The position numbers and the translations under genes are program-made. This document shows, piece by piece, positions 1 through 64,000 of a stretch of DNA of 64,000 nucleotides. Each line of letters begins with the position of its first letter. Position 1 is the first letter of the stretch. Source of the stretch: Agrobacterium tumefaciens (lineage in GTDB: Bacteria; Pseudomonadota; Alphaproteobacteria; Rhizobiales; Rhizobiaceae). A model generated the notes under the pieces. That model had not been told where the DNA came from and made no database searches. It saw only the letters and a list, made by a program, of their open reading frames with translations. Location: the NCBI RefSeq assembly GCF_005221385.1, contig NZ_CP039904.1, positions 1,268,501 through 1,332,500 on the forward strand, read 5' to 3'.

Positions 1-222
1 TTCGTCAGCCACGATCTTTCCGTGGTGCGTTATATCGCCGACGATGTGATGGTCATCTCCAAGGGCGTGGCGGTGGAGCAGGGGACGCGCGAGGAACTCT
101 TCGCCGATCCGAAGCATCCCTATACGCGCCAGCTCTTCGCCGCGACACCGATCACGGATGTCGATGCCATCCGCGCCCGCGTGGAACGCCGCAAGGCGGC
201 GCGGCAGGCCGCAACGGCCTGA
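1..222 (+). CDS. Peptide/opine-type ABC transporter ATP-binding protein, C-terminal part (5' truncated by window)
   Basis: Reading frame 1 is open from the first base and ends at 222, giving the last 73 residues. It begins in the switch region FVSHDLSVVRYIADDV, whose His contacts the ATP gamma-phosphate. It continues through the usual C-terminal extension, including HPYTRQLF, the hallmark of the oligopeptide/dipeptide family (DppD/DppF, OppD/OppF). The protein would be a cytoplasmic ATPase energising an inner-membrane importer of peptides, opines or oligosaccharide-like substrates. Walker A, Walker B and the signature motif lie before the window, so family is clear but substrate is not. A strong hairpin follows directly, so this is the last gene of its operon. 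The sugar-acid genes downstream hint at a related substrate, but that is inference. Confidence 0.9.
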   Translation, partial: FVSHDLSVVRYIADDVMVISKGVAVEQGTREELFADPKHPYTRQLFAATPITDVDAIRARVERRKAARQAATA

Positions 223-244
223 GCGTAGAAGCATCAAGTTAGAA

Positions 245-275
245 AACAGGCCGGGTTTCCGGCCTGTTGCTTTTT
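245..275 (+). terminator. Rho-independent terminator after the ABC ATPase gene
   Basis: A perfect 10-bp stem AACAGGCCGG / CCGGCCTGTT (245-254 and 259-268) with a GTTT loop is followed by GCTTTTTC. It sits between convergent genes. The minus-strand reading has fewer T residues after the stem, so it may serve the opposite gene only weakly. Confidence 0.85.
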
Positions 276-1747
276 CAGGACTTTAAAAACATGCCGATAG
301 CGGCAAGTGCGCCTTGCTCGCGGATGTCACGATAGGCGGCTTTCAGGGAGGACACGAAATTTTCGTTGCCCGGCAGGTCGTCGCCGAATGTGCGCGTGAA
401 GGTGAGGAAGCGGTCAACGACAGCATCCGGTGCCATTGCCAGCTGGTCCGGCGCATCCCACTCCTTGAAAGCGGGGTCGAGAATGGTGATCGGCTGATCC
501 TTTTCATCCCTGTCTGCGCAGGATCTGATCCACAAAGCGACGGCAAAAATAACGGCCCGACTGTCGGCCTGTTCTTCCAGCAATTCGCGCAATGGACCAA
601 GAATACGCAGTGGCACTTTCTGCGAGGCGTCGGAGGCGATCTGCATGGTCTTGTGCTGCAGAGAGGGGTTGGCGAAACGCTCCCTGAGGCCGGCTGCGAA
701 TTCTGCTCCATCGACCGCAGGGTCCAACGTCCGGCCGACTTCGCGCCAATAGGCGTCGATGAAATCGCGCACGGTTTTTTCACCCCATGCATCGGCAACC
801 GTTTTAAGGCCCGCGATCTGGCCTATGGCGGCGATGGCGCTGTGGGAGCCGTTCAGCATTCTGAGTTTCATATGTTCGTAGGGCTCGACGTCGCTGACGA
901 ACTCCACACCCGATCTTTCGAGCGCCGGCCTTCCATGCGGAAAACGGTCTTCGATGACGAAGCGGAAATAGGGCTCTGCCACCACCGGCCAAGCGTCGCG
1001 CACCCCAAGTGCCGTTGATATCGCATCCCGGTCCGCCTCGGTGGTGGCGGGAACGATCCGGTCCACCATGGAGCAGGGGCAGGCGATATTGGTTTCGATG
1101 AACGGGGCCAGTTCAGGGTCGGCAAGTGCGACGAATTCCAGCAGCAGCTTTTGCAACACATGTCCGTTGGCGGGCAGGTTATCGCAGGAAAGAAGCGTCA
1201 GCGGCAGCGAGCCTTCTTTGCGCCTGCGTTGCGTAGCAGCGAGAATGAAACCGAAGATGGAGCGTGGCCGGTCCGGGTTTTCAAGGTCGTGGAGAATATC
1301 GGGATGGTCACGCAGCAGGCTGCGGGAAGCGAGATTGGTGAGATAACCCTTTTCCGTCACGGTCAGGGTGACGATGAGCACGCGCGGATCGGATAGCCGC
1401 TCCACCAGCCTTTCGGGGTCTTCCGGCGCCACGATGGTCTCCATGATGGAGCCGATGATGCGCAGGTGCTCGCTTTGGCCGTCGCGTAAGCAGAATGTGT
1501 AGAGATTGTCCTGCGGTTCTATGGCATCGCGCGTGTCCGGGCTGCGCAGCGACGCGGCTATGATGCCCCATTGTGTTTCACCGCGATTGAGGCAGTCATC
1601 AATGAAAACCGCCTGATGCGCCCGGTGAAACGCCCCGACCCCGAGATGCACGATGCCGGGTGTGACCGTTTGGCGATCATAGGTGGGCGTTGCCACGGAT
1701 TGCGGCAGGCGGGGAAGGGTGGCGGCGGAAAGCCTGTCTGTCATCAA
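275..1747 (-). CDS. Mannitol dehydrogenase family oxidoreductase (mannitol 2-dehydrogenase / fructuronate reductase type)
   Basis: This 490-residue protein is the usual length for the long-chain polyol dehydrogenase family (UxuB, MtlK, DalD). These enzymes interconvert a polyol or aldonate and a ketose or keto-uronate with NAD(H). Visible signatures are the N-terminal dinucleotide-binding segment with GVGAFHRAHQ, the DNLPANG motif, and the catalytic block KLRMLNGSHS carrying the family Lys and the Asn/His pair. It lies downstream of the GntR gene on the same strand, so the two may be cotranscribed, and the enolase-type dehydratase is divergent from that regulator. The neighbourhood favours a hexuronate or sugar-acid substrate over plain mannitol. 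I cannot separate D-mannonate, D-arabinitol and mannitol specificity by eye. Confidence 0.85.
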   Translation of the reverse strand: MMTDRLSAATLPRLPQSVATPTYDRQTVTPGIVHLGVGAFHRAHQAVFIDDCLNRGETQWGIIAASLRSPDTRDAIEPQDNLYTFCLRDGQSEHLRIIGSIMETIVAPEDPERLVERLSDPRVLIVTLTVTEKGYLTNLASRSLLRDHPDILHDLENPDRPRSIFGFILAATQRRRKEGSLPLTLLSCDNLPANGHVLQKLLLEFVALADPELAPFIETNIACPCSMVDRIVPATTEADRDAISTALGVRDAWPVVAEPYFRFVIEDRFPHGRPALERSGVEFVSDVEPYEHMKLRMLNGSHSAIAAIGQIAGLKTVADAWGEKTVRDFIDAYWREVGRTLDPAVDGAEFAAGLRERFANPSLQHKTMQIASDASQKVPLRILGPLRELLEEQADSRAVIFAVALWIRSCADRDEKDQPITILDPAFKEWDAPDQLAMAPDAVVDRFLTFTRTFGDDLPGNENFVSSLKAAYRDIREQGALAAIGMFLKS

Positions 1748-1870
1748 TGCGAAATCCCCACGCGGAAGGGGGTAGTCGCGGTTCGTGCCGCTGGAATTTC
1801 GGCATCCGGATTTTCGCGCATGTCAGTTCCTCCCGTTGTTTTCTGAATAGATCAGGGTCTTCTAAATGGA

Positions 1871-2545
1871 TCAGGCCCCACCCTCTTTAAGCAGCCGGAT
1901 CTGACGCAGCGTGTTCTGGCGGCTGCGTTCGAGATGCCGCCACAGGGCATCGACGATCTGGGCCTTGCTGCCGGCGGCGATGGCGTCGGCGATATTCTGG
2001 TGCTCCTCGACCGAACGGGCGTAATCACCGAGGATCGAGACGAAAACCGTGTGGGTCTGGTCGAGAATGCGCTCGTGCGAGCCGGAAATGACGGGAATGC
2101 GCGCGGCCGACACAAGGGTCGTATGGAAGCTGCGATCGTAAAAAAGCGCTTTCGACAATTCATCCAGTGTCGAGCCTTTGGCGAATTCGCGATGTTTCGC
2201 AAGGCTTTCAAGAAGCTGCGCATGCAGCGCGCCATCCAGCTGCCCGGCGTCGAAAGCCACTTCGACGGCGCCTTTTTCAAGCAGCATTCTGGCGGCGTAG
2301 AGCTCTTCCACATCCTCCACCGTGAAATCGCGCACCACCATGCCGCGCCTTGAAGAGTTGACCACCAGCCCGTCGGCCTCGAGTTTCACACAGGCTTCCT
2401 TGACCGGCGTGGGGCTGATGCCGAGATCGGCGGCAAGCTCGTTTGGCAGCAGGCGCTCGCCGCCGCGCAATTTGCCGCTGACGATGCGCGCGCGAAGTTC
2501 CCGGTGCGCCTGTTCGGCGAGCGTGACTTTGACGAGTGTGTTCAT
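1871..2545 (-). CDS. GntR family transcriptional regulator, FCD (FadR-like) subfamily
   Basis: From the ATG at 2545 this is a 224-residue protein. Residues 1-75 form the winged helix-turn-helix, including LAEQAHRELRARIVSG and LLPNELAADLGISPTPVKEA. The rest is the all-helical FCD effector domain, with the metal/ligand-type motif YDRSFHTTLV and later His residues. It would act as a cytosolic repressor or activator responding to a small acid. The reading frame also opens earlier with a TTG at 2587, and a GTG lies near 2551. None of these has a strong ribosome-binding site, so the start is uncertain. It is divergent from the enolase-type gene at 2793 and sits ahead of the polyol dehydrogenase gene, so it most likely controls both. 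Confidence 0.85.
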   Translation of the reverse strand: MNTLVKVTLAEQAHRELRARIVSGKLRGGERLLPNELAADLGISPTPVKEACVKLEADGLVVNSSRRGMVVRDFTVEDVEELYAARMLLEKGAVEVAFDAGQLDGALHAQLLESLAKHREFAKGSTLDELSKALFYDRSFHTTLVSAARIPVISGSHERILDQTHTVFVSILGDYARSVEEHQNIADAIAAGSKAQIVDALWRHLERSRQNTLRQIRLLKEGGA

Positions 2546-2593
2546 GGCCACATCATTGCGCAGCTTTGGAGGACAGGCAATAATCAAATATTA

Positions 2594-2615
2594 AAAATAA
2601 AAAATTTTTTATTTT
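2594..2615. promoter_or_regulatory. 22-bp perfect A/T palindrome in the GntR/dehydratase divergent promoter region
   Basis: A perfectly self-complementary run made only of A and T is centred between 2604 and 2605 (A6/T6 core flanked by T/A and A4/T4). It falls between the divergent GntR and dehydratase genes. It could be an operator, an UP-like promoter element or intrinsically bent DNA. The FCD-type TNGTNNNACNA site is not obvious inside it. Confidence 0.4.
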
Positions 2616-2735
2616 ACAATGACGGCTTTTCCGTTAGCTCTATTCGTTATCGGAAGCCGGCTGCTGGAGGAGGGTAGCGCGGCAATCCCCGACGGTCTCA
2701 TCTCTTGCGGTTACTGATCGCGGGGCGATGCCTCA

Positions 2736-2762
2736 CTGGGGAGTCCGCATGTTCCTCCCCAG
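2736..2762 (+). promoter_or_regulatory. Inverted repeat in the 5' region of the dehydratase gene
   Basis: CTGGGGAG (2736-2743) and CTCCCCAG (2755-2762) form a perfect 8-bp stem around an 11-base loop. The repeat ends 30 bases before the start codon at 2793. It could be an operator half-site pair or a leader hairpin; there is no T run, so it is not a standard terminator. Confidence 0.4.
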
Positions 2763-2786
2763 AAGCGTTCAAGCATCGAGGAATGA

Positions 2787-3911
<1,125 letters not shown>

Positions 3912-3913
3912 AA

Positions 3914-3945
3914 AAGGCGGCGCAGAGAATGCGCCGCCTTGTTCA
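3914..3945 (+). terminator. Rho-independent terminator after the dehydratase gene
   Basis: An 11-bp stem AAGGCGGCGCA / TGCGCCGCCTT (3914-3924 and 3930-3940) with a GAGAA loop starts three bases after the stop codon. A T-rich tail follows. The flanking A run lets it also work for the convergent flavin monooxygenase gene. Confidence 0.8.
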
Positions 3946-3962
3946 TTTTTAGGGAAAAGCCG

Positions 3963-4985
3963 TTAGCGCCAGCCGAGAGCCGGCGCTACCTGCTTCAGGA
4001 TCGTCTCGATCACATGGGCGTTGTAATCGACGCCCAGCTGGTTCGGCACGGTCAGGAGCAGCGTGTCGGCCTCGGCGATGGCTTCATCGGCTTTCAGCTG
4101 TTCGATCAGCGCTTCAGGCTCGGCGGCATAGCTGCGCCCGAAGATCGCACGCGTCTTGTCGTCGATATAACCGATCTTGTCGTCGCCTTCATTGCCGTAA
4201 CCGAAATAGGACCGATCGCGATCGTTGACGAGCGCGAAGATGCTGCGGCTGACCGAAACGCGCGGTTCGCGGGCATGGCCAGCTTCCTTCCAGGCTTCCC
4301 GGAAGGTGCGGATCTGCTGCGCCTGCTGGACGTGGAAAGGCTCGCCCGTCTCATCCGTCTTCAGGGTGGAGCTTTGCAGGTTCATGCCAAGCTTTGCCGC
4401 CCACACCGCCGTCGCATTGGAACTCGAACCCCACCAGATGCGCTCACGCAGCCCTTCGGAATGCGGTTCCAGGCGCAAAAGGCCGGGCGGGTTCGGGAAC
4501 ATCGGTCTCGGGTTCGGCTGCGCGAAACCTTCACCCTTCAGAAGTTCAAGGAACACCTCGGTATGTTGCCGTGCCATATCTTCTTCGGTCTCGCCCTCGG
4601 CCGGGCGGAAGCCGAAATAACGCCAGCCATCGATCACCTGTTCCGGCGAACCACGGCTGATGCCGAGTTGCAGGCGTCCACCGGCGATGAGGTCGGCCGA
4701 GCCGGCATCCTCCGCCATGTAGAATGGGTTTTCATAGCGCATGTCGATGACGCCGGTGCCGATCTCAATGTTTTTCGTTCTGGCGCCGACGGCGGCCAGA
4801 AGCGGAAAAGGCGAGGCAAGCTGGCGGGCGAAATGGTGCACGCGAAAATAGGCGCCGTCGGCGCCCAGTTCTTCGGCGGCCACGGCAAGATCTATCGATT
4901 GCAGCAGCGTATCGGCCGCCGAACGGGTCTGCGACTGGGGCGAGGGCGTCCAGTGTCCGAAGGATAAAAATCCGATCTTTTTCAT
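3963..4985 (-). CDS. LLM-class (luciferase-like) flavin-dependent oxidoreductase
   Basis: This 340-residue protein matches the bacterial luciferase/F420-type TIM-barrel family. Visible features are the N-terminal strand IGFLSFGHW, HHFARQLASPFPLLAAVGART, the GTGVIDMRYENPFYMAEDAG region, and GRLQLGISRGSPEQVIDGW, which shapes the flavin pocket. These enzymes use reduced flavin and oxygen on small aldehydes, sulfonates or aromatics; the substrate here is unknown. The ATG at 4985 has GGAAGG about seven bases upstream. The LysR gene lies 136 bases upstream on the same strand, so the two may be read together. Confidence 0.85.
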   Translation of the reverse strand: MKKIGFLSFGHWTPSPQSQTRSAADTLLQSIDLAVAAEELGADGAYFRVHHFARQLASPFPLLAAVGARTKNIEIGTGVIDMRYENPFYMAEDAGSADLIAGGRLQLGISRGSPEQVIDGWRYFGFRPAEGETEEDMARQHTEVFLELLKGEGFAQPNPRPMFPNPPGLLRLEPHSEGLRERIWWGSSSNATAVWAAKLGMNLQSSTLKTDETGEPFHVQQAQQIRTFREAWKEAGHAREPRVSVSRSIFALVNDRDRSYFGYGNEGDDKIGYIDDKTRAIFGRSYAAEPEALIEQLKADEAIAEADTLLLTVPNQLGVDYNAHVIETILKQVAPALGWR

Positions 4986-5121
4986 GATGACCTTCCAGAT
5001 GTCGGAGGATGCCAGCTTTCACAAACCGGCTTCGTTGTTGTCAGTCATATAGGCAACCGCACGCATCCTCCAATCCGCCACCCGTAGACACGGTGTCGCC
5101 GAAATGTGAACGATGGTCGTT

Positions 5122-6039
5122 TCAGGCAATCGTCCTGCGGTCGAGGATGAAGAGATTTTCGTGGGCGCGCGCAGTCGTCAGGATGAAATCCATCAGCGAG
5201 CGCACACGCGGCACATTGGCGAAATCTTGATGGCTGGTCAGCCAGTAACCGCGCCGCAGTTCCACTTCGTCGGCAAGAACCATCTGTAAATCCGGAAAAC
5301 GGGCGGCAATGAAGTTCGGTAATATGCACAGGCCACGGCCGCTCAGCGTGGCGGTCAGTTGGGCGAAAATGCTCGATGATTGAAAGTTGGGGCGCAGGCC
5401 GGGCATCACGTCGCGCATATAATCGAGGCCCGGCGAAAAAATCAGGTCCTGTACGTAACCGATGAAAAAGTGGTCGGGCAAATCCTCACGCCGCGTGATT
5501 TTCGGCCGCCCCGCGAGATAGGAACGTGAGGCATAGATATGTAGCGTGTAATCGATGATCTGTTCGTTGATGTAGGGGCCGGCTTTCGGCGGATCGAGCG
5601 TGACGGCCACATCCGCTTCCTTTCTGGAAAGCGCCATGATTTGCTGGATCGTCACCATCTCCACCATGATGTGGGGATGGGTGGCGGCGAAGTCTTTCAG
5701 CCTCTCCACGAAGAAAAAATTGGAAAAACCTTCCGGCGCGCTGAGCCGCACCACGCCGCGCAGCAGGCTGCCGCTTTCGGAAATATCCGACTGCAGCCTT
5801 TCCGCTTCCGCCTCTATACGCTCGACCGTATCGACCAGCCGCCGCCCGACCGTCGTCAGTTCGTAACCACGCGGGTTTCGCTCGAACAGCTTGGTTTTTA
5901 GGGAGAATTCCAGCCGGTCGATGTGGCGGGAGACAGTGGCGTGGCTGGTGCGCAGGCTGCGGGCGGCAGACGAGAGCTGTCCGGTGCGGGCCACCGCCAG
6001 AAAATATTGCAGGTCATCCCAGGTAAAAGGCGTGGCCAA
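5122..6039 (-). CDS. LysR family transcriptional regulator
   Basis: This 305-residue protein has a LysR helix-turn-helix at residues 5-65 (DLQYFLAVARTGQLSSAARS and SHATVSRHIDRLE). An effector-binding domain follows from about residue 90. No ATG fits: the frame begins with TTG at 6039, and GGGAG sits a good distance upstream, so a TTG start is the best choice. The gene is divergent from the ABC-importer/alcohol-oxidation operon starting at 6272. A strong inverted repeat lies between them, which argues that this protein controls that operon and itself. The effector is unknown. Confidence 0.88.
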   Translation of the reverse strand: MATPFTWDDLQYFLAVARTGQLSSAARSLRTSHATVSRHIDRLEFSLKTKLFERNPRGYELTTVGRRLVDTVERIEAEAERLQSDISESGSLLRGVVRLSAPEGFSNFFFVERLKDFAATHPHIMVEMVTIQQIMALSRKEADVAVTLDPPKAGPYINEQIIDYTLHIYASRSYLAGRPKITRREDLPDHFFIGYVQDLIFSPGLDYMRDVMPGLRPNFQSSSIFAQLTATLSGRGLCILPNFIAARFPDLQMVLADEVELRRGYWLTSHQDFANVPRVRSLMDFILTTARAHENLFILDRRTIA

Positions 6040-6060
6040 TTCCGTCTCCCATTGCGAGTT

Positions 6061-6078
6061 CTGTTCAAAAATGAACAG
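6061..6078. promoter_or_regulatory. Probable LysR operator (7-bp inverted repeat)
   Basis: CTGTTCA-AAAA-TGAACAG is a perfect inverted repeat containing a T-N11-A type core. It lies 22 bases upstream of the LysR start and 194 bases upstream of the divergent operon. A further half-site, CTGTTCGAA, follows at 6082. Placement next to a LysR gene that reads away from its target operon is typical of an autoregulatory recognition site. Confidence 0.6.
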
Positions 6079-6271
6079 TTCCTGTTCGAAATTTGATGAT
6101 GCCGTGCTCTTGTGTCAACCGAGGAATTCGAGAAATCTAAAATGAGGATGCGTCGCTTTGAGGAGAGTGGCGTGACCGTTTCGATGCAGCACCCGCAACG
6201 ATCGCCATGCGACTTCGTTCACTGTTGCACAGACAATCTGAGGCTCGCAATCATCTCTGGGAGGAGAAGTC

Positions 6272-7480
6272 ATGCGCAAGAGTATCGTTTTATCCACGGC
6301 CATGGCACTGGCCGCCGGCACCGCCGCTTATGCCGCCGAGATTTCGGACGGCAAGGTCAAGATCGGTATCCTGAACGACCAGTCGGGCGTTTACGCCAAC
6401 TTTGGCGGCAAGTACTCTTACGAGGCCGCGAAAATGGCGGTTGAGGATTTCGGCGGCAAGGTGCTCAATGCGCCGGTTGAGGTGGTGACCGCCGACCACC
6501 AGAACAAGGCGGATGTCGCCTCCAATATCGCCCGGCAATGGTATGACACCGAGCAAGTCGATTCGATCATGGAATTGACTTCGTCCTCGGTGGGTCTGGC
6601 CGTACAGGCGCTGTCCAAGGACAAGAAGAAAATCACCATCAATACGGGTGCGGCAACCACCGAACTGACCGGCAAGCAGTGCAGCCCCTATGGTTTCCAC
6701 TGGGCCTATGACACCTATTCGCTGGCGGTCGGCACTGGCGGCGCGCTGGTGAAGCAGGGCGGCGACAGCTGGTTCTTCCTGACCGCCGACTATGCTTTCG
6801 GTTATTCGCTGGAAGAAAACACCGCCAATTTCGTCAAGGCCAATGGCGGCAAGGTGCTGGGTTCGGTGCGGCACCCGCTGGCGACGACGGATTATTCCTC
6901 GTTCCTGCTGCAGGCGCAGTCATCGGGTGCGAAGGTCATCGGTCTTGCCAATGCCGGTCTCGATACCTCCAACGCCATCAAGCAGGCGGCTGAATTCGGC
7001 ATCGTTGCCGGTGGCCAGCGGCTCGCCGCTCTTCTTTTCACGCTTGCCGAAGTGCATGGCCTCGGTCTTGAGGCGGCGCAGGGCCTGACGCTGACGGAAG
7101 GTTTTTATTGGGACCGCGACGATGAATCGCGCAAATTCGGCGAGCGTTTCAAGGAACGCACCGGCGCCATGCCGAACATGGTACACGCCGGCACCTATTC
7201 CGCCGTGCTGCATTACCTGAAGGCCATCGAAAAGGCCGGCACTGATGATGCCGATGCCGTTGCCAAGGCCATGAAGGAAATGCCCGTCAACGACGTCTTC
7301 TCGAAGGATGGCCATGTGGCCGCCAATGGCCGCATGATCCACGACATGTATCTCATGGAAGTGAAGAAGCCGGATGAGAGCAAGCAGCCGTGGGATTATT
7401 ACAAGGTGCTTGCGACGATCCCCGGCAAGGAAGCCTTCATGGACCCCGCAAAAAGCGGTTGCCCGCTGGTAACGCAATAA
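6272..7480 (+). CDS. LIV-type ABC transporter substrate-binding protein
   Basis: This 402-residue protein has a Sec signal peptide (MRKSIVLSTAMALAAGTAAYA, cleaved near residue 22-23). A mature periplasmic-binding fold of the branched-chain-amino-acid type follows. Typical strings are VKIGILNDQSGVYANFGGK near the N terminus and LTSSSVGLAVQALSKD in the ligand cleft. GGGAGGAG stands just before the ATG. It delivers ligand to the membrane complex encoded by the next four genes. LIV-like binding proteins recognise many things besides leucine and valine. The downstream oxidation enzymes suggest a hydroxylated or short-chain organic substrate, which is inference. Confidence 0.9.
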   Translation: MRKSIVLSTAMALAAGTAAYAAEISDGKVKIGILNDQSGVYANFGGKYSYEAAKMAVEDFGGKVLNAPVEVVTADHQNKADVASNIARQWYDTEQVDSIMELTSSSVGLAVQALSKDKKKITINTGAATTELTGKQCSPYGFHWAYDTYSLAVGTGGALVKQGGDSWFFLTADYAFGYSLEENTANFVKANGGKVLGSVRHPLATTDYSSFLLQAQSSGAKVIGLANAGLDTSNAIKQAAEFGIVAGGQRLAALLFTLAEVHGLGLEAAQGLTLTEGFYWDRDDESRKFGERFKERTGAMPNMVHAGTYSAVLHYLKAIEKAGTDDADAVAKAMKEMPVNDVFSKDGHVAANGRMIHDMYLMEVKKPDESKQPWDYYKVLATIPGKEAFMDPAKSGCPLVTQ

Positions 7481-7509
7481 AAGACTGAAGCAATAAAGGG
7501 GAAAGTTTC

Positions 7510-8295
7510 ATGACGATCGCTCCCGCCCTCGCCGGGCAGGCGGAACCCAGCGTCGTGCTTTCGGCGCGCGGTCTCTCCAAGACCTTCGGCGCATTCGCGG
7601 CCGTGAAAAACGTCGATCTCGACGTCCACCATGCTCGCGTGCATGCGCTTATCGGTCCGAACGGCGCCGGCAAGACCACGGTCTTCAACCTGTTGACCAA
7701 GTTTCTCCAGCCGACGGGCGGGGCGATCACCTTTATGGGAACGGATATAACAAGGACGCCACCGGACAAGGTGGCGCGTCTCGGTCTCGTCAGGTCTTTC
7801 CAGATATCGGCGGTGTTTCCGCATCTGACGGTTCTGGAAAACGTGCGGGTGGCGTTGCAGCGGCCGAATGGCCTCGCAACGCAATTCTGGCTGCCGCTCT
7901 CGTCGCTCGACAGGTTGAATGCCCGCGCCGAGGAGCTGATCGCAACGGTTGGCCTGACACGGGAAAAACATGCGCTTGCGGCCGATCTTTCTTACGGCCG
8001 CAAGCGGGTTCTCGAAATCGCCACCACACTGGCGCTCGATCCGAAGGTTCTGCTGCTGGACGAACCGATGGCCGGCATGGGTGGTGAGGATGTTGCCCAT
8101 GTCGCCGAGCTTATCCGCGAGGTGGCAAAGACACGTGCGGTGCTGATGGTCGAACATAATCTGAAAGTCGTGGCCGATATCTGCCACCACGTCACTGTGC
8201 TCCAGCGCGGTGAAATTCTGGCGGAGGGCGATTATGCCGCCGTTTCCGCCGATCCGCGTGTGCGCACGGCCTATATGGGCACGGAGGAGGCTTGA
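7510..8295 (+). CDS. livG: LIV-type ABC transporter ATP-binding protein (LivG-like)
   Basis: This 261-residue ATPase carries Walker A GPNGAGKTT, a degenerate signature LSYGRKRVLEIA, Walker B VLLLDEPMAGM and the switch His in MVEHNLKVV. LivG-type proteins have a slightly longer insert before the signature than LivF, as here. It would pair with the LivF-like product to power the two permeases. The gene begins 29 bases after the binding-protein gene. The family match is certain. The symbol reflects family position, not proof of branched-chain amino acid transport. Confidence 0.9.
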   Translation: MTIAPALAGQAEPSVVLSARGLSKTFGAFAAVKNVDLDVHHARVHALIGPNGAGKTTVFNLLTKFLQPTGGAITFMGTDITRTPPDKVARLGLVRSFQISAVFPHLTVLENVRVALQRPNGLATQFWLPLSSLDRLNARAEELIATVGLTREKHALAADLSYGRKRVLEIATTLALDPKVLLLDEPMAGMGGEDVAHVAELIREVAKTRAVLMVEHNLKVVADICHHVTVLQRGEILAEGDYAAVSADPRVRTAYMGTEEA

Positions 8296-8296
8296 T

Positions 8297-8998
8297 ATGG
8301 CGGCAATGCTCGAAGTCTCCAATCTGAAATCATGGTATGGCGAAAGCCAGGCGCTGCATGGCGTCGATCTGACCGTCGGCGAAGGCGAAACCATCACCAT
8401 TCTCGGCCGCAACGGCGTGGGTAAAACCACGACGCTGCGCACCATCATGGGCATCATCCGCAACCGCAAGGGCGTCATCAAGCTCGGCGGCAAGGATATG
8501 ATGCCGGTGCCGCTGCATCGCACGGCAAAATACGGCATCGGTTTCGTGCCGGAAGAGCGCGGCATCTTCGCGACGCTGAGTGTCGAGGAAAACCTGAAGC
8601 TGCCGCCCGTCGTCGCATCCGGCGGCATGACGCTCGATGAAATCTATGAACTGTTCCCCAATCTCCATGAGCGCCGCATGAGCCCCGGCACGAAGCTTTC
8701 CGGCGGCGAGCAGCAGATGCTCGCCATGGCGCGCATCCTGCGTACCGGGGTCAAGGTGCTGCTGCTCGATGAGCCGACGGAGGGACTTGCCCCCGTCATC
8801 GTCCAGCGCATCGGCGAGGTGCTGCAAAAGCTGAAGAGCCGCGGCATGACCGTGGTGCTGGTGGAGCAGAATTTCCGTTTCGCAAGCCGTATCGCCGACC
8901 GCTTCTACCTGATGGATCACGGCCAGATGGTCAGCAACTTTCCGGTGGCTGAGCTTTCCGGCCGCATGGGCGAACTCAATAAAGTGCTGGGGGTTTAA
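8297..8998 (+). CDS. livF: LIV-type ABC transporter ATP-binding protein (LivF-like)
   Basis: The protein of 233 residues starts at the ATG at 8297, one base after the LivG-like stop, with GGAGG overlapping the end of that gene. Walker A is GRNGVGKTT, the signature LSGGEQQMLAMARIL, Walker B VLLLDEPTEGLAP, and the switch His is in VEQNFRFASRIAD as the LivF-type variant. The frame is open further upstream, but the ribosome-binding site and the family N terminus (MLEVSNLKSWYG) support 8297. It is the second nucleotide-binding subunit of the importer. Confidence 0.9.
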   Translation: MAAMLEVSNLKSWYGESQALHGVDLTVGEGETITILGRNGVGKTTTLRTIMGIIRNRKGVIKLGGKDMMPVPLHRTAKYGIGFVPEERGIFATLSVEENLKLPPVVASGGMTLDEIYELFPNLHERRMSPGTKLSGGEQQMLAMARILRTGVKVLLLDEPTEGLAPVIVQRIGEVLQKLKSRGMTVVLVEQNFRFASRIADRFYLMDHGQMVSNFPVAELSGRMGELNKVLGV

Positions 8999-9000
8999 CG

Positions 9001-9888
9001 ATGACGATGATCTTCGGCATTCCAATTCAGGCCCTGCTGGGGCAATTGCTGATCGGCCTTATCAATGGCTCGTTTTATGCCCTGCTGTCGCTCGGCCTTG
9101 CCGTCATTTTCGGCCTGCTGCGCGTCATCAATTTTGCGCATGGGGCGCAATACATGCTCGGCGCTTTCGTCGCCTTTCTCGGCCTGCAATATTTCGGCAT
9201 CAATTTCTGGGTCGCGCTGGTGGTGACACCGCTCGTCGTTGCGCTTTTCGGCGCGATCGTCGAACGGTTCCTGCTGTCGCGGCTTTATGATCTCGATCCG
9301 CTTTACGGGCTGCTTTTCACCTTCGGCCTCGCGCTGGTGGTGGAGGGCACGTTCCGCTGGCTTTACGGCGCTGCCGGTCAACCCTATTCGGTGCCGCGTG
9401 AGCTGGCGGGCGGCACAAATCTCGGCTTCATGTTCCTGCCGAACTACCGCGCCTTTGTTGTCGTCATTTCGCTGGTCGCCTGCCTTGCCACCTGGGCGCT
9501 GATCGAAAAGACGCGGCTCGGCTCCTACCTGCGCGCCGCCACCGAAAACCCGACGCTGGTGCAGGCTTTCGGCATCAACGTGCCGGTGCTGCTGACGCTG
9601 ACCTACGCGCTGGGTGCCGGCCTTGCCGGTTTCACCGGCGTGCTGGCAGCACCGATCTATCAGGTCTCGCCGCTGATGGGCACCAATCTCATCATCGTCG
9701 TCTTTGCCGTGGTCGTCGTCGGCGGCATGGGGTCGATCATGGGGGCCATCGTCACGGGTTATATGCTGGGCATCGCCGAAGGGCTGACCAAGGTGTTCTA
9801 CCCGGAAGCCTCCAACATCGTCATCTTCGTCATCATGGCCTTTGTGCTGCTCATCCGCCCCGCCGGACTTTTCGGAAAGGACGCCTGA
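9001..9888 (+). CDS. livH: LIV-type ABC transporter permease (LivH-like)
   Basis: This 295-residue, very hydrophobic protein has about eight membrane segments. It opens with the family motif LLIGLINGSFYALLSLGLAVIFG in pieces, followed by INFAHGAQYMLGAF. The EAA-like coupling loop appears as SYLRAATENPTLVQAFGIN, and the GMGSIMGAIVTGYMLGIAEG segment is also typical. The start follows the LivF-like stop directly. It forms half of the inner-membrane channel with the next product. Confidence 0.9.
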   Translation: MTMIFGIPIQALLGQLLIGLINGSFYALLSLGLAVIFGLLRVINFAHGAQYMLGAFVAFLGLQYFGINFWVALVVTPLVVALFGAIVERFLLSRLYDLDPLYGLLFTFGLALVVEGTFRWLYGAAGQPYSVPRELAGGTNLGFMFLPNYRAFVVVISLVACLATWALIEKTRLGSYLRAATENPTLVQAFGINVPVLLTLTYALGAGLAGFTGVLAAPIYQVSPLMGTNLIIVVFAVVVVGGMGSIMGAIVTGYMLGIAEGLTKVFYPEASNIVIFVIMAFVLLIRPAGLFGKDA

Positions 9889-9889
9889 T

Positions 9890-10897
9890 ATGTCCAAAGC
9901 CACCCATAACCCCACTGCCGGTGCGATGCCGCAGACGGAAGTTTCGACGACTGCGGGAACAATCAAGGCTATTCTCATATTGGCGGGGCTCGCCGCTTTG
10001 ATCGCCGCGCCTATGTTCGTTTATCCGATCTTTCTGATGAAGCTCCTGTGCTTTGCGCTGTTTGCCTGCGCCTTCAACCTCTTGATCGGTTATACCGGGC
10101 TGCTGTCCTTCGGCCATGCGGCGTTTTTTGGCGGCGCCGCCTATTTCACCGCCTATTCGGTGAAGGAATGGGGCGTGACGCCCGAGATCGGCCTTGTCAT
10201 CGGCATGGCGGGTGCAGCCCTTCTCGGACTTGTCATCGGCTTTTTCGCCATTCGCCGCCAAGGCATCTATTTCGCCATGATCACGCTGGCACTGTCGCAG
10301 ATGTTTTATTTCTTCTGCCTGCAGGCGCCGTTCACCCATGGCGAGGATGGCCTGCAGGGCGTGCCGCGCGGCCATCTCTTCGGCCTTCTCGATCTCAATG
10401 CGCCGCTCAATATCTATTACACGGTGCTGGCCGCCTTTGTTCTTGCACTTCTGGTCATCTGGCGCTTCGTCAATTCGCCCTTCGGCATGATCCTGAAATC
10501 GATCCGCGAAAACGAGCAGCGCGCCATTTCGCTGGGCTACAGCGTGCAGCGTTACAAGCTTGGTGCCTTCGTCATGTCGGCGGCGCTTGCCGGCCTTGCG
10601 GGCGGCCTGAAAGCGCTGGTCTTCCAGTTCGCGACGCTGACTGACGTGACCTGGCAGATGTCCGGTGAGGTCATTCTGATGACGCTGCTCGGTGGTATCG
10701 GCACCATGATTGGCCCGATTTTTGGCGCGGGCCTCGTCGTCACCTTGCAGAACTATCTCGCGACATCGGATTTCCCGGTCACCATCATTACCGGCCTTGT
10801 CTTCATGGCCTGCGTTCTAGTGTTCCGGCGCGGTTTGATCGGTGAATTTTACGCGTCGCGGCTTGGGAGAAAACTCGGCTTCCAGCACCGCGGCTAA
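9890..10897 (+). CDS. livM: LIV-type ABC transporter permease (LivM-like)
   Basis: The chosen ATG at 9890 overlaps the end of the LivH-like gene and gives 335 residues. About 30 hydrophilic residues precede the first membrane segment. Family motifs include NLLIGYTGLLSFGHAAFFG, RRQGIYFAMITLALSQMFYF in pieces, and the coupling loop GMILKSIRENEQRAISLGY. It completes the five-component importer. The gap to the next gene is only about 75 bases without a clear terminator, so the catabolic genes are probably cotranscribed. Confidence 0.9.
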   Translation: MSKATHNPTAGAMPQTEVSTTAGTIKAILILAGLAALIAAPMFVYPIFLMKLLCFALFACAFNLLIGYTGLLSFGHAAFFGGAAYFTAYSVKEWGVTPEIGLVIGMAGAALLGLVIGFFAIRRQGIYFAMITLALSQMFYFFCLQAPFTHGEDGLQGVPRGHLFGLLDLNAPLNIYYTVLAAFVLALLVIWRFVNSPFGMILKSIRENEQRAISLGYSVQRYKLGAFVMSAALAGLAGGLKALVFQFATLTDVTWQMSGEVILMTLLGGIGTMIGPIFGAGLVVTLQNYLATSDFPVTIITGLVFMACVLVFRRGLIGEFYASRLGRKLGFQHRG

Positions 10898-10971
10898 ACA
10901 TTTTTGAAAACACTTGAACTGCCTCCTCCGCGTCCGGGACGATGCGGCAAGGCTGGCGTATGGAGAAAAAT

Positions 10972-12567
10972 ATGGGCGAATATGACTATATCGTCATCGG
11001 AGCGGGGAGTGCCGGATGCGTCCTCGCCAACCGCCTTTCGAAAGATCCGAGCAACCGTGTGCTGCTTCTGGAAGCGGGCGGCAACGACAATTACCATTGG
11101 ATCCATATTCCGGTCGGTTATCTCTATTGCATCAACAACCCGCGCACCGACTGGTGTTTCAAGACGGCGGAAGAGCCGGGCCTTAACGGCCGCTCGCTGA
11201 TCTATCCGCGCGGCAAGGTTCTGGGCGGCTGCTCCTCAATCAACGGCATGATCTATATGCGCGGCCAGGCGCGCGATTACGATATGTGGCGGCAGCTCGG
11301 CTGCGAGGGGTGGGGGTGGAACGACATCCTGCCCTATTTCCTGAAGTCGGAGGATTTTTATCGCGGCAAGAACGAGATGCATTCCACCGGCGGTGAATGG
11401 CGGGTGGAAAAGGCCCGCGTACGCTGGGATGTGCTGGACGCCTTCCAGAAGGCGGCGGGTGAGGCGGGTATTCCCGCGACCGATGATTTCAACCGGGGCG
11501 ACAATGAAGGCGCCGGTTATTTCGATGTGAACCAACGGGCGGGCTGGCGCTGGAACACGGCGAAAGCCTTCCTGAAACCGGCGCTTGGCCGCAAGAACCT
11601 GACGGTTCTGACCAAGGCCCACGTCAAGCGTCTGATCATCGAAGAAGGCCGTGTTACCGGCGTCGAGTTTCACCATGACGGCGTCTTGAAAACGATGCGG
11701 GCGCGGCGCGAGACGGTGCTTTCCGCCGGCGCGGTCGGCTCGCCGCACATTCTGGAGCTTTCCGGTGTCGGCCGTGGCGATGTGTTGCAGGCCGCCGGTA
11801 TCGATACGGTGGCGGAGGTTCAGGGTGTGGGCGAGAACCTGCAGGACCATCTGCAGCTGCGCATGGTCTATAAGGTTTCCGGTGTTCTGACGCTGAATGA
11901 AAGGGCCTCCACCCTGTTCGGCAAGGCGAGGATCGGCCTCGAATATGCGCTGACGCGCTCCGGGCCGATGTCGATGGCGCCGAGCCAGCTTGGTGTCTTC
12001 ACCCGTTCCTCGCCGGAAAAGGAAACCGCCGATCTGGAATATCATGTCCAGCCGGTTTCACTCGACAAGTTCGGTGATCCGGTTCACACTTTTCCTGCCA
12101 TTACCGCAAGTGTCTGCAATCTGCGGCCGGAAAGCCGCGGCTCAGTGCATGTGAAAGGACCGGATTTCGCCATGCAGCCGGAAATCCGCCCGAACTACCT
12201 ATCGACAGAAGGCGACCGCCAGGTGGCCATCGATTCCATGCGGCTGACGCGCCGCATCGTCGCCCAGCCGGCCTTTGCCCGGTTCAAGCCGCAGGAATAC
12301 AAGCCGGGTCCCTCCTTCGAAAACGACAATGATCTTGCCAAGGCGGCGGGCGATATCGGCACCACCATCTTCCACCCCGTCGGCACGCTGCGCATGGGGT
12401 CGGATATGGAAAGCGTTGTCGATAACAGGCTGAAATTCCGCAGGCTCGCCGGGCTGCGTGTCGCCGACGCATCGGTGATGCCACGCATCACATCCGGAAA
12501 TACCAATTCCCCGACGATCATGATTGCCGAAAAGGCTGCCGACATGATCCTTGCGGATAATCGCTGA
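10972..12567 (+). CDS. GMC family FAD-dependent alcohol dehydrogenase (choline dehydrogenase-like)
   Basis: The start at 10972 is preferred over 10942 and 10960 because GGAG lies seven bases before it and the family N terminus follows ([14 protein letters not shown]). The 531-residue protein shows the Rossmann FAD site, the GMC signature 1 region [20 protein letters not shown], signature 2 [15 protein letters not shown], and the C-terminal active-site block with [10 protein letters not shown] and [20 protein letters not shown] enzymes oxidise primary or secondary alcohols to carbonyls and pass electrons to quinone or an acceptor. Its position after an importer and before hydroxyacid and ketoacid genes suggests it takes the first oxidation step. 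The substrate is unknown. Confidence 0.88.
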
Positions 12568-12580
12568 AAGGAGCGCTCCG

Positions 12581-13465
12581 ATGAAGACCGTCGCTTTTAT
12601 CGGGCTGGGACATATGGGCCTGCCCATGGCCGCCAATCTCGTCAAGGCCGGATATAACGTCAGGGGTTACGATCTTTCCGACGCCTGCCGCGCGGCGGCG
12701 AGAGAGGCGGGCATTCCCGTTGCTGCGGATTCCGCCGAAGCCATCGAAGCGGCAGAGGTGATTATCACCATGCTGCCGAAGGGCGAACATGTGGTTTCCG
12801 TCTATGGCGATCTGGTCCGGAAAATCTCTGCCGGAACGCTTCTCATCGATTGCTCGACGGTGGATATGGAAAGCGCCCTGAAGGCGCATGAGCTGGCCGC
12901 TTCCGCCGGTTGCCCCTCCGTTGACGCCCCCGTTTCCGGCGGCACGGGCGGGGCTGCCGCCGGCACCCTGACCTTCATGTGCGGCGGCGAGGCTGCGGCC
13001 TTCTCTGCGGCAAAGCCGGTGCTGGAAGCGATGGGCAAGAAGATCGTGCATTGCGGCAAGGGCGGTAACGGACAGGCGGCCAAGATCTGCAACAACATGA
13101 TCCTCGGCATTTCCATGATCGCCGTTTCGGAAGCTTTTGTTCTGGGCGAAAAACTCGGCCTTTCGCATCAGGCGCTGTTCGATGTCGCCTCCACCTCTTC
13201 CGGGCAATGCTGGTCGCTCACCACCTATTGCCCGGTGCCGGGGCCAGTGCCAACATCGCCCGCCAACAAGGATTATCAGCCCGGATTTGCGGCGGCCCTG
13301 ATGCTGAAGGATCTGAAGCTTTCGCAGGAGGCGGCGAATGGAGCCGGGGCTTCCACCCCGCTCGGTGCGGCGGCAGCGGCGCTTTATGAAAACTTCGTCG
13401 GCGAAGGAAGCGGCGGGCGCGATTTTTCCGCCATCGTCGAAATGCTGCGCGGGAGCGAGGCATGA
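12581..13465 (+). CDS. Beta-hydroxyacid dehydrogenase (3-hydroxyisobutyrate dehydrogenase family)
   Basis: From the ATG at 12581 (AAGGAG about eight bases before) the protein is 294 residues. It has the NAD motif FIGLGHMGLPMAANLVKAG, the substrate-binding signature DAPVSGGTGGAAAGTL and the catalytic Lys block GQAAKICNNMILG. This family oxidises 3-hydroxyisobutyrate, tartronate semialdehyde-related acids and similar compounds with NAD(P). It sits 14 bases after the GMC gene and overlaps the next gene by four bases, so it belongs to the same transcript. Family is certain. mmsB-type function is possible, but no other valine-degradation gene is present. Confidence 0.88.
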   Translation: MKTVAFIGLGHMGLPMAANLVKAGYNVRGYDLSDACRAAAREAGIPVAADSAEAIEAAEVIITMLPKGEHVVSVYGDLVRKISAGTLLIDCSTVDMESALKAHELAASAGCPSVDAPVSGGTGGAAAGTLTFMCGGEAAAFSAAKPVLEAMGKKIVHCGKGGNGQAAKICNNMILGISMIAVSEAFVLGEKLGLSHQALFDVASTSSGQCWSLTTYCPVPGPVPTSPANKDYQPGFAAALMLKDLKLSQEAANGAGASTPLGAAAAALYENFVGEGSGGRDFSAIVEMLRGSEA

Positions 13466-15417
13466 TGGACGCCACGCCGTCGGATATTCTGTGGGTGCCG
13501 CCAAGGGAAAGGGTGGAGCGCTCGGCGCTTTTCGCTTTCGCGACGAAAACGGCAAAGCTGCACGGGCAGGCCTCTGATGATTATGCCGGCCTGCTGCGCT
13601 GGTCCATCGACGCGCCGGATGAATTTTACGATGCGTTGTGGGATGAACTCGGGATCATCGGCACACGCGGCGACGCGGCGTTCAAACCGGGAGCGACGAT
13701 CCGGGAGGCTGAGTTTTATCCGGGCGCAAGGCTCAATTACGCCGAAAACCTGCTGCGCGATGCGGATGAGCGGTTAGCCATCATCGCCCATCGCGACGAT
13801 GGCACACGGCGTGAGATAAGCCGCAGGCAGCTTTATGAGGATGTATCCCGTCTGGTGCAGGCGCTCCTCCATGCGGGCGTGAAGGAAGGCGACCGTGTCG
13901 GGGCCATCGTCACCCATGATATCGAGGCGATCGTCAGCTATCTGGCGGTCAGCGCCATCGGTGCTATCTGGTCGTCCTGCTCACCGGATTTCGGCCCGGC
14001 AGGCGCTTCTGACCGGCTGTCGCAGATCGATCCGAAAATCCTCATCGCCGTGCCGGAATATGGTTATGCGGGCAAGCGCATCGATGTCGGACCCACCATC
14101 CGCGCCGTGGCGGAAAGTGCGGCTCCTGAAAAGATCGTGCTGATCGGCGACGCCGTTCCCGAAAGCCTTGCCGATCTCGGCTGCGTAACGCTCACGGATT
14201 TCGTCGCGCCTTATGCGGCGGGCGAGATCGCCTTCAATCGGCTGCCCGTCAAGGCGCCGCTGGCGATCCTTTATTCCTCGGGCACAACAGGCAAGCCTAA
14301 ATGCATCACCCATTCCGGCGGCGGGCTGCTTCTTCAGCACATGAAGGAGCTGAAGCTGCAATGCGATATTCAGGAAGGCGAGCGCTTTTTCTATTTCACT
14401 ACCTGCGGCTGGATGATGTGGAACTGGCAGGTGTCCGGCCTGGCGCTTGGCGCAACGCTCGTGACCTATGACGGCAATCCCGGTTATCCCAACCCTGCGC
14501 GGCTGATCGATCTCATCGATGCCGAACGGATCGCGACCTTCGGCACTTCGGCCAAGTTCATTGACGCCTGCCTGAAGGCCGGACTGAAACCGCGTGAAAG
14601 CCACGATCTTTCATCGCTGCGAACAATCCTTTCCACCGGCTCACCGCTCATCCCGCAATCCTTCGGTTATATCTATCGCGACTGGAAGGCGGATGTGCAT
14701 CTCGCCTCCATTTCCGGCGGCACGGATATCTGTGCCTGTTTCCTCGGCGGCAATCCGCTGCAGCCGGTGCATCGCGGTGAATTGCAGGGTGCGATGCTCG
14801 GCATGGATATCGACACGCTGGATGATGAGGGGCGTTCCGTTCGCGGCGTTGCCGGCGAGCTGGTCTGCCGCAATGCCCATTTGTCCATGCCGGTCAAATT
14901 CTGGGGCGATGAGGATGGGTCGCGGTATCAGGCGGCCTATTTCGACCGCTTTGCCGGCATCTGGGCGCATGGCGATTTTGCCGAAATGCGCCCCTCCGGC
15001 GGATATGTCATTCATGGGCGCTCGGACACGACGCTCAATCCCGGTGGGGTTCGCATCGGCACGGCTGAAATCTACAGGCAGGTGGAAACCGTGCCTGATG
15101 TGGAGGAGGCGATTGCCGTCGGGCAGGATATCGACGGCGACCAGCGGGTCATCCTCTTCCTGCGCATGAAGGGTGGCGTGACCCTGACGGAAGAGCTGGA
15201 AAAGACCATCCGCAACCGCATCCGTTCGGGCGCCACGCCACGGCATGTCCCTGCAAGGATCATCGCCGTCAGCGCCATTCCCCGCACCCGTTCCGGCAAG
15301 ATTTCCGAAATCGCGGTGCGCGATACCATTCATGGCCGGCCGGTGAAAAATGCCGATGCGCTCGCCAATCCTGAGGCACTCGAACTTTTCCGCAACCTGC
15401 CGCAGCTGAAGGACTAG
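13462..15417 (+). CDS. aacS: Acetoacetyl-CoA synthetase
   Basis: This 651-residue protein is the normal length for acetoacetate-CoA ligase (ATP + acetoacetate + CoA to acetoacetyl-CoA). The AMP-binding P-loop is LYSSGTTGKPKCITHSGG. The ligase-specific stretch around GWMMWNWQVSGLALGATLV, the adenylate motif GGTDICACFLGG and the hinge/Lys motif IPRTRSGKISE are all visible. The N terminus DILWVPPRERVERSALFAF is typical of AacS rather than acetyl-CoA synthetase. The start ATG overlaps the previous stop. Coupled with the next gene, it channels 3-hydroxybutyrate through acetoacetate into central metabolism. Confidence 0.92.
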   Translation: MMDATPSDILWVPPRERVERSALFAFATKTAKLHGQASDDYAGLLRWSIDAPDEFYDALWDELGIIGTRGDAAFKPGATIREAEFYPGARLNYAENLLRDADERLAIIAHRDDGTRREISRRQLYEDVSRLVQALLHAGVKEGDRVGAIVTHDIEAIVSYLAVSAIGAIWSSCSPDFGPAGASDRLSQIDPKILIAVPEYGYAGKRIDVGPTIRAVAESAAPEKIVLIGDAVPESLADLGCVTLTDFVAPYAAGEIAFNRLPVKAPLAILYSSGTTGKPKCITHSGGGLLLQHMKELKLQCDIQEGERFFYFTTCGWMMWNWQVSGLALGATLVTYDGNPGYPNPARLIDLIDAERIATFGTSAKFIDACLKAGLKPRESHDLSSLRTILSTGSPLIPQSFGYIYRDWKADVHLASISGGTDICACFLGGNPLQPVHRGELQGAMLGMDIDTLDDEGRSVRGVAGELVCRNAHLSMPVKFWGDEDGSRYQAAYFDRFAGIWAHGDFAEMRPSGGYVIHGRSDTTLNPGGVRIGTAEIYRQVETVPDVEEAIAVGQDIDGDQRVILFLRMKGGVTLTEELEKTIRNRIRSGATPRHVPARIIAVSAIPRTRSGKISEIAVRDTIHGRPVKNADALANPEALELFRNLPQLKD

Positions 15418-15421
15418 GCCG

Positions 15422-16207
15422 ATGGAGGACCAACCGAAAACCGTGCTCGTTACGGGTTCCACCAGTGGCATCGGGCTCGCCATAGCAAAACGTTTTGCCG
15501 AGGCGGGGTATCTGGTCGCGGTGCATGGCATAGAGACGACGGAAGAAGCGACGCAGGCCCTGGAGATGGTTGCGCAGGTGGCGCGGCACAGGCCGGTCTA
15601 TTTCTCAGCCAATCTCGCGCATTATGACGAGAGCGCGCATCTGCCGGAAACCGTTATCGCCGAGTTCGGTCACATCGACGTGCTGGTCAACAATGCCGGC
15701 ATCCAGAAGGTCGCACCGATCGACGAGTTCGATTTCGCCGACTTCTCCCGCATTGTCGCCATCTCGCTGGACAGTGCCTTTCATACCATCCACGCGGCCC
15801 TGCCGGGCATGAAGGAAAGGGGCTGGGGCCGCATCGTCAACATCGCTTCCGCCCATGGTCTGCGCGCCTCACCCTTCAAGGGGCCTTATGTGGCGACCAA
15901 ACATGCCGTGGTGGGGCTGACGAAAAGCGTGGCGCTGGAAGTGGCCGAACTCGGCATCACCTGCAACGCCATCTGCCCCGGTTATGTCTGGACGCCGCTC
16001 GTTGCCGCACAGGTTGCCGATCAGGCGCGTGTGCATGGCATGAGCGAGGAGGATGTGGTGAAAAAGGTGATGCTTGCGCCGCAGCCGACCAGGCAATTTG
16101 TGCAACCGGAAGAAGTGGCGGAAATGGCGCTTTATCTTGCGGGCGATATGGCGCGGTCGATCACTGGAACGACTATTTCCATCGACGGCGGCTGGACCGC
16201 GAAGTGA
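15422..16207 (+). CDS. bdhA: D-3-hydroxybutyrate dehydrogenase (SDR family)
   Basis: This 261-residue short-chain dehydrogenase has the NAD motif VTGSTSGIGLAIAKRFAE, NNAGIQ, the catalytic Ser in NIASAHG and the catalytic Tyr/Lys in YVATKHAVVGLTKS. The C-terminal block ITGTTISIDGGWTAK and the lid segment with QPTRQFVQPEEVA match 3-hydroxybutyrate dehydrogenases. It would oxidise D-3-hydroxybutyrate to acetoacetate with NAD+. Placement four bases after acetoacetyl-CoA synthetase makes the assignment strong. It is the last gene of the operon; no clear hairpin terminator follows. Confidence 0.9.
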   Translation: MEDQPKTVLVTGSTSGIGLAIAKRFAEAGYLVAVHGIETTEEATQALEMVAQVARHRPVYFSANLAHYDESAHLPETVIAEFGHIDVLVNNAGIQKVAPIDEFDFADFSRIVAISLDSAFHTIHAALPGMKERGWGRIVNIASAHGLRASPFKGPYVATKHAVVGLTKSVALEVAELGITCNAICPGYVWTPLVAAQVADQARVHGMSEEDVVKKVMLAPQPTRQFVQPEEVAEMALYLAGDMARSITGTTISIDGGWTAK

Positions 16208-16830
16208 TTTCTGCCAGCATGTTCTGCGAAGCCGCCTCGCTTCCTTCCGGCATTATTCTGCGATTTTCCATTCCATAGCTTTGTGGGACGCTGAAACGTG
16301 AAGATTTATGCTGCTGATCTGACATTTTATGGCGTATTATTAGCACAATCTGACTATTCGCTGTGGTTGTGGCGCAATTAGGGGTGCACATTCCCGGCGA
16401 ACATGCCAGAGTGCGGACACTGTTTTTAATTGATCTATTTTCCTGATAATTATGATGTTGAGAATTTTTACTTTTCTGGAGATTCTGCCGGTATGGCGCA
16501 GCCGTCGCGCTGCGGCAAAAAAATATCGGGCTGCCAGTGGTCATTCCGAATTTGGCGGCGTGCGGCCGCCTGTGCGGTTGAACCAGACCCCTGCTGGCAC
16601 CGCGAGCGCTGGGACCTTCCCGGACACGCCGGGTGAAACGGCGGATGCCGATGCCTGGCGGACAATCTCCTGGCTGGGGCTCAGGCACAGCTTCAGCACG
16701 ATCGAGACGACCCCCTGTCCAGATATGGATATGCCTCGTCCGGCCGAGTGTAACTGAAGGCTCTCTCTTCTGTCTGGAACAAAACCGTGGTCCTGCGGAT
16801 TAAATTGACAGGTTACAGGGAGTAAAAGAC
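16208..16830. other. 623-bp gap with no supported gene
   Basis: About 16280-16500 is clearly richer in A/T than its surroundings, and 16500-16740 returns to high GC. Short open frames exist (for example 16452-16757 on the plus strand), but none has a ribosome-binding site with a recognisable protein. GGAAC at 16776-16780 followed after 17 bases by GATT is a weak stress-promoter lookalike ahead of the next gene. I see no RNA gene or mobile-element end. Confidence 0.5.
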
Positions 16831-17172
16831 ATGGCCAGAGAAAATGCCAGCTATCTCCACGGTCGGGACGCTCCGAAAAGGGAGACGGCAACCCGGGCGC
16901 GGCAGGGGTCCAGAGGACGGCCGGTTCTTGTCATTCTGATCGTCAGCTTTCTTCTCGCGCTGGTCGTCTGGGCGGTTGTTGAATATTCGGTTTTTGAGCC
17001 GGATGAAAACCGTCCGCAAAGCACGCAGACCGAGACCGCCCCTGTGCCGCAGCAGCCTTCCGGCTCCGGAACCTTCGACAACAACCCTGCAAATGGCCGT
17101 GTAGCGCCGCCCGCTTCCACCGACACAAACCCCTCGCGGCAGGACTCGACGGGGGCGCCGCAAAACCCATAG
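16831..17172 (+). CDS. Small single-span membrane protein of unknown function
   Basis: This 113-residue protein starts at an ATG with AGGGAG eight bases upstream. Residues 1-28 are basic and polar, and residues 29-51 form one membrane segment (PVLVILIVSFLLALVVWAVV). The tail is Pro/Gln/Asn/Thr-rich and looks disordered (PVPQQPSGSGTFDNNPANG). The positive N terminus suggests the tail faces the periplasm. I do not recognise the family. It stands alone between the hydroxybutyrate operon and glucose dehydrogenase. Confidence 0.65.
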   Translation: MARENASYLHGRDAPKRETATRARQGSRGRPVLVILIVSFLLALVVWAVVEYSVFEPDENRPQSTQTETAPVPQQPSGSGTFDNNPANGRVAPPASTDTNPSRQDSTGAPQNP

Positions 17173-17181
17173 CGACCATGA

Positions 17182-17197
17182 CGTGAAATTTTTCACG
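17182..17197. promoter_or_regulatory. Perfect inverted repeat between the small membrane protein gene and gcd
   Basis: CGTGAAA-TT-TTTCACG lies 10 bases after the small gene's stop. It lacks a following T run, so an operator reading is at least as likely as a terminator. Confidence 0.35.
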
Positions 17198-17229
17198 ACA
17201 AATGAATAGTTTGTGTGGAACCAGATTGG

Positions 17230-17267
17230 CCCCGATTTCATTTCACCCAAAGTGACAGGAATCGGGG
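17230..17267 (+). promoter_or_regulatory. Leader hairpin covering the gcd ribosome-binding site
   Basis: CCCCGATT (17230-17237) pairs with AATCGGGG (17260-17267). Inside the loop, TCAC and GTGA (17243-17246 and 17252-17255) can pair too. The right arm is the G-rich ribosome-binding segment just before the ATG at 17277, so folding would hide it. GGAAC at 17217-17221 followed after 17 bases by CATT could be a degenerate EcfG promoter. In that case transcription would start near or inside the left arm, so both readings may not hold at once. Confidence 0.4.
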
Positions 17268-17276
17268 GTTTCATTC

Positions 17277-19613
17277 ATGGCAGTCACCGTCACTGCAGTT
17301 GTTCTCACGCTGATCGGCCTTGCGCTGTTTGGTTTCGGCTCCCAGCTGGTAATGCTGGGCGGCAGTTTTTATTATGTCCTTTCCGGATTGGCCTTCCTGT
17401 TGACGGCCATTCTGCTGTTCAAGCGCAATCGCGCCGCACTCCATGTCTACGCTGTCTTCATTGTCGCGACGCTCGCCTGGGCCGTCTGGGAAGTCGGTTT
17501 CGACTGGTGGCAGCTTGGCCCGCGTGGCGGTCTGATCATCATGATTGGTCTGTGGCTTCTGGTCCCGTGGGTTAGAAAGCCGCTTGGTTTTGCGAGCCCG
17601 ACCGGGCTGAATTATGGCCCCAATGCCTGGCCGCTTGCGCTCTCCGTTCTCGCTTCCATCGTGGTGGCGGGATATTCGATGGCGCAGGATCCGCATGACA
17701 AGCCCGGCTCATTGCCTCAGGAGACGGCGTCGGCTACGCCCGCTTATGGTGGCAATGTACCTGACGGTGACTGGCATCAATATGGCCGCACACCCTATGG
17801 CCAGCGTTATTCACCGCTGACGCAAGTTAATGTCGACAATGTCTCGCAGCTGAAGGAAGCCTGGCGTTACCAGACGGGTGACGTGAAGCTGCCTGACGAT
17901 GTGGGTGAAACCACCTATCAGGTGACACCGCTCAAGGTCGGCAACACGCTTTATATCTGCACACCGCATAATTGGGCGATTGCCATCGATGCGGCAACCG
18001 GCAAGGAAAAGTGGAAATACGATCCGAATGTCGGTCTCAATCCGGACCGCCAGCACCAGACGTGCCGCGGCGTTTCCTATTATGCTGAACCGAATGCGGC
18101 TCAAGGCACGGCATGCGCCGAGCGTGTCTACCTGCCGACCTCGGATGCGCGGCTGATTGCGCTTGATGCTGCGACCGGTCAGGTTTGCACCTCATTTGCC
18201 GATCAAGGTGTTCTGCATCTCGAACAGGGCATGAAATACAATCCCGCCGGTTATTATTATTCGACCTCGCCGCCCGTTATCGCGGCGGGCAAGATCATCA
18301 TCGGCGGCGCGGTGAACGACAACTATTCCACACAGGAACAGTCCGGCGTCATCCGTGCATTCGATGTGAATAGCGGTGCCCTGATCTGGAACTGGGATTC
18401 CGGTAATCCGGAAAAGACAGAGCCGATTGCGGCGGGCGAGACCTATACCACCAACTCGCCGAACAGCTGGTCGGTGCTGAGCTATGACGAAGGCCTCGGC
18501 CTGGTTTATGTCCCGCTCGGCAATCAGGTGCCGGACCAGCTCGGCATGGGCCGCAGCGAGAATGTGGAGAAATATTCCTCCTCCATTGTCGCGCTCGATA
18601 TCAACACGGGCAAGGACCGCTGGGTGCGCCAGACGGTCCATCACGATCTCTGGGACATGGATGTTCCGGCCCAGCCTGTGCTGCTCGACATCACCAAGGA
18701 CGGCCAGAGCGTGCCGGCCCTTGTCGGTCCAACCAAACAGGGCGACATCTATGTGCTCGACCGGCGCACCGGCGAACCGCTTCTGCCGATTACGGAAGAA
18801 CCGGCACCGGGCGGTGCGATCCCCGAAGACTTCACGTCTCCGACGCAGCCGACCACGGCCTTGTCTTTCAAGCCGGAGCCGCTGAAGGAAAAGGACATGT
18901 GGGGCGTCTCCATGTTCGACCAGCTCGCCTGCCGCATCCGCTTCCATCAGCTGAACTACAAGGGCCGTTATACACCGCCCTCGCTTAATGGCTCGATCAT
19001 CTATCCGGGCAATTTCGGAACGTTCAACTGGGGCAGCGTGGCGGTGGATCCCGAGCGGCAGGTCATGTTCGGCATGCCGACATATCTTGCCTTCACCTCC
19101 AAGCTCGTCCCGCGCGATCAGATCCCGCCGAAGGGTCAGGACGAAAAGGGCAGTGAACAGGGCTTGAACCGCAATGATGGCGCGCCCTATGGCGTGTTCA
19201 TGGGGCCGTTCCTCGGTCCGTTGCAAATCCCCTGCCAGGCGCCGCCATGGGGTTATGTCGCGGGAGCCGATCTGCGCACCGGCGATATCGCCTACAAGCA
19301 CAAGAACGGCACGGTTTATGACATGACGCCGCTTCCGCTGCCCTTCAAGGTGGGCGTGCCGGGCATTGGCGGGCCGATGATCACCAAGGGCGGCGTCGCC
19401 TTCCTCGGTGCGGCCGTCGACAACTATCTGCGCGCCTATGACCTCACCACGGGTAAACAGCTCTGGGAAGCGCGTCTGCCGGCCGGTGGTCAGGCAACGC
19501 CCATGACCTATGCGCTGGAAGGCGGCAAGCAATATGTCGTGATGGTTGCCGGTGGCCATGGTTCCGTCGGCACCAAGCCGGGCGACTATGTGATCGCTTA
19601 TACACTGCCGTAA
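17277..19613 (+). CDS. gcd: Membrane-bound PQQ-dependent glucose dehydrogenase
   Basis: This 778-residue protein has the classic two-part layout. About five membrane segments occupy the first 140 residues. A large periplasmic eight-bladed PQQ propeller follows, beginning near GDWHQYGRTPYGQRYSPLTQ. Visible motifs include RQHQTCRGVSYY, DLWDMDVPAQPVLLD, and the C-terminal block AYDLTTGKQLWEARLPAGGQ. It oxidises glucose to gluconolactone at the outer face of the inner membrane and reduces ubiquinone. No PQQ biosynthesis genes are in the window. Agrobacterium strains have been reported to make the apoenzyme and depend on supplied PQQ, so activity may need an external cofactor. Confidence 0.92.
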   Translation: MAVTVTAVVLTLIGLALFGFGSQLVMLGGSFYYVLSGLAFLLTAILLFKRNRAALHVYAVFIVATLAWAVWEVGFDWWQLGPRGGLIIMIGLWLLVPWVRKPLGFASPTGLNYGPNAWPLALSVLASIVVAGYSMAQDPHDKPGSLPQETASATPAYGGNVPDGDWHQYGRTPYGQRYSPLTQVNVDNVSQLKEAWRYQTGDVKLPDDVGETTYQVTPLKVGNTLYICTPHNWAIAIDAATGKEKWKYDPNVGLNPDRQHQTCRGVSYYAEPNAAQGTACAERVYLPTSDARLIALDAATGQVCTSFADQGVLHLEQGMKYNPAGYYYSTSPPVIAAGKIIIGGAVNDNYSTQEQSGVIRAFDVNSGALIWNWDSGNPEKTEPIAAGETYTTNSPNSWSVLSYDEGLGLVYVPLGNQVPDQLGMGRSENVEKYSSSIVALDINTGKDRWVRQTVHHDLWDMDVPAQPVLLDITKDGQSVPALVGPTKQGDIYVLDRRTGEPLLPITEEPAPGGAIPEDFTSPTQPTTALSFKPEPLKEKDMWGVSMFDQLACRIRFHQLNYKGRYTPPSLNGSIIYPGNFGTFNWGSVAVDPERQVMFGMPTYLAFTSKLVPRDQIPPKGQDEKGSEQGLNRNDGAPYGVFMGPFLGPLQIPCQAPPWGYVAGADLRTGDIAYKHKNGTVYDMTPLPLPFKVGVPGIGGPMITKGGVAFLGAAVDNYLRAYDLTTGKQLWEARLPAGGQATPMTYALEGGKQYVVMVAGGHGSVGTKPGDYVIAYTLP

Positions 19614-19636
19614 AACGCGACAGCTTCAGATAAATG

Positions 19637-19668
19637 AAAAACCGGAATGGGAGACCATTCCGGTTTTT
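19637..19668. terminator. Bidirectional rho-independent terminator between gcd and the DUF892 gene
   Basis: AAAAACCGGAATGG and CCATTCCGGTTTTT form a perfect 14-bp stem around GAGA. The A and T runs are built into the arms, so it can end transcripts from both convergent genes. Confidence 0.88.
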
Positions 19669-19690
19669 GCTTGTGCGGTCGAAGAGGTGA

Positions 19691-20191
19691 TCACGCCGCC
19701 TTTTTCTGTGCCGCAGCATTGATCGAGGTTTTGGCGAGCGATGTCAGCGCATCGTCGGTCTTGCTTTCTTCCTTGAGTGTGGCATCCAGCAACGAAACCG
19801 CCTTGGTGTGGCCAAGCTTTTCCGCCCAGGCTTTCAGCGTGCCGTAACGGGCGATTTCATAATGCTCGACGGCCTGGGCCGACGAAATGAGACCGGCATC
19901 GAGCGCCGCAGTCCCCTTGAAATCATCGATGATCTCCTCGCCTTCGGCGATGATACCCTGGATTGCTTCGCAGGTCTTGCCCTGCGCCCGCTTGCCGATG
20001 ATTTCGAATACTTCCTGCAGGCGCTCCACATGACCCTGCGTCTCTTCCTTGTGCTTTTCAAAGGCCTGTTTCAGCTTCGGGTCGGTCGCTGCCCGGGCCA
20101 TCTTCGGCAGGGCTTTCAGGATCTGCCTTTCGGCGTAATAGATATCCTTCAGCGTGTCGTAAAACAGGTCGTCGAGTTTCTTCTCGGCCAT
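19691..20191 (-). CDS. Ferritin-like DUF892 (YciE/YciF) stress protein
   Basis: The start at 20191 (MAEKKLDDLF) is chosen because AAGGA lies just upstream and it matches the family N terminus; the frame itself stays open further up. The 166-residue protein is an all-helical ferritin-like bundle with the family strings LFYDTLKDIYYAERQILKAL, HKEETQGHVERL and EHYEIARYGTL, which supply the Glu/His residues of a possible di-iron site. Members are commonly induced in stationary phase or stress. A near-consensus EcfG promoter lies 57 bases upstream. The C terminus is a short Ala/Lys-rich tail. Confidence 0.88.
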   Translation of the reverse strand: MAEKKLDDLFYDTLKDIYYAERQILKALPKMARAATDPKLKQAFEKHKEETQGHVERLQEVFEIIGKRAQGKTCEAIQGIIAEGEEIIDDFKGTAALDAGLISSAQAVEHYEIARYGTLKAWAEKLGHTKAVSLLDATLKEESKTDDALTSLAKTSINAAAQKKAA

Positions 20192-20247
20192 TGTTCCTTC
20201 TCCCATGATGTGAAAATGCATGATGTGCGCCATGCGCACGGGAGACA

Positions 20248-20272
20248 AACCTTTCGTTGCCGCTATGGTTCC
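20248..20272 (-). promoter_or_regulatory. Probable EcfG-dependent promoter of the DUF892 gene
   Basis: On the minus strand GGAAC (20272-20268), a 16-base spacer and GGTT (20251-20248) match the EcfG pattern GGAAC-N16/17-CGTT apart from the first base of the -10 element. The distance to the start codon is 57 bases. Confidence 0.6.
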
Positions 20273-20363
20273 GGCTCCGTTGTGCGCAACGTTTATATTG
20301 CCACGTGGAACCAACCCGCCTTCCCGAACTTACTGTGTTGAAATTTCGGGAGGAGACGCAACA

Positions 20364-20849
20364 GTGCCCCAGAGCCTTGCAGAAGAATTTTCCATGAATG
20401 TTTCCATGCCTTTCGAGGTGCTGCTGGTGCGCGTGTTCGGCGCCGTCATTCTGTGCGGCCTGATCGGTCTGGAGCGGGAATTTCACAAGAACACCGCCGG
20501 TCTGCGCACCAACATGCTGATCGGTCTTGCCGCTGTCACCTTCTGTGTCATCACCATCCACATGATGGAAACCATGGCGGAAGGCCATGAGGCGGCGCGG
20601 CTCGATCCCATCCGGCTGGTGGAAGCCGTGACGGCCGGCATTGCCTTTCTCGCGGCAGGCGTGGTCGTTTATACTAAGGGTGATGTCAAAGGCCTGACGA
20701 CGGGGGCGAGCATGTGGCTTTCGGCAGCGATTGGCCTCTCTGCCGGCCTCGGCATGTGGCCGCTCGCGCTGCTTGCCTCTGGCGTCGGCATCATCGTTCT
20801 CTGGACGCTTCGCCGCATGCAGGTGGCCGCCGGTATCAAGGACGAATGA
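20364..20849 (+). CDS. MgtC/SapB family membrane protein
   Basis: A GTG at 20364 is chosen because GGGAGGAG stands 10 bases upstream. ATG codons at 20394 and 20406 are later alternatives with weaker sites. The 161-residue protein shows the MgtC N-terminal-domain motif GLIGLEREFHKNTAGLRTNM, then ITAGIAFLAAG-like and GLTTGASMWLSAAIGLSAG segments, making four to five membrane spans. It lacks the soluble C-terminal domain of full-length MgtC. The family is linked to Mg2+ limitation and membrane-potential control, but short members are poorly defined. It converges on the FAD oxidoreductase gene with only seven bases between stops. Confidence 0.85.
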   Translation: MPQSLAEEFSMNVSMPFEVLLVRVFGAVILCGLIGLEREFHKNTAGLRTNMLIGLAAVTFCVITIHMMETMAEGHEAARLDPIRLVEAVTAGIAFLAAGVVVYTKGDVKGLTTGASMWLSAAIGLSAGLGMWPLALLASGVGIIVLWTLRRMQVAAGIKDE

Positions 20850-20856
20850 GCGGGCA

Positions 20857-22083
20857 TCAGCCCAAACGGAAAAGATCGGCGTCGGGGTCCGTGCCGCCAT
20901 TGATGGCGGCAGCCACGATCTCGGCGGCGATCTGGCTGAAGGTGATGCCGTTGCCGCCGAAGCCCATGACGGCATAGACATTCTTCATGCCGGGAACCGC
21001 GCCTATCAGCGGCAGGCCGGTGGTGGTGGTGCCAAACGCCGCCGCCCAGCGATATTCCGGTTCGCCGATATCGACACCGAGCAGTTTTTCGATCTTGCTG
21101 CGGATAATCTTTGTTTTGGTGGCAAGTTTGCGCTCCGACTGGAAGGAGGTGGGACTTTCCTCATCCTCGCCGCCGGCAATCATGCGTCCGTTCCGATCGG
21201 TGCGCAGATAGAGATAGGGGTCGGAAGCCTCCCAGACGATGTGCTTCTCCAGCCAGTCTGGCAGCTCAAGTCCTTTCCTGCTCGCCAGGGCCCAGGTGGA
21301 AATGATCTGGTGTTTCGGGCTTTCCAGCATTTTCAGGAATTGATATCCGGTGCAGAAGACGACATTGCGGGCGGACAGGATTTTGCCTTCAGCGGTGGCG
21401 AGGACCACCTCGTCGCCGAGATTTCTAAGATCGGTGATTTCAAGCTGCGAGACGATTTCAGCGCCTGCACCCGCCGTGTGGCGCAACAGGCCCGCTGTCA
21501 ACTGCGCGGGGTTGGCGGAGGCCGAGATGTCGCTGAGAATGGCGGCGGTCCTTTCCAGGCCATATTGTTCTTTCAGTTCCGCAGCATTGAGGAACTTGGC
21601 CTTGATGCCAGCCTCCTCGCGCGCAGCCGCTTCCGCCTTCAGCGCGCGTGAACCCATTTCATCTCCGGCGAGGTAAAGCGCCTGCTTGCGCGCCATGCCA
21701 CAGGAGATGTCGAGCGAAGTGACGATTTCCTCGAGACGCAAGACGGCGCGGGCCGAGCGCTGCCATGCCCTATCGGCGGCATCTTTGCCGATCATCTTTC
21801 TCAGTTCCGTCAGCGGTGTGTCTATCTCGTGCTGTATCATCGCGGTGCTGGCCACGCTGCTGCCCATCACCGGTTCGCTTTTGTCGATAACCAGCATGGA
21901 TTGTCCAGGGCGATGCAGCGCGTGAGACACCAGCGCACCGCTGATGCCGGCGCCGATGACGATCGTGTCGTAACGGTCGGCTTTTGGCGTCGTTCCGCTG
22001 CGGATGCCGATGCGTGGGCTATCGGCCCAGACCGGCTTTGAATCCCTGAGATCGCGTTCTTTCGTCAGTTTGGATGTCGGCAT
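20857..22083 (-). CDS. FAD-dependent oxidoreductase (DAO/glycine oxidase fold)
   Basis: The start at 22083 (MPTSKLTKERDLRDSK) follows AGGA and the stop of the preceding gene by 19 bases. This gives 408 residues, although the frame is open further upstream inside the neighbour. The FAD-binding Rossmann motif is TIVIGAGISGALVSHAL. Later parts show the DAO-type FCTGYQFLK, GRMIAGGEDEES and the C-terminal FAD block MKNVYAVMGFGGNGITFSQI. Such proteins oxidise amino acids or amines, and no substrate can be assigned. It is the last gene of a six-gene minus-strand operon beginning at 24731. Confidence 0.85.
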   Translation of the reverse strand: MPTSKLTKERDLRDSKPVWADSPRIGIRSGTTPKADRYDTIVIGAGISGALVSHALHRPGQSMLVIDKSEPVMGSSVASTAMIQHEIDTPLTELRKMIGKDAADRAWQRSARAVLRLEEIVTSLDISCGMARKQALYLAGDEMGSRALKAEAAAREEAGIKAKFLNAAELKEQYGLERTAAILSDISASANPAQLTAGLLRHTAGAGAEIVSQLEITDLRNLGDEVVLATAEGKILSARNVVFCTGYQFLKMLESPKHQIISTWALASRKGLELPDWLEKHIVWEASDPYLYLRTDRNGRMIAGGEDEESPTSFQSERKLATKTKIIRSKIEKLLGVDIGEPEYRWAAAFGTTTTGLPLIGAVPGMKNVYAVMGFGGNGITFSQIAAEIVAAAINGGTDPDADLFRLG

Positions 22084-22102
22084 GAAATAGTCCTGAGAGG
22101 TC

Positions 22103-22513
22103 TTACGGCTCGGTATAGCCGGAGACGTTGAGATTGAGTGTGCCGCGGCGGGGGTCGTTGCGGAAGAAAAGCGTGCCGGCATCCTTTGATTCCGAAGCGA
22201 CATAATCGAATGTCACATCAGCGCTTTCCTGCATCGTGCCGTCTTGCTGCAGGTCGCCGCGCACCTGCACCTGTGCCGCCGTCGTCATCGAGAGATTGCG
22301 GATATCGAACTTGACGCGGTACTGACCGGACTGCTCCTCCACGCTGGTGACGGCAATTTCGAAACGGGCATCCTCCGGCTGGTAACGATAGATGTCATGG
22401 GCGATCCAGCCGAGCATGGCCGCAACGAGAAGCGTGCAGATCGCGCCTGTCACCCATTCTATCCAATGGGGATCGGAACTTTCGGTATGTTTGTTGCCCT
22501 TCGATATCGTCAT
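22103..22513 (-). CDS. TIGR02588-type small membrane-anchored protein
   Basis: This 136-residue protein has one membrane segment at about residues 20-40 (VTGAICTLLVAAMLGWIAH). A soluble beta-rich domain follows, with the FDIRNLSMTTAAQVQV and TLNLNVSGY strings of the family. It is normally found next to the TIGR02587 integral membrane protein, as here, with seven bases between the genes. Function is unknown; tight pairing suggests a complex with that partner. Confidence 0.75.
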   Translation of the reverse strand: MTISKGNKHTESSDPHWIEWVTGAICTLLVAAMLGWIAHDIYRYQPEDARFEIAVTSVEEQSGQYRVKFDIRNLSMTTAAQVQVRGDLQQDGTMQESADVTFDYVASESKDAGTLFFRNDPRRGTLNLNVSGYTEP

Positions 22514-22520
22514 CTTGTCC

Positions 22521-23381
22521 TCACAGGATCAATCGGGCGGAGGCCGCGCCGATCGAAGCCGGAACGCCGAGAATGACGGCGGCGCTCATGATCTGCGACA
22601 GCGAGGTATGGTCGAGACGCTCGAAGGTCCAGAGCGTGTAGATGCTGATGGCGATGGCGATGACATAGCCCGGCAGGGTGAAGCGGATGAAGGATTGCCA
22701 CCATTGCTGCCCTTCGTGCAGCTGGTGAGAGCCCTTGAAATGGAGCGCATAGACGAAGCCGTGCATGATGGCGACCGACAGCAGGCAAAGCGCCAGAATA
22801 TGATAGGGCGTCACCTTGTAGGCGATCAGGATCATCTCTTCCGTAGGCGCGACATTGAGGTTCAGAAAGAGCGCGCCGACCATCATCATGAACAGCTCGT
22901 GCGGATAACCGGTCTTGCCGGAATATTCGCCTTCTTCCTCGTCCTGTGCGTCGGAATGCTGGCCGAGCTGACTGCGGCCGAGCAGCGCGCCGATGCTCGC
23001 TGGCACGGATTGCAGCGCAATCTTGGTGATGATGGTGGAGACGGTGATCTGGTCGTTCAGGATACCGAACAGCAACAGCACAGCGGCGCTGACGGCTATG
23101 CCCAGCCCATAGGCCGTGATCGCGTCGCGCAGCGCCTGGCCCCAGGAATGAATATTCTCAAAGCCGATGCGCCGGGCGAGAAGCAGCAGCAGCGGCAGGT
23201 TGAGAATGCAAAGCAGCAGCAGCCGCCAGGGATTGATGTAAAGACCGAGGAACCACATTTCCATGGTCATCAGCATGGGCAGGGCAAACAGGAGGGCACC
23301 CGCCGTGCCGCGTGCCAGACCGGTCAGAAACTGTCTGACCTCATCGTCAACGGTGTCTTTTCGATTGATCGCTGCCGCCAT
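22521..23381 (-). CDS. TIGR02587-type integral membrane protein (DUF2391)
   Basis: The ATG at 23381 has GAGGGG four bases upstream; a GTG at 23393 is the alternative. This gives 286 residues with about seven or eight membrane segments (for example ALLFALPMLMTMEMWFLGLY and ALCLLSVAIMHGFVYAL). A polar cytoplasmic stretch rich in Gln/Asp/Glu sits near the middle. The family has no assigned function. It is coupled to the TIGR02588 gene, and the operon is preceded by an exact EcfG promoter match, so a stress-related envelope role is likely but inferred. Confidence 0.78.
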   Translation of the reverse strand: MAAAINRKDTVDDEVRQFLTGLARGTAGALLFALPMLMTMEMWFLGLYINPWRLLLLCILNLPLLLLLARRIGFENIHSWGQALRDAITAYGLGIAVSAAVLLLFGILNDQITVSTIITKIALQSVPASIGALLGRSQLGQHSDAQDEEEGEYSGKTGYPHELFMMMVGALFLNLNVAPTEEMILIAYKVTPYHILALCLLSVAIMHGFVYALHFKGSHQLHEGQQWWQSFIRFTLPGYVIAIAISIYTLWTFERLDHTSLSQIMSAAVILGVPASIGAASARLIL

Positions 23382-23434
23382 GCCGCCCCTCACATGGGGG
23401 AATAACGCAATGGTGTTTTCCCGGTTCCGCCGGT

Positions 23435-23875
23435 TTATTTGGCGGGATCGATAAGGGCGATACCGAATTCCCGACGATAGCTGCGCCGCAATTCCGCGGG
23501 TGTTTCGCGGATGACCACTTCCAGGGTTGGTCGCACCACGCCCTTCAGAAAATGGCCGCCTTTGGTGGATCCATCCGCAAAGCCCAGAACCACATGCAGA
23601 TGCGGATTGGGGTCATCGTTTTCATCAAGGGTAATATCGCCGAGCAGGCTCAGAACCTCGCTCTGCTGGGTGACCGGTATTTCCTGGTACGCCCGCGTCG
23701 AAAGATCGAAAAAGGCGAGGGTTGCCGTTGCAAAGGCACCGATCGCCGTCACTGACGCAGCGTTGATGTTTTCCGCGCCCGCAAAACGGCGAATGGCATC
23801 GAAGGCTTCTTCCTCCGGCTCGACGATGAGAATGAAGGTGCGCTCCGCGCCGCTGGCCAGCAATCTGCTTTTCAT
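23435..23875 (-). CDS. PPC/DUF296 domain protein
   Basis: The ATG at 23875 has GGGAG eight bases upstream and gives 146 residues (the frame is open further up). The protein is a single PPC (plant and prokaryote conserved) domain with SVTAIGAFATATLAFFD and the metal-site-like run NPHLHVVLGFADGSTKGGHF. In plants the domain accompanies AT-hooks. In bacteria it occurs alone as a trimer with a possible Zn or metabolite site. There is no DNA-binding tail here. It lies in the stress operon between the PfpI-like and TIGR02587 genes. Confidence 0.8.
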   Translation of the reverse strand: MKSRLLASGAERTFILIVEPEEEAFDAIRRFAGAENINAASVTAIGAFATATLAFFDLSTRAYQEIPVTQQSEVLSLLGDITLDENDDPNPHLHVVLGFADGSTKGGHFLKGVVRPTLEVVIRETPAELRRSYRREFGIALIDPAK

Positions 23876-23930
23876 GGATGTCTCCCAATAAGAGTGCCGC
23901 CGGAGACCGGCGGCACGGATTGTACGGTCC

Positions 23931-24491
23931 TTAGGCGGCGCGGCGCTCGTGGCGGCCTTCCTCGACCTCTTCGACGATTTTCGCAACGAAGGCATCGAGG
24001 TCTTCGGGACTGCGGGAGGTGATGATGCCCTTGTCCGTCACCACCTTTTCGTCCTTCCAGTTGGCGCCGGCATTTTTCAGGTCTGTCTTTATCGACCAGT
24101 AGGAGGTGGCGTCACGACCGCGCAGGGCATCCGCTTCCACCAGAAGCCAGGGCGCATGGCAGATGGCGGCCACCACCTTGCCGGATTTGACGAAATCGCG
24201 CACCACGCGCATCGCATCCTCATCATGGCGCAGAATATCCGGGTTTATCTGGCCGCCCGGAAGAACCAGCGCGTCGAAATCATCCGATTTGACGTTTTTG
24301 GCGGAAAGATCCACCGCGATGCTGTCACCCCAGTTCTTTTTATCCCAGCTCTTGATTTCGCCTGTTTTGATCGAGGCGATCTTTACATCGGCACCCTTTG
24401 CCTTCAGCTGATCGTAGGGCACCCTGAGTTCCGAGCGCTCATAGCCGTCAGTTGCGAGAATGACGATTTTTGCAGCGTTGATTGAAGTCAT
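23931..24491 (-). CDS. DJ-1/PfpI family protein (type 1 glutamine amidotransferase-like, YhbO type)
   Basis: This 186-residue protein starts at an ATG with AGGAGA upstream. The nucleophile elbow AAICHAPWLL places the reactive Cys at residue 111 with the adjacent His. Glu18 in DGYERSE is the usual partner near the Cys, and ALVLPGG is the family strand. YhbO/PfpI members protect against oxidative and glyoxal stress, as glyoxalase or deglycase enzymes by some reports, or act as chaperones. Its place in an EcfG-type operon fits a stress role. Confidence 0.88.
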   Translation of the reverse strand: MTSINAAKIVILATDGYERSELRVPYDQLKAKGADVKIASIKTGEIKSWDKKNWGDSIAVDLSAKNVKSDDFDALVLPGGQINPDILRHDEDAMRVVRDFVKSGKVVAAICHAPWLLVEADALRGRDATSYWSIKTDLKNAGANWKDEKVVTDKGIITSRSPEDLDAFVAKIVEEVEEGRHERRAA

Positions 24492-24509
24492 ATCTGTCTC
24501 CTTCTGTGT

Positions 24510-24731
24510 TCAGTCGTCCTTGTCCGAATTCACGGAGGGGAGGAAAAATTCCACGTCCTTGCGGCGTTCGGCCTCGAGATTTTCGATGTGCGTTTGCCAG
24601 AATGCCTCGGCGTCTGCCGGTTCCTGCTCCCATTGGCGCACGAAGGTCTTGTTGTCGTCGATCATTACCTGGCGTGTGCCGCCGAGCCGCAGGTACTCTT
24701 CCGCAAGTTTGCGCGTTTCGGTCTTTTCCAT
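24510..24731 (-). CDS. Small hypothetical protein, first gene of the stress operon
   Basis: The ATG at 24731 has AAGGAG eight bases upstream and yields 73 residues. The protein is highly charged and helical (METRKLAEEY-like start, then DNKTFVRQWEQEPADAEAFW and ENLEAERRKDVEFF). There is no membrane segment or Cys. I do not recognise a named family. It begins the operon that continues with the PfpI-like gene 19 bases later. Confidence 0.7.
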   Translation of the reverse strand: MEKTETRKLAEEYLRLGGTRQVMIDDNKTFVRQWEQEPADAEAFWQTHIENLEAERRKDVEFFLPSVNSDKDD

Positions 24732-24888
24732 GTCGCAGCTCCTTGTGCGCGGAAATTGGGGACGGAGAGGCGCCGGATGGGTAAGAAGCTCGACTGCCGT
24801 TTCGTTGGCCACCGGGAGAAAACGGAAAAATCCCGATGTTCTTCGGCACCATCACGTCCGTTTGACACGGCGGCCCTCCTGCCGGAAC

Positions 24889-24913
24889 AACGTGAGCTTT
24901 CCGGTATGGTTCC
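24889..24913 (-). promoter_or_regulatory. EcfG-dependent promoter of the 24731-20857 operon
   Basis: On the minus strand GGAAC (24913-24909), exactly 16 bases and CGTT (24892-24889) give an exact match to the EcfG consensus. The predicted leader is about 150 bases before the first start codon at 24731. Confidence 0.72.
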
Positions 24914-24970
24914 GCAGTTTTTCTGGCGGCGTCTTTGCCGGGGGCAAATGTATCGCGCGCAATTTTTACC

Positions 24971-24996
24971 GGAACAAACGGGCAAGTCGCGCTGTT
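24971..24996 (+). promoter_or_regulatory. Probable EcfG-dependent promoter of the amidohydrolase/QEGLA/ATP-grasp operon
   Basis: GGAAC (24971-24975), 17 bases and TGTT (24993-24996) match the EcfG pattern except for the first -10 base. The -10 element ends 25 bases before the start codon at 25022. It is divergent from the exact EcfG site at 24889-24913. Confidence 0.58.
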
Positions 24997-25021
24997 TTAC
25001 ACCCGATGCAGGGGAGGCAGC

Positions 25022-25849
25022 ATGGCAGCCAGACAGAGCGACGGCGAACAGTACGGTCACAACGAAAACAAGGGTTTCTGGTCGATTGACTTCGGCAATT
25101 CGCCCGTCATCGGCACGGCCATTCATGACGGCCATTTCATTCGCCCGGAAATGGCCGGGCTGATGGCTCTTTCAGCCGAACAACGGCTGCGCGAGGAAGA
25201 TCCCTTCACCGGCGAGATGATCTCGGGCCTGACCAATCGTCTCGTCGTTCATCACTCTCGCTTCGAAATCGATCTCAATCGTGCGGCCGATCAGGCGATA
25301 TACCTGACGCCCGAGCAATCCTGGGGGCTTGAGGTCTGGAAAGAGGAACCGGCAGAGGAGGCGCTTCGGCAATCACTCGATTTCCACGCCGATTATTATG
25401 CAATGCTGGAGGCGGCTCTTTCTGCGGTGGAGCGGCGGCATGGCGCCTTTGTGGTGCTGGACGTGCATAGCTATAATCATCGCCGACAGGGCGCTGCTGC
25501 GCCTGCAACGGCGCAGGCGGAAGCGCCCGATATCAATATCGGTACATTTTCCATGGATCGCAGCCGCTGGAGCGATGTGGTCAGTGCTGTCGGTCATCAT
25601 TTCGCGTCAGCGACTATCGGTGGTCGACGCCTTGATGTTCGCGAGAATGTGGCGTTTCAGGGCAAAGGGGAGCAGACCCGCTTCATCCATGAACGATTTG
25701 CCGAAAACGGCTGCGCGATCGCAATCGAGTTCAAGAAATTCTTCATGGATGAATGGACGGGAAGGCCGGACACACGCGTGATATCGGATATCCGTGATAC
25801 AATCGCTGCCCTTCAACCTGTTCTTGAAAAATGCCTGGGGTCGCGGTGA
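25022..25849 (+). CDS. N-formylglutamate amidohydrolase (HutG-like) family protein
   Basis: The ATG at 25022 follows GGGGAGG and gives 275 residues. The family core is visible: HHSRFEIDLNRAADQAIY carries the DLNR motif, and VVLDVHSYNHR carries the metal-binding DxHS motif. ENVAFQGKGEQTRFIHERFAENG and AIAIEFKKFFMDEWTG follow. The N-terminal metal motif is altered (AIHDGHF). True HutG enzymes cleave N-formylglutamate in histidine breakdown, but no hut genes are here. It overlaps the QEGLA gene by one base (stop/start ATGA-type junction), so the two are translationally coupled and probably share a pathway. It probably cleaves an N-acyl or amide bond on another substrate. Confidence 0.82.
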   Translation: MAARQSDGEQYGHNENKGFWSIDFGNSPVIGTAIHDGHFIRPEMAGLMALSAEQRLREEDPFTGEMISGLTNRLVVHHSRFEIDLNRAADQAIYLTPEQSWGLEVWKEEPAEEALRQSLDFHADYYAMLEAALSAVERRHGAFVVLDVHSYNHRRQGAAAPATAQAEAPDINIGTFSMDRSRWSDVVSAVGHHFASATIGGRRLDVRENVAFQGKGEQTRFIHERFAENGCAIAIEFKKFFMDEWTGRPDTRVISDIRDTIAALQPVLEKCLGSR

Positions 25850-27726
25850 TGAGCGTTTCCTCCGCCCGCAGCGAGCCTTCCCCCATCGCCGACCTGGTGG
25901 ATGATGTCGTCTCCTGCCTGGAGGCCGGCAAGGCTATCCGCCGTGATGTCGGAAAAGACGGCAGGTTGCACATCGACCGGCCGCTGCCGTTCCTCTGCCT
26001 GCATCTGACGGGGGGTACGAAAGATCTAGCCGCGCGCGATATAGCCGCCGCCCATGCATCCTATCTCATCGCTTCGACCATTCAGGAGGCCGCACCGCTG
26101 ATCGAGGCCGTGGGCGCCGCCATGCTGCAGCGTTTCGGCGCCTTCATCGTCCTCGATATCGGTGAACTGGAACACGATATTCTGCTGGCCGACGATTCCC
26201 CCTTTCTGCCGCATTATGAGGTTTCCGTTTCAGCGACTTCAGAACCGGAAACGCAGAAAGCCCGCAGGGTCTTCATCAAGGCGGTCTGTGATGCCGAGGT
26301 GCGTTTTCGCACGCCGCGTATCACCCGGCCGGAACCGGAATCCGATCCGATCCTCAGGTTTCAGAATGCCGGTCTGGATTTTCCCTGCATCAGCGTGCGC
26401 TTCGCGCCGATCTATCGACAGCCGGAATCCGGTGCCGATTATCCCGGTCTGCGCGAAACGATGATTGCCGATCTTTTCGATGCGGGTCTGCAGGCTTTCT
26501 CGTCATTTTCCACCGGTATGGATGCGCTGAAGGTCACCAGCCACCGGGCGCTTGGCCGCAAGGCCTTTGTTGATGCCGTCCGGCGGGCCGACCGCTCGGT
26601 GGATGAGATCGTTTCATCCTTCGATTTTCTTCTATCCGTCACGCCGATCAATGCCCGCCGGGCGTTTGAGGAGTTTCGCGACGGCAGCTTTCAATTTGCG
26701 CCACGCCTGCTTTACCGGCCGCTCGGCGTTGATGTCGAGGAGCAGAAACGCAAGCTGTATTCCGTCGTCTTCGATCATCTGGAAGATCCGGTGCTCTATC
26801 ATCTCTACCGGGAGAAACAGCAGGAGATCGACCTGCAGCTGACGATGCTTGCGAACCTGCATCATCGCACCTTCACCGATTTTTCACGTGCCTTGTACGG
26901 TGCGGTCGAACCGGCGCTCCTGACGTTGGCGCTTCGTGTGCTTGAGGATTGCCCGCGCAGGCAGGAGAGCGGCGAAATCGCCATGGTGGATTGTTACGCG
27001 GTCGCCAGGAAATCGCGCGAGATGGTCGAGACCTATCTGGCGGAGGAACCGGAATTCAAGGCTCGCGTCGAAATCCGCGACGACCTGCCGCCCGGACTGA
27101 TGGTGACGGGCGAGAAGCTTTTGATCTCCCGCCACACCGTCATGGAACAGCGCCGTGTCGAGGCGCTGCTGTCGCATGAGATCGGCGTGCATCTTCTCAC
27201 CTATTTCAACGGCTCGTTTCAGGGGCTCAGGCTCTTCCGCACCGGCCTTTCCGGTTATGAAGGCGTGCAGGAGGGGCTGGCGGTGCTGGCGGAACATCTG
27301 GCCGGTGGCATGACGCGTGAGCGCCTGCGGCTGATTGCCGGCCGCGTCGTCGGCTGCGCCGCCATGCTTGATGGCGCGACATTCGTTGAGACCTTCCGCA
27401 TCATGACCCGTGAGCACGGTTTCGATGAGGCCGGCGCCTTCAACATGGTGCTGCGCATCTACCGTGGTGGCGGCCTGTCGAAGGATGCGATTTATCTGCG
27501 CGGGCTGGCCGAGGTGCTGGAGCATCTGCGCAAGGGCGGGGCGCTTGATCCGTTCTGGATGGGCAAGATCGCCGCTCAACATTTCCCGGTCATGCAGGAA
27601 CTGGCCCTGCGCGGCCTTTTGCGTCCGCCGGGTGTCAGACCTGTATTTCTGTTGCCCGCCAAGGCCAATGAGCGGCTGGAAAAAATACGGGCGGGATTAT
27701 CCATTGCCGAACTGGCAACATTATAG
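25849..27726 (+). CDS. DUF1704 family metallopeptidase ('flavohemoglobin expression-modulating QEGLA motif protein')
   Basis: The 625-residue protein is in the TIGR02421/DUF1704 family. HEIGVH at residues 443-448 is the HExxxH zinc motif, and the QEGLA motif supplies Glu475 as a third ligand. Animal DUF1704 proteins (MATCAP) are carboxypeptidases that remove the terminal Tyr from tubulin, so a carboxypeptidase activity is a fair family-based inference for the bacterial protein. The long N-terminal part (1-250) is family-specific. There is no signal peptide, so it is cytoplasmic. The gene is coupled to the amidohydrolase-like gene before it and lies 10 bases ahead of the ATP-grasp gene. The flavohemoglobin name is historical and not supported by context here. 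Confidence 0.85.
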   Translation: MSVSSARSEPSPIADLVDDVVSCLEAGKAIRRDVGKDGRLHIDRPLPFLCLHLTGGTKDLAARDIAAAHASYLIASTIQEAAPLIEAVGAAMLQRFGAFIVLDIGELEHDILLADDSPFLPHYEVSVSATSEPETQKARRVFIKAVCDAEVRFRTPRITRPEPESDPILRFQNAGLDFPCISVRFAPIYRQPESGADYPGLRETMIADLFDAGLQAFSSFSTGMDALKVTSHRALGRKAFVDAVRRADRSVDEIVSSFDFLLSVTPINARRAFEEFRDGSFQFAPRLLYRPLGVDVEEQKRKLYSVVFDHLEDPVLYHLYREKQQEIDLQLTMLANLHHRTFTDFSRALYGAVEPALLTLALRVLEDCPRRQESGEIAMVDCYAVARKSREMVETYLAEEPEFKARVEIRDDLPPGLMVTGEKLLISRHTVMEQRRVEALLSHEIGVHLLTYFNGSFQGLRLFRTGLSGYEGVQEGLAVLAEHLAGGMTRERLRLIAGRVVGCAAMLDGATFVETFRIMTREHGFDEAGAFNMVLRIYRGGGLSKDAIYLRGLAEVLEHLRKGGALDPFWMGKIAAQHFPVMQELALRGLLRPPGVRPVFLLPAKANERLEKIRAGLSIAELATL

Positions 27727-27736
27727 GAGGGGCTTC

Positions 27737-28783
27737 ATGCGTATCGCATTTTTCGTCAATTCCATTGAAACCGAAGGGCCGAACTACGCAACCGGCCTGC
27801 TGGCCATGGCCGCACTCAATCGTGGCCACGAGGTGGTCTATCTGACACCTGGGGATTTTACCCTGCGTTCAGATGACAGCCTGACCATTCACGCCACCGT
27901 GCTGCCGAAGACGAAATACAAGAAATCGGAAGGTTTTCACGCGGCACTTCAGGATAAGGCGCTGGAGCGGCGGACGATGGATGTGGAAGAAATCGATGCG
28001 CTGATGCTGCGCAACGACCCCTCGCTCGACCAGACGACGCGGCCATGGGCGGTGCATGCCGGCATCCTGTTCGGGCGGCTTGCCGAACAGCGCGGTGTTG
28101 TGGTGCTGAACGATCCCGAAGGTCTGGCGCTGGCGCAGAACAAGCTCTATTTCCAGAGCTTTCCCGAAATCGTCCGCCCGACCACGATCATTTCGCGCAA
28201 TGTCGAGGAAATCCGCGCCTTTGCCGATGCGCATCCCAAGGGCGTCATCGTCAAGCCGTTGCAGGGCTCCGGCGGCAAGAATGTCTTCAAGATCGGCTCC
28301 AGCAAGGAAACCAATCTCAACCAGATTTTCGAGGCAGTCAGCCTTGAGGGTTATCTGATCGCGCAGGCCTATCTGCCGGCTGCGAAGGACGGCGATATCC
28401 GCTTCTTCATGATGAATGGCCGGCCGTTGATGCGGGACGGCAAATATGCCGCACTCCGCCGTGTGCCGGCGAAAGGTGACCTGCGCTCCAACATTCACGC
28501 CCATGGCACGGCAGAAGCGGTGAAGGTAACGGACGACATCGTGGCGCTTGCCGAAATGATGCGGCCGAAGCTTGTGGAGGACGGCATGTTCCTCGTGGGG
28601 CTTGATATCGTTGGTGATAAGATACTGGAAGTGAATGTGTTTTCACCGGGTGGCTTATCGAATATCCTTGAACTCACCAATGTCGATTTCAGCGATACGA
28701 TCATCGACGCGGTAGAAACCAAAGTCTCCATGCAAGCCGCATCGGGTGGCGCCCTCTCCAACCGGTTGCTCGCGACGCTCTGA
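27737..28783 (+). CDS. ATP-grasp ligase (glutathione synthetase-like)
   Basis: From the ATG at 27737 (GGAGG seven bases before) the protein is 348 residues. The N-terminal pre-ATP-grasp domain begins MRIAFFVNSIETEGPNYAT. NDPEGLALAQNKLYFQSFPE, the VIVKPLQGSGGKNVF nucleotide loop, and VGLDIVGDKILEVNVFSPGG are the hallmarks of the GshB/RimK branch. It would form an amide bond between a carboxylate (activated as acylphosphate) and an amine. A genuine gshB is normally elsewhere in rhizobial genomes. The coupling with a DUF1704 peptidase and an amidohydrolase argues for a different product. Confidence 0.85.
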   Translation: MRIAFFVNSIETEGPNYATGLLAMAALNRGHEVVYLTPGDFTLRSDDSLTIHATVLPKTKYKKSEGFHAALQDKALERRTMDVEEIDALMLRNDPSLDQTTRPWAVHAGILFGRLAEQRGVVVLNDPEGLALAQNKLYFQSFPEIVRPTTIISRNVEEIRAFADAHPKGVIVKPLQGSGGKNVFKIGSSKETNLNQIFEAVSLEGYLIAQAYLPAAKDGDIRFFMMNGRPLMRDGKYAALRRVPAKGDLRSNIHAHGTAEAVKVTDDIVALAEMMRPKLVEDGMFLVGLDIVGDKILEVNVFSPGGLSNILELTNVDFSDTIIDAVETKVSMQAASGGALSNRLLATL

Positions 28784-28784
28784 A

Positions 28785-29807
28785 CTACTCCCGCAGCTCG
28801 GCTGATTGCATCTGCCGATACCAGGCGACGAGGGCCTTGATGCCCTCCTCGACCGGGGTCTGTGGCACGTAACCGGTCAATGCCCTCAAAAGATCGGGTG
28901 AGGCAAAGGTGCGGGGAACGTCGCCCTGCTGCATCGGCAGCATGTTGCGGATTGCTGGCTTGCCGACTGCCTTTTCGATCGTTTCGACGAAATGCATCAG
29001 CTCCACCGGCTGGCCGCCGCCAATATTGACGACGCGGAAGGGCGCGTGGTGCGAGAGCGTGTCGGTGACGCCTTCCTGCGTGACGCGGTTTTCCTCGGAA
29101 GGGATGACCGTGCTCAACCGGACGATGCCCTCCACCAGATCGTCGATATAGGTGAAGTCGCGGCTCATATTGCCTTGGCCGTAAATGTCGATCGGCCGGC
29201 CGTTGGAAACCGCGTCGACGAATTTGATCGGCGCCATGTCCGGCCGTCCCCACGGGCCGTAGACCGTGAAGAAGCGGAAGGCGGTGGTGGGCAGCTTGTG
29301 TAGATGGGCATAGCTGTGCGCCATCAGCTCCATCGATTTTTTGGTGGCCGCATAAAGCGTCATCGGCTCGTCGGCCTTGTCGCTCTCCGCGAAGGGGATT
29401 TTTTCGTTGGCGCCATAGATGGAGGAGGTAGACGCCAGCATCAGGTGTTTGACCTGCAGGCTCCTGGCAAGCTCCAGCATGTTGAAAGAGCCGATGAGAT
29501 TGGAATCGATATAGGCGCGCGGATTTTCAAGGCTGTAACGAACGCCGGCCTGTGCAGCGAGATGGATGATGATCTCCGGCTCTGCGGCCTCTGCCGCGCG
29601 CTTCAGCGCATCGGTATCTTCCAGCATGCCGATTTGCGCCCGGAAGCCGTTGGAGCGGGAAAGAATGGCGTGGCGTTTTTCTTTCAGGCTGACATCGTAA
29701 TATTGCGTCATGCCGTCGAAGCCGGTCACGAAATGGCCGGCATCCAGCAGCCGCTTTGCCACGTAAAATCCGATGAAGCCTGCCGTGCCGGTAACCAGAT
29801 AACGCAT
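28785..29807 (-). CDS. lpsL: UDP-glucuronate 4-epimerase
   Basis: This 340-residue extended SDR protein has the NAD motif [17 protein letters not shown], the active-site Thr/Ser near residues 127-129, and Tyr152/Lys156 in [25 protein letters not shown] is characteristic of UDP-glucuronate epimerases of the LpsL/CapI type. It converts UDP-glucuronate to UDP-galacturonate for lipopolysaccharide and exopolysaccharide. The UDP-glucose dehydrogenase gene lies just upstream on the same strand and supplies its substrate. Its stop is one base from the convergent ATP-grasp gene. The symbol follows the Sinorhizobium homologue. Confidence 0.88.
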
Positions 29808-29893
29808 GATGACTATATCCCGAATCTGTTGGTGCGTTTGCGGTTAAACCGAAACGCGAAAATTGGTTCAGTGAAATTCCAGACGATAAACCG

Positions 29894-31225
29894 CTAGAGT
29901 TCCCTGTCGGAGCCGCCCTCATGTGGGCGGCCGACGGCAGCATAGATGAAGCCATGCGCGGCGACCTCATCCGTGCGGTAAATATTGCGCAGGTCCACCA
30001 GAACAGGGTTTTTCATGATCGCCTTCAGGCGCGGCAGATCAAGCGCGCGGAACTGGTTCCATTCCGTCACAATCACCACGGCATCGGCATCTTCCGCCGC
30101 CTCGTAGGGACCCGTCGCATAGTCGATATCCTCCATCAGATGGCGGGCATTCGCCATGCCTTCAGGATCGTAACCGACCACTTTCGCTCCACCGTCCTGC
30201 AGGGTCTGGATGATGGCGATTGCCGGGCTGTCGCGCATGTCGTCGGTATTCGGCTTGAACGTCAGGCCAAGCACGGCGATTTTCTTGCCGCGCACGTCGC
30301 CGCCCACGGCGTTGATGACCTTGCGGCCCATGGCACGCTTGCGGTTGTCGTTGATGGCGATGGTGGTTTCGATCAGCCGCACCGGAGCGTCATAATCCTG
30401 CGCGGTCTTGGCAAGCGCCAGCGTGTCCTTCGGGAAACAGGAGCCGCCATAACCGGGGCCGGCATGCAGGAATTTCGGGCCGATGCGGCCATCGAGACCA
30501 ATGCCGCGCGACACGTCCTGCACATTGGCGCCGACCTTTTCGCACAGGTCAGCCATTTCGTTGATGAAGGTGATCTTCATCGCCAGAAAAGCGTTGGCGG
30601 CGTATTTGATGAGTTCCGAGGCGCGCCGCGTGGTAAACAGCAGCGGCGACTGGTTGAGGTAGAGCGGACGGTAAACCTCCGTCATGACAGGACGGGCGCG
30701 CTCGTCCGAAAGGCCGACGACGATACGGTCCGGCCGCTTGAAATCCTCGATGGCGGCACCTTCGCGCAGGAATTCCGGGTTGGACACCACGGCGAAATCG
30801 GCGGAAGGGTTTTCCTCGCGAATGATGCGCTCCACCTCATCGCCGGTGCCGACCGGAACGGTCGATTTGGTGACGATGACGGTGAAACCGTCGAGCGCAT
30901 GGGCGATCTCTTTTGCCGCCGCATAGACATAACCAAGATCGGCATGGCCATCGCCGCGCCGCGAGGGCGTGCCGACCGCGATGAAGACGACCTCGGCATT
31001 GGCGACGGCAGCGGTTAGATCGGTGGTGAAGCTCAACCGGCCGGCCCGGGCGTTGTTGGCGACAATCGTCTCCAGACCCGGTTCAAAGATCGGAATATGG
31101 CCTTTTTTCAGGGCCTCGATCTTCTCCGGCATCTTGTCGACGCAGACCACATCGTGACCGAAATCTGCAAAACACGCGCCGGACACGAGGCCGACATAAC
31201 CCGAACCGATCATCACAATCCGCAT
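29894..31225 (-). CDS. ugd: UDP-glucose 6-dehydrogenase
   Basis: This 443-residue protein shows the NAD motif MIGSGYVGLVSGACFADFG, the Lys/Asn block KYAANAFLAMKITFINEMAD in pieces, and the catalytic Cys263 in GGSCFPKDT. Length and motifs match RkpK/Ugd. It oxidises UDP-glucose twice with NAD+ to UDP-glucuronate, which the downstream epimerase turns into UDP-galacturonate. The pair resembles the rkpK-lpsL pair of Sinorhizobium. The gap to the epimerase is 86 bases, so cotranscription is likely. Confidence 0.92.
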   Translation of the reverse strand: MRIVMIGSGYVGLVSGACFADFGHDVVCVDKMPEKIEALKKGHIPIFEPGLETIVANNARAGRLSFTTDLTAAVANAEVVFIAVGTPSRRGDGHADLGYVYAAAKEIAHALDGFTVIVTKSTVPVGTGDEVERIIREENPSADFAVVSNPEFLREGAAIEDFKRPDRIVVGLSDERARPVMTEVYRPLYLNQSPLLFTTRRASELIKYAANAFLAMKITFINEMADLCEKVGANVQDVSRGIGLDGRIGPKFLHAGPGYGGSCFPKDTLALAKTAQDYDAPVRLIETTIAINDNRKRAMGRKVINAVGGDVRGKKIAVLGLTFKPNTDDMRDSPAIAIIQTLQDGGAKVVGYDPEGMANARHLMEDIDYATGPYEAAEDADAVVIVTEWNQFRALDLPRLKAIMKNPVLVDLRNIYRTDEVAAHGFIYAAVGRPHEGGSDREL

Positions 31226-31608
31226 TCTTTTTCCTTTCGGTTAGCGAGGCCATGTTAACGCGGCAATACCAGCCGGGGAAATCGGCGGGTGAAAATCACA
31301 CGATAATATTTAGCCGCCTTCACGCCCGTCGCCAAGCGCCACGATGAACATCGGCTAACCTCTTTCCATGACGGTGATGTGATGGCGGCGGCGGGACAAA
31401 TTTGCCGCACCTTGCAGCCATTTGCACCGGTCGTGTTCAATCGTGTCATTTTGCGGTTTTTCCGGCTTGCACTCATAGGTAGCCGGGTCTAGCCATAGGG
31501 GTGAGGATCAAATCTGCCAGACTGTCTGTCCCTCAAAGGGGCGTCCGGGTCGCGTTTCACGCGGCCGGGAGAAGCTTTGCGTTGCGGTCGGTGTTCGGGG
31601 ACGTTCAA
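31226..31608. other. 383-bp divergent intergenic region
   Basis: This gap lies between the divergent ugd and EamA genes and must hold both promoters. I see no EcfG-type pair, no strong inverted repeat and no supported small gene. A frame is open from 31501, but the ribosome-binding site and hydrophobic N terminus place the real start at 31609. Confidence 0.5.
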
Positions 31609-32496
31609 ATGCAAAAGGGTTTTCTGCTCGGTCTGTTCGCTTATGCGACCTTTTCCATGGGCGATGCCACCATCAAGTCGCTGGGATCACAGATCAGCGT
31701 TTTCGAAATTGGCTTTTTCAGCATCCTCTTCTCAGGCATCTTCATCTTCTTCAGCAAACCGCGTGAGGAAAGGTGGCGTGAATTCTGGCGCATGAGCCGA
31801 CCATTCGCCGTGCATGGGCGCGCGATTTCCGGTCTCTTCGCCGGCATTTTCGGCATCTATGCCTTCACCACCATTCCGCTGGCGGAAGCCTATGCACTGA
31901 TCTTTCTGTCGCCGCTTTTCGTAACCGTCCTTTCCGCCGTGGTGCTGAAGGAAAATATCGGCCCTTGGCGCTGGGCAGCGGTTCTGGCCGGCATTGTCGG
32001 AGTTATTCTCGTGGTGCGGCCGGGTTTCAAGACGCTGGAACTCGGGCATATCGCCGCCATCGGTGTGGCCTTCCTGGCGGCGATGACCATCGTTTTGCTG
32101 CGCTCGCTTGCGGGCAAGGAAAAGCGCACCTCGATCATGGGTGTGCTGTTGATTTACGGCCTGACTTTTAATGGCATCGCTTCCATTCCCGATTTCGTCA
32201 TGCCCAACCTGCACCAGCTTCTGGCCTTCGCCTTCATCGGCCTTTGCACGGCGACGGGACAGATCACCCTTCTGGTTGCGACCCGCATTGCGCCGGCGAG
32301 CCAGATTGCGCCCTCGCATTATTCGCAGATCCTCTGGGCGGTGGCGATCGGCATGACCTTCTTTCACGAATACCCCGATGCCATCGCGGTGCTGGGTCTG
32401 GCTGTCATCGCCGCATCGGGGTTGCTCACGATGATCCGCGAAAAGGTAAGGCTCGGCACCGTGCGCTGGAACCCGTTTTTCCGCAATCGTCTTTGA
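31609..32496 (+). CDS. EamA/DMT superfamily transporter
   Basis: The ATG at 31609 has GGGGAC upstream and directly begins the first membrane helix (MQKGFLLGLFAYATFSMGDA). The 295-residue protein has ten predicted membrane segments in two EamA repeats, with the AEAYALIFLSPLFVTVLSA motif in repeat one and ATRIAPASQIAPSHYSQILW in repeat two. These are inner-membrane exporters or importers of metabolites; the substrate is unknown. It stands alone. Confidence 0.85.
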   Translation: MQKGFLLGLFAYATFSMGDATIKSLGSQISVFEIGFFSILFSGIFIFFSKPREERWREFWRMSRPFAVHGRAISGLFAGIFGIYAFTTIPLAEAYALIFLSPLFVTVLSAVVLKENIGPWRWAAVLAGIVGVILVVRPGFKTLELGHIAAIGVAFLAAMTIVLLRSLAGKEKRTSIMGVLLIYGLTFNGIASIPDFVMPNLHQLLAFAFIGLCTATGQITLLVATRIAPASQIAPSHYSQILWAVAIGMTFFHEYPDAIAVLGLAVIAASGLLTMIREKVRLGTVRWNPFFRNRL

Positions 32497-32601
32497 GCGC
32501 ATCTGCCGATCGGAAACAGTGCGTCAACCGAAGCGTGGCTTGTGACGCGGTGGCGACCCGGCCCATAAGGTTTTCATCTTTAGATGAACAGGGAGCCGCA
32601 A

Positions 32602-33582
32602 ATGCTCGTGGATGGAAAATGGACCGCCGAATGGCATCCGGTGCAGGCAACCGACAAGAAGGGCGGCTTCGTTCGCCAGACCTCCGGTTTCCGCAACTGG
32701 GTAACGCCTGATGGTTCGGCAGGGCCAACGGGCGAGGGCGGTTTTGCGGCCGAGGCCGGTCGCTACCACCTCTATGTCGCGCTGATCTGCCCCTGGGCAT
32801 CGCGAACGCTGATCGGCCGCAAGCTCAAGAAGCTTGAAGAGGTGATTTCCGTTTCCGTTGTCGAGCCGGCGCTTTCCGACGAGGGCTGGAAATTCGGCGA
32901 CTATCCGGGTTCGGATCGGGACACGCTGAACGGTTTCACTCACGTGCATGAGGCCTATACCAGCGCCGACCCGCATTACACCGGCCGTGCCACCGTGCCA
33001 GTACTTTGGGACAGGAAGACAAAAACCATCGTCAACAATGAATCCGCCGATATTCTGCGCATGCTGAATTCCGGTTTCGGTGATCTCGCCGATAATGCGA
33101 TTGACCTTTATCCGGAGGCGCTGCGCGATGGGATCGACGCTCTCAACGAGCATATCTATCTGCGTCTCAATAACGGCGTTTACAGAACCGGTTTTGCAAC
33201 GACGCAAGTTGCCTATGAGGAAGCCTTCGCCGACGTCTTCGCGACGCTCGATGAGCTTGAGACGCGGTTGGTAACGGGTGGGCCTTTCCTGTTCGGTGAT
33301 CTTCTGACCGAAACGGATGTCCGGCTTTTCGTGACGCTGGTTCGTTTCGATGCCGCCTATTACGGCCTGTTCAAATGCAATCTTCGTCGCGTCGCCGATT
33401 ATCCTGCGCTGCAGGCCTATATGATGCGGGTGCTGAACGTTCCCGGCGTGCGCGACACGGTCAATATCGACCATATCAAGCGCGGTTATTATTCCATCAA
33501 GGCGCTCAATCCGACCCGCATCGTGCCGGTCGGTCCCGACCTTCCGGGCCTTGATGAGGTTTCCCTCCCGTCCTCGAAGTGA
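32602..33582 (+). CDS. Glutathionyl-hydroquinone reductase (Xi-class GST, YqjG/PcpF/ECM4 type)
   Basis: The ATG at 32602 is preferred to 32584 because GGGAG lies eight bases before it. The 326-residue protein has the Xi-class active site LICPWASRT with catalytic Cys63, the ECM4 strings VPVLWDRKTKTIVNNESADI and NDH-like DALNEHIYLRLNNGVYRTGFA, and a C-terminal helical GST domain. It reduces glutathionyl-hydroquinones with glutathione. No quinone-degradation operon is adjacent. It converges on a LysR gene with 12 bases between stops. Confidence 0.88.
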   Translation: MLVDGKWTAEWHPVQATDKKGGFVRQTSGFRNWVTPDGSAGPTGEGGFAAEAGRYHLYVALICPWASRTLIGRKLKKLEEVISVSVVEPALSDEGWKFGDYPGSDRDTLNGFTHVHEAYTSADPHYTGRATVPVLWDRKTKTIVNNESADILRMLNSGFGDLADNAIDLYPEALRDGIDALNEHIYLRLNNGVYRTGFATTQVAYEEAFADVFATLDELETRLVTGGPFLFGDLLTETDVRLFVTLVRFDAAYYGLFKCNLRRVADYPALQAYMMRVLNVPGVRDTVNIDHIKRGYYSIKALNPTRIVPVGPDLPGLDEVSLPSSK

Positions 33583-33594
33583 CCGGATAACGGA

Positions 33595-34497
33595 CTAGAC
33601 CGGCTTGCCGACCTGATCGAGCAGCCAGACCTGAAAAGCGCGGGCAAGCGCATTGTCCTGCCGTCCTTCCGGCAGGGCGACGTAATAGCTCTTGTCGGTC
33701 TGCAAGGGGATGTCGAAGACGATTTCGAGGCGGCCGGAGGCAAGTTCCGCCTCGATGAGATATTTCGGCAGGAGGGCGAAACCGATGCCGCTTGCGGCGG
33801 CTTCTATGATCATCGAGAACTGGTCGAAACGGCTGCCATGATAGGCATTATCCGCCGTCACCCCGTTCATCTCCAGCCATTCCGTCCACAGTTTCGGCCG
33901 CGTCGTCACATGCAGCAATGACTGTCCGGCCAAATCCTGCGCCCGGTTCACGGCGGTACGGCGGAGCAGGGCGGGGCTCGCGACCGGCACGATCACCTCG
34001 TTGCATAAGAACGTGCAGGTTCCATGCGCCCAGACCGGCTGGCCATAATGAATGGCGAGATCGAACCCTTCCTCATCGAAATCGAAGGGATGCGAGCGCG
34101 AGCCGATCGTGATCGCCATATCGGGATTGGCCTCGATGAAGCGGGAGAGGCGCGGCATCAGCCAGCGGCTGCCAAAGGTTGGTAACGTTGCGACGGACAG
34201 GGAGGCGTGCGATGTCCCGGCCGAGACCGCACGCACCATCAGCTGTTCGGATTGCTGCAACAGGCGCCGCACATCGGGCAGGAATTTGCGCCCCGCCTCC
34301 GAAAGCACGACACGCCTGCGGATGCGCTCGAAAAGCTGCATTCCGGTCTGTGCTTCCAGTTCGCCGATCTGCCGGCTCACCGCGCTTTGTGTGAGGTTGA
34401 GTTCTTCCGCGGCGCGGGTAAAATTGCCGTGCCTTGCCGCGCATTCAAACGCCTGCAGGGTGACGATATCGGGGACCAGTCTTCTGCGCGGATCCAT
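33595..34497 (-). CDS. LysR family regulator (GcvA-like), divergent from aldehyde dehydrogenase
   Basis: This 300-residue protein has the helix-turn-helix TLQAFECAARHGNFTRAAEE and LTQSAVSRQIGELEAQTG, and a GcvA-type effector domain. It is transcribed away from the aldehyde dehydrogenase gene at 34700, the standard layout for a LysR protein controlling its neighbour. A lysine-pathway intermediate is a candidate effector if the neighbour is AmaB-like; that is inference. Confidence 0.87.
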   Translation of the reverse strand: MDPRRRLVPDIVTLQAFECAARHGNFTRAAEELNLTQSAVSRQIGELEAQTGMQLFERIRRRVVLSEAGRKFLPDVRRLLQQSEQLMVRAVSAGTSHASLSVATLPTFGSRWLMPRLSRFIEANPDMAITIGSRSHPFDFDEEGFDLAIHYGQPVWAHGTCTFLCNEVIVPVASPALLRRTAVNRAQDLAGQSLLHVTTRPKLWTEWLEMNGVTADNAYHGSRFDQFSMIIEAAASGIGFALLPKYLIEAELASGRLEIVFDIPLQTDKSYYVALPEGRQDNALARAFQVWLLDQVGKPV

Positions 34498-34699
34498 TCC
34501 ATTCTCGCATCAACTTACCCGCTTTCCTCATTGGAAAAGGGTTGTTATGCCCATATATGATTACGGGAAAGAATGGAATGGTGTTTTGCCGGCTTGGCGG
34601 CACCGTTGACAAATTCGGGGAAAGAAAAGCGACGGGAGTTGAAAGCGCCGTATCAAAAACGGCCTTTCCTCCCCTTTAAGCCAAAAAGGACAATTGGAC

Positions 34700-36229
34700 A
34701 TGGATGCGACCACGAAGCTTGACGTGAAACAGGAAGCCGCCGCCCTGCTCGACAGGATGGGTGTTGCCCGCGATCTTTATACCGGCGGCAACATGGCGTC
34801 CTTCAGCCCGGTGACGGGTGAACAGGTCGCAAACCTGAAGACCGTTTCGGTCGAGGGCGTGGCAGCCGTGGTCGATAAGGCCGATGCCGCCTTCAAGCAA
34901 TGGCGCAATGTGCCGGCACCCCGTCGTGGCGAGCTGGTCCGGTTGCTCGGCGAAGAGCTGCGCGCCTTCAAGACCGATCTCGGCCGTCTCGTGTCGCTGG
35001 AAGCGGGCAAGATCCCGTCTGAAGGTCTCGGCGAAGTGCAGGAAATGATCGATATCTGCGATTTCGCCGTCGGTCTTTCCCGCCAGCTTTATGGCCTCAC
35101 CATCGCCACCGAACGTCCCGGCCACCGCATGATGGAGACCTGGCATCCGCTCGGTGTCGTCGGCGTCATCTCGGCCTTCAATTTCCCCGTCGCCGTCTGG
35201 TCGTGGAATGCAGCGCTTGCCATCGTCTGCGGCAATTCGGTGGTCTGGAAGCCTTCGGAAAAGACGCCGCTGACGGCGCTGGCCGTTCAGGGCATCTTCG
35301 AACGCGCTAGCGCCCGCTTCGGCGATGCGCCGGACGGTCTTTCGCAGCTGCTGATCGGTGATCGTGCCGTGGGTGAAGCATTGGTGGATAATCCCAAGGT
35401 ACCGCTGGTCTCTGCCACCGGCTCCACCCGCATGGGCCGTGATGTCGGCCCGCGTCTGGCGAAGCGTTTTGCCCGCGCCATTCTGGAACTCGGCGGCAAC
35501 AATGCCGGCATCGTCTGCCCTTCCGCCGATCTCGACATGGCGCTGCGCGCCATCGCCTTCGGGGCTATGGGCACGGCCGGCCAGCGCTGCACCACGCTTC
35601 GCCGTCTCTTCGTGCATGACAGCGTTTACGACCAACTCGTGCCGCGCCTGAAAAAGGCTTATGCCTCCGTCTCCGTCGGCAATCCGCTGGAAACCTCCGC
35701 GCTCGTCGGTCCGCTGGTCGACAAGGCGGCTTTTGACGGCATGCAGAAGGCGCTCGAGGCGGCGAAAGCCCATGACGGCGTGGTGAATGGCGGCGGCCGC
35801 GTGGATATTGGCGCGGCGGGTGCCTATTATGTGAAGCCCGCGCTCGTCGAAATGCCTGAACAGGTTGGCCCGGTGCTGGAAGAGACCTTCGCGCCGATCC
35901 TCTATGTCATGAAATACAGCGATCTCGATCAGGCGATAGACGCGCATAACGCCGTCGCTGCCGGTCTTTCATCGTCGATCTTCACCCGCGACATTCAGGA
36001 ATCGGAACGTTTCCTGTCGTCGGAAGGCTCGGATTGCGGCATCGCCAATGTCAATATCGGCACATCGGGCGCAGAAATCGGCGGCGCTTTCGGTGGTGAG
36101 AAGGAAACCGGCGGCGGCCGTGAATCCGGTTCGGATGCGTGGAAGGCCTATATGCGCCGCGCCACCAACACGGTCAATTATTCCAAGTCGCTGCCGCTGG
36201 CGCAGGGCGTGTCCTTCGACATCGAATGA
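34700..36229 (+). CDS. amaB: Aldehyde dehydrogenase, ALDH7/AmaB type (L-aminoadipate semialdehyde / piperideine-6-carboxylate dehydrogenase)
   Basis: The ATG at 34700 follows AAGGAC; a TTG at 34694 is possible. The 509-residue protein shows ISAFNFPVAVWSWNAALAIV, the Glu in ELGGNNAGIV and catalytic Cys297 in GTAGQRCTTLRR. These residues and the GGAFGGEKETGGGRESGSD C-terminal region are typical of antiquitin-type ALDH7 enzymes. They oxidise alpha-aminoadipate semialdehyde in lysine breakdown. A LysR gene is divergent, and putA converges from the other side. Family is secure; the exact substrate is inferred. Confidence 0.85.
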   Translation: MDATTKLDVKQEAAALLDRMGVARDLYTGGNMASFSPVTGEQVANLKTVSVEGVAAVVDKADAAFKQWRNVPAPRRGELVRLLGEELRAFKTDLGRLVSLEAGKIPSEGLGEVQEMIDICDFAVGLSRQLYGLTIATERPGHRMMETWHPLGVVGVISAFNFPVAVWSWNAALAIVCGNSVVWKPSEKTPLTALAVQGIFERASARFGDAPDGLSQLLIGDRAVGEALVDNPKVPLVSATGSTRMGRDVGPRLAKRFARAILELGGNNAGIVCPSADLDMALRAIAFGAMGTAGQRCTTLRRLFVHDSVYDQLVPRLKKAYASVSVGNPLETSALVGPLVDKAAFDGMQKALEAAKAHDGVVNGGGRVDIGAAGAYYVKPALVEMPEQVGPVLEETFAPILYVMKYSDLDQAIDAHNAVAAGLSSSIFTRDIQESERFLSSEGSDCGIANVNIGTSGAEIGGAFGGEKETGGGRESGSDAWKAYMRRATNTVNYSKSLPLAQGVSFDIE

Positions 36230-36282
36230 CATCTGTGACCTGTCGCTCGTCCGGAGCGATGATGATCTGTGGTATTGCTTTT

Positions 36283-36316
36283 ATCGGCGCGGATTTTTCC
36301 GCGCCGATTTGTTTTT
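36283..36316 (+). terminator. Rho-independent terminator after the aldehyde dehydrogenase gene
   Basis: ATCGGCGCGGA / TCCGCGCCGAT (36283-36293 and 36298-36308) with a TTTT loop is followed by TTGTTTTT. Confidence 0.88.
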
Positions 36317-36330
36317 GGCAATGATGCCGC

Positions 36331-39300
36331 TTAGCCGATGCTCATCAGGCTGGCATTGCCGCCGGCCGCGGTCGTATTGACGCTGACCGAGACTTCTTCG
36401 ACCAGCCAATCGAGATTATAGGGCTGACTTTCGCCGGAAAACACTTCCGTGGTCGCGGCCTGCACGAGAACCAACGGGCCAGGCAGGGTGGCGATCTTTT
36501 TGTTGATCGTCACGATACGTTCCGCGTCGCCCTCGACCAAGGCGCCGGCGAAGGGACCGGATTTTGCCCAGTCATCCGCCCAGACGATGCGCGAGGTGAC
36601 TGTTGCCGGCAGCCCATAGATCGATTTTTCGAGGCCGGAGGCATTGTCGATGATGGCGGTGTTTCCGGTGGCAAGCGCTGCCGCAAGCTGGCGGTAAAGC
36701 CCCTGTTCGCTTGCCGGGACCAGCAGAATCCTGCCGCGCGGATGCAGCGCATAGACATTCCGTTCACCGACGGGGCCTGCCAGCTCGGTTTCGAAGCCGA
36801 GGCCGGAAAGTGCCGCTGCCTGCCGTGCGGCTTCGGCCGCAACGGTTTCGCCGTTTTCATCCAGCCAGCGGGCAAGATCGACGGCGGCCTGATCCTGCTG
36901 GCTTGCAACCCGGTCAATCTTCGGGGCAGCCTGCGTCATGCGGCCGAGATAGAGCGGGCCGCCGGCCTTGGGGCCGGTGCCGGAAAGGCCGCGTCCACCA
37001 AAGGGCTGCACGCCGACCACCGCGCCGATGATGTTGCGGTTCACATAAAGATTGCCGGCCGCGACGCGCGACAATACATGCTGGATCGTATCATCGAGGC
37101 GTGTATGCAGGCCGAAGGTCAGGCCGTAACCGGTGGCGTTGATCTCGTCGATCAGCCGGTCGAGATTGTCGCGCTTGAAGCGGATGACATGCAGCACCGG
37201 GCCGAAAACCTCCCGCTTCAGATCGGCGAGCGTTTTCATCTCGATGATGGTCGGCGGCACGAAGGTGCCCTTGCCGGTTTCACCCGCAAGCGAAATCTGC
37301 TCGATCCGGTGGCCGAGCGAGCGCATGCCGTCAATGTGTTTTTCGATGATGTCCTTCGCCTCGGCCGTGATGACGGGGCCGACATCGACGGAAAGCTGGT
37401 CGGTGCGGCCGATGCGCAATTCATGCAGCGCGCCTTTGAGCATGGTGAGCGTGCGGTCCGCCACGTCCTCCTGCAGGCAGAGAATGCGCAGCGCCGAGCA
37501 GCGCTGGCCGGCGCTGTCGAAGGCCGATGCGATGACATCCGCGACCACCTGTTCGGCGAGCGCCGAGGAATCGACGATCATGGCGTTCTGGCCGCCGGTT
37601 TCGGCAATCAGCGGAACCGGCTGGCCGTTAGTCAGAACCCGGCCGGCAAGCTGGCCCTGGATGAGCCGGGCGACCTCTGTCGAACCGGTGAACATCACGC
37701 CCGCCGTAAGGGCAGAGCCGACAAGTGCCGCACCCGTCTTGCCGTCGCCGGGCAGAAGCTGCACGGCATCCTGCGGAACACCGGCCTCATGCAACAGGCG
37801 CACGCCCTGGGCCGCGATCAGCGGCGTTTCTTCGGCGGGCTTTGCCAGAACCGGATTGCCGGCAACCAGTGCCGCCGTCACCTGACCGATGAAGATGGCG
37901 AGCGGGAAGTTCCACGGGCTGATGCAGACGACCGGGCCAAGCGGCTTTTCGCCAGACTTGAAGTTCCTGCGGGCTTCTGCCGCATAATAACGCAGGAAGT
38001 CGATTGCCTCGCGCACCTCGGCAATGGCGTTGGGCATGGATTTTCCCGCCTCGCGCATGATGAGGCCGAGCAGGGCAGGCATTTCGGCCTGCATGGCGTC
38101 GGCGGCGCGCTCCAGGCAGGCGGCGCGTTCTTCCACCGGGGTGGAGGGCCAGCTTGAGGCCGCTGCCCGCTGCATGGCCGCTTCGACATCGGCTTCGGTT
38201 GGCTCGGTCACGTGGCCGACGATATCATTGTGGTCGCCGGGATTGAGAACCGGGCGCGTGTTGCCACCTGCCCGCGGCGCGGCAGCTTTCCATTCCGTTG
38301 CAGCGCCCGCCTTCAAGGTGCCGTTCAGTGCGGAGAGCGTCGTTTCGCTGGAAAGATCGAGGCCGGCGGAGTTTTTCCGTTCCGGGCCGAACAAGCTTTC
38401 TGGGGCGGCGATGCGGTCGTGCCTCGCGCCGGGAACGGCATAGGCCTTGACCACGGTGACCGGGTCTTCCAGCAGGGAATCCACCGGTACGGCGGGGTCG
38501 GCAATACGGTTGACGAAAGAGGAGTTCGCACCGTTTTCCAGCAGGCGGCGGACGAGATAGGCCAGCAGCGTCTCATGGGTGCCGACCGGAGCGTAGAAAC
38601 GGCAGGGCCGGTCAAGCTTCTTTTTACCGACGACCTCGCTGTAAAGCGGTTCACCCATGCCATGCAGGCACTGGAACTCATAATCGCCAAGTTTGAAGTC
38701 TGGACCGGCCAAGTGGTAGATCGTCGCCATGGATTGCGCATTGTGGGTCGCAAATTGCGGGAAGACCAGGTCGCGCGCGTCGAGCAGCTTGCGGGCGCAG
38801 GCGATGTAGGAAACATCCGTGTGCACCTTGCGGGTGAAGACCGGGAAGTCTTCCAGCCCGTCCACCTGTGCACGCTTGATTTCCGCATCCCAGTAAGCGC
38901 CCTTGACGAGACGCACCATGATGCGGCGGCCCGAACGGCGGGCGAGATCGATGATATAATCCAGAACGAAGGGGCAGCGGCGGCCATAGGCCTGCACGAC
39001 GAAACCGAGGCCGTTCCAGCCGGCAAGGTCCTTGTCGAGCGCCAGTTCCTCCAGAAGATCAAGCGACAGTTCCAGCCGGTCGGCTTCCTCGGCGTCGATA
39101 TTGAGGCCGATATCGTATGTCTTGCTGAGCAGCATCAGCGATTTGACGCGCGGAAGAAGCTCCGCCATCACCCGCTCGGCCTGCGCGCGGGCGTAACGCG
39201 GATGCAGCGCCGAAAGCTTGATGGAAATGCCGGGGCCGCCATAGATGCCCCGTCCGGCCGAGGCCTTGCCGATGGCGTGGATGGCGTTTTCGTAGTCCTT

Positions 39301-40002
39301 GTAATAACGCTCCGCATCCTTGGCGGTGGTCGCGGCTTCGCCCAGCATGTCGTAGGAATATTGGAAGCCCTGCTCCTCCAGCGGCTTCGAACGCTTGATG
39401 GCTTCGCCGATCGTTTCGCCGGTCACGAATTGCTCGCCCATCATGCGCATGGCCATGTCGACGCCGCGGCGGATGACGGGTTCGCCGGCGCGGGCGATCA
39501 GCTTGGTCAGCGCCGCCGAAAGGCCGCTGTCATTGACCGTCGAGGTCAGCTTGCCGGTGATGACGAGGCCCCAGGTGGCGGCATTGACGAAGAGCGAACG
39601 CCCGCCGCCAATATGGGATTTCCAGTCGCCGCGCGCGATCTTGTCGCGGATCAGCGCATCGCGGGTGGCGGTGTCGGGAATGCGCAGCAGCGCTTCGGCA
39701 AGGCACATCAGCGCCACGCCCTCATGGCTGGAGAGCGAATATTCCTGCACCAACCCTTCGACGCCGGTGCCCTTGGTCTTGGCGCGCAGCGCCTCGATCA
39801 GCTTGCCGGCGGTGGCGCGGATGGCTTTCGTCTGCTCCGACGTCACCGTTGCCGCAGCGATCAGCGACGCCAGGCATTCTTCTTCGGGGCGGCGATAGGC
39901 AGCGGTGATCGCCTTACGCAGCATGCTCTGTTCGCGCACCGACGGCGCAAAATTCTGGAAGATACCGTTTGCCACTACACCGGCGTTGCTTGCACCATCG
40001 GC
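36331..40002 (-). CDS. putA: Bifunctional proline dehydrogenase / L-glutamate gamma-semialdehyde dehydrogenase
   Basis: The ATG at 40002 (AGGA upstream) gives 1223 residues. The PRODH barrel includes IKLSALHPRYARAQ, VRLVKGAYWDAEIKRAQVDG and the FAD-site block QCLHGMGEPLYSEV and GTHETLLAYLVRRLLENGA. The P5C dehydrogenase half has ISPWNFPLAIFIGQVTAALV, ETGGQNAMIV and catalytic Cys835 in DSAGQRCSALR. About 190 residues follow as the extra C-terminal domain of long PutA proteins. There is no N-terminal ribbon-helix-helix DNA-binding domain, so it should not autoregulate. This fits the divergent Lrp-type activator gene and the published Agrobacterium system. It oxidises proline to glutamate at the membrane with quinone and NAD+. 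Confidence 0.95.
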   Translation of the reverse strand, partial: ADGASNAGVVANGIFQNFAPSVREQSMLRKAITAAYRRPEEECLASLIAAATVTSEQTKAIRATAGKLIEALRAKTKGTGVEGLVQEYSLSSHEGVALMCLAEALLRIPDTATRDALIRDKIARGDWKSHIGGGRSLFVNAATWGLVITGKLTSTVNDSGLSAALTKLIARAGEPVIRRGVDMAMRMMGEQFVTGETIGEAIKRSKPLEEQGFQYSYDMLGEAATTAKDAERYYKDYENAIHAIGKASAGRGIYGGPGISIKLSALHPRYARAQAERVMAELLPRVKSLMLLSKTYDIGLNIDAEEADRLELSLDLLEELALDKDLAGWNGLGFVVQAYGRRCPFVLDYIIDLARRSGRRIMVRLVKGAYWDAEIKRAQVDGLEDFPVFTRKVHTDVSYIACARKLLDARDLVFPQFATHNAQSMATIYHLAGPDFKLGDYEFQCLHGMGEPLYSEVVGKKKLDRPCRFYAPVGTHETLLAYLVRRLLENGANSSFVNRIADPAVPVDSLLEDPVTVVKAYAVPGARHDRIAAPESLFGPERKNSAGLDLSSETTLSALNGTLKAGAATEWKAAAPRAGGNTRPVLNPGDHNDIVGHVTEPTEADVEAAMQRAAASSWPSTPVEERAACLERAADAMQAEMPALLGLIMREAGKSMPNAIAEVREAIDFLRYYAAEARRNFKSGEKPLGPVVCISPWNFPLAIFIGQVTAALVAGNPVLAKPAEETPLIAAQGVRLLHEAGVPQDAVQLLPGDGKTGAALVGSALTAGVMFTGSTEVARLIQGQLAGRVLTNGQPVPLIAETGGQNAMIVDSSALAEQVVADVIASAFDSAGQRCSALRILCLQEDVADRTLTMLKGALHELRIGRTDQLSVDVGPVITAEAKDIIEKHIDGMRSLGHRIEQISLAGETGKGTFVPPTIIEMKTLADLKREVFGPVLHVIRFKRDNLDRLIDEINATGYGLTFGLHTRLDDTIQHVLSRVAAGNLYVNRNIIGAVVGVQPFGGRGLSGTGPKAGGPLYLGRMTQAAPKIDRVASQQDQAAVDLARWLDENGETVAAEAARQAAALSGLGFETELAGPVGERNVYALHPRGRILLVPASEQGLYRQLAAALATGNTAIIDNASGLEKSIYGLPATVTSRIVWADDWAKSGPFAGALVEGDAERIVTINKKIATLPGPLVLVQAATTEVFSGESQPYNLDWLVEEVSVSVNTTAAGGNASLMSIG

Positions 40003-40165
40003 CATTCTGAAAATCCTGAAAACGCTGTTGAAGACAGATCGTCGGCGGCAGCGTGTCCTCCGCCCGCCGCTTGTCATCCTGTCGCAGACAATATCATCAC
40101 TGCAGAAATTGCTATGGCCCTATTTTCGGGATAAAACAGGCAATATGCACTTATATTTTTGAGAT

Positions 40166-40651
40166 ATGGCGTTAAATCACATGGCAAATAGTCAAAAAAC
40201 AGACGATCTGGATCACTTCGATCTCAAGATTCTCGAGGCGCTCAGCGAAGACGGGCGCATGTCCGTGCTGCAGCTCTCGAAAAGGGTCGGTCTTTCCAAG
40301 ACGCCCTGCCAGACGCGGCTGAAGCGGCTGGTGGATGAGGGCTATATTCTCGGCTTCCGCGCCATGCTCAACCCGCAGAAGCTCGGCGTCGATCACATCG
40401 CCTTCGCTGAGGTGAAACTTTCCGATACGCGGGAAAAGGCGCTGGAGGAATTCAACACGGCGGTTCGCAAGATCAAGGAAGTCGAGGAATGCCACATGAT
40501 TGCCGGCGCCTTCGATTATCTGCTCAAGGTGCGCACCAGCGACATTCGGAAGTACCGAAGGGTGCTCGGTGAAAAAATATCGAGTTTGCCATCCGTTTCC
40601 AACACCTCGACATTCGTGGTGATGCAATCGGTCAAGGAAACCGGCATCTAA
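40166..40651 (+). CDS. putR: Lrp/AsnC family proline-responsive activator of putA
   Basis: This 161-residue protein has the Lrp helix-turn-helix at residues 16-66 (DHFDLKILEALSEDGRMSV, LSKRVGLSKTPCQTRLKRL). The RAM effector domain carries the turn VEECHMIAGAFDYLLKVRT. ATG 40166 has a weak GAG-type site and ATG 40181 has none, so 40166 is kept. It is divergent from putA with a 163-base gap. In Agrobacterium an Lrp-like protein (PutR) activates putA in response to proline, and this gene matches it in family and position. Confidence 0.9.
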   Translation: MALNHMANSQKTDDLDHFDLKILEALSEDGRMSVLQLSKRVGLSKTPCQTRLKRLVDEGYILGFRAMLNPQKLGVDHIAFAEVKLSDTREKALEEFNTAVRKIKEVEECHMIAGAFDYLLKVRTSDIRKYRRVLGEKISSLPSVSNTSTFVVMQSVKETGI

Positions 40652-40666
40652 AAAACGGTCACGCAA

Positions 40667-40692
40667 AACGGGCAGACGCAGGTCTGCCCGTT
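40667..40692. terminator. Possible terminator between putR and ecfG
   Basis: AACGGGCAGAC / GTCTGCCCGTT form a perfect 11-bp stem around a GCAG loop, between the convergent putR and ecfG genes. The T run on either side is poor, so termination strength is uncertain. Confidence 0.5.
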
Positions 40693-40716
40693 CATTGTCC
40701 TCAAAATTCAACTCTC

Positions 40717-41286
40717 TCAGCGCGCCGTAGCGGCGGCGGTGACCGCGCTCATCTGTGCATCGGGACCGAATTCGTTTTCGTTTTCGATGCCCAGCAACTC
40801 CTGCAGGCGCAGCCTTGCGCGGCTGACGCGGCTCTTGATCGTGCCGACCGGGCAGCCGCAAATCTCGGCGGCTTCCTCATAGGCAAAGCCTGAAGCGCCA
40901 ATCAGCAAAATAGCTTCGCGCTGGTCATCAGGCAATTTCGCAAGCGCGGAGCGGAAATCCTGAAGGTCGACCGAACCATGCTGTTCGGGCGGGACCGACA
41001 GGCGGGAGGTGTAAACCCCATCCGTATCCTGCACTTCACGGCCGGATTTGCGTATCTGGCTGTAGAACTCGTTGCGCAGGATCGTCACCAGCCAGGCGCG
41101 CATGTTGGTGCCCGGCTGGAAACTATCCTGTTTCGCCCAGGCTTTCATGATAGTGTCCTGCACAAGGTCGTCAGCACGGTCCCTCGAGCGGATAAGAGAA
41201 ATGGCGAAGGCGCGTAGGTTCGGCAGCGCCGCCAGCATTTCCCGCTTGAAATTATATTCTGTCTGCTCCGGCTCTTTCGCCATCAT
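40717..41286 (-). CDS. ecfG: General stress response ECF sigma factor EcfG (ECF15 group)
   Basis: This 189-residue sigma factor has region 2 at about residues 22-85 (LPNLRAFAISLIRSRDRADD, LVQDTIMKAWAKQDSFQPGT) and region 4 at about 118-175 (LPDDQREAILLIGASGFAYE, CGCPVGTIKSRVSRARLRL). It would direct RNA polymerase to GGAAC-N16/17-CGTT promoters. Its ATG overlaps the nepR stop (ATGA), with GGAGG inside the end of nepR. A second ATG three bases on is equally possible. NepR holds it inactive until phosphorylated PhyR removes NepR. The nepR-ecfG pair opposite phyR is the standard rhizobial arrangement. Confidence 0.95.
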   Translation of the reverse strand: MMAKEPEQTEYNFKREMLAALPNLRAFAISLIRSRDRADDLVQDTIMKAWAKQDSFQPGTNMRAWLVTILRNEFYSQIRKSGREVQDTDGVYTSRLSVPPEQHGSVDLQDFRSALAKLPDDQREAILLIGASGFAYEEAAEICGCPVGTIKSRVSRARLRLQELLGIENENEFGPDAQMSAVTAAATAR

Positions 41287-41489
41287 TCCTCCGAAGCCTT
41301 TGTTTTGGCTTTGCTTTCGGCTTCATCGAGTTTTTCGAGAAGATCGAGGAATTTGTCAGGGATGCCTTCATCCTGAACGGCATCATAAAGCTCCCTGAGC
41401 TTGCGGGAAATCACCGCCCGCCCGGAATGTGGAACCTGAGGGGCGGCCGAATTGTCCGGCGAATCTTGGTCCGATTGAAACATGCTCAT
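41283..41489 (-). CDS. nepR: Anti-sigma factor NepR
   Basis: This 68-residue protein has a disordered acidic N terminus and the conserved helical core ISRKLRELYDAVQDEGIPDK followed by FLDLLEKLDEAE. NepR binds EcfG to block it and, under stress, binds the sigma-like domain of PhyR instead (sigma mimicry). It lies immediately upstream of ecfG with overlapping stop and start codons, and is divergent from phyR. Length and motif match the family well. Confidence 0.93.
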   Translation of the reverse strand: MSMFQSDQDSPDNSAAPQVPHSGRAVISRKLRELYDAVQDEGIPDKFLDLLEKLDEAESKAKTKASEE

Positions 41490-41522
41490 AACGTCCGGTA
41501 TTCCTTTTGTGTCGTGGCAAAT

Positions 41523-41547
41523 AATGCGTGGTGAAAAAAATAGTTCC
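41523..41547 (-). promoter_or_regulatory. Probable autoregulated EcfG promoter of nepR-ecfG
   Basis: On the minus strand GGAAC (41547-41543), 16 bases and CATT (41526-41523) match the EcfG consensus with one mismatch (A for G). It is back-to-back with the phyR promoter, with only eight bases between the two -35 elements. Confidence 0.55.
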
Positions 41548-41555
41548 GGCCATCG

Positions 41556-41581
41556 GGAACTTTTTTTGCGATACGCACGTT
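41556..41581 (+). promoter_or_regulatory. EcfG-dependent promoter of phyR
   Basis: GGAAC (41556-41560), 17 bases and CGTT (41578-41581) match the consensus exactly. The distance to the phyR start codon at 41628 is 46 bases. Confidence 0.78.
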
Positions 41582-41627
41582 GCTATCGTGGGTTTGCGTT
41601 GCAGACCGCATGAAAGGGGAGAATTCC

Positions 41628-42422
41628 ATGTCAGTTTCTACACGCATCGCACCGCACCTGCCATATCTGCGCAGGTTCGCGCGTGCCGTTTGCGGCTCAC
41701 AATCCACGGGCGATGCCTATGTTGCGGCAACACTCGAAGCTCTGATCGCCGATATCAGCATCTTCCCGCAGACAACCAGCGATCGCGTTTCGCTCTATCA
41801 ATTGTTCGTATCGATCTTTAGTTCCGTCACGATCAATATTAAGGCCGATGAAAACCTGTCGGGATGGGAAAAGCGCGCTTCTGCGAACCTTTCTGCCGTA
41901 CCGCCGCTAGCCCGTCAGGCCTTCCTCTTGACGACGGTCGAGGAATTCACGCCTTCGGAAGCCGCAGAGGTTCTGAAAGTATCGGAAGACCAGGTCGGCA
42001 GGCTGATAGACGAGGCCGCCTCGGAAATCGCCCGGCAGGTCGCAACCGATATCATGATCATCGAGGACGAACCTCTGATCGCCATGGATATCGAACAGAT
42101 GGTCACCGATCTCGGTCACCGCGTCACGGGTATCGCCCGCACGCATACCGAGGCGCTCGACCTTTTCCATCGCACGCAGCCGAAAATGATCCTTGCCGAT
42201 ATTCAGCTTGCAGACGGCAGTTCCGGTCTCGACGCGATGAAGGACATCCTGCAGATGACCACCCTCCCGGTTATCTTCATCACGGCTTTCCCCGAGCGTC
42301 TTTTGACGGGCGAGCGGCCTGAGCCGACGTTCCTTGTGACGAAACCTTTCAACCCGGACATGGTGAAAGCGCTTATCAGCCAGGCCCTGTTTTTCAACGA
42401 AAGCTCGCGCGTCGCGGCGTGA
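41628..42422 (+). CDS. phyR: General stress response regulator PhyR
   Basis: The ATG at 41628 (AGGGGAG upstream) gives 264 residues. Residues 1-135 form an EcfG-like sigma domain that binds NepR. Residues 140-264 are a receiver with the acidic pair Glu146/Asp147, phospho-acceptor Asp191 in MILADIQLADGSSG, Thr219 and Lys239. Phosphorylation opens the protein so that it sequesters NepR and frees EcfG. It is divergent from nepR-ecfG and followed by an HWE-type kinase gene, the usual source of its phosphate. Confidence 0.95.
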   Translation: MSVSTRIAPHLPYLRRFARAVCGSQSTGDAYVAATLEALIADISIFPQTTSDRVSLYQLFVSIFSSVTINIKADENLSGWEKRASANLSAVPPLARQAFLLTTVEEFTPSEAAEVLKVSEDQVGRLIDEAASEIARQVATDIMIIEDEPLIAMDIEQMVTDLGHRVTGIARTHTEALDLFHRTQPKMILADIQLADGSSGLDAMKDILQMTTLPVIFITAFPERLLTGERPEPTFLVTKPFNPDMVKALISQALFFNESSRVAA

Positions 42423-42448
42423 ATTTTGCCGAAACCGCGGACTTACCG

Positions 42449-42473
42449 GGAACCAGTGTGGTGCCCGGGCGTT
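42449..42473 (+). promoter_or_regulatory. EcfG-dependent promoter of the HWE kinase gene
   Basis: GGAAC (42449-42453), 16 bases and CGTT (42470-42473) are an exact consensus match, 50 bases before the TTG start at 42524. It implies feedback of the stress sigma factor on its own sensor. Confidence 0.75.
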
Positions 42474-42523
42474 GGCGGTTACGGTCGTGGGGTTGACCCG
42501 CGGCTTTCTGCAAGGAGACGAAT

Positions 42524-43507
42524 TTGCATCGGCTGGCATGGCATAACGCGGAGAGGGACGAGAGCGAGCTGCATGATTCGCTCGTTCTCGCCTTGCTCGA
42601 TTCGGGTGAGACAGTCATGCTGCAGGACTGGAAGCGCGATTACATATTCGTGGCCAATTTGCCGGATGTCTGGAAACTGCCGGCCGATTCCCATCCAACC
42701 GATGAAAATCTGTTCGGTAATGATCTCTCCGTGCGGCTAGCGGACCTCAAAAAGGACATGAGCACGGCTGGTAGCCGGGGCATGCTGGAAGTCAGCGCCG
42801 GCACGGACCGGGTCTTCCAGTTTCAGGTCCATTCGACCTTCAATCAATCGAACCAGATGGTGATGAAGACCACCATCCGCGAGGTGACGGCGGAACGGCG
42901 GCGCGAGCAGCTTCTGCGCTCGCTGCTGCGCGAAGTTAGCCATCGCTCCAAGAACCTGCTGGCGATCATCCAGAGTCTTGCGGGCCAGACGGCCCGTTTC
43001 AGCCTCACCAAGGATGATTTTCTGCGCAAGTTCCGCGGCCGGCTGCATGCGCTGGCCCAGAGCCAGGATCTCATCACCGACTCGGACTGGAGGGGGGCGC
43101 GCATATTCGAGCTTCTCCGCCAGCAGTTCGATCTCTATGTGCCGGAATATCCGAACCTCATCCACATGGAGGGGGAAAACCTGCTGCTCAACCCGAACGG
43201 TGCGCTTTATATCGGGCTGGCCTTCCACGAACTGGTCGTCAACACCGTTAGCCATAGCGGCAATCTTGCCTATCACCCGCCTATATCCCTGCAATGTCGC
43301 CAGGAAGGTGATTTTTATATCGTCGAATGGAACGAACCGATGATGCCGTCGAAGGAGCCGGCCGAGACGAGGCGCGGCAGTTTCGGCAGCGTCGTGCTGG
43401 AAAAGGTGGTTCCTTCTGCTCTTGGAGGAAGCGCCGAATACCAGCTGACGCCGGAGCGCATCGTTTACCGGTTGAAGTTCCCTTCGGGCGACGGCACGGA
43501 CTCCTGA
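42524..43507 (+). CDS. HWE/HisKA_2 family sensor histidine kinase (likely PhyR kinase)
   Basis: The frame begins with TTG at 42524, preceded by AAGGAG at good distance, giving 327 residues. A PAS-like N-terminal domain (about residues 10-120) precedes the dimerisation/phosphotransfer segment LLREVSHRSKNLLAIIQSLA with His140. The kinase domain has the HWE-type N box AFHELVVNTVSHS. There are no membrane segments, so it is a soluble sensor. Location directly downstream of phyR and an EcfG promoter of its own argue that it phosphorylates PhyR. Confidence 0.88.
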   Translation: MHRLAWHNAERDESELHDSLVLALLDSGETVMLQDWKRDYIFVANLPDVWKLPADSHPTDENLFGNDLSVRLADLKKDMSTAGSRGMLEVSAGTDRVFQFQVHSTFNQSNQMVMKTTIREVTAERRREQLLRSLLREVSHRSKNLLAIIQSLAGQTARFSLTKDDFLRKFRGRLHALAQSQDLITDSDWRGARIFELLRQQFDLYVPEYPNLIHMEGENLLLNPNGALYIGLAFHELVVNTVSHSGNLAYHPPISLQCRQEGDFYIVEWNEPMMPSKEPAETRRGSFGSVVLEKVVPSALGGSAEYQLTPERIVYRLKFPSGDGTDS

Positions 43508-43573
43508 GAGGAGTTGCCGGGCCGCAGGTAAGACCGAAAGCCTGTTTTTCATTCTGCAAAAATGCAACAAAAA

Positions 43574-43606
43574 AGCACGGCTCATAGGAGAGCCGTGCTA
43601 TTTTTA
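43574..43606 (+). terminator. Rho-independent terminator after the HWE kinase gene
   Basis: AGCACGGCTC / GAGCCGTGCT (43574-43583 and 43590-43599) with an ATAGGA loop is followed by ATTTTTA. A second inverted repeat, ACGGGTTT / AAACCCGT, follows at 43609-43633. Confidence 0.85.
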
Positions 43607-43685
43607 TGACGGGTTTTCAGGGGCGAAACCCGTTTATAGTCAGCCAAGCTTCAGGCGGGGACGGGGGAATTGCTTGGCCTGCAGT

Positions 43686-43729
43686 AAAAATGCATGCCGC
43701 GGCATTCGGTTCCCTGAAAATGCATTTTT
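43686..43729 (-). terminator. Possible weak terminator after the membrane histidine kinase gene
   Basis: AAAAATGCAT (43686-43695) and ATGCATTTTT (43720-43729) can pair around a 24-base loop that itself holds most of a GC-rich palindrome. Read on the minus strand it ends in a five-T run. The stem is A/T-rich, so the call is tentative. Confidence 0.35.
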
Positions 43730-43773
43730 TTAACAATCAGCAAATTTTTGGCCACTCATGCCGCGGATCGGCT

Positions 43774-45492
43774 TTAATGTGCCGGGTCCGGTCGCTTTGG
43801 CGTGAAATAGCGTATCGGCGCTTCCAGAGACCATTCGAAGCCGGTTTCGCGGTATTCCGTCGTCACATACCCACCGAAGGCGCCTTCCGCATGTCTTTTG
43901 ATGACCGTGGTGCCGAAACCCTTGCGGCTCGGCTCCCTGGCCGGTGGTCCGCCTGTCTCGGTCCACAGAAGATGGAGCATCTGCCGGCCGTCTTTTTCAA
44001 GCGGTTGCCACCTCACGGTAATTTTCCCGAGCGGTGCCGAAAGCGCGCCGTATTTAATGGAATTAGTGGTCAGCTCATGCACCACAAGCCCGAAATTCTG
44101 CGCCGCTTCGGGCGATAGCATGAAATCGTCGCCTGCCAGCACGACACGTTCTGATACCGTGCCGAAAACTTCGAGGTGGGTCTCGATCAGCTTGCGGATC
44201 GGCAGCCCCTGCCACTGAACTTCTGCCAGTGCCCGGATCGACATGCCGAGACCGCGCAGGCGATGGTCGACTTCCTTCTGGAACTCCGGAATGCTTTTAT
44301 TTTCCCGACCCAATTGCCGTATCATCGCCTGAACCAGCGTCAGAATATTCTTGGAGCGGTGAACCAGTTCGTGCAGCAGCAATTGCAGCCGCTCTTCCGA
44401 CTGGCTTCTGTCGAAGGAAGCGTTGGAAAGCGCGATGGCGACCTGGTTGGCCTCCTTTATCTTGGTATCCACAGGCGCGACAATCTCACCTTCGCCGATG
44501 CGCTCCGCCATATGAGTCAGATCGCGAATGGAGCTGCGCAATTGCCGGCCGACCAGATAGGCGCCGCCGATAGCGATCAGCACCAGCACAAGGCTGCCGA
44601 TCATCATCTGTCGCCATGTATCGATCAGCGCCGCCTGGCTTGCGGCAAGTGGTCCCCACATTACCGTCTTCCATTGCCAGCCCGGCAATTGCGCATAGGC
44701 ATAGAGATTGCCCTTGCCGTCGAAGAAATTGCCACTGAAAGCCTGCATTTCTGAAAGAACGGCCGGGTTGACAAAGGGCTTGCCCACTTCCGCCTCAGCC
44801 TGGGCGCTGGAAACGACGACACGATTTGTACCGTCGATAATGGCCACGGCCCAGTTGCGCGGCAGGTTCTCCGTGGGGATGAGCCGGCTCAGGTCACTGG
44901 CGTTCTGCGTCAAAATCAGCGCATCGCCGGCCAAGCCCAGGTCCGGATTCAACGGCATGGTAACGTTGAATACCCATTCCTTGCTGGTGGCGCCAAAAAA
45001 CATGTCCGAGACGGTGATGCGGCGGGATTCGATTGCCTTGGCCAGCTTGGCCTCGTCCGGCACCTTGCCGAGAGGCTGGCCATAGGTAACGCGGGTATTG
45101 AGGCGCTGCTGGCCGTCTTTGGTGGCGAGAAGGGCATAGAGGCCCTCCCGTTTCAGGCTTTCGGCAACGCGTCCCTGAAATGCGGCGAGATTGCCATTCT
45201 CGAGTTCCGGAAATTGCGATAGCAGATTGAGGGATGTGGCTATTTCCTGCAGGCGGCGATCGATGTTGCGGCTGACGACCCGGACATCCTCGATGGTTTC
45301 CCTTTGCAGGTCGTCGCGTTTTTCGGCTTCGAGGCGCAGCATCAGATAGCCGACGAAGAGGATGAGCGGCAGGGTGATGACGGTTGCCATCACCACCAGA
45401 TAAGTGCCGATGGAGGCGGTCGGGAAAAAATTCGCGCTGCGCCGACGTAGAGCCGAGATCATGTCTTTCAGTCTGTTGCCGGGTTGAGGCAT
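43774..45492 (-). CDS. Membrane sensor histidine kinase with periplasmic Cache-like domain, HAMP and HisKA_2/HWE kinase
   Basis: This 572-residue protein starts at an ATG with CGGAG nine bases upstream. The first membrane segment is at about residues 29-53. A periplasmic sensor of about 240 residues (Cache-like, with VSDMFFGATSKEWVFNVTMP) ends at the second segment near 296-316. A HAMP linker then leads to the phosphotransfer block LHELVHRSKNILTLVQAM with His378. The kinase domain shows VVHELTTNSIKYGALS and GFGTTVIKRHAEGAFGG. HisKA_2/HWE kinases in alphaproteobacteria commonly feed PhyR, and this one lies 1.3 kb from phyR, so it is a second candidate input for envelope signals. Confidence 0.88.
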   Translation of the reverse strand: MPQPGNRLKDMISALRRRSANFFPTASIGTYLVVMATVITLPLILFVGYLMLRLEAEKRDDLQRETIEDVRVVSRNIDRRLQEIATSLNLLSQFPELENGNLAAFQGRVAESLKREGLYALLATKDGQQRLNTRVTYGQPLGKVPDEAKLAKAIESRRITVSDMFFGATSKEWVFNVTMPLNPDLGLAGDALILTQNASDLSRLIPTENLPRNWAVAIIDGTNRVVVSSAQAEAEVGKPFVNPAVLSEMQAFSGNFFDGKGNLYAYAQLPGWQWKTVMWGPLAASQAALIDTWRQMMIGSLVLVLIAIGGAYLVGRQLRSSIRDLTHMAERIGEGEIVAPVDTKIKEANQVAIALSNASFDRSQSEERLQLLLHELVHRSKNILTLVQAMIRQLGRENKSIPEFQKEVDHRLRGLGMSIRALAEVQWQGLPIRKLIETHLEVFGTVSERVVLAGDDFMLSPEAAQNFGLVVHELTTNSIKYGALSAPLGKITVRWQPLEKDGRQMLHLLWTETGGPPAREPSRKGFGTTVIKRHAEGAFGGYVTTEYRETGFEWSLEAPIRYFTPKRPDPAH

Positions 45493-45624
45493 ACAAAAAA
45501 ACTCCGGCAGTTATGGCATTGTTACGGCAGGGATAATACCGCGCTGTCCCCCGTTAGCAATGCCTGATTTTTACCTTCGGTCGTCGCGGCATGCGGCAAA
45601 TGCACCGGTGTGACCGAAAAAATC

Positions 45625-45650
45625 GGAACTATTTCAACCACCAGCCCGTT
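45625..45650 (+). promoter_or_regulatory. EcfG-dependent promoter of the PRC-barrel gene
   Basis: GGAAC (45625-45629), 17 bases and CGTT (45647-45650) match the consensus exactly. The element ends 80 bases before the start codon at 45731. Confidence 0.75.
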
Positions 45651-45730
45651 TGCAAGACGAACCGGCCAGCGAGCGGTAGCGAAATTCATCACCGCCCGGC
45701 CAGTTGAGAACGATGAAAGGAAGGTACGAA

Positions 45731-46306
45731 ATGGCAAAGAAACTTACGATACTCGTCACCGCCGCCCTGATGGGCACGACGGCTTTCGCGCCGCTTGCCA
45801 TCGCTCAGGGCACCACCCAGCCCGCACCGGCAAATCCGGGTGCGCAGACCGAGCCGGCAACGCCGCCTGCCACTCCGATGACGCCTGCGGCTCCTGCGGC
45901 CAATGACAGCGCGGCCACAACCACGGGCGGTGCTTACATCACCGAGCAGGGCGAAACGCAGATCAGCGCCAATGACTATATTGGCAAGTCGGTCTACACC
46001 GCAGCCGATGAAAGCATCGGTAACGTCACCAATCTCATCATGGCGGAAGATGGCGGCCTGGTCGCAGCCGTGATCGGCGTTGGCGGTTTCCTCGGCATCG
46101 GCGCCAAGGATGTAGCCGTGCCCATGGACAAGGTGACGATGACGCGCAATGCGCAGGACGGCACCATCCGCCTGACGACGACCGAAACGGCAGAGACGCT
46201 GAAGGCGGCTCCCGAGTTCAAGACGCTGGAACAGAAGACCAGCGAAAAGAACGCGGCAACCCCGGCGGCACCGGATAGTACGACGACATCCGCCACCAAG
46301 CCTTAA
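45731..46306 (+). CDS. Periplasmic PRC-barrel domain protein
   Basis: The ATG at 45731 has AAGGAAGG upstream. The 191-residue product has a signal peptide (MAKKLTILVTAALMGTTAFA, cleavage near AIAQG) and a Pro/Ala/Thr-rich linker to about residue 65. A PRC-barrel follows (ISANDYIGKSVYTAADESIG, AVIGVGGFLGIGAKDVAVPM). The C terminus is again Ala/Thr-rich. Exported PRC-barrel proteins are frequent, poorly understood members of the alphaproteobacterial stress regulon. The exact EcfG promoter ahead of it supports that here. Confidence 0.87.
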   Translation: MAKKLTILVTAALMGTTAFAPLAIAQGTTQPAPANPGAQTEPATPPATPMTPAAPAANDSAATTTGGAYITEQGETQISANDYIGKSVYTAADESIGNVTNLIMAEDGGLVAAVIGVGGFLGIGAKDVAVPMDKVTMTRNAQDGTIRLTTTETAETLKAAPEFKTLEQKTSEKNAATPAAPDSTTTSATKP

Positions 46307-46360
46307 TCCCATACCTGGGAGGCAGGAGCCGGGACTGGCTTCAATATGCCGTCCCGCAAG

Positions 46361-46391
46361 AGACACCGGCTACCGGCCGGTGTCTTTTTTT
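46361..46391 (+). terminator. Rho-independent terminator after the PRC-barrel gene
   Basis: AGACACCGGC / GCCGGTGTCT (46361-46370 and 46376-46385) with a TACCG loop is followed by a run of seven T. Confidence 0.9.
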
Positions 46392-46410
46392 ATCTTGGCC
46401 TAAGGGCCGC

Positions 46411-47394
46411 TCAATCGCCGGCGTTGCGGGAAGAATGCCATGCCCAGGCGGATTTGATGATATCCGACAGGGAATAACGCGGTTCCCAGCCCAAAACTTC
46501 TTTAGCCTTATCGTTATTGGCCACGAGTGTGGTGGAATCGCCGTCGCGCCGGCCGGTATATTCGACCGGGAAGGGGCGGCCGGAGACCTCGGAGATTGCC
46601 GCCAGCAATTCCTTCACCGTGGTGCCGGTGCCGGTGCCGAGGTTGAGTTCCACGGTTTCCCCGCCGGCCAGCAGGTAATCCACCGCCCGCACATGGGCAT
46701 CGGCAAGATCGAGAATGTGGATGTAATCGCGCACGCAGGTGCCGTCGCGGGTATCGTAATCCGTGCCGAACACCTTGAAGCCCTGACGCCGTCCAAGTGC
46801 GGCCTCGATGGCGAGCGGAATGGCGTGGGTTTCCGGCTTGTGCCACTCGCCGATACGGCCCTCGAAATCCGCGCCTGCGGCATTGAAATAGCGCAGCATG
46901 ACCGAGCGCAGGCCCTTATAGGCGCTGTAGTCCTTCAGCGCCTGTTCCACCACCCATTTGGTGCGGCCATAGGGATTGATCGGCGCTTGCCGGTGCGTCT
47001 CGTCGATTGGCACCTGTTCCGGCAGTCCGTAGGTGGCGCAGGTGGAGGAGAAAACAAAGGCGGTGACGCCAGCATCAATCGCGGCGGAGAGCAGGTTGAG
47101 CGAGCCAATGACGTTATTATCGTAAAAGGCGACGGGCTGCTTCACCGATTCGCCCACTTCGATCAGCGCCGCGAAATGCAGAACGGCTTCCGGCTGGTGT
47201 TTAGCGAAGACTTCGTCCAGTCGCGCCCGGTCGCGAATATCGCCCTGTTCGAAGGGTCCCCAGCGGACGAATTCCTCATGCCCATTGGACAGATTGTCAA
47301 AAACAACTGGTTCATATCCTCGCTCAGAGAGGAGAAGGCAGGTGTGCGAACCGATATAGCCGGCACCGCCAACGACAAGGACTTTCTTCTTCAT
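46411..47394 (-). CDS. galE: UDP-glucose 4-epimerase
   Basis: The ATG at 47394 with AAAGG upstream gives 327 residues. The NAD motif is VLVVGGAGYIGSHTCLLLSE, and the catalytic block has FSSTCATYG and Tyr/Lys in NPYGRTKWVVEQ. VMLRYFNAAGAD and GTCVRDYIHILDLADAH are diagnostic of GalE. It interconverts UDP-glucose and UDP-galactose. In rhizobia and agrobacteria this enzyme (also named ExoB) supplies UDP-galactose for succinoglycan and lipopolysaccharide. Confidence 0.93.
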   Translation of the reverse strand: MKKKVLVVGGAGYIGSHTCLLLSERGYEPVVFDNLSNGHEEFVRWGPFEQGDIRDRARLDEVFAKHQPEAVLHFAALIEVGESVKQPVAFYDNNVIGSLNLLSAAIDAGVTAFVFSSTCATYGLPEQVPIDETHRQAPINPYGRTKWVVEQALKDYSAYKGLRSVMLRYFNAAGADFEGRIGEWHKPETHAIPLAIEAALGRRQGFKVFGTDYDTRDGTCVRDYIHILDLADAHVRAVDYLLAGGETVELNLGTGTGTTVKELLAAISEVSGRPFPVEYTGRRDGDSTTLVANNDKAKEVLGWEPRYSLSDIIKSAWAWHSSRNAGD

Positions 47395-47504
47395 CAAACG
47401 CCTTTCAAAAAATACGGACGCGCCGAGACTGTATGTCACTTTGTTCAAATAAGGGCGGCGTGGCGCGGGACGCCATTTGCCAGTCTATCCATTGCGCGTA
47501 ACAT

Positions 47505-47539
47505 AAAAAAAACTGCGCATCCATCGTCTGGATGCGCAG
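47505..47539 (-). terminator. Rho-independent terminator after the holin-family gene
   Basis: Read on the minus strand, CTGCGCATCCA / TGGATGCGCAG (47539-47529 and 47523-47513) around GACGA is followed by eight or more T residues. Confidence 0.9.
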
Positions 47540-47585
47540 CTCTCGTGAGGGTCGGTACGTGCATAAAACCCGCCCGACGGTGTGT

Positions 47586-48020
47586 TTATTTCTTTTTCCT
47601 CGTATTGGCCCTCGTCGCCAGAAAACCGGCGGCCATGGCGACGGCGAGCGTCGCATAGGGCCGCGCCTGGATCGCCAGCGTCAACAGTGACTGCAAGGCG
47701 AGGGGTGCTGCGGTCAGCGGGGCAGCCGTCAAGGGTGCAACTGGGCGTGTGGCATAGGCTCTGGGGCGTTTTACAATTGCCAGTGCCACCAGCATGATGA
47801 CGCCGAGCAGGAACGCGGTGCCGGCGACGACAAGCGCGGCAGGACCCGCCCCGACATGCCGGGCAAGATAGATCGACCCTGCAACCACCGCGGCGACGAA
47901 GGCGATCAGGAAAAAGACACCGGTCAGCACCCACAGGATGATGGTGGCACGCAGGCGTCGCGTCACAACGCGTCCTTCGCGCTGGGTGTCTCCCAGATAG
48001 ACCAGCAATGCCTCAAGCAT
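47586..48020 (-). CDS. Phage-holin-family-like small membrane protein (DUF1469 type)
   Basis: The ATG at 48020 has AAGG seven bases before it and gives 144 residues. Two closely spaced membrane helices (about 28-50 and 60-83) match the Phage_holin_3_6/DUF1469 family. A third hydrophobic stretch lies near the C terminus, and the protein ends in RKKK. Despite the name, chromosomal members are not lysis genes. They commonly sit beside DUF883 (YqjD-like) genes, as here, nine bases downstream. Confidence 0.8.
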   Translation of the reverse strand: MLEALLVYLGDTQREGRVVTRRLRATIILWVLTGVFFLIAFVAAVVAGSIYLARHVGAGPAALVVAGTAFLLGVIMLVALAIVKRPRAYATRPVAPLTAAPLTAAPLALQSLLTLAIQARPYATLAVAMAAGFLATRANTRKKK

Positions 48021-48029
48021 GATGCGGCC

Positions 48030-48374
48030 TTATCGACGTGTGAGGAGAGCGAGCACGAAGCCCACGCCAACGGCGATGCCGAGGGACTGAAGCGGGTTCT
48101 TCTGAACCTGATCTGTCAGATTATCGTTCAGCGACGAAATTTCGCTGCGAACACTGTCGGCCATTTCGCCAGAGGCGGTGAGCGCGTCATCAGCCACGCG
48201 AGCCGCCTGCGCCTTCAGCTCATGCGAGGCACCGACGCCAAGCGCCTTAACGCTCTTGGCAAGATTTGCCAGATCTTCGCGAAGCTGGGCGAGCTGGGCC
48301 GCAACGTCGGCTGCATCACCGTTTTCGAGGGATTGCTGGATCTTGTCATTAACGCTGCTACGCACGCTTGCCAT
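48030..48374 (-). CDS. DUF883 (ElaB/YqjD-like) membrane-anchored stress protein
   Basis: The ATG at 48374 has AAGGAC seven bases upstream and gives 114 residues. The first 90 residues are amphipathic helix (DVAAQLAQLREDLANLAKSV). A C-terminal membrane anchor of glycine-zipper type, SLGIAVGVGFVLALLTRR, closes the protein. YqjD/ElaB-type proteins sit in the inner membrane and are induced in stationary phase; some bind ribosomes. An exact EcfG promoter match lies about 130 bases upstream. Confidence 0.83.
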   Translation of the reverse strand: MASVRSSVNDKIQQSLENGDAADVAAQLAQLREDLANLAKSVKALGVGASHELKAQAARVADDALTASGEMADSVRSEISSLNDNLTDQVQKNPLQSLGIAVGVGFVLALLTRR

Positions 48375-48503
48375 AGGTGAAGTCCTTCCTGGAACATCGT
48401 TGATGGAAATTGCGACAGGCCAAACCGACCGTCGCCGCAGGTGGATTCCGTCGCTCAATAACCTGGGTTTGCGCAACCGAAACACCTGCCTGTCCGCCAT
48501 TCA

Positions 48504-48528
48504 AACGCGCCGATGCTTGCTTGGTTCC
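48504..48528 (-). promoter_or_regulatory. EcfG-dependent promoter of the DUF883/holin-family operon
   Basis: On the minus strand GGAAC (48528-48524), 16 bases and CGTT (48507-48504) match the consensus exactly. The leader to the start codon at 48374 is about 125 bases. Confidence 0.72.
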
Positions 48529-48675
48529 GCGCCCGGCATGTTTTCTTCGCGGGCATTTAAGGGCCGGGGGCAATTTTCCGGGAATTCGGTGCCGGACATT
48601 TGTTTTCCTGTCACAAGCATCATATAAGGCCCATCATCGAGACGTACCTTGACTTCAATCAATATGTGAAACGAC

Positions 48676-49773
48676 ATGCTTCAGACGCCTTATTACCTCA
48701 TCGACAAGACAAAACTTCTTCGCAACATGGAGAAGATTGCCTATGTGCGGGAAAAATCCGGTGCCAAGGCGTTGCTGGCGCTGAAATGCTTCGCCACATG
48801 GTCGGTGTTCGATTTCATGTCGCAATATATGGACGGCACAACCTCGTCCTCGCTTTATGAAGTCCGCCTTGGCCGCGAGAAATTTGGCGGTGAAACGCAC
48901 GCCTATTCCGTCGCCTATGCCGATTACGAAATCGACGAGGTGATCTCGAATGCGGACAAGATCATCTTCAACTCCATCGGCCAGCTGGAGCGTTTCGCGG
49001 AGAAGGCGTCGGGCATCACCCGGGGTCTGCGCCTCAATCCGCAGGTCAGCTCCTCGAGCTTCGATCTTGCCGATCCCGCGCGTCCCTTCAGCCGTCTTGG
49101 CGAATGGGACGTCGCCAAGGTCGACAAGGTCATGGACCGTATTTCCGGTTTCATGATCCACAACAATTGCGAAAACGGCGATTTTTCGCTGTTTGACCGG
49201 ATGTTGACGCAGATCGAAGAGAAATTCGGATCGCTGCTGTCACGTGCCGAATGGGTCAGCCTTGGCGGCGGCATTCATTTCACCGGTGACAACTATCCGC
49301 TCGACCAGTTCTGCGACCGCCTCAGGGCGTTCTCGGAAAAATATGGCGTGCAGGTCTATCTGGAGCCCGGTGAAGCTTCGATTACCAAAAGCACCACACT
49401 TGAGGTGACGGTTCTCGACACGCTGTTCAACGGCAAGAACCTCGCCATCGTCGACAGCTCCATCGAAGCGCATATGCTTGATCTGCTGATCTACCGCGAA
49501 ACCGCCAAGGTTGCGCCGAACGAGGGCGAACATCCCTATATGGTCTGCGGCAAGTCGTGCCTGGCGGGCGATATTTTCGGCGATTTCCGCTTCGACAAGG
49601 AGCTGAAGGTCGGCGACCGCATCTCCTTCCAGGACGCTGCCGGTTATACCATGGTCAAGAAGAACTGGTTCAACGGCGTGAAGATGCCGGCGATCGCCAT
49701 CAAGGAACTGGACGGCACCGTGCGCGCCGTTCGTGAATTCGACTTTGCCGATTTCGAGCAAAGCCTGTCTTAA
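48676..49773 (+). CDS. nspC: Carboxynorspermidine/carboxyspermidine decarboxylase
   Basis: This 365-residue PLP enzyme has an alanine-racemase-like barrel. Lys37 in LLALKCFATWSVFD is the PLP lysine. HNNCENGDF, EWVSLGGGIHFTGDNYPLD and VYLEPGEASI are family motifs, and the second-subunit active-site Cys lies in CGKSCLAGDIFGDF. It decarboxylates carboxyspermidine (or carboxynorspermidine) to the polyamine. It is followed 59 bases on by the matching dehydrogenase. In A. tumefaciens this route makes spermidine, so carboxyspermidine is the likely substrate. The ribosome-binding site is weak. Confidence 0.92.
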   Translation: MLQTPYYLIDKTKLLRNMEKIAYVREKSGAKALLALKCFATWSVFDFMSQYMDGTTSSSLYEVRLGREKFGGETHAYSVAYADYEIDEVISNADKIIFNSIGQLERFAEKASGITRGLRLNPQVSSSSFDLADPARPFSRLGEWDVAKVDKVMDRISGFMIHNNCENGDFSLFDRMLTQIEEKFGSLLSRAEWVSLGGGIHFTGDNYPLDQFCDRLRAFSEKYGVQVYLEPGEASITKSTTLEVTVLDTLFNGKNLAIVDSSIEAHMLDLLIYRETAKVAPNEGEHPYMVCGKSCLAGDIFGDFRFDKELKVGDRISFQDAAGYTMVKKNWFNGVKMPAIAIKELDGTVRAVREFDFADFEQSLS

Positions 49774-49832
49774 ACCCTGTTTCAACATCCAACGAAGCTC
49801 ATCCCTGCGGGGAAAAGGAGGCATCACCTGAA

Positions 49833-51071
49833 ATGAAGAAGAACGTTCTGATCATCGGCGCCGGTGGCGTAGCACAGGTCGTGGCGCATAAATGCGCCCA
49901 GAACAGCGATGTATTGGGAGACATTCATATTGCGTCACGGACTTTGGAAAAGTGCCGCAAGATTGTCGAGTCCGTACGCGAAAAGAAGAGCCTCAAGACA
50001 GATGTGAAACTTGAGGCCCATGCGCTTGACGCTATGGATATCGAGGCGACGAAAGCCTTGATCAAACAGACCGGCGTGGAAATCGTCATCAACGTCGGTT
50101 CGTCTTTCGTCAACATGTCCGTTCTTCGTGCCTGCATGGACGCAGGTGTTGCCTATATGGATACGGCGATCCATGAGGATCCGACCAAGATTTGCGAGGC
50201 GCCGCCGTGGTATGGAAACTACGAGTGGAAGCGCGCCGCTGAGTGCAAGGAAAAGGGCGTCACCGCCATTCTCGGCGTCGGTTTCGACCCCGGCGTGGTC
50301 AATGCCTATGCGCGCCTTGCCAAGGATGAATATTTCGACAAGGTCACTTCGGTCGATATCGTCGATATCAATGCCGGTAGCCATGGCCGCTGGTTCTCGA
50401 CCAATTTCGATCCGGAAATCAACTTCCGCGAATTCACCGGCGTTGTCTATTCCTGGCAGAAGGGTGAGTGGCAGACGAACCAGATGTTCGAAGTCGGCCA
50501 GGAATTCGATTTGCCGGTTGTCGGCAAGCAGAAGGCCTACATGACCGGCCATGACGAAGTGCATTCGCTGTCCAAAAATATGGATGGCGCCGATGTGCGC
50601 TTCTGGATGGGCTTCGGCGATCACTACATCAACGTTTTCACGGTGCTGAAGAACCTTGGCCTCCTGTCCGAAAAGCCGGTCAAGACGGCTGAAGGCCTCG
50701 AAGTCGTGCCGCTCAAGGTGGTCAAGGCCGTGCTGCCCGATCCGTCTTCGCTGGCGCCTGACTATGTCGGCAAGACCTGCATCGGCGATATCGTCAAGGG
50801 CATCAAGGACGGCAAGGAACGCGAAGTCTTCATCTACAACGTGGCCGACCATAAGGACGCCTATGAAGAAGTTGGTTCGCAGGGCATTTCCTACACCGCC
50901 GGCGTTCCCCCGGTCGCCGCTGCCATGCTGATTGCGACGGGCGAATGGGATGTGAAGCAGATGGCCAATGTGGAAGAACTGCCGCCGAAGCCGTTCCTTA
51001 ACATCCTGAACAAGATTGGTCTGCCGAACCGCATCAAGGATGAAAACGGCGATCGCGCGCTGGAGTTCTGA
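49833..51071 (+). CDS. Carboxyspermidine dehydrogenase (saccharopine dehydrogenase family)
   Basis: This 412-residue protein starts at an ATG with AAGGAGG 11 bases upstream. The N-terminal Rossmann motif is VLIIGAGGVAQVVAHKCAQN, and GVTAILGVGFDPGVVNAYAR is the family signature. The C-terminal region with VFIYNVADHKDAYEEVGSQG completes the saccharopine-dehydrogenase fold. It reductively joins putrescine to aspartate semialdehyde with NADPH, giving carboxyspermidine for the decarboxylase encoded upstream. Aspartate semialdehyde comes from the aspartokinase pathway, whose lysC lies 2.5 kb further on. Confidence 0.92.
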   Translation: MKKNVLIIGAGGVAQVVAHKCAQNSDVLGDIHIASRTLEKCRKIVESVREKKSLKTDVKLEAHALDAMDIEATKALIKQTGVEIVINVGSSFVNMSVLRACMDAGVAYMDTAIHEDPTKICEAPPWYGNYEWKRAAECKEKGVTAILGVGFDPGVVNAYARLAKDEYFDKVTSVDIVDINAGSHGRWFSTNFDPEINFREFTGVVYSWQKGEWQTNQMFEVGQEFDLPVVGKQKAYMTGHDEVHSLSKNMDGADVRFWMGFGDHYINVFTVLKNLGLLSEKPVKTAEGLEVVPLKVVKAVLPDPSSLAPDYVGKTCIGDIVKGIKDGKEREVFIYNVADHKDAYEEVGSQGISYTAGVPPVAAAMLIATGEWDVKQMANVEELPPKPFLNILNKIGLPNRIKDENGDRALEF

Positions 51072-51100
51072 TTGCAGCATTCTCGACGGATAGAGACAAA

Positions 51101-51130
51101 AAAGCCCCGCGAATGCGGGGCTTTTTCTTT
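51101..51130 (+). terminator. Rho-independent terminator after the polyamine operon
   Basis: AAAGCCCCGC / GCGGGGCTTT (51101-51110 and 51115-51124) with a GAAT loop is followed by TTCTTT. Confidence 0.9.
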
Positions 51131-51212
51131 GCTAACAGATTATCTATCGCGCGCTGGACGCAAAACGGGTGTAGCGCCCAGTCGATGGAAAGAGGTCTAA
51201 CCAGTTACGCGA

Positions 51213-51299
51213 CGTCATACTCGGCCCCGTGCCGAGGATCCAATCATGTTGAATAAAATCAATAGGTTGTGGATCCTCGGGACAAGCCCGAGGATGACG
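51213..51299. repeat. Palindromic intergenic repeat element
   Basis: The 87-bp block starts CGTCATACTCGG and ends CCCGAGGATGACG. Each end is itself an inverted repeat: CTCGG/CCGAG on the left and CTCGGG/CCCGAG on the right. The two ends are roughly inverted copies, joined by GGATCC units on each side of an A/T-rich centre. It resembles the dispersed repeats with TCATCCTCGGGCTTG-type arms common in Rhizobiales intergenic DNA. Confidence 0.65.
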
Positions 51300-51344
51300 T
51301 TGAGAGCAGGCATGCCCGCCGTCGTCGTTAGTCGCAGAGTGACC

Positions 51345-53192
51345 TCAGCCCTTCGTAGGCTTCGGTCCACGCTTCTCGAACGGCTTGTCTTTTTTGCCTT
51401 CGAATTTCGGCTTGTCGCCGAAGGGCTTTTTCTTTTTCCAGGGCTTGTCTTCAGCCTTGCGGTCATCGCGTGGCGCGCCTGCATTGTCCGATTTGGTGAA
51501 CTTCCGCTGGGCCTTTGCCGGCCTTGTGTCTTCACGGGCACTGCCGGTCATTTCCGGCTTGCCTTCCAGCGCCTTCAGGCGAATGCCCTTCTCCAGCATC
51601 ATGTCCTTGCCGATGGCAGAGGTGAAGCGGTCAACGGCATCGGCCGCCAGCTCAACAAAGGTCTCCGTCTGCTGCATGCGGATGGCGCCGATATCCTGAC
51701 GGGTGATCTTGCCGAAACGGCACAGCATCGGGATGAGCCAGCGCGGTTCGGCACTCTGCTTGCGGCCAACGGAAAGTGAGAACCACGCGCTGTCGGAGAA
51801 GTCGGAGCGCTCGCGGCGCGGTGCGTTGTTTTCGACCGTCTCGAAACTGTCACGGCGCGGCTTGCGGCTGTTATCCAGCGCGACCTCGAAAATGTCTTCC
51901 GGTGCCGAGCGCCCGGCGTGATAGAGACGCACGAAGGCGGCGGCGACTTTTTCCGCGCCGTGCTGTTCCAGCAGCTGGTTGACGAAATCGCGTTCTTCCT
52001 CAGCCACGGCTTCGCTGAGTGTCGGGTCGGCCAGAAGCCGTGCGCCGTCGCGCTCGACGATCTCTTCGACGGAGGGCGGGCGAACCCATGCCGGGCTGAC
52101 CTTGGCGCCTTCGAGAAGGCGTTCGGCCTTGCGGCGCTGGCTCACGGGCACAATGATGGCGCTGACGCCCTTCTGCCCGGCGCGGCCAGTACGGCCGGAA
52201 CGGTGCAGAAGCGTTTCGGAATTGGTCGGCAGGTCGGCATGGATGACGAGTTCCAGGCCAGGCAGGTCGATGCCGCGGGCAGCAACGTCGGTCGCCACGC
52301 AAACGCGGGCGCGGCCGTCACGCATGGCCTGCAGCGCGTGCGTGCGCTCGTTCTGCGTCAGTTCGCCGGAGAGGGCCACGACCGAAAAGCCGCGATTGTT
52401 CAACCGGGCCGTCAGATGATTGACGGCGGCGCGGGTGGAGCAGAAGACGATGGCGTTGCGGGCTTCGTAAAAGCGCAGCGCGTTGATGATGGCGTTCTCG
52501 CGATCAGACGGCGACACCAGAAGCGCGCGATATTCGATATCCACATGCTGCTTCTGTTCGGAAGCGGTGGCGATGCGCACGGCATTCTTCTGGTAGCTTT
52601 CGGCCAGCTTGGCGATGCTGCGCGGCACGGTGGCCGAAAACATCAGCGTGCGGCGGGTGTCGGGCGATTCTTCCAGAATGAATTCCAGATCCTCACGGAA
52701 GCCGAGATCGAGCATCTCGTCGGCTTCGTCCAGCACTACGGCGCGCAGCGACGACAGATCGAGTGCGCCACGCTTGATATGGTCGCAGAGACGGCCGGGC
52801 GTACCGACGACGATATGGGCGCCGCGTTCCAGCGCACGGCGCTCATTGCGGATATCCATGCCGCCGACACAGGATGCGATCGACACGCCGGCGAATTCAT
52901 AAAGCCACTCCAGCTCGCGCTTGACCTGCATGGCCAGTTCGCGGGTTGGTGCAATAGCAAGAGCGAGCGGCGCGGAAGCCTGACCGAAGCGGGTATTTTC
53001 CGACAGCAGCGTGGTTGCGAGCGCGATGCCGAAGGCAACCGTCTTGCCGGAACCGGTCTGCGCGGAAACCAGCGCGTCCTTGTCGGCGAGATCAGGCGCA
53101 AGCATGGCCTTCTGCACGGGGGTCAAGTCGTTGTAGCCGCGTTTTTCCAACGCCTGCGCGATCGCCGGGGCGATACCCTGGGTGTCTGTCAT
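51345..53192 (-). CDS. DEAD-box RNA helicase (DeaD/CsdA-like) with C-terminal RNA-binding domain
   Basis: This 615-residue protein has all helicase motifs: AQTGSGKT (I), PTRELAMQV (Ia), LDEADEMLDLGF (II, DEAD), SAT (III) and HRSGRTGRAG (VI). A DbpA-type RNA-binding fold lies at about 465-535 (WFSLSVGRKQSAEPRWLIPM). A Lys/Pro/Gly-rich basic tail ends the protein. It would remodel RNA during ribosome assembly or cold adaptation. The start at 53192 has only a weak ribosome-binding site. It is transcribed alone. Confidence 0.9.
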   Translation of the reverse strand: MTDTQGIAPAIAQALEKRGYNDLTPVQKAMLAPDLADKDALVSAQTGSGKTVAFGIALATTLLSENTRFGQASAPLALAIAPTRELAMQVKRELEWLYEFAGVSIASCVGGMDIRNERRALERGAHIVVGTPGRLCDHIKRGALDLSSLRAVVLDEADEMLDLGFREDLEFILEESPDTRRTLMFSATVPRSIAKLAESYQKNAVRIATASEQKQHVDIEYRALLVSPSDRENAIINALRFYEARNAIVFCSTRAAVNHLTARLNNRGFSVVALSGELTQNERTHALQAMRDGRARVCVATDVAARGIDLPGLELVIHADLPTNSETLLHRSGRTGRAGQKGVSAIIVPVSQRRKAERLLEGAKVSPAWVRPPSVEEIVERDGARLLADPTLSEAVAEEERDFVNQLLEQHGAEKVAAAFVRLYHAGRSAPEDIFEVALDNSRKPRRDSFETVENNAPRRERSDFSDSAWFSLSVGRKQSAEPRWLIPMLCRFGKITRQDIGAIRMQQTETFVELAADAVDRFTSAIGKDMMLEKGIRLKALEGKPEMTGSAREDTRPAKAQRKFTKSDNAGAPRDDRKAEDKPWKKKKPFGDKPKFEGKKDKPFEKRGPKPTKG

Positions 53193-53582
53193 CTACCGTC
53201 TTTCGGATATGAAGCTGCCCGCATCCGCCCGAAACCAATAGGTCCTAAAGTCTCCGGGGCAGCCGATACAGGCCATTTCGGCCATCTGGCCGGTTACATT
53301 GCCCGCGCTCATACTGCGAATAAGCCGGTTTGTACAGTGCACTGCGGTACGCTCTTTTACGGGTACTTTCTCCCGCCTTTTGTTCCAGCCCGCCATCGTC
53401 CTTCGCAAAGGCCACTCAAAAGGCGTACCGCATGGTTCATAAACGGCATTGCGTGCCCCCCGCCTTTTCGCTAAGAGACCCGCAACTTGAGGCTCTTTGT
53501 CAGGAAGGGCCGACTGGGTTTGTTCTTGTCCACACCGGGTGAAAACCGGCTGGCGGAAAAAAGGGATGTACTGGTCAAGGCT
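53193..53582. other. 390-bp divergent intergenic region upstream of lysC
   Basis: This gap between the divergent helicase and lysC genes must hold both promoters. No protein, tRNA or stress promoter pair is visible. The frame of lysC is open back to 53487, but the aspartokinase family N terminus starts at 53583. I see no convincing lysine riboswitch or leader-peptide arrangement. Confidence 0.5.
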
Positions 53583-54860
53583 ATGGCTCGCATTGTCATG
53601 AAATTCGGCGGCACGTCCGTCGCGAACCTCGAACGTATTCACAATGTCGCACGGCATGTGAAACGCGAAGTGGATGCCGGCCATGAAGTGGCCGTGGTCG
53701 TTTCCGCCATGTCGGGAAAAACCAACGAATTGGTGGACTGGGTGCAGAACGCCGCAAAGGTGACCGGCACCAACGCCGCCTCCTTCTATGATGCGCGCGA
53801 ATATGACGCGGTTGTCGCATCCGGCGAGCAGGTCACATCAGGTCTTCTGGCGATCACCCTGCAGTCCATGGGTATCAATGCACGCTCCTGGCAGGGCTGG
53901 CAGATCCCGATCCGTACCGATAATGCGCATGGTGCCGCCCGTATTCTCGAGATTGACGGTTCGGATATCGTCAAGCGCATGGGTGAGGGACAGGTTGCCG
54001 TCGTTGCCGGTTTCCAGGGCATCGGCCCGGATAATCGCATCGCGACGCTTGGTCGCGGCGGCTCTGACACGTCGGCTGTGGCCATTGCCGCCGCCGTCAA
54101 GGCGGATCGTTGCGACATCTATACCGATGTCGACGGTGTCTACACGACCGATCCGCGCATCGAGCCCAAGGCTCGCCGCATGAAAAAGATCGCCTTCGAG
54201 GAAATGCTCGAAATGGCGTCTCTCGGCGCAAAGGTTCTTCAGGTTCGCTCCGTGGAGCTTGCCATGGTACACAAGGTGCGCACCTTCGTTCGCTCCAGTT
54301 TCGAGGATCCCGATGCGCCGGGCATGGGCGACCTCATCAACCCGCCCGGTACTTTGATTTGTGACGAGGATGAAATCGTGGAACAGGAAGTCGTAACCGG
54401 CATCGCCTATGCCAAGGATGAAGCACAGATTTCGCTGCGCCGCGTGGCCGACCGTCCGGGCGTTTCCGCCGCGATCTTCGGTCCGCTCGCCGAAGCGCAT
54501 ATCAATGTCGACATGATCGTGCAGAACATCTCCGAAGATGGCTCGCGCACCGACATGACCTTCACCGTTCCCTCGGGTGACGTTGCCAAGGCTCTCAAGG
54601 TTCTCGACGACAACAAGGCCCAGATCGGCTTCGATGTTGCGCAGAACGAGACGGGTCTTGCCAAGGTGTCCGTCATCGGTATCGGCATGCGCAGCCACGC
54701 CGGCGTTGCCGCCAGCGCCTTCAAGGCACTTGCCGAGAAGAACATCAACATCAAGGCCATCACCACGTCAGAGATCAAGATTTCGATCCTGATCGACGGC
54801 GCCTATGCCGAACTTGCCGTTCGCACTTTGCATTCGGCCTACGGTCTCGATAAGAGCTAA
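53583..54860 (+). CDS. lysC: Aspartate kinase
   Basis: This 425-residue monofunctional aspartokinase begins MARIVMKFGGTSVANLERIH with the kinase Lys motif. It continues with GRGGSDTSAVAIAAAVKADR, DIYTDVDGVYTTDPRI and, after about residue 265, two ACT domains (VSAAIFGPLAEAHINVDMIV, SHAGVAASAFKALAEKNINI) that bind lysine and/or threonine. It commits aspartate to lysine, threonine and methionine and to the aspartate semialdehyde used by carboxyspermidine dehydrogenase. AAGG lies only two bases before the ATG; a second ATG 12 bases on is possible. Confidence 0.95.
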   Translation: MARIVMKFGGTSVANLERIHNVARHVKREVDAGHEVAVVVSAMSGKTNELVDWVQNAAKVTGTNAASFYDAREYDAVVASGEQVTSGLLAITLQSMGINARSWQGWQIPIRTDNAHGAARILEIDGSDIVKRMGEGQVAVVAGFQGIGPDNRIATLGRGGSDTSAVAIAAAVKADRCDIYTDVDGVYTTDPRIEPKARRMKKIAFEEMLEMASLGAKVLQVRSVELAMVHKVRTFVRSSFEDPDAPGMGDLINPPGTLICDEDEIVEQEVVTGIAYAKDEAQISLRRVADRPGVSAAIFGPLAEAHINVDMIVQNISEDGSRTDMTFTVPSGDVAKALKVLDDNKAQIGFDVAQNETGLAKVSVIGIGMRSHAGVAASAFKALAEKNINIKAITTSEIKISILIDGAYAELAVRTLHSAYGLDKS

Positions 54861-54930
54861 ATCCGAGACATCGGTTCCCGATGCTCCGATTCTTCGGAGT
54901 TGCGTTCTTCCGATGTGGCGTTTCTTGAAA

Positions 54931-54952
54931 GCGTGTCCCTTGCGGGACGCGC
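54931..54952 (+). terminator. Possible hairpin after lysC
   Basis: GCGTGTCCC / GGGACGCGC with a TTGC loop forms a 9-bp stem with one G-T pair, 70 bases after the lysC stop. A smaller stem CTCCGA / TCGGAG lies at 54884-54899. Neither has a strong T tail. Confidence 0.35.
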
Positions 54953-55036
54953 TTCTGGCGCTATAAATTTTTTAAATGACGTTTTGATTCTCGAATATTA
55001 TGACATTCGGATCGGAAGCGTCGGGGAGCAAACGCG

Positions 55037-57304
55037 ATGAGAGACCTTTCCGCAGGTCCGCGCGTCCTGCTCAAGCGGCTGCGCGAAATGATGGCGGAGC
55101 ACCTTGAACCGCAGGATCGTCTGGACCAGATCGTCCGTCAGATTGCCAGCAACATGGTGGCAGAGGTTTGCTCCGTCTACGTGCTGCGTTCCGACAGCGT
55201 GCTGGAACTATATGCCACGGAAGGTCTCAACAAGGACGCCGTGCATCTTGCCCAGCTGAAAATGGGGCAAGGTCTTGTCGGCACCATTGCCGCTTCCGCT
55301 CAACCGCTCAATCTTTCCGATGCGCAGGCGCATCCCGCATTCCGCTATCTTCCTGAAACCGGTGAGGAAATTTATCATTCCTTCCTCGGCGTGCCGATTT
55401 TGCGCTCCGGTCGCACTCTTGGCGTTCTTGTGGTCCAGAACAAGGCCAGCCGAACATACCGGGAGGATGAAGTTGAAGCGCTTGAGACAACCGCGATGCT
55501 TATCGCTGAAATAGTGGCGAGCGGCGAGTTGAAAAAGATCACCCGCCCGGGTGTGGAGCTGGACCTGACGCGTGCTGTTTCCATCGATGGCGATGGTTAC
55601 GGTGAAGGCATCGGTCTTGGCCACGTCGTGCTGCACGATCCCCGCATTGTCGTCACCAACCTGCTGAACGAGGACGCGGATACGGAAATCCGCCGGCTTG
55701 CCGATGCCATTGGTTCGTTGCGCCTGTCGATCGATGACATGTTGCAGCGCCGCGACGTGCCGACCGAAGGTGAGCACCGCGAAGTTCTGGAAACTTACCG
55801 TATGTTCGCCCACGATCAGGGCTGGGTGCGGCGCATGGAAGAGGCGATCCGCAACGGCCTGACGGCGGAAGCGGCGGTGGAGAAGGTGCAGAGCGACACC
55901 AAGGCGCGCATGATGCGCCTGACCGATCCTTATCTGCGCGAGCGCATGCATGATTTCGATGACCTCGCCAACCGGCTGCTGCGCCAGCTGATCGGTTTTG
56001 GCGGGCGTGGACCGGAGCAGGATTTCCCGCTCGACGCCATCGTTCTGGCACGTGCCATGGGCGCTGCCGAATTGCTGGATTACCCGCGTGAGAAACTGCG
56101 TGGTCTGGTGCTCGAAGACGGCGCGGTGACGAGCCACGTTGTTATCGTGGCGCGTGCCATGGGTATTCCGATCATCGGCCAGGCGGCGGGCATTGTCGCG
56201 CTGGCGGAAAACAACGATCCGATCATCATCGATGGTGATGACGGCCAGGTGCATCTGCGCCCGATGTCGGACCTGCAGCGTGCCTACGAGGAAAAAGTGC
56301 GTCTGCGCGCCAAGCGGCAGGAGCAATTCCGTGCGCTGCGCAATGTCGAGCCGATCACCAAGGACGGCCAGAAGGTCAATCTGAAGATGAATGCCGGCCT
56401 GCTGGTGGACCTGCCGCAGCTGGAAGAATCCGGCGCCGACGGCATTGGCCTGTTCCGCACCGAGCTGCAATTCATGATCGCCTCCAACATGCCGAAGGGT
56501 GAGGAGCAGGAGGCTTTCTACCGCTCCGTTCTGCGCCAGGCCAAGGGAAAGAGCGTCACCTTCCGCACGCTGGATATCGGCGGCGACAAGGTCGTTTCGT
56601 ATATGCGCGGCCAGGAAGAGGAAAATCCGGCACTGGGCTGGCGGGCGATCCGCCTGTCGCTCGACCGTCCGGGCCTGATGCGCACGCAGATGCGCGCGCT
56701 GCTGCGCGCCGCTTCGGGTGCGGAGCTGCGCATGATGTTGCCGATGGTGACCGAGGTTTCCGAAATCCGGGCGGCACGCGATCTTCTCCAGAAGGAAGTG
56801 CAGCATCTTTCGAAATTCAGCCATGCGCTGCCGAAAAAGCTGCAATTCGGAGCGATGCTGGAAGTGCCATCCTTGATGTGGCAGCTCGATGAGCTGATGC
56901 AGGAGGTGGATTTCGTTTCCGTCGGTTCAAACGACCTGTTCCAGTTCTCCATGGCGGTCGACCGTGGCAATGCCCGGGTTTCGGATCGTTTCGACAATCT
57001 TGGCAAGCCGTTCCTGCGCATTCTGCGTGATATCGTTCGCGCCGGCGAAAGGCACCACACATCGGTCACGCTGTGCGGCGAGATGGCGGGCAAGCCGCTG
57101 ACCGCCATGGCGCTGATCGGTCTGGGTTTCCGGTCGATTTCCATGTCGCCGACGGCAATCGGCCCGGTCAAGGCCATGCTGCTCGGGCTGGACGCAGCGC
57201 GACTTGCCGACGAGTTGAATGCTGCGCTCGACGATCATAATTCGCTGGAAAGCGGGCGCGAGGTGTTGTTACGCTTTGCTGCTGCGCATTCCATTCCCAT
57301 TTAA
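55037..57304 (+). CDS. ptsP: Nitrogen-PTS phosphoenolpyruvate-protein phosphotransferase (EI-Ntr)
   Basis: This 755-residue protein has an N-terminal GAF domain (about 20-160), as in NifA, which separates EI-Ntr from sugar PTS enzyme I. The enzyme I body follows, with phospho-His367 in EDGAVTSHVVIVARAMG and the PEP-binding barrel motifs IGLFRTELQFM and GSNDLFQFSMAVDR. It transfers phosphate from PEP to NPr and EIIA-Ntr to regulate potassium, nitrogen and carbon pathways. The ATG follows GGGAG. It lies between lysC and prfA, as in many rhizobia. Confidence 0.95.
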   Translation: MRDLSAGPRVLLKRLREMMAEHLEPQDRLDQIVRQIASNMVAEVCSVYVLRSDSVLELYATEGLNKDAVHLAQLKMGQGLVGTIAASAQPLNLSDAQAHPAFRYLPETGEEIYHSFLGVPILRSGRTLGVLVVQNKASRTYREDEVEALETTAMLIAEIVASGELKKITRPGVELDLTRAVSIDGDGYGEGIGLGHVVLHDPRIVVTNLLNEDADTEIRRLADAIGSLRLSIDDMLQRRDVPTEGEHREVLETYRMFAHDQGWVRRMEEAIRNGLTAEAAVEKVQSDTKARMMRLTDPYLRERMHDFDDLANRLLRQLIGFGGRGPEQDFPLDAIVLARAMGAAELLDYPREKLRGLVLEDGAVTSHVVIVARAMGIPIIGQAAGIVALAENNDPIIIDGDDGQVHLRPMSDLQRAYEEKVRLRAKRQEQFRALRNVEPITKDGQKVNLKMNAGLLVDLPQLEESGADGIGLFRTELQFMIASNMPKGEEQEAFYRSVLRQAKGKSVTFRTLDIGGDKVVSYMRGQEEENPALGWRAIRLSLDRPGLMRTQMRALLRAASGAELRMMLPMVTEVSEIRAARDLLQKEVQHLSKFSHALPKKLQFGAMLEVPSLMWQLDELMQEVDFVSVGSNDLFQFSMAVDRGNARVSDRFDNLGKPFLRILRDIVRAGERHHTSVTLCGEMAGKPLTAMALIGLGFRSISMSPTAIGPVKAMLLGLDAARLADELNAALDDHNSLESGREVLLRFAAAHSIPI

Positions 57305-57332
57305 AAGACTTATTTCATTATCGGAGTGACTG

Positions 57333-58415
57333 GTGGCGAAGCTTCCCGTCGAAAAAATGCGCGAGTTGGAAAGGCGTTTCGGAGAGATCGAAGCGCGGAT
57401 GTCGGCCGGCCCGGCGGCGGATGTCTATGTGAAGCTGGCTTCGGAATATTCCGAGCTTCAGCCAGTTGTGAACAAGATCCGCGACTACGAAAAGGCGATT
57501 GCCGAGGCTGCCGATCTCGAGGCGCTGCTCGCCGACAAGACGACCGACAGGGACATGCGCGATCTGGCGGAAATGGAGTTGCCGGAGGTCGAGGCCCGCA
57601 TCGGTGAGCTTGAGAAGGATATGCAGGTCCTGCTGCTCCCCAAGGATGCGGCGGATGAAAAAAGCGCGATCCTTGAAATCCGGGCCGGCACAGGCGGCTC
57701 CGAGGCGGCGCTTTTCGCCGGTGATCTGTTTCGCATGTATGAGCGCTTTGCGTCGACCAAGGGCTGGAAAGTCGAAGTCCTTTCCGCCAGCGAAGGCGAA
57801 GCTGGCGGTTACAAGGAAATCATCGCCACGATCAGCGGGCGAGGGGTGTTCTCCAAGCTGAAATTCGAATCCGGTGTGCATCGCGTGCAACGGGTGCCGG
57901 AAACGGAAGCGAGCGGCCGCATTCACACCTCTGCCGCCACCGTCGCGGTGCTGCCGGAAGCGGAGGATATCGACGTCGAAATCCGCCCGGAAGATATTCG
58001 CATCGATACGATGCGCGCGTCGGGCGCAGGTGGCCAGCACGTCAATACCACCGACTCCGCTGTTCGCATCACCCATCTTCCCACGGGACTGATCGTCACG
58101 AGTTCGGAGAAATCCCAGCACCAGAACCGTGCGAAGGCCATGCAGGTTCTGCGCTCGCGCCTTTACGACATCGAGCGCCAGAAGGTGGATAGCGAGCGTT
58201 CGGCTGATCGCAAGAGCCAGGTCGGTTCGGGTGACCGGTCCGAGCGCATCCGCACCTATAATTTTCCGCAGGGGCGTGTCACCGATCACCGCATCAACCT
58301 CACCCTCTATAAACTCGACAGAATGATCGAAGGTGAGATTGATGAGCTCGTGGATGCGTTGATCGCCGATTATCAGGCCGGCCAGCTGGCACTGCTTGGC
58401 GAACAGCAGCTTTGA
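57333..58415 (+). CDS. prfA: Peptide chain release factor 1
   Basis: The frame begins with GTG at 57333, with GGAG seven bases before, giving 360 residues, the standard RF1 length. The GGQ tripeptide that triggers peptidyl-tRNA hydrolysis is at residues 233-235 in [16 protein letters not shown]. The RF1 stop-codon recognition region runs around [20 protein letters not shown]. Its Gln235 is the substrate of the methyltransferase encoded next, and the two genes overlap by four bases. It releases nascent chains at UAA and UAG. Confidence 0.95.
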
Positions 58416-59278
58416 GCGGCGCTGAGGGGACCGTTTCGGCCGAACTCGCCGCCGCCCGCAAACGGCTGCAGATGGCCGGTGTTGCCGATCCGCTTCTCGA
58501 TGCGCGCCTGCTGATCGGTGAGGTTATTGCCTTTTCACTAACCGATTTCGTGATGAAGCCGGACCGGCCCATTACGCGGGAAGAGCAGGCCCGCATCGCC
58601 GCCATGATCGAAAGGCGGGCCGGGGGAGAACCGGTGCATCGCATCCTCGGTCACCGGGAGTTTCACGGCCTCGATCTTCTGTTGTCGAAGGAGACACTCG
58701 AACCCCGTCCGGATACGGAGATTCTCGTTGATACGCTGTTGCCGGCGTTAAGGGATGCTGTTTCCCAAAAGGGTAGCGCCCGCATTCTGGATTTGGGCAC
58801 GGGCACGGGTGCGATCTGTCTGGCGCTTTTGAAAGAATGCCCTGACGCGACGGGTATCGGCAGCGATATTTCCGCTGGCGCGTTGGAGACGGCTGCGAAA
58901 AATGCGTCCAGAAACGGGCTCGAAACGCGTTTCGAGATCAGGCAGAGCGATTGGTTCGAAAAAATCTCCGGCAGCTTTGACATAATTGTGTCGAATCCGC
59001 CTTATATAAGAAGTGATATCGTTACAACGCTGGACCGAGAGGTTCGTCATCATGATCCGATGGCAGCGCTGGACGGAGGTCAGGACGGCCTTGCACCGTA
59101 CCGCCTTATTGCTGCCGACGCAGGCCGCTTTCTTGTGGAAAACGGGATCGTTGGTGTGGAGATCGGTTTCGATCAAAGGCTTGATGTTTCCACGATATTT
59201 GCTTCTAACGGTTTCTCTCTTGTGGAGGCCGTGAAGGATTATGGCGGCAACGACAGAGTTTTGATCTTCCGGAGATAG
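58412..59278 (+). CDS. prmC: Release factor glutamine methyltransferase
   Basis: The frame starts with TTG at 58412, overlapping the prfA stop, and gives 288 residues. A helical N-terminal domain that grips the release factor (about 1-100) precedes the SAM site [10 protein letters not shown] at 126-135 and the catalytic NPPY at 195-198. It methylates the Gln of the GGQ motif in RF1 and RF2. The overlap with prfA implies translational coupling. The TTG start has no strong ribosome-binding site, which fits coupling. Confidence 0.92.
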
Positions 59279-59672
59279 TTCTTCGCGATATGGCGGCGGA
59301 TTTTTGCAGAGATATTTTGCACAGCAAAAGAAAAGGCTTGGATTTCCGCGGGAAGCGGGATAGTTTGCGGCCACATGCAGGGTGGCTGAGGACGAACGCA
59401 GATTCGTCAGGGTATGGGTCAGTCCCGAAGCGGGTTCTTTTGAGAGCCCTGAAAGGCTGGGCGTTTCCGGCATGTGAATCAGTAAACTTTGTTCGCAGGC
59501 GGCTCGGTGCAGCATTTGCGCGACCGGTCGTCACACGCGAGGTCTTGTCCGGGGTTATCTTCGGCAGGACGCGTGACGGAACAATTTCAGGAAAAATTTC
59601 CAGCGGTTTTCCGTCCGGAATTGCATGAAAATAACCAGATTGTCAGCAAAACAGAATTCAGGTGAGCAATTG
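59279..59672. other. 394-bp gap between prmC and the DUF4167 gene
   Basis: No supported gene. A 112-codon open frame (59290-59628) lacks a ribosome-binding site and any familiar motif. GGAAC at 59578-59582 has no -10 partner at the right distance. The promoter of the DUF4167 gene presumably lies at the right end. Confidence 0.5.
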
Positions 59673-60476
59673 ATGAGGCCAGGACAGCAAAACAAGCGCG
59701 GCCGGGGGCGTGGAAGCAACAATAATAACAACAATAACAATGGTGGCGGTAATAACAACTTCAACCGCAAGGGCGGCAATCCGCTCACCAGGACTTATGA
59801 CAGTTCCGGCCCCGATGTTAAGATTCGCGGTACAGCCCAGCACATAGCGGAAAAATACGCTGCCCTTGCCCGGGACGCGCAGAGTTCTGGCGACCGTGTG
59901 ATTGCGGAAAACTATCTGCAGCACGCTGAGCATTACAACCGCATCATTGCCACGGCTCAGGCCCAGATGCAGGAACGTTTCCAGCGCGATGATCGCGGTG
60001 AATACAATGCCGCCGACGCGGATGCCGACGATATGGATGGAAACGATGGCGACGATGGCGTCGTTGCATCGCAGCAGCATTCCGAACAGGTAGAGCGCGT
60101 CCAGCAGCCGGAGCGCCAGGAGCGCACCGAGCGGAGCGAGCCACGCCAGGAACGTCGCGAACGTCCGGACCGCCGTGAACGGCAGGAACGTCAGCCGCGC
60201 CAGCCGCAGGTCTCGGCCGAACAGCCGCCGCCGGTTTACGACGCCAGCCAGGCGCCGCAGCCCGTCATCGAAGGTACGCCCATGGAAGTGGCCGTCGAGG
60301 AAGAGCAGCAGCAGGCGGAAGCACCCGCGACCGAACGTGCGCCAAAGACCCGTCGTGCCACGACCCCGCGCCCGCGTCGTCCGCGCCGTGCCGCAGCGGC
60401 GGAAGGTGCTGAAGGTGAAGACGCGCCCGCCGGTGAAGACGCAACATCGGCCACCCTTGAAAACGCTGCTGAATAA
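59673..60476 (+). CDS. DUF4167 low-complexity protein
   Basis: The ATG at 59673 (AGGTGAG upstream) gives 267 residues, although the frame is open from 59625. The N terminus has a basic RGRGRG patch and a run of eight Asn encoded by alternating AAT/AAC codons. The conserved DUF4167 core (about 38-105) holds IRGTAQHIAEKYAALARDAQ and AENYLQHAEHYNRIIA. The remainder is Asp-, then Glu/Arg/Gln-, then Ala/Pro-rich and probably disordered. The charge pattern suggests RNA or nucleoid binding, but there is no assigned function. It is widespread in Rhizobiales, often near prmC and clpB as here. Confidence 0.85.
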   Translation: MRPGQQNKRGRGRGSNNNNNNNNGGGNNNFNRKGGNPLTRTYDSSGPDVKIRGTAQHIAEKYAALARDAQSSGDRVIAENYLQHAEHYNRIIATAQAQMQERFQRDDRGEYNAADADADDMDGNDGDDGVVASQQHSEQVERVQQPERQERTERSEPRQERRERPDRRERQERQPRQPQVSAEQPPPVYDASQAPQPVIEGTPMEVAVEEEQQQAEAPATERAPKTRRATTPRPRRPRRAAAAEGAEGEDAPAGEDATSATLENAAE

Positions 60477-60537
60477 GCAGGGGTTTCAAGCAGACCGCGC
60501 AAACACGCGGCCAGGCACGCTGCCAGACACGCGATTG

Positions 60538-60571
60538 AAAAACTCCGGCTTGCCGGAGTTTTTTGTTTTTA
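60538..60571 (+). terminator. Rho-independent terminator after the DUF4167 gene
   Basis: AAAAACTCCGG / CCGGAGTTTTT (60538-60548 and 60553-60563) around a CTTG loop is followed by TGTTTTT. Confidence 0.9.
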
Positions 60572-60800
60572 GGGCTTACATGGGGGGAGCCGTCGGCTGG
60601 CAAAAAAGGTGAGTGCGCGCCGGCAAGCTGATGTCTGTCAAAACAGGTGAAAATTTCCCGGATGGCGGTTTTTCGCCCCTTTAAACCGATGAAAATGCCT
60701 CCCATATTCGTGCAGGAAGGACGCAAGCCGCATTCGCCGGCAACCGACCTTCGAGAGGCGGCGATCGTGAAATGCTTTAAACACGGCTGTCGTAGCGGGG

Positions 60801-60830
60801 CTTGCCTTTTGAGGGAGCCTCAACCCTAAC
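60801..60830 (+). promoter_or_regulatory. Candidate heat-shock (RpoH) promoter of clpB
   Basis: CTTGCC at 60801-60806, 18 bases and CCTAAC at 60825-60830 resemble the alphaproteobacterial RpoH pattern (CTTG, then a C-rich TAT-like -10). The start codon is 49 bases on. An inverted repeat TTGAGG-GAG-CCTCAA fills the spacer. The -10 match is imperfect. Confidence 0.45.
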
Positions 60831-60879
60831 ACCCGGAGCCGTGCCGAAAGCGGGCGGGCCGGTCAATGGAGGTTCGACT

Positions 60880-63504
60880 ATGAATATTGAAAAATACTCC
60901 GAACGTGTTCGCGGTTTTCTGCAATCGGCACAGACGTTTGCGCTTGCGGAAAATCATCAGCAGTTTTCTGCGGAACATGTTCTCAAGGTTTTGCTCGATG
61001 ACGAGCAGGGCATGGCGGCATCGCTGATCGAGCGTGCTGGTGGCGACGCGAAAGAAGCGCGTCTTGCCAATGATGCCGCGTTGGCGAAATTGCCCAAGGT
61101 TTCCGGTGGCAATGGCGGCCTTTCGCTGACGGCGCCGCTTGCCAAAGTGTTTTCGACTGCAGAAGATCTCGCAAAGAAGGCAGGCGACAGCTTCGTGACC
61201 GTCGAGCGCCTTTTGCAGGCGTTGGCGATTGAAAGCTCTGCTTCCACTTCGGCTTCGCTGAAGAAGGCAGGGGCAACGGCGCAGGCTCTCAACCAGGTCA
61301 TCAACGACATCCGCAAGGGCCGCACGGCTGATAGCGCCAATGCCGAACAGGGTTTTGACGCCCTGAAGAAATACGCGCGCGATCTGACGGAAGAAGCCCG
61401 TGAGGGCAAGCTCGACCCGGTGATTGGCCGCGACGACGAAATTCGCCGTACCATTCAGGTCCTTTCGCGCCGCACCAAGAACAACCCCGTGCTGATCGGT
61501 GAACCGGGCGTCGGTAAAACGGCGATTGCCGAAGGGCTTGCGCTGCGCATCGTCAATGGTGACGTGCCGGAAAGCCTCAAGGACAAGAAGCTGATGGCGC
61601 TCGATATGGGCGCGCTGATCGCCGGTGCGAAATATCGCGGTGAGTTCGAAGAGCGTCTGAAGGCCGTACTCAATGAAGTGCAGGCTGAAAATGGCGGCAT
61701 CATCCTGTTTATCGATGAGATGCATACGCTGGTCGGTGCCGGCAAGGCCGATGGTGCGATGGATGCCTCCAACCTCCTGAAGCCCGCGCTTGCCCGCGGT
61801 GAACTTCATTGCGTTGGCGCCACCACGCTCGATGAATATCGCAAGCATGTGGAAAAGGACCCGGCTCTTGCCCGCCGTTTCCAGCCCGTGCTGGTGGACG
61901 AGCCGACCGTTGAGGATACGATCTCTATCCTGCGCGGTCTTAAGGAAAAATACGAACAGCATCACAAGGTCCGAATCTCGGATTCGGCCCTGGTTGCTGC
62001 TGCGACGCTTTCCAACCGCTACATAACCGACCGGTTCCTGCCCGACAAGGCAATCGACCTGATGGACGAGGCCGCTTCGCGTCTTCGCATGCAGGTGGAT
62101 TCCAAGCCGGAAGAGCTGGACGAACTGGATCGTCGTATCATCCAGCTCAAGATCGAGCGCGAAGCTTTGAAGCAGGAGACGGACCAGTCCTCCGTCGATC
62201 GCCTGAAAAAGCTCGAAGATGAGCTGGCCGATACGGAAGAAAAGGCGGATGCGCTGACGGCCCGCTGGCAGGCGGAAAAACAGAAGCTCGGCCATGCCGC
62301 CGATCTGAAAAAGCGGCTGGACGAAGCGCGTAACGAACTGGCGATTGCCCAGCGCAACGGCCAGTTCCAGCGCGCCGGCGAGTTGACCTATGGCATTATT
62401 CCGGGCCTTGAAAAGGAACTGGCTGCGGCGGAAGCCCGTGACAGCAGCGGTGCCGGCTCGATGGTTCAGGAAGTGGTGACACCGGACAATATTGCCCATG
62501 TCGTTTCCCGCTGGACCGGCATTCCCGTCGACAAGATGCTGGAAGGTCAACGCGAAAAGCTGCTGCGCATGGAAGACGAGCTTGCCAAGTCCGTTGTCGG
62601 GCAGGGTGAAGCCGTTCAGGCGGTTTCCAAGGCAGTGCGCCGTTCGCGTGCCGGCCTTCAGGATCCGAACCGCCCGATCGGCTCGTTCATCTTCCTCGGC
62701 CCGACGGGTGTGGGCAAGACCGAGCTGACGAAGTCGCTCGCCCGCTTCCTGTTCGACGACGAAACCGCGATGGTTCGCCTCGATATGTCGGAATATATGG
62801 AGAAACACTCCGTTGCCCGGCTCATCGGTGCGCCTCCCGGTTATGTCGGTTACGAAGAGGGTGGTGCTTTGACTGAAGCGGTTCGTCGCCGGCCCTATCA
62901 GGTCGTCCTGTTCGACGAGATCGAGAAAGCGCATCCTGACGTGTTCAACGTCCTGTTGCAGGTGCTGGATGATGGCCGCCTGACGGATGGCCAGGGCCGC
63001 ACCGTCGATTTCAAGAACACCATCATCATCATGACCTCGAACCTCGGTTCGGAATTCATGACGCAGATGGGTGACAACGACGATGTGGATTCGGTTCGTG
63101 AACTGGTGATGGAGCGGGTCCGGTCGCATTTCCGGCCGGAGTTCCTCAACCGTATCGACGATATCATCCTGTTCCACCGCCTGCGGCGTGATGAAATGGG
63201 TGCGATCGTGGAAATTCAGTTGAAGCGGCTCGTCTCGCTGCTGGGTGATCGCAAGATCTCGCTCGAACTGGATGAGGATGCCCGCAGCTGGCTCGCCAAC
63301 AAGGGCTACGATCCCGCTTACGGCGCACGTCCGCTGAAGCGGGTGATCCAGAAGTCGGTTCAGGACAGGCTTGCCGAAATGATCCTCGGCGGGGAAATCC
63401 CCGATGGTTCGCGGGTCAAGGTGACGTCCGGTACGGACCGGCTGCTGTTCAAGGTCAAGCCTCCGAAGGGCGAGGCCGAAACCGAAACGGCCGATGCGGC
63501 ATAA
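60880..63504 (+). CDS. clpB: ATP-dependent disaggregase chaperone ClpB
   Basis: The ATG at 60880 (GGAGG eight bases upstream) gives 874 residues, typical for ClpB. The order is: N domain (1-145); AAA-1 with Walker A GEPGVGKT at 207-214; the coiled-coil middle domain (about 405-525, [24 protein letters not shown]); then AAA-2 with Walker A GPTGVGKT from 607. The AAA-2 motif [20 protein letters not shown] precedes the pore-type loops. It has no ClpP-binding loop. It rescues aggregated proteins with DnaK. RpoH control is likely from the upstream motif. Confidence 0.96.
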
Positions 63505-63507
63505 AAG

Positions 63508-63534
63508 AAAGGGCTCCGGAAACGGAGCCCTTTT
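63508..63534. terminator. Terminator between clpB and the convergent peptidase gene
   Basis: AAAGGGCTCCG / CGGAGCCCTTT (63508-63518 and 63523-63533) around a GAAA loop. The A/T ends allow use from both strands. Confidence 0.88.
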
Positions 63535-63572
63535 CATTTGGTCTGCTTTTCGGGGTGCAAAATGTCGGCGGA

Positions 63573-64000
63573 TTACCGGCTCGCCACCTGATTTGGCTTG
63601 TCCTCGATATTGAGAAGATTGTCGATGCGCTTTCTCTCGTCTGAGAACCGTGCAAGCGCATCGCCGGCAAGCGATTTGCCGCCCGGCAAGCGCACTTTCA
63701 TCGCGTCCACTTTCGTGCCGTTGACGATCAGTTCGTAATGCAGGTGGGCGCCGGTCGAAAGGCCGGTCGATCCCACATAGCCGATGACCTGGCCCTGCCG
63801 GACCTTGGAGCCCTCGGTTACGCCCTTGGCGATGGCGCTCTGGTGATTATAGGAAGAGACATAGCCGTTGGCATGGCGAAGCAGGGTCTGGTTGCCGTAA
63901 CCGGAGGCCCAGCCGGCCTTCTCGACAGTGCCGTTGCCGGTTGCGATGATCGGCGTGCCGCGGGCGGCGGCCCAGTCGGTTCCGGTATGCATGCGGCTGA
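63573..64000 (-). CDS. M23 family (LytM) metallopeptidase, C-terminal part (cut by window edge)
   Basis: The minus-strand frame runs off the window at 64000, so only about the last 142 residues are present. The visible Met at 63992 is internal: it sits within SRMHTGTDWAAARGTPIIAT, the standard RxHxGxD zinc motif of LytM domains. The second metal motif is HLHYEL. The tail after the domain (about 35 residues) is charged. Such enzymes cut peptidoglycan cross-links or act as inactive activators of amidases; both zinc motifs are intact here. The N-terminal part, probably with a signal or membrane anchor, is outside the window. Confidence 0.9.
   Translation of the reverse strand, partial: SRMHTGTDWAAARGTPIIATGNGTVEKAGWASGYGNQTLLRHANGYVSSYNHQSAIAKGVTEGSKVRQGQVIGYVGSTGLSTGAHLHYELIVNGTKVDAMKVRLPGGKSLAGDALARFSDERKRIDNLLNIEDKPNQVASR

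Follow-up and report, generated by a model that had tools for sequence, protein, structure and literature searches.

Why should the gene for an amide-forming ATP-grasp ligase stand in a row with the genes for two hydrolases? In the window, a stretch of 64,000 nucleotides from Agrobacterium tumefaciens, genes for an FGase, a DUF1704 protein and a GshB-like ATP-grasp ligase form one tight row on the same strand. The coordinates, overlap and motifs given in a sequence-only reading of this DNA were borne out: the FGase and DUF1704 genes overlap by one base, and a 10-base gap precedes the ATP-grasp gene. The following features are referred to below.

25011..25017, + strand: GGGGAGG, a purine-rich, candidate ribosome-binding-like stretch read in the sequence before the FGase ATG
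25022..25849, + strand: FGase gene, 275 aa (ATG 25022, TGA 25847-25849)
25849..27726, + strand: DUF1704 / MATCAP / QEGLA gene, 625 aa (ATG 25849, TAG 27724-27726)
25849..26598, + strand: predicted degenerate FGase-like N-terminal domain, motif lost (about residues 1-250 of DUF1704)
27175..27192, + strand: HEIGVH (HExxxH) zinc motif (residues 443-448)
27268..27282, + strand: QEGLA, with the presumed third zinc ligand Glu475 (motif starts at residue 474)
27737..28783, + strand: GshB-like ATP-grasp ligase gene, 348 aa (ATG 27737, TGA 28781-28783)
28718..28780, + strand: ligase C-terminal tail, 21 residues after Glu327, ending ...NRLLATL

An alternative start codon for DUF1704, an ATG, is found at 25831.

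Linkage of the three genes across genomes

The best 80 of 575 confirmed relatives gave 80 named loci from many phyla, which lean to near relatives because they are the best of that set. Of these 80 loci, 79 have an ATP-grasp gene no more than 2 kb from DUF1704, 75 have an FGase gene no more than 2.5 kb away, and 74 have both. The genetic linkage of an amide ligase and a MATCAP-type metallopeptidase extends well beyond close relatives, as the sequence-only reading had expected. The DUF1704-ligase pairs share a strand in 88 of 90 cases, 80 of them with a spacing of at most 40 bases; L038/L113 and L048/L157, with contigs of equal length in each pair, are probable duplicate records. The linkage across phyla is old, and it rules out that the three genes are chance neighbours. 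DUF1704 without an adjacent ligase is also common. The family was found in 39 of 299 Pseudomonadota genomes drawn evenly, and at 42 sampled Pseudomonadota loci (every listed place except the window's own and one fragment) an ATP-grasp gene is adjacent in 12 and not in 30.

A literature search by gene-family, MATCAP and osmotic-stress terms found no published description of the trio, which an amidoligase survey of 2009 by Iyer and colleagues may have listed.

Family identity of the three proteins

The first protein belongs to the FGase superfamily by score (PF05013, 103 bits, cut-off 28.9) and by its conserved motif, which is the same as in HutG (TIGR02017). The motif is intact (H35, G37, D60, D84, N86, R87, D147, H149, N172, E236), and each of these positions is conserved in 80-81 of the 81 rows aligned, the genome's own HutG being among them. 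Unlike a HutG, this FGase reaches only 27.7 bits with the TIGR02017 model against a cut-off of 278.75, while another gene elsewhere in the genome, at 393 bits, is the HutG. From the sequence alone the FGase had been taken to trim an N-formyl intermediate, and this part of the earlier reading finds no support in the HutG score, whereas its claims about linkage, zinc ligands and a ligase distinct from the cell's glutathione synthetase stood. The superfamily name would also suit a set of histidine or N-formylglutamate breakdown genes sitting together by chance, but with the HutG located in another gene and the trio linkage kept across phyla, such an explanation is extremely improbable, and the Hut pathway was ruled out.

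The second protein passes the score cut-offs of both TIGR02421 QEGLA (455 bits, cut-off 338.65) and PF08014 MATCAP (323.6 bits, cut-off 27). Its catalytic-type residues H443, E444, H448 and E475 are invariant in an alignment of 73 rows (72 of 94 sequences plus the window), and all 96 long DUF1704 proteins from the loci retrieved carry both HExxxH and QEGxA; the zinc ligands on which the sequence-only reading relied are retained in homologues. A profile of 13 DUF1704 relatives matches animal MATCAP 7z5g with E 6e-15, and the protein is homologous to animal MATCAP and of the same HExxxH type. The N-terminal domains of DUF1704 proteins (n=91, fused forms excluded) align with FGases at an hhalign probability of 94.8 (E 5e-8), and their FGase motif positions are altered, so that the front of DUF1704 is a predicted dead FGase domain. 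In some relatives a live FGase is fused to DUF1704, and the ligase gene stands next to the fusion; in Vibrio sp. HDW18 the fused gene is present and the ligase is absent within 8 kb. Because both are one protein elsewhere, the dead domain probably docks the live FGase, and the two would then form a complex. The dead domain and the fused form, like the ligase tail and the ion and osmotic context described below, are new with respect to the sequence-only reading.

The likeness to MATCAP recalls the tubulin tyrosination cycle, and the ATP-grasp enzyme might, as in the sequence-only reading, add a residue to a protein C-terminus from which DUF1704 removes it, in the manner of TTL/MATCAP or RimK/RimB. 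MATCAP/TMCP enzymes are described as C-terminal carboxypeptidases, with activity reported for mammalian members (PMC10499314), and the ATP-grasp enzyme RimK is reported to add Glu to the C-terminus of a ribosomal protein (PMC12239564). This cycle is possible but unlikely, since no conserved small acceptor gene stands beside the trio, the ligase groups with glutathione synthetases and not with RimK-like rows, and a small substrate of the N-acyl amino acid kind would fit the FGase partner. When ORFs of 20-110 aa lying up to 700 bases from the trio on either side were clustered, none of the clusters exceeded three distant loci, and the largest (L048/L052/L157) represents two genomes. Furthermore, the channels encoded next to the trio come from several unrelated families and therefore suggest no single target tail.

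The ligase scores 185.1 bits with PF02955 (cut-off 23), matches E. coli GshB with E 6e-40, and goes under the name glutathione synthase in public records. It shares its Pfam families with canonical GshB (TIGR01380, 1gsa) and has 30% identity to the genome's own GshB, and at 492.8 bits (cut-off 408) the NF009110 'glutathione synthetase' subfamily would include it. In contrast to canonical GshB, it remains below the curated TIGR01380 cut-off (200.8-201.1 bits against 299.05), ends in a near-fixed tail, mostly ATL, and falls outside the canonical grouping in the tree. There, 25 three-gene ligases lie on one side of a branch with support 97/95, with long RimK-like branches flagged, which places the trio ligase in a clade separate from canonical GshB. 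Elsewhere the genome encodes a canonical GshB (G000:C1:3038330, 403 bits against a cut-off of 299) as well as a gene of gshA type (PF04107, 263 bits); therefore the role of the cell's own glutathione synthetase is ruled out for the trio ligase in this genome.

The ATP-grasp protein could instead be a second glutathione (or gamma-glutamyl tripeptide) synthetase whose thiol the hydrolases recycle, as the NF009110 and E. coli GshB matches would allow. Among 31 trio genomes searched, four (G006, G037, G101, G314) have a strong PF04107 match (250-281 bits) but lack a GshB that passes the cut-off, and the trio ligase could therefore make glutathione there; seven further ones have PF04107 at 90-207 bits, of ambiguous kind, and likewise no GshB over the cut-off. 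Nevertheless, this explanation is improbable, given the two glutathione genes elsewhere in this genome, the low TIGR01380 score and the separate clade, and a PF04262 or PF04107 match is absent from 11 of the 31 genomes, most of them metagenome bins of unstated completeness.

The C-terminal tail of the ligase is 21 residues long in 90 of 91 three-gene-type rows (89 distinct; all ligases with the tail, minus five truncated or broken pieces), L116 having 20, and its last residue is L in 88 rows and I in 3. In an alignment of 75 rows (79 of 93 ligases, the window's ligase and the genome's GshB, minus six rows of other type), N342 is conserved in 75 and A346 and T347 in 64 each. The near-fixed length argues against a disordered tail, and the idea that the ligase ends in a flexible tail serving as substrate was rejected for this reason; the ends of the FGase (11 lengths in 80 rows) and of DUF1704 (9 lengths in 68 rows) vary.

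Ion and osmotic neighbourhood of distant copies

Around distant copies of the trio, channel genes are enriched: of 31 trio loci, 12 have an MscS gene where 0.50 would be expected and 7 a CorA gene where 0.11 would be, in statistics that treat related loci as independent. The MscS count joins 11 loci found by similarity clusters and L139, found by coordinates, for which the odds were not altered; L157 alone represents the L048/L157 pair, and L051 and L053 come from a single genome. An MscS, MgtE or CorA gene is the immediate same-strand neighbour at L138, L071, L155, L140 and L158, and at L044 one small gene lies between. Other neighbours are SLC12-like, K+-channel and CNNM genes. Only six of 53 alphaproteobacterial loci fall in the MscS similarity cluster, which missed at least one MscS (L139). 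A LysR regulator is encoded near the operon at L039, L040, L044, L048/L157, L051, L063, L073 and L076, with identities between groups mostly of 28-50% among the pairs shown, which therefore do not establish one orthologous regulator. In L052 (by Pfam) and L048/L157 (by similarity) the trio is followed by genes of the rlo families, which in P. aeruginosa have been connected with hypo-osmotic stress (PMC12239564).

Expression data point in the same direction. In Photobacterium damselae at 1% versus 3% NaCl, the 'GshB' gene A0J47_RS17020 was reported to be up 38.4-fold and the QEGLA gene A0J47_RS17025, its consecutive tag, up 27.5-fold, in one RNA-seq study with 1,808 changed genes (PMC10308900). 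Two other Photobacterium records show the ligase followed by an overlapping fused gene, and the low-salt-induced pair is probably this two-gene form and not the three-gene form.

The channel enrichment might simply arise from a few stress islands and carry no functional meaning. Some of the genomes share ancestry, the expression data come from one study, and the three MscS genes of the window's genome all lie away from the trio, the nearest about 0.29 Mb distant. However, the channels belong to several unrelated families, are spread over several phyla and in some cases stand in line with the trio; where DUF1704 lacks an adjacent trio ligase, the MscS similarity cluster, which can overlook some genes, took in 0 of 29 loci; and the low-salt induction in Photobacterium is independent (PMC10308900). 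We therefore regard a mere by-product as unlikely.

Proposed role and related systems

We propose that the trio is a cytosolic make-and-break amide system for hypo-osmotic or ionic adaptation, likeliest acting via a small amide-linked metabolite, and give this proposal an even chance of being right. Counting against it, DUF1704 often stands without the ligase, as does the Vibrio fusion, no conserved small acceptor gene was found beside the trio, MscS is rarely nearby in alphaproteobacterial loci by the similarity cluster and lies far off in this genome, and the expression data are from a single study. The ATP-grasp enzyme would use ATP to activate a carboxylate and then join it to an amine, with an amino acid or a small peptide as the probable partner. 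Undoing or trimming the product would fall to the two metal-type hydrolases, FGase and MATCAP-type DUF1704 protein, whose families are known for freeing C-terminal amino acids or cleaving N-acyl amino acids. Such a system may serve adaptation to low osmolarity or shifting ion content, presumably also in this bacterium. A bolder and distinctly speculative version is a bacteria-wide, so far unrecognised hypo-osmotic pathway, in which the ligase would condense amino acids into a new amide metabolite at low osmolarity and the two hydrolases would return it, while the fixed tail [LM]ATL-COOH would sit in a partner's carboxylate-binding site and couple making and breaking in one complex.

These findings suggest that one published low-salt 'GshB' result is about another enzyme (PMC10308900). 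More generally, they connect a widespread and uncharacterised trio, with a ligase that passes for glutathione synthase in records, to osmotic and ion homeostasis, and the bacterial relatives of an animal tubulin carboxypeptidase gain a testable setting.

Several known systems resemble the trio in part. MATCAP/TMCP1 (KIAA0895L) shares the DUF1704 domain, HExxxH with Glu, and a KDxxYLxG stretch, and together with tubulin tyrosine ligase, an ATP-grasp enzyme, it makes up a ligase/carboxypeptidase pair alike in principle, whereas the trio has a GshB-like ligase, an extra FGase and the dead FGase domain. The N-acetylglutaminylglutamine amide (NAGGN) operon also combines an ATP-grasp enzyme with a peptidase and is tied to osmotic adaptation, but it uses other families and is linked to high, not low, salt. 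The Rim (RimK-RimB) and Rlo (RloA-RloB-RloC) systems of Pseudomonas differ in that their peptidases are described as aspartic retropepsins, with RloA secreted, and their ATP-grasp enzymes as members of other families, Rlo also having a membrane transglutaminase-like protein (PMC12239564). No match to such a retropepsin-like peptidase (PF05618) was found in the three operon and six flanking proteins scanned, although genes of this kind come after the trio in L052 and, by similarity, in L048/L157. Like the trio, Rim and Rlo are reported to place an ATP-grasp enzyme and a peptidase in one operon, and Rlo, whose family genes follow the trio at the loci named above, acts in hypo-osmotic stress (PMC12239564).

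The gene trio and its linkage

The trio consists of three consecutive genes carried on a 2.15-Mb contig:

25022-25849, N-formylglutamate amidohydrolase-like gene (FGase)
25849-27726, DUF1704 (MATCAP/QEGLA) gene
27737-28783, GshB-like ATP-grasp ligase gene

Re-reading of the sequence recovered what the sequence-only reading had reported here, namely the three genes, their one-base overlap and 10-base gap, and the HEIGVH and QEGLA motifs, and Pfam and NCBIfam upheld its family assignments (FGase, MATCAP/QEGLA and GshB-like ATP-grasp). A single base separates the 3' end of the ligase gene from that of an epimerase gene running towards it (window 28781-28787). The 11 flanking proteins scanned include sugar-nucleotide, proline, aldehyde and PQQ dehydrogenase-type proteins, two histidine kinases and DJ-1-like, small or unknown proteins, and no channel family is found among their matches.

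DUF1704 was detected in 39 of 299 evenly drawn Pseudomonadota genomes. The 42 loci fetched around Pseudomonadota matches have an adjacent ligase in 12 cases and no ligase in 30, and at the thresholds used an FGase, separate or fused, is also present in nine of these 12. In a scan of named genomes, the best 80 of 575 relatives were taken as loci (L-numbers denote fetched loci, G-numbers genomes). Among these 80, the ligase adjoins DUF1704 at 79 (the exception, L162, has a truncated end), the FGase adjoins at 75 (the five exceptions being L146, L147, L150, L153 and L156, some of which are short contigs) and both are adjacent at 74. The linkage reaches beyond close relatives: 53 of the best 80 are Alphaproteobacteria and 27 are other records, 24 of them titled MAG (the exceptions being two Pontibacter and Pan216), including Phycisphaerae/Planctomycetes/Planctomycetota/Rhodopirellula, Verrucomicrobia, Kiritimatiellae, Gemmatimonadota, Poribacteria, Bacteroidales/Bacteroidetes/Pontibacter, Epsilonproteobacteria/Campylobacterales, Acidobacteriota, Calditrichaeota, Deltaproteobacteria, Magnetococcales and Actinomycetes.

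DUF1704 proteins without an adjacent trio ligase occur at L041-L046, L049, L050, L054-L061, L064-L070, L072, L074, L075 and L077-L079, minus the trio loci within these ranges; many of them are 380-480 aa long, and some of these loci have an RsgA-like GTPase or alpha/beta hydrolase nearby. In Vibrio sp. HDW18 (L175), a fused FGase–DUF1704 gene lies beside maoP and a LysR regulator, with no adjacent ligase.

Identity and tail of the ligase

One alternative is that the ligase is the glutathione synthase of the cell. This was rejected, since a canonical GshB is encoded elsewhere in the genome (403 bits, cut-off 299), as is a gshA-type gene (PF04107, 263 bits), and the window ligase scores 200.8 bits against the same GshB model. 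Likewise, the window FGase is not HutG, which is another of the five FGase genes of this genome (393 bits, the window FGase only 27.7). The comparison with glutathione and hut genes called for by the sequence-only reading therefore places the trio in neither machinery in this genome. Among 31 trio genomes, most of them metagenome bins, GshB exceeds the cut-off in seven (the window's genome included), PF04262 is matched in four and PF04107 in 16 (six at 250-308 bits, seven at 90-207 and three at 25-28), and neither gshA family was found in 11. Four genomes (G006, G037, G101 and G314) have strong PF04107 without GshB above cut-off, so the trio ligase may have a glutathione role there. A Desulfocapsa plasmid (L166, 4297-10559) carries a different gshB-like gene, lined up with genes for a C45 peptidase, a radical SAM protein and a member of the gamma-glutamyl hydrolase family.

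In a 46-row tree, 25 three-gene ligases fall together on one side of a branch (support 97/95; 98% of 200 bootstrap trees), with seven canonical GshB, four two-gene ligases (paired with a fused FGase–DUF1704 gene) and ten RimK-like rows on the other; the RimK-like rows are flagged for long branches, and the three-gene clade has many unsettled forks. Of 91 three-gene-type rows, 90 continue for exactly 21 residues beyond Glu327 (L116 for 20); the last residue is Leu in 88 and Ile in three, and in a 75-row alignment N342 is kept in 75, A346 in 64 and T347 in 64. In the same operons, DUF1704 has nine tail lengths among 68 rows and FGase 11 among 80. The tail differs from the C-terminal ends of the genome's own canonical GshB and of the two-gene ligases, and is most likely a fixed arm gripping a partner, a neighbouring subunit or an active site. 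In the Agrobacterium clade, DUF1704 itself ends in ATL, as the ligase tail does (window 27709-27723; L085 to L088), an ending absent from the other clades listed, and this may be chance. Tandem ligase copies stand beside DUF1704 in L138 (three), L142 (two), L159 (three, with a second DUF1704) and L146 (two or three), and the intact copies of L138, L142 and L159 keep the tail. A Planctomycetes bacterium Pan216 ATP-grasp gene (L139:9890-10933) is broken by a stop codon.

Channel neighbours and low salt

Clustering of neighbours, with representatives named by Pfam, placed MscS, CorA, MgtE, SLC12-like permeases, K+ channels and CNNM in the neighbourhood of distant trios, and some of these genes line up with the trio. 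Because 30 genomes (about 148 Mb) hold 144 MscS matches and the 31 trio loci sum to 474 kb, 0.50 MscS matches are expected in these loci; with matches assigned by reading coordinates, 12 loci have one (L044, L051, L071, L138, L139, L144, L145, L151, L155, L159, L161 and L164). CorA is present in seven (L044, L051, L138, L143, L145, L148 and L158) vs 0.11 expected from 34 background matches, with a fragment at an eighth, L159. The enrichments have P of about 1e-14 (MscS) and 1e-11 (CorA) assuming independent loci, although the loci are not fully independent. An MgtE gene falls within both L140 and L044; the L040 and L138 genomes have one some 8-11 kb away from the trio. Against a channel association, the window's genome has its own MscS genes far from the trio, and the flanking proteins scanned in the window include no channel match.

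Extracts of one expression study report that in Photobacterium damselae at 1% vs 3% NaCl, A0J47_RS17020 ('Glutathione synthase GshB') rises 38.4-fold and A0J47_RS17025 ('QEGLA motif protein') 27.5-fold, the two being consecutive tags on chromosome II (PMC10308900). Two other Photobacterium records (DA100 and GJ3) have a ligase followed by an overlapping fused FGase–DUF1704 gene, in the order of the tags. Such a ligase passes the 'glutathione synthase' model NF003573 (291.7 vs 272), which would explain the name, and A0J47_RS17020 is probably a trio-type ligase, not a canonical GshB. In Vibrio vulnificus, the tag VV2_1203 (COG3930) is next to VV2_1204, named 'glutathione synthetase' (PMC3091676). 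Immediately after the trio, L052 (by Pfam) and L048/L157 (by similarity) carry genes of the rlo families (PF05618 peptidase, 7TM transglutaminase-like and ATP-grasp), and rlo genes act in hypo-osmotic stress in P. aeruginosa, as excerpted from PMC12239564. A low-osmolarity role of the trio is supported outside the alphaproteobacteria and is a candidate role in this organism.

Catalytic domains and likeness to MATCAP

The FGase and DUF1704 form a single protein at five loci (L039, L063, L071, L073 and L076), with the whole FGase motif in four and part of it lost in L071. Residues 1-250 of three-gene-type DUF1704 match a degenerate FGase domain in profile-profile comparison with fused forms excluded (probability 94.8, E 5e-8); its motif positions are altered, and the separate FGase retains the motif in 80-81 of 81 rows. 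The zinc motifs are kept in most homologues: all 96 long DUF1704 proteins of the fetched loci carry HExxxH and QEGxA, and 27 of the 28 short proteins carry HExxxH. At the level of sequence, the linkage and catalytic integrity of the trio are firm. Judging by their families, FGase and DUF1704 would both have a C-terminal or N-acyl amino acid as their target, and the natural reading of the trio is a make-and-break amide system, whose product may be either a small metabolite or a modified protein tail. DUF1704 also conserves R536, R539, K545, D546 and Y549 in a 73-row alignment, and a KDxxYLxG stretch is common to it and animal MATCAP.
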